Both the position numbers and the translations under genes were made by a program. From a virus, in IMG/VR virus record IMGVR_UViG_3300023180_007455, positions 1-27,457 of that record: a stretch of DNA of 27,457 bases. One strand, 5' to 3'. The notes under the pieces were generated by a model, which saw only the letters and a list, made by a program, of their open reading frames with translations, did not search any database and was not told the DNA's origin. Shown piece after piece: positions 1 through 27,457 of this stretch; position 1 is the stretch's first letter; every line of letters starts with the position of its first letter.

Positions 1-305
1 CTTTTATTAGTTCCGGCTACAAGAGTGCGGGAGTGTATGTAAATGCAGACAATGGCATTTTTACCAGAACAAGCGGTTGGCAAATTTGGAATGCTGATGC
101 AAATATTAGTTGGTCCGGCAGTCTCACAATTACCAACACGGACGATACCAGTCTTTGGGCCGCTAATTGGACCGGGGTTAATGACACTACTACTGTGTAC
201 GCTGGAGGAGGAACTGTGAATGTCTCTAACGTAACTAGGATTAGATTCGAGGTGACTGGCGTCGGCAACTTTGACGGCGGCACAATCGGCCTTTACTTCG
301 AGTAA
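1..305 (+). CDS. Tail fibre / structural protein, C-terminal end (partial)
   Basis: The reading frame is open from the left edge (first full codon at 3), so the N-terminus lies outside the window. The visible ~100 residues are rich in Gly, Thr, Asn and Trp and look like repeated beta-strands (NADNGIFTRTSGWQIWNADA, TVNVSNVTRIRFEVTGVGNF), as in the C-terminal domains of phage fibre or tip proteins. It ends in a short terminal strand, GLYFE. The next gene begins four bases after the stop and resembles a tail assembly chaperone. Fibre genes are commonly followed by such a gene, which supports a fibre role. The exact protein and receptor cannot be told from this fragment. Confidence 0.6.
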   Translation, partial: FISSGYKSAGVYVNADNGIFTRTSGWQIWNADANISWSGSLTITNTDDTSLWAANWTGVNDTTTVYAGGGTVNVSNVTRIRFEVTGVGNFDGGTIGLYFE

Positions 306-309
306 GACA

Positions 310-612
310 ATGTCTGATTTTGTCCATCGGATTCTGAATCTCGACACTAACGAGATCACTGAGGTGCCCTTCACCGCTGAGGAAATTCAGGAAAGAGAGG
401 CTTATTTGAGAGACGTTGTTCCCGTCCTTCAGTTAAATCGCCTCAGAGAAAAAAGAAATAACTTGCTTGCTGAGACTGATCACCTCGCACTTGCCGACGT
501 AACCCTCACTGACGAGATGAGGGCATACCGCCAAGCATTGCGCGACTTGCCTGCGAACACTCCCGATCCCGCTAACCCGGTCTGGCCAGTTAAACCCGAG
601 CCTCATCTTTAG
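310..612 (+). CDS. Tail fibre assembly chaperone-like protein
   Basis: This is a protein of 100 residues. I chose the ATG at 310 because it follows the fibre stop by four bases; an in-frame start at 271 would overlap the fibre gene. The C-terminal half carries a pattern I associate with the phage tail assembly chaperone family (Pfam Phage_tail_APC type): RNNLLAETDHL, then a spacer, then MRAYRQALRDLP and a final WPVKP. In phages such proteins help fold or trimerise tail fibres and are usually encoded directly after the fibre gene, as here. The role is inferred from motif and position. The N-terminus (FVHRILNLDTNEITEVPFT) is less typical. Confidence 0.65.
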   Translation: MSDFVHRILNLDTNEITEVPFTAEEIQEREAYLRDVVPVLQLNRLREKRNNLLAETDHLALADVTLTDEMRAYRQALRDLPANTPDPANPVWPVKPEPHL

Positions 613-635
613 GGTTCATTTAGAACCCTTAGTCT
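610..635 (+). terminator. Possible terminator hairpin after the fibre/chaperone pair
   Basis: A perfect 7-bp inverted repeat, AGGGTTC (611-617) and GAACCCT (623-629), has a 5-base loop. It overlaps the stop codon of the chaperone-like gene and is followed by a weak T-containing stretch (TAGTCTT). The T-run is poor, so termination strength is uncertain. Confidence 0.45.
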
Positions 636-671
636 TGTAGCTATTTAGAATTAGGCAACGGCCATTTTTAT

Positions 672-1082
672 TTGGCTGCCTCAGAGAACGAGTTACTGTT
701 CGAGCTCTCGTGCCTGCAAAAGCGCACAGCTCGAAAGCGCTTCCGTCAGGACATTTTCGACGCGTGGGAACACAGGTGCGCTTATTGCGGGTCTGATCGC
801 GGGTGCACGCTCGATCACATCGTCGCAAAAGCAAAAGGTGGTCCCACTAAGCGCGGGAACATGGTTGCATGTTGTGCGTCCTGTAATTTACTAAAGTCTT
901 CTGAGGACTGGTATCGCTGGTTCCGGGTTCAATCGTTTTGGACTCTTGAGCGTGAGATTCGTATATTCGAGTGGCTTTCGGATAACCACGACGCTTCGGT
1001 AGCTGCACGCGAATACGAGCAAAAGTTCCGGATGCCTCCTCCTTTACCGTTTGGGGAAGAAGTGCCTCCTGCAGAGATATAA
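672..1082 (+). CDS. HNH endonuclease
   Basis: This is a protein of 136 residues with a classic McrA/HNH zinc-finger nuclease core. CAYC (C36, C39) is followed by TLDHIVAKAKGG (D48-H49, the general-base His), then N63 and CASC (C68, C71). The core occupies roughly residues 34-75 and the rest is unassigned. The start is a TTG at 672; no ATG lies between the upstream in-frame stop (630) and the HNH core. Possible roles are a free-standing homing endonuclease or a packaging-associated nuclease. The position, between the fibre cluster and another fibre-type gene and far from any visible terminase, favours a mobile or homing gene, but this is inference. Confidence 0.8.
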   Translation: MAASENELLFELSCLQKRTARKRFRQDIFDAWEHRCAYCGSDRGCTLDHIVAKAKGGPTKRGNMVACCASCNLLKSSEDWYRWFRVQSFWTLEREIRIFEWLSDNHDASVAAREYEQKFRMPPPLPFGEEVPPAEI

Positions 1083-1106
1083 TATTTTTAGGCTTACAGG
1101 TGTGCC

Positions 1107-1778
1107 GTGCCGATACGTAGAAACCTAGACGATGCGAAGGATTACAGCCGTCTTGTATCTCGGCAAAACGAGCTGATCACGCAGAATCAGGTTGCTCCTG
1201 AAGACCGTATTCTTTTTATTGATCGTAGTGAGTTCTACGAGTTAGCTCAGCCGAAGCAGACTTCCCTAAGTGGGTTAGCGCAGTCTGTCGTCGATACTCC
1301 TGAGTTTACTGATGCTGTTGTAGGAACCGTAAAAGCTTACGGCGCTTGGTTTGATACGACGACACAAACAAACCCCGTGGCAGATACACGGAGGTTTATG
1401 CAACTTAATACTCAGTCTTTGACAGACAGTATTACTCTTGTTTCTGGTACACGTGTTGTTATACCAACTTCGGGTATTTATGATATTGAGTTTTCTGCTC
1501 AATTACAAACTTCGTCGGGCAAAGTTGATTTCGATATTTGGCTAATTAAAAATAATGTTGACGTTCCTTGGTCGAATGGCCGAGTCGAAGCTGAGGCGAA
1601 TACAGCTGCCGCAACAATTGCCAACTGGAATTATCTTGTTGAAGGATTACCTGGGGATAATTTCCAGATTGGGTGGTCCTCCCCCAGTACAAATGCCCAA
1701 CTTCCGGCTATTAGTGGACTTACAAGTCCGGTTCGCCCAGATATTCCTTCGGTAATTTTGACGGTTCAACAGGTTTAA
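1107..1778 (+). CDS. TNF/C1q-like fibre or receptor-binding structural protein
   Basis: This is a protein of 223 residues starting at GTG, with AGG six bases upstream. The N-terminal ~75 residues are charged and helical and include LSGLAQSVVDTPEF. From about residue 78 (YGAWFDTTTQTNPVADTRR) to the end (PSVILTVQQV) it has the alternating strand pattern of a TNF/C1q-type jelly roll: VVIPTSGIYDIEFSAQLQ, then DFDIWLIKNNVDVPWSN, then ATIANWNYLVEGLPGDNFQI. I recognise this domain type from cyanophage and other phage virion proteins, where it forms trimeric tips or decorations. Its stop overlaps the stop of the convergent gene on the other strand. Host-receptor binding is inference. Confidence 0.7.
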   Translation: MPIRRNLDDAKDYSRLVSRQNELITQNQVAPEDRILFIDRSEFYELAQPKQTSLSGLAQSVVDTPEFTDAVVGTVKAYGAWFDTTTQTNPVADTRRFMQLNTQSLTDSITLVSGTRVVIPTSGIYDIEFSAQLQTSSGKVDFDIWLIKNNVDVPWSNGRVEAEANTAAATIANWNYLVEGLPGDNFQIGWSSPSTNAQLPAISGLTSPVRPDIPSVILTVQQV

Positions 1779-2023
1779 CGATTCAACAGAATTTGATCGA
1801 GTTTTCGGTTTATATCGCGCAACCACACTCGCATATCATCAAGTTCGTCCTTTAAGTCTGCTTTTAGGACGAATTTTTCGGACATATCTTTATTGTGATC
1901 CTCAAGCTTCACGAGGCGTTCTTTGATGTTATCAAATCTTTTGTTTGTTACACGCTGACGCTGCTCATGAGCCCACGTCAGGAGCGCTATAGCAGTACTA
2001 AACGCAACGACGATGCCTTCCAT
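1775..2023 (-). CDS. Small membrane-anchored coiled-coil protein (lysis-associated candidate)
   Basis: This is a protein of 82 residues. Residues 1-18 (MEGIVVAFSTAIALLTWA) form one hydrophobic segment. The rest is a charged helix with coiled-coil character (RFDNIKERLVKLEDHNKDM, LRDINRKLDQILL). Single-TM plus coiled-coil proteins of this size commonly sit beside phage endolysins, where holin- or spanin-like roles are proposed. Here the gene runs divergently from the endolysin, with starts 45 bases apart. A strong Shine-Dalgarno region (AGGAGGAGAG on the minus strand, about 2032-2041) precedes the ATG. A single TM does not prove a holin; it could also be a structural accessory. Confidence 0.6.
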   Translation of the reverse strand: MEGIVVAFSTAIALLTWAHEQRQRVTNKRFDNIKERLVKLEDHNKDMSEKFVLKADLKDELDDMRVWLRDINRKLDQILLNR

Positions 2024-2033
2024 AGAGCGCTCT
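2024..2033. promoter_or_regulatory. 10-bp perfect palindrome between divergent lysis genes
   Basis: AGAGCGCTCT lies directly before the ATG of the minus-strand membrane protein, inside the 44-base spacer shared with the endolysin gene. It partly overlaps the Shine-Dalgarno region. It could be a protein-binding site or could fold in the mRNA leader. No function is shown. Confidence 0.3.
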
Positions 2034-2067
2034 CCTCCTCTAAATTTTAAGTGGATAATTCACGATC

Positions 2068-3306
2068 ATGGACCTCTCTTCCGAGGGTTTAGCTTTAATC
2101 AAAGAGTTTGAAGGGCTTCGTCTGCACGCATATCGCTGCAGCGCAGGTGTTGTCACGATCGGCTACGGCCATACTGGCTCTAAATGGCTTCACGACGAAT
2201 CGGAAATAACTGAAGTTGAAGCAGAAGAGCTTCTAAAACTGGACTGCAAACGTTTTGTTCAAGGTGTAAATGACTGCCTTCGCGTTCAAGTAAATCAGCA
2301 CGAGTTTGATGCGCTTGTCAGCTTCGCTTTTAACTGCGGCATAAGCGCATTGCGTGGCTCGACTTTATTAAGGCTGTTAAATGATAAATGTGACAAGCAT
2401 ATCGTCGCCGCAGAGTTTCAAAAGTGGTGCAAGGCCGGAAATAAAGTATTGGATGGGCTGCTTAGGCGCCGTAAAGCGGAAGCGGCGTTATTCTTGAAGA
2501 CAGCTCCTAACAGCCTGTTGGCCCATTCGATTATTGCCAAGCAAGACACTTGGTTGAAGCGGAGCCCTATCCAGTCTTCAGATTTAGCGGACGAGGAAAA
2601 GCTGTTTGTGCCTGAAGGAGCGGCGCACGTCTGGAAGCAGATCGTGATGATTCCAGGCGAGATTCACTACAAAGTAATCCTTGAAGCGCAGCCCGACAAA
2701 AACTGGTGGATCTACCCAGAGCACTGGAAGATTATTAACGACCCAAAGCAGAAGAACACTGAGCCTCAGGTTCAGCACGATTCGAAGCTGATTCTGTCGA
2801 CCCCTTATTTCAGTCAGCGGGACAATTATCGGGACGCTTCGCGGACTTGTTTCAGTTCTAGTTGCGCGATGCTCGTCGCGACTCTGTCACCAGGGTCAAT
2901 CGAGAACGACGACGAATATCTCGAAACTGTCTTTTCGATTGGGGATACCACCGAAGCGTGGGTTCAGATCCGTGCGCTCGAGCAGTACGGAATCAAAGCC
3001 GAGTTCTGTCAGGATGGCGGTTGGTCCGATATTGATTCGCTTCTTACGGATGGCGTGCCCGTTCCTATCGGCATTCTGCATCACGGAAAGTCCAGTGCGC
3101 CGACCGGAGGCGGTCACTGGGTGATCATTGTCGGTCGTACAGAAGACAACACCGGATACATCGTCAACGATCCTTGGGGAGAGTTGGACGTAAAAAATGG
3201 AGGTTATCTTAACGAGAACGGGAAGCACGTCATATACGATAAAAAGAACCTTGCACCTAGGTGGATGGTCGAAGGGTCTGGTTCTGGCTGGTTTTTAAAG
3301 GCGTAG
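2068..3306 (+). CDS. Bifunctional endolysin: GH24 lysozyme plus C39-like peptidase domain
   Basis: This is a protein of 412 residues. Residues 5-145 match phage T4-type GH24 lysozymes: KEFEGLRLHAYRCSAGVVTI with E15, C24 at the position of T4 Asp20, and T30 at the position of T4 Thr26, then GYGHT, AFNCG and GLLRRRKAE. Residues ~155-225 form a linker or small beta domain rich in Trp. Residues ~240-412 look like a papain-fold peptidase C39-like domain: TPYFSQRDNYRDASRTC with candidate nucleophile C261, GGGHWVIIVGR with H350, and YIVNDPWG with D368. The GH24 part would cut peptidoglycan glycan strands; the C39-like part could cut or bind stem peptides. There is no signal peptide, so export would need a holin, fitting the adjacent membrane protein. 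The catalytic roles of the C-terminal triad are inferred. Confidence 0.85.
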   Translation: MDLSSEGLALIKEFEGLRLHAYRCSAGVVTIGYGHTGSKWLHDESEITEVEAEELLKLDCKRFVQGVNDCLRVQVNQHEFDALVSFAFNCGISALRGSTLLRLLNDKCDKHIVAAEFQKWCKAGNKVLDGLLRRRKAEAALFLKTAPNSLLAHSIIAKQDTWLKRSPIQSSDLADEEKLFVPEGAAHVWKQIVMIPGEIHYKVILEAQPDKNWWIYPEHWKIINDPKQKNTEPQVQHDSKLILSTPYFSQRDNYRDASRTCFSSSCAMLVATLSPGSIENDDEYLETVFSIGDTTEAWVQIRALEQYGIKAEFCQDGGWSDIDSLLTDGVPVPIGILHHGKSSAPTGGGHWVIIVGRTEDNTGYIVNDPWGELDVKNGGYLNENGKHVIYDKKNLAPRWMVEGSGSGWFLKA

Positions 3307-3338
3307 CCAGTAGACTCTTAGGGCTCAAAGGACAACTC

Positions 3339-3533
3339 GTGAACACATTCGAAGAACAACTTCGGGCTGATTTTCTCGACTATCTCTACGACAAATATGG
3401 TCGTACAAATGGCTGCTACACCGGCCTTTGGAAGCAGTATCAGGAGGATATTTCCCTTCAGATGCGTAAAGCTGTTATTGAAGGGAGAGTCAAGTTAGAA
3501 TGCGGTTACGCCGAATCTAAAAAGTTAGCGTAA
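3339..3533 (+). CDS. Hypothetical protein, 64 aa
   Basis: I chose the GTG at 3339, preceded by AAAGGA six bases upstream. The frame extends back to 3261, but that would overlap the endolysin gene by 46 bases. The product is a small, charged, probably helical protein (NTFEEQLRADFLDYLYDKYG, WKQYQEDISLQMRKAV) without a recognised domain. It sits between the endolysin and a putative virion-associated gene and is likely co-transcribed with both. Confidence 0.65.
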   Translation: MNTFEEQLRADFLDYLYDKYGRTNGCYTGLWKQYQEDISLQMRKAVIEGRVKLECGYAESKKLA

Positions 3534-3544
3534 GGAACTGAGTA

Positions 3545-4066
3545 ATGGCCGTACTCCCGCTGTCTACACAAGCTGAGGCGCTTCAGATTCCTGAAACGCA
3601 GAAACTTCTGCCTGGCGCGGAGCTCGACTTTCCGACCGGCCCGCAAACTTTTTCCAACACGCCCCAAGGGATCAACCAGCGTAGGGCGTTCACCATTGAC
3701 AACTTTGAGCGCCTTCAAGCGCAGTATCAAGTTGATCACGGGGTGTACCAACGTCCTGCTGTTGGTCCCGTTGAGTACGCAGAAAGCAATATCAAAAAGT
3801 CAAACCAGCCTGTCGGCGTGGCTGGTTACCAGCATCGGGCTCTTCCCATGCCTGATTCTGCTGATGACCTTACCCAGGCTCAGTATTTCGCTGGGCTTAC
3901 TAACGCTACCCCGGAAAAGCGCCTCAAGTTTGCTGAGGCACTGGCAAATACCAACCAGTACTTCCTCAACACTCCTGATCAGTCTGCACTGATGCTCGGG
4001 AGCAGCCACAACATGGCCAACAATTTGCTGGCCTTAGCGAGTCAGAAGAAGGGACAGAACAAGTGA
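3545..4066 (+). CDS. Hypothetical protein, possibly virion-associated, 173 aa
   Basis: The ATG at 3545 has a good Shine-Dalgarno sequence (AAGGAA, seven bases upstream). The product is rich in Pro, Gln and Asn with low hydrophobicity. It has extended segments (PETQKLLPGAELDFPTGPQT) and two short helical parts (TPEKRLKFAEALANTNQYF; NMANNLLALASQKK). There are no catalytic motifs and no TM segment. Composition and position downstream of the tail and lysis genes suggest a structural or internal virion protein, but I do not recognise the family. The stop overlaps the start of the next small gene (TGATG). Confidence 0.7.
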   Translation: MAVLPLSTQAEALQIPETQKLLPGAELDFPTGPQTFSNTPQGINQRRAFTIDNFERLQAQYQVDHGVYQRPAVGPVEYAESNIKKSNQPVGVAGYQHRALPMPDSADDLTQAQYFAGLTNATPEKRLKFAEALANTNQYFLNTPDQSALMLGSSHNMANNLLALASQKKGQNK

Positions 4067-4197
4067 TGGCTGATAACGACTTCCCTGTGCGCATGGCCGG
4101 TCAACGGCTTGGCCTCTTCGCTCCTCATCTCGCTGGCTTGACTCCTCAAGAAGTCACCCGGCGGCTAAGGTATCAGGAAACTTTCCCTCAAACCTAA
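4066..4197 (+). CDS. Small hypothetical protein, 43 aa
   Basis: The ATG at 4066 overlaps the previous stop by one base (TGATG), a translational-coupling arrangement. The product MADNDFPVRMAGQRLGLFAP continues to ETFPQT. It has no TM or recognised domain. The overlap and the small gap to the next reading frame support a real gene, though it is short. Confidence 0.5.
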   Translation: MADNDFPVRMAGQRLGLFAPHLAGLTPQEVTRRLRYQETFPQT

Positions 4198-4199
4198 CC

Positions 4200-4376
4200 G
4201 TGCTTCCTAGAAACTTGTTGAGTCAGCTTGCAGGTCAGCAGCTTCAGCTCGATCCGAAGGTTATGCAGATGGGTTTGGCTGACCGTTTGGCGGGTCAGGC
4301 TGCCATTGAAAATCCTGAGTTAGCTAGCCGCATCATTACCAATATTGAAGGGGACACCACGTCCGAACAGGCTTAA
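4200..4376 (+). CDS. Small hypothetical protein, 58 aa
   Basis: It starts with GTG two bases after the preceding stop and ends at TAA 4374-4376. The product is helical and Gln/Leu-rich (NLLSQLAGQQLQLDPKVMQM, GLADRLAGQAAIENPELASR). It has no known domain and no obvious Shine-Dalgarno sequence. It shares the words MAGQRL/LAGQQL with its upstream neighbour, which may be coincidence. Support is reading-frame continuity and packing between genes. Confidence 0.5.
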   Translation: MLPRNLLSQLAGQQLQLDPKVMQMGLADRLAGQAAIENPELASRIITNIEGDTTSEQA

Positions 4377-4401
4377 ACTAACGAGCCGAAGCGCACGTGG
4401 A

Positions 4402-5088
4402 ATGCATACAGCCGAGCTGGATTGGATCACGCCTGATGCTGAGCGTGTAATTGCTAGGCACGCACGAGTAAGTACAAAGAACCCTGACCGTGAGGAGTTC
4501 AAAGGCTTACTCAAGTACTGCATCAACCACGGGCACTGGAGTATCTACGAGCAAGCAAGTGCATCGTTTGAAATAATAACGACTAGATCAATTAGTGCTC
4601 AGATAATCCGTCACCGTAGCTTCGCATTTCAGGAAACCAGTCAGCGGTATTGCGACCCAACTTCAGTTTTGGCTGAAGCTGAGAGCAGCTGTTGGGATTT
4701 CGATCTTCGACGTCAGGACGAAAAGAACCGTCAGAACTCAACGCCTGACCTCGACCCTGTGCTTGTTAAAGCGTTCAAGGAACGAATCCAGATCCTTTAT
4801 TCGGACCTTAAAAACACCTACACGGACATGCTCGAAGCCGGCGTGGCCAAGGAATGTGCCCGCAATATTCTGCCTATGTGCTCTCCGACTCGTTTGCACA
4901 TGAGCGGCTCGATCCGAAGCTGGATTCATTACGTCGGTTTACGGGGTGGAGTCGAGACTCAGCTCGAACATCGAACGATCGCCGTTGAAATCGGTAAAGC
5001 ACTCGAGCGTGAGGTTCCTTCCGTCATTGAAGCGGTGAAGGAGCAGGCAGCCAAAGAATTTAATTTGAAGGGCTGGCTGTTTATCTGA
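4402..5088 (+). CDS. thyX: Flavin-dependent thymidylate synthase ThyX
   Basis: ThyX makes dTMP from dUMP using methylene-tetrahydrofolate and FAD/NADPH, feeding phage DNA synthesis. The signature RHRSFAFQETSQRY (residues 70-83 from the chosen ATG) fits the family motif RHR-x7-SxRY. Other typical parts are HARVSTKN near the N-terminus, CINHGHWSIYEQASASFEI, and the C-terminal RNILPMCSPTRLHMSGSIRS with GGVETQLEHR. The length of 228 aa is normal. I chose the ATG at 4402; a TTG at 4345 is possible but would overlap the previous gene. The dCTP deaminase/dUTPase-like gene at 18307-18858 would supply its dUMP substrate. Confidence 0.96.
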   Translation: MHTAELDWITPDAERVIARHARVSTKNPDREEFKGLLKYCINHGHWSIYEQASASFEIITTRSISAQIIRHRSFAFQETSQRYCDPTSVLAEAESSCWDFDLRRQDEKNRQNSTPDLDPVLVKAFKERIQILYSDLKNTYTDMLEAGVAKECARNILPMCSPTRLHMSGSIRSWIHYVGLRGGVETQLEHRTIAVEIGKALEREVPSVIEAVKEQAAKEFNLKGWLFI

Positions 5089-5157
5089 GTGTATCCGCGT
5101 GAACTAGGTGCCAAATGGTTAATTGTGTAAGATTAAAAGGTAGCGAATGTTACGACA

Positions 5158-5292
5158 ATGACTCTCAACTATCGCGGCCTCACCTACGACAAGCCTTCTC
5201 AGGATCTTGTCCGCGTGGGCTCCAACACCGTCCTGACCTGGCGCGGCAAGCAGTACATCCACATGGATATCAAGGAGAAAAAAAATGGTTAA
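5158..5292 (+). CDS. DUF4278-like small protein
   Basis: This is a protein of 44 residues: MTLNYRGLTYDKP, then LTWRGKQYI. The pattern 'M-x-L-x-YRG-x-x-Y ... (Y/W)RG' is what I know as DUF4278, a short family seen mainly in cyanobacteria and their phages, of unknown function. It overlaps a longer frame starting at 5115 that looks non-coding. The 3' end carries the Shine-Dalgarno (AAGGAG, 5272-5277) and start of the next gene, so the two are coupled. A cyanobacterial host is the main message of this gene. Confidence 0.75.
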   Translation: MTLNYRGLTYDKPSQDLVRVGSNTVLTWRGKQYIHMDIKEKKNG

Positions 5293-5377
5293 TACGTTGG
5301 CTTTAATCCAAGCCAGTATTCTTAAGCGTCAGCGACTTTTGGCGGCACAATTACTCATCGCCAAAAAGGAAATCTAG
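5285..5377 (+). CDS. Very small hypothetical protein, 30 aa
   Basis: The ATG at 5285 lies seven bases after a near-perfect Shine-Dalgarno AAGGAG, among the best in the window, and overlaps the end of the DUF4278-like gene by eight bases. The product (MVNTLALIQASILKRQRLLA and ten more residues) is one amphipathic helix. The ribosome-binding site is the chief evidence that it is translated. Function is unknown. Confidence 0.55.
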   Translation: MVNTLALIQASILKRQRLLAAQLLIAKKEI

Positions 5378-5418
5378 GGGCGATCTGTCACTAGACTGAT
5401 GGTAATCGGTGAAACAAT

Positions 5419-5730
5419 ATGCTCAGCACCAAGACAAGGCTGAGAGTTGAGTTCATCTGTGATCGGATAAAAAACGGGGCTGAGGTAGAGCTTAACGATA
5501 TGGCTTGGATCCAGAAATGGGCCAAGCGCAATCCGACAGTAGAAAAGATGCTCCGGCAGGCTCGGCGAGCGGTGACGCAACCCGAGCCTTCTGATCTTGA
5601 TGAGTTCTGCCAAGCTCTGGATCTTGGAGACCCAGACCCTTCGGAGCATTTAGTCGGACCTCAAGATCCGGTTGATCTTGCCGCGTGGTTTACCAGACGC
5701 CAACGCTGGTTCCGGGGAGAGAACAGCTAG
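5419..5730 (+). CDS. Hypothetical protein, 103 aa
   Basis: The ATG at 5419 has no strong Shine-Dalgarno sequence. The N-terminal half is helical and basic (CDRIKNGAEVELNDMAWIQK, KMLRQARRAV). The second half is acidic with DLDEFCQALDLGDPDPSEHL and ends in AAWFTRRQRWFRGENS. The product resembles a small conserved protein type I associate with cyanophages, but I cannot name a function. It is the last plus-strand gene of the left block; its stop overlaps that of the next, convergent gene by four bases. Confidence 0.65.
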   Translation: MLSTKTRLRVEFICDRIKNGAEVELNDMAWIQKWAKRNPTVEKMLRQARRAVTQPEPSDLDEFCQALDLGDPDPSEHLVGPQDPVDLAAWFTRRQRWFRGENS

Positions 5731-5912
5731 CCGCCCGTGTCATAGATTTTTTTTGATGCGCACCAAGTCGTGTCTTTAGGCAGCGGCTCGGTGCCATAAG
5801 CCCAGGTATCAAAGTCGTCCTCGTTTCGAGGATCTTTAACGGGACAAGGCTTGGTGCAACGACTGCCTTTGGCGCTGCGCTTACGGTTTGTTTTGCACTG
5901 CCGCTCACACAT
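5727..5912 (-). CDS. Small cysteine-rich hypothetical protein, 61 aa
   Basis: The product has four Cys in its N-terminal third (MCERQCKTNRKRSAKGSRCT, then CPVKDP) and one more near the end. A Lys/Arg-rich stretch comes first and an acidic/aromatic stretch (DDFDTWAYGTEP) follows. The Cys spacing could bind zinc but fits no family I recognise. I preferred this frame over the alternative minus frame (5690-5908) because its composition is protein-like and its ends abut neighbouring genes. It is the last gene of the long minus-strand block. Confidence 0.5.
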   Translation of the reverse strand: MCERQCKTNRKRSAKGSRCTKPCPVKDPRNEDDFDTWAYGTEPLPKDTTWCASKKIYDTGG

Positions 5913-5926
5913 AATGCTGAGAAGCG

Positions 5927-6094
5927 CTACTCCCCAACTTTAGGCATACCGCCAGCTAAGTCTGTATCTTCGAACGGATCTCTCTGTCCTCTACAGATTG
6001 CGCATGCTCTCTTGTAGAAGAAGCAGTCGGTTTTCCCAGCGACTTCTAAGGCATCTTTGACTTTCCGCCAGTTGTCCTTGGTTCGCTGGTCCAT
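5927..6094 (-). CDS. Small hypothetical protein with CxxC, 55 aa
   Basis: This frame runs from ATG at 6094 to TAG at 5927-5929. The product starts MDQRTKDNWRKVKDALEVAG and contains C24, C31 and C34 (TDCFFYKRACAICRG), then an acidic tail (DPFEDTDLAGG). A Shine-Dalgarno-like GAGAGG lies nine bases upstream, overlapping the end of the previous gene, whose stop is three bases away. The tight spacing and ribosome-binding site support a real gene. It may bind metal through the Cys residues. Confidence 0.6.
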   Translation of the reverse strand: MDQRTKDNWRKVKDALEVAGKTDCFFYKRACAICRGQRDPFEDTDLAGGMPKVGE

Positions 6095-6097
6095 GGT

Positions 6098-6352
6098 CTA
6101 GACGCCTCTCAGGAAGGGAGGAAGACCAATCGGACGAGGAGCTGGACGCGGTCCTCTTTCTTGGATGATTTCCCTCATGATGTCCCTGAACTCCTGCTGC
6201 GTCAGGGGACGACCGCCGTCGATATCGTGCCTCTCGTAATCAATCTGCGCTACTTCCCGGCGTGGCTGACCGAGCTCAGAAAAGTTCGGACGGTTCCCTC
6301 CAAGCCGCAGCTGCAGCGTGTCTTCGGGAAAAATCGAACCTGCGAATCGCAT
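6098..6352 (-). CDS. Hypothetical protein, 84 aa
   Basis: The product begins MRFAGSIFPEDTLQLRLGGN, has a helical acidic centre (TQQEFRDIMREIIQERG) and ends in a Pro/Arg-rich tail finishing RGV. There are no TM or catalytic motifs. The same N-terminal MRFAG and C-terminal RGV occur in the small plus-strand gene at 25940-26131, hinting at a paralogous pair. It is preceded by a hairpin (6368-6390), so it may be expressed less than, or separately from, the gene upstream. Confidence 0.55.
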   Translation of the reverse strand: MRFAGSIFPEDTLQLRLGGNRPNFSELGQPRREVAQIDYERHDIDGGRPLTQQEFRDIMREIIQERGPRPAPRPIGLPPFLRGV

Positions 6353-6367
6353 GATAGTTAGGGAGAC

Positions 6368-6390
6368 AAGGGGCTTGAATTAGGCCCCTT
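6368..6390 (-). terminator. Hairpin between two minus-strand genes
   Basis: A perfect 7-bp inverted repeat, AAGGGGC (6368-6374) and GCCCCTT (6384-6390), has a 9-base loop. It lies between the stop of the membrane protein gene (6414) and the next start (6352). There is no good U-run on either strand, so it may be a weak terminator or an RNA-stabilising hairpin. Confidence 0.45.
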
Positions 6391-6413
6391 AAATATCTCC
6401 ACGTTAATCGATT

Positions 6414-7052
6414 CTACATTTTGTTCCAGGGATCGACATCCATTCCAGGCAGTGGATCAGTCTCAGGAACGTAAGATTTCTGTATTTCTTCCATTTCCTT
6501 AGAGAAATTGGAAACCTGTTGCTGAACTGGAATGGGTCTGGGTGCCACAGGAGCAGGACGACTGAGCTGTTGGACAGTCTGCTGGAGGAGAGCAATCTGT
6601 TCCATCAGAGGCGTTTCCCTCGACTTGACCCAGTTGGTTGCGTTCTCCGTCAGTTGATTGAGAACGTTTTCAGGGTGAGGGAAGTTATAGACAGAGCCGT
6701 ACTCAGTGTCGATGCGCCTGCCCTGTTGTTCGGAAGCAAGGCTGGAGAGAAACTCTTGAATCCGCTCGAGCGGAATACGCGTGTGGTAGCTGAGCTGATC
6801 GGGGCTGACTAGACCTTTGTTGATGTCGTACAGGTGCTTGAAGCTTTGAGCGAGAACTTCGCCCTCGGCTTTCTGCTCTTCGGTTTTTTTAGTGAAGCCA
6901 GCCCCAAGGGCAACGCCAGTCATAACTCCTCCGAATGCCCCGTAGGCAGCAGGAGTCATTGCAGGGTTGGCAATAGCCGTAGCCACCACACCACCAGCTG
7001 CGACGCTGCTGGCAATCGCAAGGATGTTATTGAGAAACGGGAGGTTCAGCAT
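6414..7052 (-). CDS. Glycine-zipper membrane protein with winged-helix-like middle region
   Basis: This is a protein of 212 residues from the ATG at 7052 (a TTG at 7061 is also in frame). Residues ~8-55 are hydrophobic and Gly/Ala-rich with small-residue spacing (AIASSVAAGGVVATAIANPA; GGVMTGVALGAGF), like two glycine-zipper TM helices in a hairpin. The middle (INKGLVSPDQLSYHTRIPLE) resembles a small helix-turn-helix fold, followed by SVYNFPHPENVL. The end is Pro/Gln-rich and disordered, with an acidic finish. The start lies inside the last 26 bases of the primase-helicase gene, so it is probably translationally coupled to it. I do not know the family; membrane anchoring of replication is one possibility only. 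Confidence 0.6.
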   Translation of the reverse strand: MLNLPFLNNILAIASSVAAGGVVATAIANPAMTPAAYGAFGGVMTGVALGAGFTKKTEEQKAEGEVLAQSFKHLYDINKGLVSPDQLSYHTRIPLERIQEFLSSLASEQQGRRIDTEYGSVYNFPHPENVLNQLTENATNWVKSRETPLMEQIALLQQTVQQLSRPAPVAPRPIPVQQQVSNFSKEMEEIQKSYVPETDPLPGMDVDPWNKM

Positions 7053-9783
7053 GTTCTTCAAATGCGAGTTTCCAAAGATCGGGCTGAGGGTTTGAGGCGT
7101 ACTCGACAGGCGTGGGAAGTCGGGTATCGCCGTAGGCAGCTCGGCTCGTTGAGATGTCGAAGGGTTTCAGTATAAGGCCAGTAAACACGGCGAAACCGTT
7201 GTTAATCGTACGTTTACACGCGTCTAGTTTCAGGACGTTACTCAAGGTTTCCTTGAGCCGCTCTGAGAATCTTTCGCGTGCAGCGGCTTTATATCCGTTG
7301 GATTTACAGAAGTTGCAGTAGGAGGCATACAGTTCGGTGTACGCGTTCTTAAAGAACATACCCCGCTCCGATTCATCGGTAGAAGGTTTGAATGCGCCGC
7401 CTCCAATCTTGGTGCTCTTGCCAGGTGCGTAGAGGGTGCACTCGTTGAGCCATGCTGCGAATGGGTTGTTGAACAGCAGGCTCTCAAAATCGGAAGCTCG
7501 GAGGTCAGGACAGTGCTTGACCGGATTGGCTAGGACGTCGCGCATAGTGTCGAAGTCCATCGAGAGAGCCCAAGTCACAATCCCGCTGAGCTCAGGCTCG
7601 AGCTCACCCTCGATGCGATCTTGATAGACGTTCAGAAGATCGCGTCGCTTTGAAGCAGGCACGACCTTGTCCATGACAATGGTCAGGCGACGTCGCTCAA
7701 GACCGCTCGTGGTGTCCGAGGAGCTGATGTGCTCGTTGGATGCGATACAGACCAGACACTCAGGCTTAAAAGAGATAACTTCTTTGCCGTATTTACGCTC
7801 GGCTCGGAGAGTATCGGAAGCCGATGTCAGTTTTTTCATCGTATCCATCCGCTTGCTGTAGGACGATTCGTCCGTAAGCACGACCAGTTTTTTACCGATC
7901 AAGCTGAAGCACTCGAACTTGTTGGTTTCAAGTTGCTCGAGGCTTGTGGTGTGGAGACCTTGCAGACCCACAAGAGCAGTCAAGACTTGCTGCAGCGTTG
8001 ACTTACCGGTGCCACCAGGACCCACCAGATGCAGGAACCTTTCGCCCTGGGTATAGGAAGTCAGGACAGCCCGAGAGAAAGCCTGGATGATCTTGACCCG
8101 ATCCTTGCCGATGGCGTCAGTCAGCCACGCGACAAACTTTGGGCACTGGGAGCTGGGGTCGTAGTCGTAGGGAAGTCGGTTTCGGATGTATTGGTTGGGG
8201 TCAAAACCAGCAAGGAACTCACCAGTCTGAGAATCCAGAGCACCGTTTTTGAAGGGAACGAGACCACGGTTGGCAGACCAAATAGAGTTTCGACCGCCCC
8301 GGCTAGAACGCAGAAGTTTTCCCTGAAGGAGCTGATAGACCGAGTTGACCGTGGCAGAACTGTATTTCGGAATCACGCCAGACGTCACAAAGACGTCAAG
8401 AGCCTTGATGATACGGCGCTTGATATGGGTCGAATCCTGCAGATACCAGACGCCCTCGTCCTCGTCGTAGCAAAAGAACTCGTCGAGGCTTGAGTCGAAA
8501 AGGAACGTATCCTTGTTGTTGGAAACGATTACGTCGGCGACGTCGTTTTCCGAAAACTGCTTCTTCTTGCCCTGCAAGCTAACGAGCTGCGCAGGGGTCT
8601 GCGGGGTTGCAGAGTTGGAGGCCATGGGCTGCTCCTTGGGTTTTGGTGTTGATGTTGTTGTTGATGTGGATGGCTCAAAGTCGAAAGTAAGGATCGAGTT
8701 CCTAGCTTTCTCTTGAGGTTTCAGCTGGGCCTGAACTGATTCAGGCGCGGACGCGAGAAAGGTCTCGCGGCTGACTCGTTTGACTTTTCGCCAGACGGCA
8801 AGGTCACCGTCATCAGAGGCCAGTGCTACCGAAGGAAGCAGCGTGGCTGGGTCGTAGATCGAATTTAGTATGCGCTTGTACTTGCCGTCAAGCGCTGGTG
8901 CGTACTGATAGATGTTTTCAAAACACAGCTCAGCCAGCTGCTCAGGGCTCACCTGACACTTAAGATCCTTCTCCCGGAGCCAGTTCGACCAGCCGATCAG
9001 CTCTTTAAAGGCAACTGCCATGGAGGCAGAGCGGTCCTCGACCTCGAACCCATCGAGCATGTCGCGGACTTTGGTGCTGACCAGATCGGTGATGTCGATC
9101 CCGTCGCTCGCCGTTTCTGCTGTTAAGCAAGATGCCGGGTCGTCCTCGGCTCGAGCCTCTTTTGGCAAAGCTACATAGGCTTGGTATGCCTCAGTGACTT
9201 TGCTCTGTGGGATTGCTTTATCGGAGTAGTAAAAAACTTTTGGATCGTGCTCTGGATGCGCTCCGTAAAAGAGATTTACGGCTTGGGTTGCGCGGCGATC
9301 GGAGCCTGGGATGGATTCTGAGATCGTACGAACAAACCACTGGTAGAAGTCCGGGTCAAGAATCTCGCTCTCAAGGCCAAAAACAAGGCGAAAGCGTGGC
9401 CAACCGTCAGCAGTACTAGGAGAGAAATAAGCGAGAGAAAGATACTTTTGACAAATAGGTAGTTCAAGAGCTTGTTCTGGTGTTAGTTGTTGGTCTTGAA
9501 TTTTGTTGCCTTCTGCATCCTTTCCATCGGCTTGATTGTCGATGTCAATGATGACAAGGCCAGCTTTAATTGCACCTGTTGAGTTACTCTTACGCTGACC
9601 GTTTACGAGATGCCACGCACAGATACCGTGCGCACGCATAACCTCGTCGGCAAGCTCTGAGGATGACAGGCTGGAGGCAATCCAGTTGTCGTTAAACGCA
9701 CCAAACTTCCCACCAGCCGGGATCTTCCCAGAAGGGCCTAGAGCGGCACGAACTTCACGGTTGATCGAACAGGTGAAACGCAT
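7027..9783 (-). CDS. Primase-helicase fusion: AEP-like N-terminus, D5-type SF3 helicase C-terminus
   Basis: This is a protein of 918 residues. The N-terminal ~200 residues resemble archaeo-eukaryotic primase/PrimPol-like domains: VIIDIDN (78-83) as the acidic metal-binding strand, WPRFRLVFGLE (128-138), and QAVNLFYGA (167-175). A low-complexity linker rich in Ser, Thr and Pro lies near 370-400. The C-terminal half is a D5-type SF3 helicase: CPKFVAWLTDAIG before the ATPase, Walker A GPGGTGKS (588-595), Walker B KKLVVLTDE (631-639), motif C/sensor 1 ECLVCIASNE (675-684), and the arginine finger region GLERRRLTI (694-702). It would prime and unwind DNA at the fork for the PolA enzyme encoded upstream. 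The assignment of the helicase half is firm; that of the primase half is moderate. Confidence 0.9.
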   Translation of the reverse strand: MRFTCSINREVRAALGPSGKIPAGGKFGAFNDNWIASSLSSSELADEVMRAHGICAWHLVNGQRKSNSTGAIKAGLVIIDIDNQADGKDAEGNKIQDQQLTPEQALELPICQKYLSLAYFSPSTADGWPRFRLVFGLESEILDPDFYQWFVRTISESIPGSDRRATQAVNLFYGAHPEHDPKVFYYSDKAIPQSKVTEAYQAYVALPKEARAEDDPASCLTAETASDGIDITDLVSTKVRDMLDGFEVEDRSASMAVAFKELIGWSNWLREKDLKCQVSPEQLAELCFENIYQYAPALDGKYKRILNSIYDPATLLPSVALASDDGDLAVWRKVKRVSRETFLASAPESVQAQLKPQEKARNSILTFDFEPSTSTTTSTPKPKEQPMASNSATPQTPAQLVSLQGKKKQFSENDVADVIVSNNKDTFLFDSSLDEFFCYDEDEGVWYLQDSTHIKRRIIKALDVFVTSGVIPKYSSATVNSVYQLLQGKLLRSSRGGRNSIWSANRGLVPFKNGALDSQTGEFLAGFDPNQYIRNRLPYDYDPSSQCPKFVAWLTDAIGKDRVKIIQAFSRAVLTSYTQGERFLHLVGPGGTGKSTLQQVLTALVGLQGLHTTSLEQLETNKFECFSLIGKKLVVLTDESSYSKRMDTMKKLTSASDTLRAERKYGKEVISFKPECLVCIASNEHISSSDTTSGLERRRLTIVMDKVVPASKRRDLLNVYQDRIEGELEPELSGIVTWALSMDFDTMRDVLANPVKHCPDLRASDFESLLFNNPFAAWLNECTLYAPGKSTKIGGGAFKPSTDESERGMFFKNAYTELYASYCNFCKSNGYKAAARERFSERLKETLSNVLKLDACKRTINNGFAVFTGLILKPFDISTSRAAYGDTRLPTPVEYASNPQPDLWKLAFEEHAEPPVSQ

Positions 9784-9843
9784 GGCGCTCAGGAGCGGTT
9801 CTTAGTTTGGCATGGATTTCCGAGATCGGAACGGAAGAGAGTA

Positions 9844-10623
9844 TTAAGTGGCGACTACGTCACTGTAGAACTTTCTTACAACTTCAAGCCAAGCGGCTTC
9901 GTCCTTCTCGATGTCCTTGCCGCTGAAGGTGAAAACCTGAACCGAAAACTCCGGAACCGGCGTGGACACAATGATCTGCGTCTTCGAAATTTTAATCCCG
10001 AAGCACCGTTCGGCGGCCAGTTTGTAGGCGGCAAGTTGCAGCCTTGTCTTTTTCGTCTTGTAAACCCCGCCGATCAGAGCTTTGCGGAGCTTGTCATCGA
10101 TGTCGGCTTTTGAACTTGGGAAGCGAGCGGAGTAAGGACCTAAGGAAGTTTTGAAGTCGCCGAGGATAATTTCGCCGTTTGCGTCCTCGTAGATGACGTC
10201 GCAACAACCTGCCCAACCGTGGTCTGTGACCTGGTCGTAGTAGTGAATTCTGCCAACGCCGTCCTCTCCTACGTACTTGTTCCATTCTGGTTTGTTCATT
10301 GGTTTTTCGGACCACAGGATCCGACCACCCTCAAAAAGCTCATCGAGCTTCTCTGGCATCCCATCCCAGTAAGGCTGGAATTGCTTTGGTGGATTTACAT
10401 CGATCCCACGGACGTAGTTTTCCACGCCGTTGTGGATCCAAGTCCCTCGTTCTGCAGCCTTCTCGAGCATGCCTGGGTTCATCGCATTCCAGGCTGCGAG
10501 CTTTCGACGACTGTCCTCAGACTGCGTGGCCGAGAGGATCGAGGTTACTGAAGCTAATGGACGATCTACACCTAGTACGTTGTAGTGCCTGTAGCCGTTA
10601 ATCGTTACTCGAGTGTCTGACAC
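9844..10623 (-). CDS. PD-(D/E)XK exonuclease, RecB/Cas4-like
   Basis: This is a protein of 259 residues. Nuclease motifs appear in order: GTWIHNGVENY (60-70, with H64 and E68), GCCDVIYE (139-146, with D142), ILGDFKTS (153-160, the D-x-K catalytic core D156, K158), and the helix LQLAAYKLA with Q196 and Y200, as in RecB/Cas4-type nucleases. It probably resects DNA 5'-3' or degrades host DNA during replication and recombination. The start is GTG at 10623, directly preceded by an in-frame stop, so no upstream start is possible; the next Met comes much later. The start codon sits within a palindrome (10619-10632) and has no Shine-Dalgarno sequence. Confidence 0.88.
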   Translation of the reverse strand: MSDTRVTINGYRHYNVLGVDRPLASVTSILSATQSEDSRRKLAAWNAMNPGMLEKAAERGTWIHNGVENYVRGIDVNPPKQFQPYWDGMPEKLDELFEGGRILWSEKPMNKPEWNKYVGEDGVGRIHYYDQVTDHGWAGCCDVIYEDANGEIILGDFKTSLGPYSARFPSSKADIDDKLRKALIGGVYKTKKTRLQLAAYKLAAERCFGIKISKTQIIVSTPVPEFSVQVFTFSGKDIEKDEAAWLEVVRKFYSDVVAT

Positions 10624-10632
10624 TTATGTGTC
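10619..10632. promoter_or_regulatory. Palindrome over the exonuclease start codon
   Basis: GACAC-TTAT-GTGTC is a perfect 5-bp inverted repeat with a 4-base spacer. It spans the GTG start of the exonuclease gene (10621-10623). It could be an operator or a hairpin that hides the start codon. There is no direct evidence of function. Confidence 0.3.
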
Positions 10633-10690
10633 GCAATTATTGGAAGTCTAGTTCAATCAATGCAAAAAAATAAAATCAACGAGCTGTACT

Positions 10691-11227
10691 TCAAGCAGCG
10701 TCAGAAATCCACTCGGGGAAGTTCAATTTAGTTCGACCGAGCTTGTGTGCGACTTGATCCCATGCTCGTGCAGCTTCTATGGGATTTTTGTAATATCCGA
10801 TGTGCACGTATGAATTCTTAGTTCTGATAGTTGCACGGTATTTGTTGGTGTCTTTGACCTGACAGACTCCGATGAATTTCTGGTTCCCGTAGCTACGCCC
10901 ACGATTCAACTCCCCTTCAGTGACAAGCCGCAGGTTGTTGAGCTTGTTATTGAAGCCATTTCCGTCGGCGTGGAGAATGTCGTAGCCGGCAGGGATCAAT
11001 CCGTTGTGAAGCACCCACACAATGTGATGGCATTCCCAAAGTTCGTCTTCGCAACGAACCTTGAAACGTTTGTAGATCTTTGATCCGGCTGGTGAGTTAG
11101 GTCGGCGCTTGCCTTTGGGACGACGAGCCTTCCATCGAAGGCAAGTAGGTGCGTCGGGATCGTAGTACCAGTTTTTAGTGGCATTAGCGGCAAGCCACTC
11201 GGCCTGCCGTCGAGAGATAACGTTCAC
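10691..11227 (-). CDS. HNH homing endonuclease with C-terminal AP2 DNA-binding domain
   Basis: This is a protein of 178 residues. The HNH_3-type core is WECHHIVWVLHNGLIPAGYD (64-83, catalytic-type H67/H68) then ILHADGNGFNNKLNNLRLVT (84-103, with H86, N90, N94 and N97-98). An AP2/ERF-like domain follows at ~117-170 (KFIGVCQVKDTNKYRATIRT, HIGYYKNPIEAARAWDQVAH, ending in LNFPEW). This HNH-AP2 order is typical of free-standing homing endonucleases in phages and cyanobacteria. The GTG start overlaps the stop of the AP2-only gene upstream (GTGA), so the two are coupled. It lies between an acidic coiled-coil gene and the exonuclease. Confidence 0.9.
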   Translation of the reverse strand: MNVISRRQAEWLAANATKNWYYDPDAPTCLRWKARRPKGKRRPNSPAGSKIYKRFKVRCEDELWECHHIVWVLHNGLIPAGYDILHADGNGFNNKLNNLRLVTEGELNRGRSYGNQKFIGVCQVKDTNKYRATIRTKNSYVHIGYYKNPIEAARAWDQVAHKLGRTKLNFPEWISDAA

Positions 11228-11421
11228 TCTTCAGGTGGGAAGTTGAGAGAGGACACTGATCTGCCGAGAGCGATAGCAGCTTTGTCGTAAGCCTTAGCTG
11301 CAGCTACCGAACCGGTGAAGTATCCGATGTGGATTTGTTTGTTGTTTGCGTAGATCACCGCACGGTAGCGGCTGAGTCTGCTTACAAAGTTGACTCCTTT
11401 GAACTTGCGCTCACTGGGCAT
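11224..11421 (-). CDS. Stand-alone AP2-domain protein, 65 aa
   Basis: The whole protein is one AP2-like domain: FKGVNFVSRLSRYRAVIYAN, then HIGYFTGSVAAAKAYDKAAI and ALGRSVSSLNFP. It matches the AP2 pattern of beta-strands, G-x-F/Y and an Ala-rich helix, and closely parallels the C-terminal domain of the next gene. It could be an accessory DNA-binding subunit for the HNH-AP2 nuclease, a nuclease relic that lost its HNH part, or a regulator. The ATG overlaps the preceding stop by one base, and its own stop overlaps the nuclease start. Confidence 0.85.
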   Translation of the reverse strand: MPSERKFKGVNFVSRLSRYRAVIYANNKQIHIGYFTGSVAAAKAYDKAAIALGRSVSSLNFPPEE

Positions 11422-11774
11422 CAGAACTTGTTCATGCTGGATTGATTTGGCTCAATCGTATCATCGTCATCAGGTTCTTCGAGGACCTCTTCCTCTTCTT
11501 CAGATTCAATAAAGAACTCAGAGACCTGGTAGTCAAAGCCCTTCTGATGTGAGTTGAGCTCGTTGCTAATGCATAGAGCACCACAGAAAGACTCCGTCAC
11601 AAGTTCAGCAACAGAGTCGGCATCTCGGACCTTGCCATCAGGAGCGATGCACTCGGTGAGCAGTTGGGTGGAGAGATTGACGGCGATGAGCTTTTCGATT
11701 CGCTTGATCAGCTCCGTGGTCAATTCAATCTGCTGGCGTTGCAGCTTGAGAATCTGATCGAACTTGGCTCCCAT
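11421..11774 (-). CDS. Hypothetical coiled-coil protein with acidic C-terminus, 117 aa
   Basis: Residues 1-30 form a helix with coiled-coil character (FDQILKLQRQQIELTTELIK). The middle contains CIAPDGKVRDADSVAELVTE and a Cys pair (FCGALC). The C-terminus is strongly acidic, with a run of Glu and Asp around residues 90-106. Such tails occur in phage ssDNA-associated or DNA-mimic proteins, but no family is recognised. The ATG at 11774 lies 50 bases inside the upstream gene. A 13-base sequence around this start (GGTAGCTCATGGG) also occurs at the start at 16041, which supports the choice. Confidence 0.65.
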   Translation of the reverse strand: MGAKFDQILKLQRQQIELTTELIKRIEKLIAVNLSTQLLTECIAPDGKVRDADSVAELVTESFCGALCISNELNSHQKGFDYQVSEFFIESEEEEEVLEEPDDDDTIEPNQSSMNKF

Positions 11775-12312
11775 GAGCTACCGCATCCAGGTCAATAAGA
11801 TCGCTCCAATCTAGTGCGTACTCGAGGCTCACACTATCTTGCCACTGATCCTGATGCCTAAAGACAAACCAAGCTGATGTGACGGAGTCTTTCTGGCTGC
11901 CAAGCTGTCGGAAGTTTGGTCGAGGGCTGAAGATGATAAGGTTGCTCATTTTGTAAGCGAGCAGAAAGTCACGTCTTTTTGCGACGGGCTCCAGGAAGGT
12001 CAAGCGCTCGAGCAGACATACGCCTTGCATGGCAATGGCCATCCCATATTTCAGGATGTACTCCGTGTGCTCTTTCAACCCAACGGTCGTCTGCACTATG
12101 TAGTCGTAACCCTGACCTCGTTGTTTTAACCACCAGGTTGGGTCAAGCAAATTGTCGGGATCGCTATTGCTGACCACGGAAACGTTTTGGTTCTTGAGCT
12201 CAGCTTCGAGCCGACCATCTATGTCGTAGGGGATGAAGACCTTGCCATCGAGAAGGACCCTTTTGCTGAGCGCGTGGCCGACGCCCTGCGGTGTTTGATA
12301 GAAGGAAGCCAT
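11725..12312 (-). CDS. Degenerate DNA adenine methyltransferase-like protein
   Basis: This is a protein of 195 residues with the frame of phage N6-adenine methyltransferase-like proteins: SFYQTP at 3-8, LLERLTFLEPVAKRRDFL (100-117), LIIFSPRPNFR (125-135) and KDSVTSAWFVF (141-151). These match the family's usual 'LLRLSFLEP', 'PRPRF' and 'DSVT-AWFVW' blocks. The catalytic parts are lost. Where the SAM-binding 'EPCAGxGA' strand is expected the protein has KVFIPYDIDGRL (24-35). Where NPPF/NPPY is expected it has YDYIVQTTVG (69-78). It is therefore probably not an active methyltransferase; it may bind DNA or a host enzyme. The start region faces the plus-strand nblA-like gene. Confidence 0.65.
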   Translation of the reverse strand: MASFYQTPQGVGHALSKRVLLDGKVFIPYDIDGRLEAELKNQNVSVVSNSDPDNLLDPTWWLKQRGQGYDYIVQTTVGLKEHTEYILKYGMAIAMQGVCLLERLTFLEPVAKRRDFLLAYKMSNLIIFSPRPNFRQLGSQKDSVTSAWFVFRHQDQWQDSVSLEYALDWSDLIDLDAVAHGSQVRSDSQAATPAD

Positions 12313-12367
12313 TGTTTTGTTAAAGAATTGAAAGCGTTGGTGAGGCTAAAGTGTACGGATAACCTGC

Positions 12368-12619
12368 GTGCTCGCTATGGAGATCGCTTGGTTCACGATG
12401 GAGAATGAGTTTGCGCATGCTCGTGTTATGGGCAGCGCCGCAAAACTCGACAAGGCTGAACTGCTCGAAGTCTTCGACATAATCCATAAGCAGTATCAGC
12501 TCAGGGGAAGACTGTTCACGCAGCTTTTGAAGCATTGTGCATCGGCTGGCGTAGAGCTTCCTCCTTTGAACGAGTTGTTAGAACCCAGCACGGCTCAGCA
12601 CCCAGAGGCGAGCGAATAA
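12368..12619 (+). CDS. nblA: NblA-like phycobilisome degradation protein
   Basis: This is a protein of 83 residues from GTG 12368, or 80 from ATG 12377. Residues ~8-60 align without gaps to cyanobacterial NblA as I remember it. FTMENEF matches LSLEQQF at the start of helix 1. The second helix LLEVFDIIHKQYQLRGRLFT matches the NblA helix ending in R-x3-Y. It finishes with LLKH, the same residues as NblA's LLKH, which includes the Leu and Lys reported to bind phycobiliprotein. NblA forms dimers that recruit phycobilisomes to Clp protease. It is the only plus-strand gene between 5730 and 25410, and its last 104 bases overlap the convergent minus gene. The C-terminal extension (VELPPLNELLEPS...) is unusual for NblA. 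Confidence 0.68.
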   Translation: MLAMEIAWFTMENEFAHARVMGSAAKLDKAELLEVFDIIHKQYQLRGRLFTQLLKHCASAGVELPPLNELLEPSTAQHPEASE

Positions 12620-12956
12620 ACCCAATACGTTCGATGTACCGGGAGATCACCTCGACGCTGGTCGACTGTGGTCTTGCAAAGATAACAGCGTTTTCAGGGA
12701 GCTCAAGGATCAAGCTTTTAAACAAAGACATTGCTTTATAGACTGTTGTAGACGGTGCGCCTGTGTGCGGAACATTGGTCTTACGAGACCGCTTGTTCTT
12801 ACGGTTCTCGATCCAGTCGCATGATGCACGCTTGGACTTGGTGATGCACACCGCTCCTTCCCAGTAGTCAGAGCGCGTGGGGATGAAGCGGTAGACCCAG
12901 ACGCTGATCCAGAAGCCTTTGTGCTTGATTCTTTTGACGCGAGTATTTTTCCGCAT
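12516..12956 (-). CDS. Hypothetical basic protein, 146 aa
   Basis: The start is ATG at 12956; the open frame extends upstream to 13295 but that part is antisense-quality sequence crossing a terminator and another gene. The N-terminal half is very basic and aromatic (RKNTRVKRIKHKGFWISVWV, ENRKNKRSRKTN). The second half has LFKSLILELPENAVIFARPQ, then VISRYIERIGFIRS and PCWVLTT. The 'P-x...RYIERIGF...PCWVL' run is reminiscent of the C-terminal part of GNAT acetyltransferases, but evidence is too thin to name it. The ATG lies directly after the U-run of a strong terminator, so expression may depend on read-through. The 3' end overlaps the nblA-like gene. Confidence 0.6.
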   Translation of the reverse strand: MRKNTRVKRIKHKGFWISVWVYRFIPTRSDYWEGAVCITKSKRASCDWIENRKNKRSRKTNVPHTGAPSTTVYKAMSLFKSLILELPENAVIFARPQSTSVEVISRYIERIGFIRSPLGAEPCWVLTTRSKEEALRQPMHNASKAA

Positions 12957-12987
12957 AAAAAAAGGGGCCGCAACGGTGACGGCCCCT
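12957..12987 (-). terminator. Strong intrinsic terminator directly before a start codon
   Basis: Read on the minus strand: AGGGGCCG (12987-12980), a 9-base loop, CGGCCCCT (12970-12963), then a run of seven T including the last stem base (12963-12957). The stem is a perfect 8 bp and GC-rich. It ends the transcript of the gene at 13001-13819. The ATG of the next gene (12956) starts immediately after the T-run. Confidence 0.9.
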
Positions 12988-13000
12988 GAGACATTCCACG

Positions 13001-13819
13001 TCAGAAGTCTATCCCAAGTTTCTTGGCTTGCTCTGGCGTTAGCTCTACAGCTTTCTTCTTTTTGCTGTCGGCAGCGGGAGGAGCGGTAGTCTCCACCACT
13101 TCGACTTTGGCGTTCAGCGGATTGGCATCCGCAGGAAGCGCTGCAAGGCTCGGCGCAGGGAGGGCATTGTTTGCCTCGAAGGCCGCCTTGATCTGAGCGT
13201 GGTCCTCTCCAAGGGGTAGTTCCACAAGGTTGGATCCTGGGATGCTCGAGCGAAGAGCGTTGGCCACCGACGACGCTCCGCTGGACTGAAGCCACTCATT
13301 GATGTCCGCAATGAGTTTCTTCTCTTCGTCTGATTCAGCTGGTCGATCGCTGAACTCAACCGCGTTGTAATTGATCTTTGCGCCGTCCGCGCCAGTGACC
13401 GGATCCCGCTCATTGAAGGACTTGGTAACGAACTTAGTGGTAGTGATGACAGAAGCACAGTTGATTCTGTTGTTGTACAGCGTCTGGAAGTAGCTGATGA
13501 ACCCCTTCTGAGAGGTCTTACCACTGATTATCGTCGAAGTGACGCAGCGAGGCGGGAGGAGCCTGTGGTTGGGTGAGACGCCGATGTAAGCAATACGGAT
13601 GAATTCCTCTCCATGACGCATACCGAGGTTTCCGTAGAAAGGAGTGAAACCAAGGAGAACAAAGTTAAGAGGAATGCCGTTGCCATTAGCGTCGACGATT
13701 GCGGATTCAGAGTCGACATCAGACTTCCAGCGGCGTTGCTGAAGGTCGATGCGCAGAGTGTGGGGAGGGCAGTTGCAGAGGATTTCGTCCTCTTCAAATT
13801 GGCCAGCGATAAAAACCAT
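13001..13819 (-). CDS. Hypothetical protein next to SSB, 272 aa
   Basis: I do not recognise the family. The N-terminal ~170 residues look like a compact mixed fold (MVFIAGQFEEDEILCNCPPH, PLNFVLLGFTPFYGNLGMRH, RIAYIGVSPNHRLLPPRCVT, FISYFQTLYNNRINCASVIT). After about residue 200 comes a disordered Ala/Pro-rich part, then a Lys run (DSKKKKAVELTPEQ) and the end KKLGIDF. The short C-terminal IDF after a disordered tail resembles SSB-type interaction tips. It lies 20 bases downstream of the SSB-like gene and is probably co-transcribed with it, so a role with single-stranded DNA or replication is plausible but inferred. A strong terminator follows. Confidence 0.65.
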   Translation of the reverse strand: MVFIAGQFEEDEILCNCPPHTLRIDLQQRRWKSDVDSESAIVDANGNGIPLNFVLLGFTPFYGNLGMRHGEEFIRIAYIGVSPNHRLLPPRCVTSTIISGKTSQKGFISYFQTLYNNRINCASVITTTKFVTKSFNERDPVTGADGAKINYNAVEFSDRPAESDEEKKLIADINEWLQSSGASSVANALRSSIPGSNLVELPLGEDHAQIKAAFEANNALPAPSLAALPADANPLNAKVEVVETTAPPAADSKKKKAVELTPEQAKKLGIDF

Positions 13820-13839
13820 GATGAGTCAGGAAGCAGGAA

Positions 13840-14484
13840 TCAAAGAGAGAAGTCGATTGAACCGATAGCGGCAGCGGAAACCTTTCCCTTGTCGGGATCG
13901 GCAGCCTTCTTAGGAGTCGAGCGTTGGGTTTTGGGAAGGTAGAGAACCTTATCCAAGGTGTAGTTTAAATAGGACTTTTCGTCCTTTTCTGAGGTCGAGA
14001 CTCGACCAACGGCGACGGTCGGCGTACCAGGAGACAGCTCGGAAAGCTGCTTCGAAAGGTCACCCCAAGCGGTCAGTTTGAACCACTGGGTTTCTTGACC
14101 TTCGTCTTGCCAAGCCAGAGAACGATTGGTGACCGTGGTATCGGTCAGCTCAACCTGGTCTGACTTGGGACCGAGACCACCTGCAGCAACAAAGAAGTTG
14201 ACCGCCAGGAGATCCTGGAAGTTTTCTTCGGTGACGATCAGCATTGCTTGCATTTGCAGCACGCCGTCGGGAGTTGCCCGCGTGGGACCGATTGCCAAAA
14301 AGGTCTGATCTTTTTTGAGGTCGGCCATGAGCTTGCCGACGTAATGATCTTTCTTTTGGAGGACTTGGACTTTGGATGCGACGCGCTTGTCGTTAGAGGG
14401 AAGCGCCTCAGCGAGGACGTTGATTGCGTCGTCAGTGGTTTGAGACTCAGCAGTGACTCTGAGACCTAGAACAAAAACGTTCAT
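13840..14484 (-). CDS. SSB-like OB-fold protein
   Basis: This is a protein of 214 residues. Residues ~94-186 resemble a bacterial-type single-stranded DNA-binding OB fold: AVNFFVAAGGLGPKSDQVEL, TVTNRSLAWQDEGQETQWFK (strand with conserved Trp-Phe), LTAWGDLSKQLSELSPGTPT, VAVGRVSTSE and SYLNYTLDKVLYLPK. This follows the usual SSB order of 'W-F-x-(L/V)-x-(A/C)-(W/F)-G-x-L-A ... G-x-V-x-V-x-G-R'. The N-terminal ~90 residues are an extra domain with a thrice-repeated pattern of short strands. The C-terminus ends SIDFSL, like a weak acidic tip. It would protect ssDNA at the fork served by PolA and the primase-helicase. The ATG at 14484 lies 38 bases within the upstream gene. Confidence 0.72.
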   Translation of the reverse strand: MNVFVLGLRVTAESQTTDDAINVLAEALPSNDKRVASKVQVLQKKDHYVGKLMADLKKDQTFLAIGPTRATPDGVLQMQAMLIVTEENFQDLLAVNFFVAAGGLGPKSDQVELTDTTVTNRSLAWQDEGQETQWFKLTAWGDLSKQLSELSPGTPTVAVGRVSTSEKDEKSYLNYTLDKVLYLPKTQRSTPKKAADPDKGKVSAAAIGSIDFSL

Positions 14485-15031
14485 CTTTGAGCTTTCGGTA
14501 GATCGTTGAACGGTGAACTTTAAGCGCCTTGGCGATCTGGGTAACCGAGATCCCTTGGCCCAGAAAGGCTAAGAGCAACTGATCGTCTCCAGCACTGAGC
14601 TTCTGGTTCTTTTTAGATTTGGATGAGTAGTCAGTGTGATAAGGATTAATACATGCTTTGCATGAACACGAGGGCCTGGCAATCGCGTCGTCTTTGGGTA
14701 TGTCTAAGTACTTCAGAATGACATTACGAACATATAGTCGTTTGCGGAACACATACACGCAAGGAACGTTGTTACAGAACGAACCATTCCATAAAAAGCA
14801 GTCCGGATGCGTGAAGTCGTTGGCTGCCAGCTTTTTAAAAAGTATTGATAGCGGAGTGTCCCTGCACTCCCAATAGTTGAGCTCGAATTGATCCCCCTCG
14901 AGGGCTCGGCAGATATCTTCAGCTTGTGCTTGCGCGTGGCTCGTGTCGTTCGCTGAGATCGGAAGCGACAGCTTTTGCTTCCCCTTCCGGAGAACCAGCT
15001 GGTAATGGTTAGACGAGGGGTTTGAACTCAA
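14447..15031 (-). CDS. DNA-binding protein with HNH-like zinc motif and helix-turn-helix
   Basis: This is a protein of 194 residues with a TTG start that overlaps the upstream stop (TTGA). The middle (DCFLWNGSFCNNVPCVYVFR, then RPSCSCKACINPYHT at 119-133) resembles the zinc-binding half of HNH homing nucleases, where 'C-x-(N/K)-x-x-C-x-NP-x-H' is typical: C122/C124, C127, H132. The usual His before the first Cys is missing. Residues ~149-183 form a clear helix-turn-helix (QLLLAFLGQGISVTQIAKAL, then HRSTIYRKLKDE) of the resolvase/Fis-like type. It could be a homing-type nuclease or a regulator that kept the DNA-binding parts. Confidence 0.65.
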   Translation of the reverse strand: MSSNPSSNHYQLVLRKGKQKLSLPISANDTSHAQAQAEDICRALEGDQFELNYWECRDTPLSILFKKLAANDFTHPDCFLWNGSFCNNVPCVYVFRKRLYVRNVILKYLDIPKDDAIARPSCSCKACINPYHTDYSSKSKKNQKLSAGDDQLLLAFLGQGISVTQIAKALKVHRSTIYRKLKDERFCSRSQSHC

Positions 15032-15426
15032 TCTTGTGACCCTTCGCCTTTTGCAAGTTCGCGTGCGATTTGTGAGGTTAAGCCTCCCAAGAAGTTTCCA
15101 GCGACGTCTCCGCCAGCAAACGCAAAAGGATTTTTGAACCGAGACCGAAGTAGCCGACCGCCAACTTCTGCCGCAGTAATGTCTGTGGCCGCCTCTGCGG
15201 GATCTCTGCCTTGCCTCACTTGATTGGCGAAATCAGTTACAGGAAACCCATATTCCAGACTCATCCTGACAGCTCTTTGAGCAGGAGGAGGCAAGCGGCT
15301 ATAAGCCTCACCTGCCATCCTGGGCACCCTGGTTAACTGCTGAAGGCCTTTTCCCGCGAGGCCTAGACCGCCCCCGACTAGGTTCGCAAAACCAATAAAA
15401 GGCCCTAAGCCGCCGTCGTCACCCAC
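15028..15426 (-). CDS. Hypothetical glycine-rich protein, 132 aa
   Basis: The start is GTG at 15426. The N-terminal ~35 residues are Gly/Leu-rich (GPFIGFANLVGGGLGLAGKG). A basic helical part follows (VPRMAGEAYSRLPPPAQRAV), and the second half has FANQVRQGRDPAEAATDITA and FAFAGGDVAGNFLGGL. It is mildly hydrophobic with small-residue patterns that may associate with membrane or pack in a virion, but no certain TM helix. It is unrecognised. Its stop overlaps the start of the next gene by four bases, so translation is coupled. Confidence 0.55.
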   Translation of the reverse strand: MGDDGGLGPFIGFANLVGGGLGLAGKGLQQLTRVPRMAGEAYSRLPPPAQRAVRMSLEYGFPVTDFANQVRQGRDPAEAATDITAAEVGGRLLRSRFKNPFAFAGGDVAGNFLGGLTSQIARELAKGEGSQD

Positions 15427-15453
15427 AGTTCATACCTGTACCGCTTACTAAAT

Positions 15454-16041
15454 CTACTTCTTATTTCGCATCCAGTAGCGACGCAGCTCGTGGCCAGGAC
15501 CCACTACCCCGTTGAGAGTTTTGACCATATTCATCGCTTCTTCAAAGCTTGGATAAAGCTCGGCGAATTCTTTTTGGTCGCAGTACTCCGCCACCGATTT
15601 ACCGGTCAGACTTTTATGTAGGTAGTTCCCGGTCTTACGGTCTTTAATGACCCAGACCTCACGGAACGTCAGCCCAGTTTGAGCAGCGATAGAGGACATT
15701 TCCTCCTCACCGTACAGTTCGGTAGCACATCCATCAATTTTAAGTTTCGACTTAGTTATCTTTGGTTTTTTAAAGGTTTTGGGTTTAGGCTCTTCTACCT
15801 TCTTAATGGTCGGCGCCTTCGTAATTGTCGCCTCGATGTTGTTGGCTTTCTTTAGTGCTCTTGCTTTGTTCGCAGCTTGTAAGGCAGTATCAAAAGAGCA
15901 CTCAGTCATATAAAGCTTATTACCTGCGTTGATAACGCCGTACCAAACCAGCCCTTTCTTGACCGTAAAGATCTCCTTACCCTCTTGAATCTCCAGCTCG
16001 AAGAGATCAGAAACGGATTTCGTGGTCATTTTGCTGCCCAT
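15454..16041 (-). CDS. Hypothetical protein, 195 aa
   Basis: The product has an N-terminal part with LFELEIQEGKEIFTVKKGLV, a Lys/Pro-rich linker at ~75-105 (KKVEEPKPKTFKKPKITKSK) and a C-terminal part (GLTFREVWVIKDRKTGNYLH, ELYPSFEEAMNMVKTLNGVV). It looks like two small domains with a flexible basic linker; no family is recognised. Two starts are possible: ATG 16041, with AGTAGG six bases upstream and a 13-base match to the start at 11774; or ATG 16029, which overlaps the polA stop as ATGA. It follows polA closely, so co-expression with replication genes is likely. Confidence 0.6.
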   Translation of the reverse strand: MGSKMTTKSVSDLFELEIQEGKEIFTVKKGLVWYGVINAGNKLYMTECSFDTALQAANKARALKKANNIEATITKAPTIKKVEEPKPKTFKKPKITKSKLKIDGCATELYGEEEMSSIAAQTGLTFREVWVIKDRKTGNYLHKSLTGKSVAEYCDQKEFAELYPSFEEAMNMVKTLNGVVGPGHELRRYWMRNKK

Positions 16042-17918
16042 GAGCTACCTACTGATGCGTCTGCACTGGCTGGCACCGACTTTAATACGTGTTCTGCGGC
16101 AGTGATCATGGTGGTTTCCAGTACTTCTTTGTAGTGCTCGGCCTGGTCCTCACGGACTTCAAGCACCAATTCGTCATGCACTGCAGCTACGAGGTGCACG
16201 TCATCGCAGAGATGGTCGTTGAGTTCCGCGATTGCGATCTTCAAGATGTCAGCGCCTGAGCCCTGAATCAAAGTGTTTGCGCTGACCATCATTGACGCAT
16301 CGTTGTAGCTAAGTAGACGGCGTCTACCAAGGGCTGTTCGGGTGTACGCCCAACCGTCATCGACCAAGGCTGCGCGTTCCCTGTGCCACGAACGAAGTCT
16401 CGGGTACGCCCTGTGGAAAGCCATGTGCGCAACCTTGGCATCACTGAGGCTGATGATTTTGCCGGATTGCGCAGCGTAGGTTTTGTACTTTCGGAAACCC
16501 ATTCCGTACAGCAGAGCGAAGTTCAAAGTCTTGCCGTCTTGGCGCTGATCTTTTGTGACCTCCTCGATTCCGACGTTGTAGATCAAGCTCGCTGTAAGAG
16601 TATGGAGGTCGATCCCCTCGCTAAAGGCCTGCTTCATTTGAGGGATGTTGATCAGCTCAGCCCCAAGACGCAGTTCGATCTGAGCCCAGTCGCAGATAAC
16701 TAGCTTGAAACCCGGTGCTGGGATAAAGCACTCACGGAAGTCTTTGGTTCTCGGGACCTGCTGGATGTTGACTCCGAACTGTGTCTTTGGTTTTTTCTTC
16801 GATCCTTTCGGCGCTCCGCTGCTGGTGAACCGCCCGGAGTTTGCGCCCACTTGGTTGTACCCAGAGTGGATCCTTCCAGTAACAGGATTGATATTTAAGA
16901 GAAGTTTTTCTACGTGTTCGACACGGGTTTCAAGCTTGACCCTTTCCCTGTACAAGTTCAGGGTCGGATCATCACTATCGAACTCGGCCAATGCAATTTG
17001 GTTCAGCGTGGTCTTGTTTGTCTTTTGATCGACGGGAAGCTCGATGCCGCAAAGACTGAAGGCCTTCGCTACCTGCATCGTTGAGCCAGGATTAAATTCT
17101 TTCTTGGCGTTTTTACCTACGGCAATTTCGCCCTGATCGTTTCGAGGAAGCTTTGCTTGATCGGGTAAGCGAGCATCTAAGGAGTTGATAAACTCAGCTG
17201 TTTTTACTTCGAGCTTTTTCTGAATCTCGAGTTCAAGCTCCAGGAGTTTTGCTTTGTCGACGCCAAAACCACGGGAGCACATCCGTGCTACTGGTCGGAT
17301 GCATTTGGATTCGATGCTGTAAATGGGTAAAAGATTCTCCTCGCGCATCTCAGAGAGTTGCTCTGCTGCCAGACGTGGCAGGATGTCTACATCTCGAGCG
17401 GCATATTCGATCTGTTCGGGGTCAAGTTCTTCTTTGCTCCAGTCTGAAACCTGCTGCTGTTTATCTATTTCGATCTCAAAGCGTCGCTCCAGACAGGCTT
17501 TAAGGCTGCAGCTGACGTCCTCGAAGTATTGCTTTTGCGCCTGCGGTGAGATCTTGGCTTCTTTGAATCCAGCACGCAGGATTCGTTCAGCTATGTAAGT
17601 GCAGAAGATTTTGTTTTTGAAGTCGATGCCAAGGTAAAGAAGGAACTGGAGATCAAAGTTGAGGTTGTGCCCAATGAGCATCTCCCGTGACTCAATGAAC
17701 TCCTTAAGTTCTGAGGTGCAAGGAGATTTAAAGAGATCGATCACGTAGACCGTTCTGTCCTGCTCGGCCGGATCAGCGTTACAGATTTGAATCAGACGCG
17801 GTTTAGCGATACCGGCTTGCAGACCAGTCGTCTCGAAGTCAAGGCAGATTTTTGCTGAATCAAATTCAGCAAGAAACGAACCCAGTTGTTGAGGGGTCTC
17901 GATCAGTTTTATTTTCAC
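16026..17918 (-). CDS. polA: DNA polymerase I family (family A) with 3'-5' exonuclease
   Basis: This is a protein of 630 residues from GTG 17918, which overlaps the stop of the zinc-ribbon gene (GTGA). A 3'-5' DEDDy exonuclease comes first: ICLDFETTGL (D27, E29), LIGHNLNFDLQFL (D89) and YAARDVDIL (Y172, D176). The polymerase part follows: SGRFTSSGAP, motif A LVICDWAQIELRL (D410), motif B RQDGKTLNFALLYG (K463, F467, Y471) and motif C AAVHDELVLEV (H581-D582-E583). There is no 5'-3' exonuclease domain, as is usual for phage replicative enzymes. The position equal to E. coli F762 is Phe (F467). It would replicate the phage genome with the primase-helicase and SSB-like protein downstream. Confidence 0.97.
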   Translation of the reverse strand: MKIKLIETPQQLGSFLAEFDSAKICLDFETTGLQAGIAKPRLIQICNADPAEQDRTVYVIDLFKSPCTSELKEFIESREMLIGHNLNFDLQFLLYLGIDFKNKIFCTYIAERILRAGFKEAKISPQAQKQYFEDVSCSLKACLERRFEIEIDKQQQVSDWSKEELDPEQIEYAARDVDILPRLAAEQLSEMREENLLPIYSIESKCIRPVARMCSRGFGVDKAKLLELELEIQKKLEVKTAEFINSLDARLPDQAKLPRNDQGEIAVGKNAKKEFNPGSTMQVAKAFSLCGIELPVDQKTNKTTLNQIALAEFDSDDPTLNLYRERVKLETRVEHVEKLLLNINPVTGRIHSGYNQVGANSGRFTSSGAPKGSKKKPKTQFGVNIQQVPRTKDFRECFIPAPGFKLVICDWAQIELRLGAELINIPQMKQAFSEGIDLHTLTASLIYNVGIEEVTKDQRQDGKTLNFALLYGMGFRKYKTYAAQSGKIISLSDAKVAHMAFHRAYPRLRSWHRERAALVDDGWAYTRTALGRRRLLSYNDASMMVSANTLIQGSGADILKIAIAELNDHLCDDVHLVAAVHDELVLEVREDQAEHYKEVLETTMITAAEHVLKSVPASADASVGSSWAAK

Positions 17919-18316
17919 GCTTCGTCCTCGCGGGTGAAGTAGTTGCACTCGCTTGCAAACAACTCGTCTACTGCGTCAGGCAAGCCGAGCCGACAACCTC
18001 CTTCAACGTAGTGAACACAATCACTGCAGTGACGTTCGCCGTCTGGCTGGTTCGTACAAGCCTGTACCTCAGCTTCCCAGCGTGGCTGACCGATGGCGCT
18101 CAGGATCTTATTGAGCATCCTCTCTGAGTCGAGGAGCTGGTTGTATCGCTTCTCAGGGAGTGTGAAGTTGGTTGAGCGCTCTCCACAGAACGTGCACTCG
18201 AGCCGTCTTCTTTGTCCACCTGGCTGCAGTCGGAGCTTTCTGCTCTCAATTACGCCGATCGTTGTCTTCCCACAGTGGCCGCAAACGAAGGCTGGGTCCT
18301 TGGCATTTAATGACAT
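17915..18316 (-). CDS. Zinc-ribbon protein with a second cysteine cluster, 133 aa
   Basis: Residues 12-44 form a clear zinc ribbon: CGHC (C12, C15), then CTFC (C41, C44), as in transcription-factor or NrdR-like N-termini. A basic helical centre follows (LPEKRYNQLLDSERMLNKIL). The C-terminal ~50 residues hold a second Cys set: C87, C97, C100, C108 and C124 (HCSDCVHYVEGGC; ASECNYF), which could bind another zinc or an iron-sulfur cluster. A DNA- or RNA-polymerase-related regulatory role is plausible but not shown. Its start overlaps the dCTP deaminase gene by ten bases and its stop overlaps the polA start by four, so all three are coupled. Confidence 0.7.
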   Translation of the reverse strand: MSLNAKDPAFVCGHCGKTTIGVIESRKLRLQPGGQRRRLECTFCGERSTNFTLPEKRYNQLLDSERMLNKILSAIGQPRWEAEVQACTNQPDGERHCSDCVHYVEGGCRLGLPDAVDELFASECNYFTREDEA

Positions 18317-18858
18317 TTGGGATAATTAGATGTCCAGGTCTCCCATGACGGGGCGACCTGCTCTATCCCATTGTAGTGTCCAGTCTTCTCGTAACCCACT
18401 AATGGGGATTCCTCCATACGATGAAACACTAGCTGCCCGATCTTCATTCCTTTCCAGAGTCTCACTGGATGCAGCTTGCGAGCATTGACCAGCTCGAGCG
18501 TGAGCTTCGATCCGTTGAAGCCAGGGTCTACGTAGCCGGCCATCAAGTGTTCAATTCCTTCTCGAGCCCTGGAACTCTTAAGAGCAAATTGCGCTGCAAG
18601 TTTTAGGTGCGAAGGCATATTGAGTGTTTCCATCGTCTCGCCCAGCACGAACTGGCCCGGATCCAGCAGGAATGGGTCGTGCTCTGAGCTTTGTTCGATT
18701 GATACCGTAAACAGCTTGTCACTGTGCTTGACCTCAACCATGAGGTTGGATCCGAGCCTTACATCCAACGAAGCTGGGTTAACGAGCGACTCATCGAAAG
18801 GGTCGACCAGCAGACCTTCCTGCCCAAGGTTCCGGATCTGCCAGTCAGCAAGAATCAT
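18307..18858 (-). CDS. dcd: dCTP deaminase / dUTPase-family protein
   Basis: This is a protein of 183 residues from ATG 18858. Family motifs: NPASLDVRLGSNLMV (28-42), FLLDPGQFVLGET (63-75), KSSRAREGIEHL (94-105), and AGYVDPGFNGSKLTLELVN (107-125) with E122 at the expected catalytic Glu of dCTP deaminases. The end has KTGHYNGIEQVAPS, like the flexible C-terminal lid. It turns dCTP to dUTP, or directly to dUMP in bifunctional types, supplying dUMP to ThyX. The Glu favours deaminase or bifunctional activity over plain dUTPase. The ATG follows closely after a terminator T-run (18864), so expression may need read-through or a separate promoter. Confidence 0.9.
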   Translation of the reverse strand: MILADWQIRNLGQEGLLVDPFDESLVNPASLDVRLGSNLMVEVKHSDKLFTVSIEQSSEHDPFLLDPGQFVLGETMETLNMPSHLKLAAQFALKSSRAREGIEHLMAGYVDPGFNGSKLTLELVNARKLHPVRLWKGMKIGQLVFHRMEESPLVGYEKTGHYNGIEQVAPSWETWTSNYPKCH

Positions 18859-18863
18859 CGCAA

Positions 18864-18891
18864 TAAAAAACCCCGCCAATAGTAGCGGGGT
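18864..18891 (-). terminator. Strong intrinsic terminator before dcd
   Basis: Read on the minus strand: ACCCCGC (18891-18885), an 8-base loop, GCGGGGT (18876-18870), then a T-run to 18865. The stem is a perfect 7 bp. It ends the winged-helix gene transcript. The dcd ATG (18858) begins six bases after the T-run, the same layout as at 12957-12987. Confidence 0.88.
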
Positions 18892-18921
18892 CAGTGGGCT
18901 TCAAACTCAGACTAGCGACGT

Positions 18922-19758
18922 TTACGCAGCCTTTTGTTGCTTTCTGGAGTGCCAGAAGTTACGTACGAACTTCTCGACGTCACCCCACTCATCCTTAAGC
19001 TGCTTGCCTGCTGCAGTCAACTTGAACACGTAGTATTTACGCGTCGTGGAAAGCGAGCGTTGATCCGCCTCGGGTTTCCGTGCTCCCTTGGACCACCGAA
19101 CCTCAGTGGTCACGAGGCCATACTCCTGCATCATCTTGAGCCCCGTGGTGACACTCAAGTAAGTAGGAGACACCCAGTACGTTTCGTTCCGACTCACACC
19201 TGACTCGCGTTCCATTGGAACTAGAGCCCGGCTATCGAGAGGATCGTTCTTGAAACCCTTGAAGAGCAGAGAGGACTCAGGGAACTTCTCGTCTTTCCAG
19301 AACTCGTTCGCCCAGTGACTCCCGACCTCACGGAGAGCCAACATCGTTTCCGTGTTGGCTTGAGCCAGGATCATCGCCGCTCCGACCGTTCGGTAGGACG
19401 GATGCTCGACACATTCTTGAATGAAGTCAGCTTTCTTGATCAGACGCAGCAGCGTAGGCTTTTTGGTGGAAGGGATCTTCCTGATCGCTTTTGCAGGCCT
19501 GGCTTTTACGACTGCTGCTTTGGTCGCTGTCGATCCGGTTTTTTCCGAAGCAACCTTCCAAGCCAGCGAGGCCAAAGCTGCATCCTGCTTTTCGACGCTG
19601 AGAGCGAAGAGCTCCTGGGCGTTCATCACCTGAGCGTCGAGGTGGTGCTCAAGGTTGATGGTGATCGGCGTGGTTTTGTTGGAAGTGCTGAGTAGTTGCT
19701 TTGCTTCGGCGTCGGTCAGGTCAACGCCATTCAATTTAAAGAGTAAGTCCATACTCAT
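18922..19758 (-). CDS. Hypothetical protein with C-terminal winged-helix-like region, 278 aa
   Basis: The N-terminal ~75 residues are helical and acidic to neutral (LFKLNGVDLTDAEAKQLLST, HLDAQVMNAQELFALSVEKQ). A basic Ala/Lys-rich linker follows (AAVVKARPAKAIRKIPSTKK). The middle has ADFIQECVEHPSYRTVGAAM. The C-terminal part (VSPTYLSVTTGLKMMQEYGL, VTTEVRWSKG, then STTRKYYVFKLTAAGKQLKD) reads like a winged helix: a helix, a recognition-type helix followed by YGLV, a beta wing, and an end helix. That suggests DNA binding and perhaps regulation. Family unknown. The ATG at 19758 has no Shine-Dalgarno sequence. A strong terminator ends the gene. Confidence 0.62.
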   Translation of the reverse strand: MSMDLLFKLNGVDLTDAEAKQLLSTSNKTTPITINLEHHLDAQVMNAQELFALSVEKQDAALASLAWKVASEKTGSTATKAAVVKARPAKAIRKIPSTKKPTLLRLIKKADFIQECVEHPSYRTVGAAMILAQANTETMLALREVGSHWANEFWKDEKFPESSLLFKGFKNDPLDSRALVPMERESGVSRNETYWVSPTYLSVTTGLKMMQEYGLVTTEVRWSKGARKPEADQRSLSTTRKYYVFKLTAAGKQLKDEWGDVEKFVRNFWHSRKQQKAA

Positions 19759-19800
19759 GTTTGTTGACGAGAAAAAGATTAGCGCATTTTTCGAGCAAGC

Positions 19801-20247
19801 TTAGTGCTTCACAATCTCTTCTGATTTGGAACCAGACTCTAGCTGCTCATAAATGTCCACAACTTTCCCTACCCAGAATGAAATGTCTGTAGCAATTTTG
19901 CCTGCTACATACTCAAGCTCTAGCACATCGAACACTACGTTACGCTCAACTTCTTCTTGCTCGCAACCGTAACCCTCAACGAAGTAACCGGTTGAGTTAA
20001 AGGAGACTATGTAGTACGTTCCGTCTTCATCAGTTTTGTGAAGCGCAAATCGCTGCGTGTTTCTATCGAACTCAAGTAGTGCACCTCGATAGTTCAGCTC
20101 GCTTTCGTCGCAAGAGATCGGCGAGCTCTTATTTATAGGCAGGCTCATCCACACGCAGCTCTGCACCCACTCGAACAAGTAATCGAAACTCGACGTCCAC
20201 TCAAACCTTTCATTGATCCGACGGATGGGGTCGATTGCAGACTGCAT
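19801..20247 (-). CDS. Hypothetical protein, 148 aa
   Basis: I chose the ATG at 20247; a TTG at 20340 with a GAGAG seven bases upstream would give 179 residues and overlap the VWA gene by 25 bases. The product is acidic with aromatic strands (NYRGALLEFDRNTQRFALHK, DGTYYIVSFNSTGYFVEGYG) and a C-terminal helix (ELEYVAGKIATDISFWVGKV, VDIYEQLESG). No known domain is seen. It follows the AAA+/VWA operon and may be its last member. Confidence 0.5.
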   Translation of the reverse strand: MQSAIDPIRRINERFEWTSSFDYLFEWVQSCVWMSLPINKSSPISCDESELNYRGALLEFDRNTQRFALHKTDEDGTYYIVSFNSTGYFVEGYGCEQEEVERNVVFDVLELEYVAGKIATDISFWVGKVVDIYEQLESGSKSEEIVKH

Positions 20248-20315
20248 GAGTGTTTTACAGACGAGTTTTTTATAGCTCGTTAATGACCTGCTGTCCCGTG
20301 CTGGTGAGCACAGTT

Positions 20316-21863
20316 TCACCTTATGCAACGCTGAATGCAATCAATGCTCTCAGCTGTCTTGGTCAAGTCCACAGTGTGGACTTCGTCGCTGAACCGATTC
20401 AGAATTGGACCTGCGTCGGTCTCAATGCAGATCGTCGACCACATCGCACCGGTTCTTTCTTTCATCGCGTTGATGTTCCTGATCGTGTGATCGTGCACTT
20501 CACTGTGCCCGTCCGTGATCATCAGAATGTCGGTCTTGTCGGTGATCTTGGCCGAGGTGACTGCGTGCGCCAGTACAGCGTTGAAAGACGTACCACCTCC
20601 GAGGTGCCACGTAGCCACAAAGTCCAGCAACTCATTGTTGTCAGCCCGCGTGGCATCCAAGCTCACTGAATCCGTAATCCGAACGTCAAACAAATGAATC
20701 TGCACACCTCGCTTCTGCTTCAAGGCCTCCTCAGCAATGAGAAGTGCAATCGCTTTGCTCCAGATTTCAGTCTCGCCCGTCATCGAGCCGGAGACATCGA
20801 TGTACATGACGATCGGTCCCTTACCGAGATCCTTTCGATGCGCCTCGTAGTCTTTGGTCAGCAGGCTTCTCTGGCTGTACTTCAGGGCGAAGAGAGCGCG
20901 TCCCTGAGGCGTGGCAGCTAACGCCAGCTCATTGGGGAAAGCTTTCACCACTTCATTACTAAAGGCAGCGCCTGCAATTGCTTCGTAGCTGGCCTTTGCT
21001 CGGCGAGCTTTCTTTCGCTCTGTCCAGATCCGCCGCAAGAAACCAAGACGGTTGGCGATTGCCCTCAGCTTCTTGTTTTGGCGAAGGCGTTTTGCCAACT
21101 CACGTTTCTGATTGAGATCGTTTGTGTGCTTGCCTGTCCCAGCATCAGAGCCGTGAAGCTTGCTGATCCCTTCGTTAGTTTGCTCGGTTTCTTCCTTGGC
21201 TTTGTCGACGATCTCATCTACACGGCTGGAGATCCTTTCACCAGCTTCCATGAGGTGCTGCTCCATGACAGCGCCAAGCTTCTTGCCCTCTTCTCGCAGC
21301 ACTGCTGCAGCGCCGTCATCACCAGCGTCCTTCGCTTCTTGAAACTCCTGACGGATCTTTTCCAGCTTGTCTTTGTTGCTGCTGAGCATCGAGGGTGCCA
21401 GCTGCTCCAGGTCCTCGATCAATTCCTCAAGAACCTCGGACAGCTCGTTCAGGATGTTTACAGCAGTGTTTCCAGCGTTCCACTGATCGCCGACGCAAAG
21501 CATCATCAAGTCGTGCCACGCTGCTGAATTGGTCAGGTCGTCCATCAGCCCGTACCAGAACGAGTCTTCAGGTTTGTAGCCGCGTGGATACACAACCTTT
21601 TCCCCGTTCTGTTTTGCTCTGAAATACTCTTCCCAAGCATTCAGATCGATAAGCCAGCTGACGTTGTCGCCTGAGTAAAGACGCTCGAAAACTTCTTTCC
21701 CAAAGCGTGACAACTGGTTGATGTTGTACTGATCGGCTAGGTAGCTGACCTGGGGCCTTGCGTCTCGAACAAAGTCGTCCCAAAGAAAATCTGCAAGTGC
21801 AGAGCAAGCCAGCGTCAAAGGCTGGTTGTCACTCAGCCTCAGGATCTCCTGTCGTTTGTCCAT
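20316..21863 (-). CDS. VWA-domain protein, ViaA/CobT-like
   Basis: This is a protein of 515 residues. The N-terminal ~300 are helical, with an acidic Asn/Leu/Glu-rich coiled-coil region (LNELSEVLEELIEDLEQL, KLEKIRQEFQEAKDAG) and a basic segment (RLRQNKKLRAIANRLGFLRR). The C-terminal VWA domain has an intact MIDAS: YIDVSGSMTG (D356, S358, S360), GGGTSFNAVL (T425) and LMITDGHSE (D451). Its start overlaps the stop of the MoxR-like ATPase by one base. AAA+ ATPase plus VWA protein is the layout of RavA-ViaA, MoxR-VWA and CobS-CobT pairs, in which the VWA partner presents the target to the ATPase ring. The target here is unknown. Confidence 0.85.
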   Translation of the reverse strand: MDKRQEILRLSDNQPLTLACSALADFLWDDFVRDARPQVSYLADQYNINQLSRFGKEVFERLYSGDNVSWLIDLNAWEEYFRAKQNGEKVVYPRGYKPEDSFWYGLMDDLTNSAAWHDLMMLCVGDQWNAGNTAVNILNELSEVLEELIEDLEQLAPSMLSSNKDKLEKIRQEFQEAKDAGDDGAAAVLREEGKKLGAVMEQHLMEAGERISSRVDEIVDKAKEETEQTNEGISKLHGSDAGTGKHTNDLNQKRELAKRLRQNKKLRAIANRLGFLRRIWTERKKARRAKASYEAIAGAAFSNEVVKAFPNELALAATPQGRALFALKYSQRSLLTKDYEAHRKDLGKGPIVMYIDVSGSMTGETEIWSKAIALLIAEEALKQKRGVQIHLFDVRITDSVSLDATRADNNELLDFVATWHLGGGTSFNAVLAHAVTSAKITDKTDILMITDGHSEVHDHTIRNINAMKERTGAMWSTICIETDAGPILNRFSDEVHTVDLTKTAESIDCIQRCIR

Positions 21864-23047
21864 TAGTTTGAGATTTCGGCGATTGTGTGGGCGATTGTTT
21901 CGCTGAACTTTTCGAGCTGCCTGTTTAGCTGCACGCCTTTTTGTCGGACTGCGATTGACATCTTGTAACGGTCGCCATCCAGTGCATCATTGACCTTCTT
22001 CTGGATGCTCAAGATGTCATTGCGAGCACGGCGACACTGGGTGACGTAGTCGTTCAGGTCAGCCAGGGAGCGACCGCTGAGCTTTGTTGCGTTGGCCTGG
22101 AACTCAGTCATGATTCCAGAGGCAGCCCGCTTTGCATCGGCAAAGTATTTTTCAGCCGTGGGGCATACCTGCATCAAGCACTCTTTAATAGTGGCTTGAT
22201 CTTCGTCGTTACGGTAAACAATGTGCACCAGTGAGTTGTGCATGTGTTCGCCATAGAGTTCTTCGTCGCCTTGGACAACTGCCCAAGCTTTGAGGAACTT
22301 GATGATCTGAACTCGCCGGCGGTCACTGATAGTCAGGCCTCGTGCTTCGAGCATTGACCAGAGCTCGCCGAACTTATCCAGAAAGTCATCGGTGACAGGC
22401 AGCGTTGCTGCTTTTGCCTGCAGCTCGAACAGATCGCCAAGCTTTAAGTGCACACCGACGTCGGGTCTTTGCTGGATGCCTGCAGCCCAGAGATCAAGCG
22501 TGCGCTTACTGGCGCTCATCGCCAGGAACCGAACAGTTGGGCGGAACAGGAAACGATCGGCGAAAGCTTGGAGTGATTCCTCCTCAGGCCAGCTGTTTGT
22601 GGCAGCGACGATCGACTGGATCGGCGTCTCGATTGTTTCCTTGCCGTTGTTGAACGTGCGCTCGTTCAGAAGGGTGAGCAGTGAGTTCAGGATCGCGGAA
22701 GAGCCACGAAACAGTTCGTCAGTGAACGCGATGTGCGCAGAGGGAAGGTAGCCATCGACGTCACGTTGGTACTCGTCCTTGAGGAGCTTCGTGACAGCTA
22801 CAGGACCGAAGAGTTCGCTTGGGTCGCTGGTTGGCGTGAGGAGGTAGCCGAAGTAGTTGGCGCCGTCGATGCCCTTGCAAATGCTTCGGACCAGATCTGA
22901 CTTACCAGTGCCGGGCTCGCCCAGTAGGAAAGCGTTCTGCTTTGAGAGCAGCGTGGCAAGCAGGCCGTCGATAACATCGACGCGCTCGAGGTGCGCAGTG
23001 TTGAGGGCAGCTCGGAAGTTCTGAAGTGATTTGAAAAGATCAGTCAT
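21863..23047 (-). CDS. MoxR/RavA-type AAA+ ATPase
   Basis: This is a protein of 394 residues. Motifs: Walker A GEPGTGKS (43-50), TSDPSELFGPV (73-83, a MoxR-type feature), Walker B IAFTDELFRG (106-115), LLTLLNERTF (124-132), sensor 1 IVAATNSWPEE (146-156) and the Arg-finger region FADRFLFR (162-169). The C-terminal ~150 residues are helical (HNSLVHIVYRNDEDQATIKE; RSLADLNDYVTQCRRARNDI). Enzymes of this class form hexameric rings and remodel or activate a client with the VWA partner. It is encoded directly before the VWA gene (TAATG overlap) and after two coiled-coil genes, all under one promoter. A CobS-like annotation is also possible. Confidence 0.9.
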   Translation of the reverse strand: MTDLFKSLQNFRAALNTAHLERVDVIDGLLATLLSKQNAFLLGEPGTGKSDLVRSICKGIDGANYFGYLLTPTSDPSELFGPVAVTKLLKDEYQRDVDGYLPSAHIAFTDELFRGSSAILNSLLTLLNERTFNNGKETIETPIQSIVAATNSWPEEESLQAFADRFLFRPTVRFLAMSASKRTLDLWAAGIQQRPDVGVHLKLGDLFELQAKAATLPVTDDFLDKFGELWSMLEARGLTISDRRRVQIIKFLKAWAVVQGDEELYGEHMHNSLVHIVYRNDEDQATIKECLMQVCPTAEKYFADAKRAASGIMTEFQANATKLSGRSLADLNDYVTQCRRARNDILSIQKKVNDALDGDRYKMSIAVRQKGVQLNRQLEKFSETIAHTIAEISN

Positions 23048-23059
23048 GTCGGTGAGTTG

Positions 23060-24241
23060 TTAGAAATCGACCTCGTCGATGGTTTGTACTTCCTCGATCA
23101 TCTGAGGAAGGCTGCGGTCGCCCGCGTCAATGAGCTCGCGCCTGACAGCAATAAGCTTTGTCAGTTGCTTGCTGCGTTGCTGGTAGATGCTCTGCTCTAC
23201 CTCAGCTAGCTGAGACAACTCTTGGAGTTCGTCCAGCGCCTCTGCGTTCTTGATTTTGTCGCAGAGATCTTTGAACTGGCTCGACAGTGTCAGGGATTTT
23301 TGCAGAGCTTCAAGTCCTTTGGAGTCGTCCCGTTGTTGGACGATTGACTGAAGCTCGCTCCGGATCTCGAGGCCCACTTCCTGGAATGTTTTGGCGCCGT
23401 GGTCACGGACCTTGCGATCCGTTGACTGGATGTGGTGACCTGCTTCTAGGAGCTTGTCAGCCAAGCTGCTGAGCTTTTGGAAGCCAGGCACTGAGTCACT
23501 GATCAGTCGCAACCGGTCTGCGGTGAGCTCCCAGGAGCCACGCTTGACGCCGCCTCCGACTTGAGCACGTCCGACCTTGGTGACGTTGCGAACGTCAAGA
23601 TCATCCAGAAGTTCCGCTCCGATTTGCAGAGCGCGATCGGCAGCTCCCTCGCGAGCAGCCTCGATGACCTCTTTCGTATTGATGTAACACTCAGCCGAGA
23701 TAACTCCTTCGATGTCGTCTTCAGCAGGGTTCTCCACCGGTGTCATGGAGACGGGGAGCGGCCCGACAACGGCGACTCGGATGGGTTCTTTGTACGACTT
23801 GCGATCGGGGAACACCTTGAGGTATGCCTCCTTGGCCAGTCGGTACTCCTCTTCATCTGAGAACAAAGGCCGGAGCATGTTCTCGACGGTCAGGCACCAG
23901 TGCCGGAACTCGTTATCCCAGAGAGAAGCGAGGCGTTCATTTGCCTCCTTAGCTCGCTGCTTGATCTCTCTGATCCGAGCCTGGGCTTCTCTGAAGTAGC
24001 CAGCCGTCACGAAGTGCGAGTCGCCGAAGTTGATGGTGCACTCGTCGTACATCTCACGCTGCATTGCGCGAAGTTGGTCGAGCTCGTTCTTCAGAGAGTT
24101 AGACAGCTGCGGTCGGAGCGTGCCTGTGCTCTGGGATCTCAGATGGTCGATCGTCTGAGCAGGAAGCTTCAGATCGTCGAACTTGATGCCCACGGTTTGG
24201 CGGATGCGTGAGCTGATGCTGCAGGTGATCAGGTAGTTCAT
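23060..24241 (-). CDS. Coiled-coil protein of the AAA+/VWA operon, 393 aa
   Basis: I chose ATG 24241 because it overlaps the upstream stop as ATGA; the open frame continues to 24601 but that extension is antisense-like Arg/Gln/His-rich sequence in another gene's body. The product starts MNYLITCSISSRIRQTVGIK and is largely helical: NSLKNELDQLRAMQREMYDE, EAQARIREIKQRAKEANERL. It has a beta-type centre (RVAVVGPLPVSM), then EVIEAAREGAADRALQIGAE and a long helical tail ending TIDEVDF. No catalytic motifs are seen. Its position between an accessory coiled-coil gene and the ATPase suggests an adaptor or scaffold. In some mobile elements a DUF3150 protein occupies this slot; similarity here is by context only. 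Confidence 0.75.
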   Translation of the reverse strand: MNYLITCSISSRIRQTVGIKFDDLKLPAQTIDHLRSQSTGTLRPQLSNSLKNELDQLRAMQREMYDECTINFGDSHFVTAGYFREAQARIREIKQRAKEANERLASLWDNEFRHWCLTVENMLRPLFSDEEEYRLAKEAYLKVFPDRKSYKEPIRVAVVGPLPVSMTPVENPAEDDIEGVISAECYINTKEVIEAAREGAADRALQIGAELLDDLDVRNVTKVGRAQVGGGVKRGSWELTADRLRLISDSVPGFQKLSSLADKLLEAGHHIQSTDRKVRDHGAKTFQEVGLEIRSELQSIVQQRDDSKGLEALQKSLTLSSQFKDLCDKIKNAEALDELQELSQLAEVEQSIYQQRSKQLTKLIAVRRELIDAGDRSLPQMIEEVQTIDEVDF

Positions 24242-24666
24242 TTGATGCGAGTGAAGGCGAGGCTGACTTTGTTCGTGGTGAAGTCGATCTTGTTGTCGAG
24301 TGCCAGGCTGTCGATCAACTGCTTGCGCTCGAGCTTTGCTTTCTTGAGCTTGCGCTCCAGCTCGGCGATCTTGTCGTCCATCTTCAGCAGCTTCTCGTGC
24401 TCGGTCGGCAGTTTCGTGACCTTGACGACGATGTTGGTTCGGAACTCCTCGTATCTGAAGAGGCTGCTTTTGCCGCTGAACACGCTGAGATCCATGCCCA
24501 TGCGGCACGCAGCGATGTTGACGTCGTCCGAAAGGTTCTGTCGCGCTGCCTCGAAGGCAACACCGAAACCCTCGTTGAGCTGGGCGAGCGCGGTGTCGCA
24601 CTCGTCGTAGGTCTCAGCCGCGTGGCGACCGAGCTGGACCAGGGAGTTCTGAGTGATCTTGGCCAT
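24238..24666 (-). CDS. Small coiled-coil protein, first gene of the AAA+/VWA operon, 142 aa
   Basis: The ATG at 24666 is the first start after the promoter at 24705-24733. The N-terminal half has NSLVQLGRHAAETYDECDTA and LNEGFGVAFEAARQNL. The C-terminal half is a coiled coil (LPTEHEKLLKMDDKIAELER, KLKKAKLERKQLIDSLALDN) and ends IDFTTNKVSLAFTRIK. No enzyme motif is present. It is coupled to the next gene by an ATGA overlap. The low-complexity helical nature suggests a structural or adaptor role with the ATPase/VWA pair. Confidence 0.72.
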   Translation of the reverse strand: MAKITQNSLVQLGRHAAETYDECDTALAQLNEGFGVAFEAARQNLSDDVNIAACRMGMDLSVFSGKSSLFRYEEFRTNIVVKVTKLPTEHEKLLKMDDKIAELERKLKKAKLERKQLIDSLALDNKIDFTTNKVSLAFTRIK

Positions 24667-24704
24667 GATGGTTTGATTTGATGTGGCGTGAAGCCGTGCT
24701 CAGG

Positions 24705-24733
24705 AATGTAGAGGTTTCAAGGTGGTCTGTCAA
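24705..24733 (-). promoter_or_regulatory. Sigma70-type promoter of the AAA+/VWA operon
   Basis: On the minus strand there is a perfect -35 box TTGACA (24733-24728), a 17-base spacer and a -10 box TACATT (24710-24705; four of six consensus bases). Transcription would start about 24698, about 30 bases before the ATG at 24666. It is the clearest promoter I found in the window and would serve the operon down to about 20316 or 19801. Confidence 0.8.
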
Positions 24734-24832
24734 GCATGCAGCTCATGGTTGGGGTAGCAAGGTCGTCATTTTGATAAATAAAATCTTTAATCGTTTAGAC
24801 TTTGTTTACATAAATTGCGTTCTTTTAACACT

Positions 24833-24862
24833 AAAAAGACCACCTTATTACTCAGTGGTCTT
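24833..24862 (-). terminator. Intrinsic terminator after the small gene 24870-25079
   Basis: On the minus strand, AAGACCAC (24862-24855), an 11-base loop, GTGGTCTT (24843-24836) and then TTT, giving five T in all from the last stem bases. The perfect 8-bp stem ends the small gene upstream. It insulates the AAA+/VWA promoter, which lies about 100 bases further on, from read-through. Confidence 0.85.
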
Positions 24863-24869
24863 CTGTATT

Positions 24870-25079
24870 CTATAGACGTTTCAGAGTAATCGAGCTCACT
24901 AGCTCACCAGATTCCTTCTGGATCTCGCACACGACGTCGATCTCCGTCTGTCCCGCCCAGACTGTGTTGTTGTGCTCCGCGCATAGGTTGGCGTGCTTCT
25001 GTGCGTTAGCGATTACATCATCATCTTCCTCGATCGGTATGTCAAAAGAGATAGATGTGACAAGCCAGTGTAGTGCCAT
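24870..25079 (-). CDS. Small hypothetical protein, 69 aa
   Basis: I chose ATG 25079; a TTG at 25088 is possible. The product MALHWLVTSISFDIPIEEDD begins with a beta-strand, then DDVIANAQKHANLCAEHNNT (helix), then WAGQTEIDVVCEIQKESGEL and SITLKRL. This looks like a small alpha/beta fold (strand-helix-strand-strand). No family name. It is followed at once by a strong terminator. Confidence 0.6.
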   Translation of the reverse strand: MALHWLVTSISFDIPIEEDDDVIANAQKHANLCAEHNNTVWAGQTEIDVVCEIQKESGELVSSITLKRL

Positions 25080-25140
25080 CGCTAGCAATCTTTGATGCCA
25101 GCATAGCGAGAGACGGCTTTACTTATTTGCGCTTAAGTAA

Positions 25141-25317
25141 TCAGTCTTCGTCATCGTCAACCCAGTCAATGCCTGGGATCCGAGCGATGTAAAACCAATT
25201 TTCAGGGCATGCAGCTTTGAACTCGTTGCAGAGTTTCGCCGCTTCCTTGAGGTTGGTAGCTTTGGCGACCGTGGCAGTCTTGAGGTCAGGTGTTCGACAC
25301 TTGACGTAAGCAGGCAT
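25141..25317 (-). CDS. Small hypothetical protein, 58 aa
   Basis: A clean frame runs from ATG 25317 to TGA 25141-25143: MPAYVKCRTPDLKTATVAKA, TNLKEAAKLCNEFKAACPEN, then WFYIARIPGIDW and the acidic end VDDDED. It reads as a small strand-helix-strand protein with three Cys. Composition and a start that faces a divergent plus-strand gene support it. Function unknown; it may be read as one unit with the following minus-strand gene at 24870-25079. Confidence 0.6.
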   Translation of the reverse strand: MPAYVKCRTPDLKTATVAKATNLKEAAKLCNEFKAACPENWFYIARIPGIDWVDDDED

Positions 25318-25410
25318 GGCTCTGGATTGGAATCGTGAGACTAAGTAACGTTGTGAGCTTGAGCAAGAGAGTGCCCGTAGGATGCTCCCATCAAAACAAC
25401 ATCAGATCAA

Positions 25411-25917
25411 GTGCCCAACCAATACAAAAAGGACACTTCGACCCATCTCTACGAAGCGATGCGCAAGCTTTGGCGCATCGACTGGACAAAGCCTAGCGGC
25501 GTTGCCTTCGCACGAGGGACGGGCGGCCATGTGCCAGGAGATCCTGCCGGTTACAGGGACTCGAGCCTGGGAGGCTTCGCCTTCACTTTTAATAAGCGAG
25601 CCTATGAAGGGTTTCGGATTCTCGTCTATCTACTGCAAGACGTAGACGTAGACGGCCGGAGCATCGTGCCGCTGAGTGAGTACAGCTTTTGGGACATTGA
25701 TCCGACCCGCTCACCTTTCCGCGTCAACACCACCACTGGCTATCGCGGAGTCTTTTGGGACTCTTGCCAGAAGCGGTACAAAGCGCTGCTCAGTGTGCGA
25801 CCCAAGCGGCTGCTGATCAAGACAAGCAAGTGCCCGATCGAGTGCGCTCGTGCGTTCAACGAGGCGGCGCTGGAGCACTACGGAGACGAAGCGATCTTGA
25901 ACGAGATCCCTGCGTAG
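25411..25917 (+). CDS. AP2-domain protein, 168 aa
   Basis: The start is GTG at 25411. The C-terminal third is an AP2/ERF-like domain (109-164): TGYRGVFWDSCQKRYKALLS, KTSKCPIECARAFNEAALEH and YGDEAILN, closely following the AP2 pattern GxRGVxW..., an Ala-rich helix, then ...A-x-LN. The N-terminal ~100 residues (SGVAFARGTGGHVPGDPAGY, FRILVYLLQDVDVDGRSIVP) lack the HNH motif of related homing nucleases and are unrecognised. It is one of three AP2 domains in the window; the other two are at 10691-11421. It may be a regulator or a homing-type protein with a different nuclease part. Confidence 0.75.
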   Translation: MPNQYKKDTSTHLYEAMRKLWRIDWTKPSGVAFARGTGGHVPGDPAGYRDSSLGGFAFTFNKRAYEGFRILVYLLQDVDVDGRSIVPLSEYSFWDIDPTRSPFRVNTTTGYRGVFWDSCQKRYKALLSVRPKRLLIKTSKCPIECARAFNEAALEHYGDEAILNEIPA

Positions 25918-25939
25918 ACTTGAGGAAAGGGATCGACCG

Positions 25940-26131
25940 ATGCGCTTCGCTGGAATGATGATGGGCGACCAGGACAACGCCCAGCTGGCCTACTCGCCGC
26001 AAGAGAAAGCAGAAGACAAAATGCTGCTTCGCTCCCTGCAACGAGGTGAGCTGGGGTCAGGCCCTGCGATCGACAAGGCCATTCAAGACATCATCAATCG
26101 AATCAACGGCGTAGGTGTTCGGGGCGTTTAA
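25940..26131 (+). CDS. Small hypothetical protein, 63 aa
   Basis: The ATG at 25940 is preceded by GAGGAAAGGG about nine bases upstream. The product MRFAGMMMGDQDNAQLAYSP has a helical acidic/basic centre (EKAEDKMLLRSLQRGELG) and an end IDKAIQDIINRINGVGVRGV. It shares MRFAG at the start and RGV at the end with the minus-strand gene at 6098-6352. Function unknown. Confidence 0.62.
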   Translation: MRFAGMMMGDQDNAQLAYSPQEKAEDKMLLRSLQRGELGSGPAIDKAIQDIINRINGVGVRGV

Positions 26132-26172
26132 TCGCACCCATACCCGCGTGGCACACAAGCAAAGCCACAGGT

Positions 26173-26385
26173 TTAACTAAGCTCGTTTGTAGGAAGGCAA
26201 GCGTAGGTCTCACCGAAAAATGTACGGTGCTGAACCAGCGTGTGCTTCTGAGTCCCCTCGAGGATGTAAGCCTTCCGTGCTTCGTAGCACTTGTCTTGCT
26301 GGTTGAAGTTGTTGGCAGTGTGCACGGCTAAGCCAAGCCCAAGCGCCGTGGACAAGCCGAGAGCAAAGGGAAGGAAGTTGTTCAT
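26173..26385 (-). CDS. Small membrane or secreted protein, 70 aa
   Basis: Residues 1-24 (MNNFLPFALGLSTALGLGLA) form one hydrophobic segment, either a TM anchor or a signal sequence. The remainder is polar with two Cys (DKCYEARKAYILEGTQKHTL; ETYACLPTNELS) that could form a disulfide in the periplasm. The start overlaps the upstream stop by four bases (ATGA). It could be a spanin-like or inner-membrane accessory, but position far from the endolysin argues for an early host-takeover role. Neither is proven. Confidence 0.6.
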   Translation of the reverse strand: MNNFLPFALGLSTALGLGLAVHTANNFNQQDKCYEARKAYILEGTQKHTLVQHRTFFGETYACLPTNELS

Positions 26386-26594
26386 GGCAGTAGGAAGTCA
26401 GTGTGCTCTGGTGAGATGGCTGGAGCTTGCCAGCCTTCTTGCTTAGCTTGATCGTTCAAAACCTCGGCGATCTGTAGCAGCTGCTTGGGAGGGAGCTCAG
26501 CGAGCACTGCACTTAGCACCCGCGTGGGACCGTACTGATCAGCTAGCGACAGGATCCCCCACCGGGCTTGGGCTTGTGAGTGGTTGACCGGCAC
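26382..26594 (-). CDS. Hypothetical protein, 70 aa
   Basis: The start is GTG at 26594. The product is mostly helical: WGILSLADQYGPTRVLSAVL, AELPPKQLLQIAEVLNDQAK, and a Pro-rich end. No domain is recognised. It overlaps the next upstream gene by 56 bases in another frame, so one of the two overlapping ends could be wrong. Its own stop is coupled to the following membrane-protein start. Confidence 0.55.
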   Translation of the reverse strand: MPVNHSQAQARWGILSLADQYGPTRVLSAVLAELPPKQLLQIAEVLNDQAKQEGWQAPAISPEHTDFLLP

Positions 26595-26808
26595 TGTGTT
26601 TCATCTTGAGTTCAAAGAGAGCCTCTTGAGATTCGCGCTCACGTTCAACGAGGCGCGTCCTGCCGGGCTGCGGCTTCCATGCTGACAGTCTGATCAGTCG
26701 ATCGGAGCTGCAACGGAAAGCGTCGCGAGCCCAGGCATGACAGGGGCCGGTAGTCATCTTCGGTTTTGATGTGAAACAAGCGTAGGTAGCCGAGAACCGT
26801 TGCGACAC
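26539..26808 (-). CDS. Hypothetical basic protein, 89 aa
   Basis: The start is GTG at 26808. It is basic with several Cys and Trp (RFSATYACFTSKPKMTTGPC, HAWARDAFRCSSDRLIRLSA, WKPQPGRTRLVERERESQEA), then LFELKMKHSAG and a Pro/Ser-rich end. Basic residues suggest nucleic acid contact, but no fold is recognised. The 56-base overlap with the gene downstream lowers confidence in its C-terminus. Confidence 0.48.
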   Translation of the reverse strand: MSQRFSATYACFTSKPKMTTGPCHAWARDAFRCSSDRLIRLSAWKPQPGRTRLVERERESQEALFELKMKHSAGQPLTSPSPVGDPVAS

Positions 26809-26823
26809 GGTGCTTTTACCTAT

Positions 26824-27183
26824 CTATAGATAAGGCCACTGGCGCACCAATTCGGCCAGGTCAGGGATGAGCACCTCTTTAATCGCCGTGGCGATCGAGT
26901 TAGTGTCCTCCCCGATGCCAGCCACCGACACAGACTCGAGCATCACCTGATGCGAGTCGATCACAGACAAGGCCGGACCCATCAGATCAGCTGAGACGAT
27001 CAGCTTGTAGTCGCCCTCTTCTATGTAGAAGTCAGCGGCGAGCTCAAGCCGCAGGCTGTAGTTAGCAGCCAGCTGAGCCCCGTTATTCTTGGCCACCTCC
27101 TCGGGGTCAAGGTGATGGAGCAGCCCGACAAGATGCGAGCTGATCGCCTCACGGACCTGCTTTGTGATGTCGTCAGTCGGCAT
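26824..27183 (-). CDS. Hypothetical protein, 119 aa
   Basis: The ATG at 27183 overlaps the upstream gene by 11 bases. The product has a helical N-terminus (QVREAISSHLVGLLHHLDPE), strands (YSLRLELAADFYIEEGDYKL, IVSADLMGPALSVID) and a C-terminal helix (ATAIKEVLIPDLAELVRQWP). A compact alpha/beta protein without catalytic motifs. Function unknown. Confidence 0.62.
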   Translation of the reverse strand: MPTDDITKQVREAISSHLVGLLHHLDPEEVAKNNGAQLAANYSLRLELAADFYIEEGDYKLIVSADLMGPALSVIDSHQVMLESVSVAGIGEDTNSIATAIKEVLIPDLAELVRQWPYL

Positions 27184-27424
27184 CGATGAACCCCTTCATC
27201 TCTTCAATGCTGTCGTCGATAGCTTTAAGGATGCGTGGGTAGTTGTCCAGATCCTTAACGATCTCGATAGCTTCCAGCATGTCGCAATCGCGTACCTTGC
27301 CCAGTTCGCCGGTCATCATCACGTCGGTGGGCAGCGTTAGGAAGGACGTTACGGGCGTGTCTTTCCCGTACTTGTGCATCAGGAAGTCAACGTAGGTGTG
27401 CAGTTCTTGGAGGGTTCCGTACAT
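27173..27424 (-). CDS. Hypothetical acidic protein, 83 aa
   Basis: The ATG at 27424 starts MYGTLQELHTYVDFLMHKYG, then VTSFLTLPTDVMMT and a long acidic helix (DCDMLEAIEIVKDLDNYPRI, LKAIDDSIEEMKGFIDAD). No family is recognised. It lies two bases after the end of a partial upstream frame and overlaps the next gene by 11 bases, so it is part of a minus-strand operon that enters the window from the right. Confidence 0.62.
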   Translation of the reverse strand: MYGTLQELHTYVDFLMHKYGKDTPVTSFLTLPTDVMMTGELGKVRDCDMLEAIEIVKDLDNYPRILKAIDDSIEEMKGFIDAD

Positions 27425-27426
27425 GA

Positions 27427-27457
27427 TCAGGCTTGGAAAAGGGGGTAGTAGTCGATT
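27427..27457 (-). CDS. C-terminal end of an upstream gene (partial)
   Basis: A minus-strand frame open at the right edge reads IDYYPLFQA and stops with TGA at 27427-27429, two bases before the next ATG. Spacing and composition fit the end of an operon gene, but only nine residues are visible. Confidence 0.35.
   Translation of the reverse strand, partial: IDYYPLFQA

Follow-up and report, generated by a model that had tools for sequence, protein, structure and literature searches.

The window analysed here, the 27,457 bases that make up positions 1-27,457 of the uncultured virus record IMGVR_UViG_3300023180_007455 (IMG/VR), encodes a small protein that profile comparisons place in the NblA superfamily as a strongly diverged member carried by a phage, with homology over the whole NblA domain. 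Its probable role is that of an NblA adaptor through which phycobiliprotein reaches the host Clp machinery, in an uncultured lineage related to the phage S-EIV1. The gene and its surroundings in the window are:

12377-12619, plus strand, stop included: NblA-like gene, ATG start, 80 aa (MEIAWFTMENEFAHARVMGSAAKLDKAELLEVFDIIHKQYQLRGRLFTQLLKHCASAGVELPPLNELLEPSTAQHPEASE), with the NblA domain at about residues 6-55 and a conserved C-terminal extension at 54-76
12347-12352, plus strand: -10-like element TAAAGT, placed 24 nt upstream of the start codon
12313-12376: 64 nt of divergent intergenic DNA that separate the NblA-like gene from the gene at 11725-12312 on the minus strand
11725-12312, minus strand: divergently oriented gene for 195 aa that weakly matches phrog_799, a family of phage DNA methyltransferases (E 5.9e-7)
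12516-12956, minus strand: convergent gene, ~146 aa, overlapping the 3' end of the NblA-like gene by ~104 nt
12957-12990, minus strand: terminator-like hairpin followed by a T run on the minus strand, after the 272-aa gene (read by eye from the sequence)
13001-13819, minus strand: conserved 272-aa neighbour, used as the synteny anchor (385 IMG/VR relatives, best 80 retained)

The homology to NblA stated in the original prediction stands at the level of the family, and not for the window sequence alone. That single protein has no match in Pfam, PHROGs, the PDB or phage tblastn and falls under every library threshold, which, after the family search, we take as insensitivity of direct search. When 35 family members (alignment A3) are compared with NblA profile to profile, the match has a probability of 95.9% (P 6.3e-9) over 49 ungapped columns. 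When the family is scanned blind against 24,736 Pfam models, NblA leads, with 26 of the 35 A3 members and a best E of 1.3e-5; the runner-up by frequency is a family with a best E of 0.0029. The Pfam NblA model, which the window protein by itself fails to reach, is reached by orthologues: one member, L208, exceeds the cut-off with 25.6 bits against 25 (25.4 in a six-frame search). Searched against all PDB sequences, the A3 profile ranks the NblA structure 3cs5 first (E 0.0019) and also finds 1ojh (E 0.57). The gapless alignment claimed at the outset is reproduced, with window residues 7-52 aligning ungapped to a profile of 40 NblA sequences (HMMER score 13.8) and residues 6-55 aligning when a three-sequence profile is compared with NblA in hhalign (probability 88%, P 2.9e-6).

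The reverse search, with the A1 profile against 386 cyanobacterial genomes, gives about 150 weak matches, four of which fall, in the same register, on genes that the Pfam NblA model PF04485 marks independently; by our own rough count, fewer than 0.01 such coincidences are expected. The genome scans with the A1 profile contain no close cellular relative, and the A3 scan, whose other matches are long and unrelated proteins, picks up a single tandem nblA gene (G036, E 0.0015). Two sequences of cyanobacterial genome G202, L172 and L179, represent an unusual NblA type (FEKQFSHAMFCQQ..LHLLYLGQQAMF) that lies below or near the Pfam cut-off; a scan for forms intermediate with L172 gave none.

The AlphaFold model built from A3 has helices at residues 8-22 and 26-56, with a mean pLDDT of 80 that rises to ~90 over residues 11-50. 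The predicted layout is the NblA-type hairpin of a short helix 1 and a long helix 2, the fold that the original prediction implied. A model built on just three sequences had been of low quality, at a pLDDT of 55. Foldseek and VIA-align matched no NblA structure in the PDB, a result that says little for an 80-residue hairpin.

Within the block at ~6.1-24.6 kb, which contains primase, exonuclease, HNH nuclease and family A DNA polymerase genes on the minus strand, the NblA-like gene is the lone plus-strand gene. Its solitary orientation, as originally described, is correct inside that block; genes at ~0.03-5.7 kb of the window also use the plus strand. The 272-aa neighbour, which has no Pfam, PHROG or isolate-phage match, is a marker gene for the uncultured lineage. 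Among the best 80 of its 385 relatives, 77 loci have an opposite-strand homologue of the NblA-like gene beside it, and the remaining three end 456, 88 and 22 nt past the 272-aa gene and are too short, so that all 77 testable loci are positive. The opposite-strand NblA-like gene is a fixed feature of a widespread phage lineage. Of 24 syntenic loci, 23 have a TANNNT sequence at a distance of 18-32 nt from the ATG on its upstream side, a count reached by 0 of 500 shuffles, the loci being related rather than independent. This -10-like element is consistent with a promoter of the gene's own, and together with the fixed orientation it fits the earlier suggestion that the gene is expressed on its own schedule.

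Two other features of the block deserve mention. The convergent gene at 12516-12956 is small and conserved (motif NKSKRA.NDW, terminus ..WVLTA); it is found in the window clade and several other clades and is absent in others (L220, L246, L202). Positions 20316-23047 (minus strand) encode a VWA-domain protein and an adjoining MoxR-type AAA ATPase, a chaperone-like pair, and the nearest isolate matches of the ATPase are in Moorella and Aphanizomenon phages (32-34%).

Full-length relatives connect the lineage to S-EIV1, a cultured phage whose host is Synechococcus. When 50,697 phage records are searched with the virion protein of an 86-kb relative (G397), S-EIV1 alone matches (46% identity, E 1e-165), and across full-length relatives identity to S-EIV1 is 52-57% for TerL (G397, G398) and 42-46% for the virion protein. 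The window gives modest matches to S-EIV1 (ThyX 44%, primase 28%), and its 27 kb hold no terminase or virion gene in common with that phage. A Kyanoviridae Gp96 family and an AdoMet decarboxylase are found in the lineage. Because the lineage is related to a Synechococcus phage, a cyanobacterial host is likely for the window phage; none of 12 relatives carries the host markers psbA or psbD. Identity or close kinship of the window phage with S-EIV1 was rejected, as neither the neighbour gene nor the polymerase is close. Among isolates nothing is closely related to the DNA polymerase, its best matches being Pseudanabaena phages at 28%.

The longer genomes of the lineage carry more than one such gene. 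A second, different NblA-like gene is present in 7 of 7 checked relatives of 56-86 kb, and S-EIV1 has a candidate counterpart:

L275, 5881-6132, plus strand: second NblA-like gene (GLTLEDEF..RERAYKTVM..), also in L280 and L284-L288, below the Pfam cut-off
S-EIV1, 73902-74222 (L289, 28903-29223): AHV82245.1, annotated 'hypothetical protein', with Pfam NblA as sole match (E 0.014, below the cut-off)

The consensus of the second gene is CGLTLEDEF..TRIR..AH.L..K.RD..LW..V.KLICRERAYKTVM.EVG...DTN..LFDDE, and for the three copies tested NblA is the sole Pfam match, at E 0.009-0.06, under the Pfam cut-off. PF04485 finds this frame in G395, G396, G397, G400 and G401; in G398 and G399 the second-type frame is the sole PF04485 match, yet the first-type gene also exists. 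AHV82245 and the second gene of the relatives have a common gene just upstream, and AHV82245 is likely the S-EIV1 counterpart of that second gene. Another S-EIV1 protein, AHV82171, encoded on the plus strand in a similar placement, was also checked and has no NblA match. It is a tentative, and to us rather doubtful, idea that each genome of the lineage encodes two different NblA-like proteins, one from the replication block, where its gene runs against its neighbours, and one from the opposite genome half, and that the two form a heterodimeric, partly retargeted Clp adaptor in which the extension chooses the substrate.

If the window protein acts as an NblA adaptor, it would be made early, from a promoter of its own, and would dimerise as NblA does, into a four-helix bundle, perhaps with the second NblA-like protein of the relatives. 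Its N-terminal E-Q-x-F helix would bind host ClpC, and a phycobiliprotein would be bound by the last part of helix 2 together with the C-terminal extension, so that antenna protein would be sent to Clp proteolysis. The original prediction that the phage dismantles the host antenna is one that we also infer, and such breakdown may supply amino acids and limit photodamage in infection. NblA is a ClpC adaptor (PMC7966870) and works as a dimer, Synechocystis requiring an NblA1/NblA2 heterodimer, according to work cited there as reference 38. The N-terminal motif of NblA is described as the ClpC-binding side and the C-terminal part as the antenna-binding side, and phage nblA is expressed early (PMC4103541). 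Heterologous expression of phage NblA leads to bleaching, and where phage NblAs have been characterised it is the phycobilisome that they act on (PMC9602691).

The residues conserved in the family bear on both ends of the proposed adaptor. Invariant in A3 are W5, E9, F12, H14, K23, L46, F47, C54, L61, P62 and L67 (NblA numbering: window +1), and W5, H14, K23, C54, L61, P62 and L67 are residues that NblA lacks. In the N-terminal motif, L-S-L-E-Q-x-F in NblA, E9 and F12 are invariant and Q10 is present in 91% of the family; the window clade has N at position 10, and the window motif reads M-E-N-E-F. The Leu preceding E-Q-x-F, invariant in NblA, is Leu in only 46% of the family, and Trp5 is new. 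E9, Q10 and F12 correspond to the ClpC side and L50 to the antenna side, and the Leu and Lys of the C-terminal LLKH of NblA, equivalent to L50 and K52 in the window, are reported to contact phycobiliprotein. The original prediction included LLKH in its NblA alignment. The window has L50 and K52, but across the family the Leu is kept in 97%, the Lys in 29% and the His in 20%, so that LLKH is a feature of the window clade, not a family signature. The extension noticed beyond LLKH is real: residues 54-76 are conserved and are missing from NblA. Conservation merely through antisense overlap was rejected as an explanation, since the extension is also conserved in loci without the overlapping minus-strand gene.

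Because the antenna-contact Lys is unconserved and new invariant residues have appeared, the binding partners may differ from those of NblA. An NblA fold could still deliver to ClpC while serving a substrate in place of, or in addition to, phycobiliprotein, with the extension and the family-specific residues binding some other host protein. The scarcity of the Lys, the invariant residues absent from NblA (W5, H14, K23, C54, L61-P62, L67) and the extension's independence of the antisense gene speak for such retargeting. However, the E-Q-x-F motif and the Leu at the end of helix 2 are retained, the window clade keeps LLKH, and phycobilisomes are the target of characterised phage NblAs (PMC9602691); we consider a changed substrate unlikely. 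The protein might also act as a decoy or inhibitor, forming pairs with the NblA of the host or taking up ClpC without delivery, and so protect the antenna or block Clp. The contact residues have diverged, and a diverged partner could poison a dimer, as the Synechocystis NblA1/NblA2 heterodimer (cited in PMC7966870) would allow, but the phage NblAs tested cause degradation rather than protection (PMC9602691), and we judge this role improbable.

A further alternative is a small helical protein with no relation to NblA, likened to it by its composition and the periodicity of its helices, a reading that is largely refuted already and that we hold to be very improbable. It would agree with the failure of the window protein to pass any library threshold, and with shuffles of two relatives, L003 and L006, that reach those proteins' own HMMER scores 5 and 2 times in ~18,000. 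Against it, NblA comes first when the family is scanned blind against Pfam and the PDB, and the four reverse matches are in register. The window protein's score of 13.8 is reached by 0 of ~18,000 of its own shuffles, and the hhalign probability of 88% by 0 of 1500 column shuffles (best shuffle 55.7%).

The frame itself, put at 80-83 aa in the original prediction, is open at 12368-12619 (plus strand). An ATG at 12377 is more likely the true start than the GTG at 12368, because the upstream GTG is unconserved whereas an ATG is conserved. Indels are absent across the six closest IMG/VR relatives (75-100% identity), and two distinct comparisons among them give substitutions at codon positions 1/2/3 of 16/10/33 and 19/10/39. 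Since third-position changes dominate and the plus frame at 12377-12619 is the only one that is stop-free throughout 14 of 14 syntenic loci, these patterns identify the NblA-like frame as a genuine coding gene. A chance frame, antisense to a real gene on the minus strand, would fit the conserved minus-strand gene that overlaps the 3' end by ~104 nt in the window clade, but is refuted, with a negligible residual probability, by minus frames that contain stops in nearly every relative where the plus frame has none, and by the predominance of third-position changes.

Taken as an NblA branch, the family extends a gene that, in phages, was previously known from few groups, both freshwater and marine. 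A fixed gene in all testable loci and a second in 7 of 7 long relatives suggest that antenna control is a core strategy of this lineage, which may have gone unseen because most of the proteins score under the Pfam threshold. The S-EIV1 group table of a marine viral genome survey has hli and ptoX, not nblA (PMC5332604), and in the part of the literature consulted there is no description of this NblA branch, of its extension or of two such genes together. With an extension conserved separately, the re-aiming of a Clp adaptor by phages becomes testable, and the NblA-like gene of S-EIV1 offers an experimental entry because that phage is cultured.

Compared with known NblA (PF04485; 1ojh, 3cs5, 2q8v), the family has the same length class, ~49 ungapped residues, the E-Q-x-F motif, a short helix 1 and a long helix 2 with a Leu near its end, at ~16% identity over aligned columns. 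It differs in an invariant Trp before helix 1 and a His in helix 1, in a helix 2 that usually ends '..WC' as opposed to 'LKH', and in a conserved C-terminal extension of ~25 residues. The NblAs of Ma-LMM01 and PaV-LD are likewise phage-encoded, and Ma-LMM01 nblA is early and lies in a replication gene region (PMC4103541); however, they are typical NblAs that Pfam detects directly (E 1.9e-14 and 1.2e-12), from unrelated phage lineages. S-EIV1 AHV82245.1 belongs to a cultured phage of a related lineage and has NblA as its sole Pfam match (E 0.014), but by position it corresponds to the relatives' second gene and not to that of the window. Marine and estuarine cyanophage NblAs (S-SCSM1 QFG06501, S-TIM5, cyanopodoviruses) are, like the family, diverged, and distant marine forms were found via HHpred (PMC9602691). 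The Pfam NblA model misses diverged phage NblAs, as is seen with the annotated S-SCSM1 NblA (QFG06501.1, L189:8952-9116), which HHpred recognises (PMC9602691) but which escapes the model at E<=1. Unlike the window protein, the S-SCSM1 protein is 54 aa long and has no extension, and the two show no direct similarity. Phage NblA is already known, and the window family is a new, diverged branch of it.
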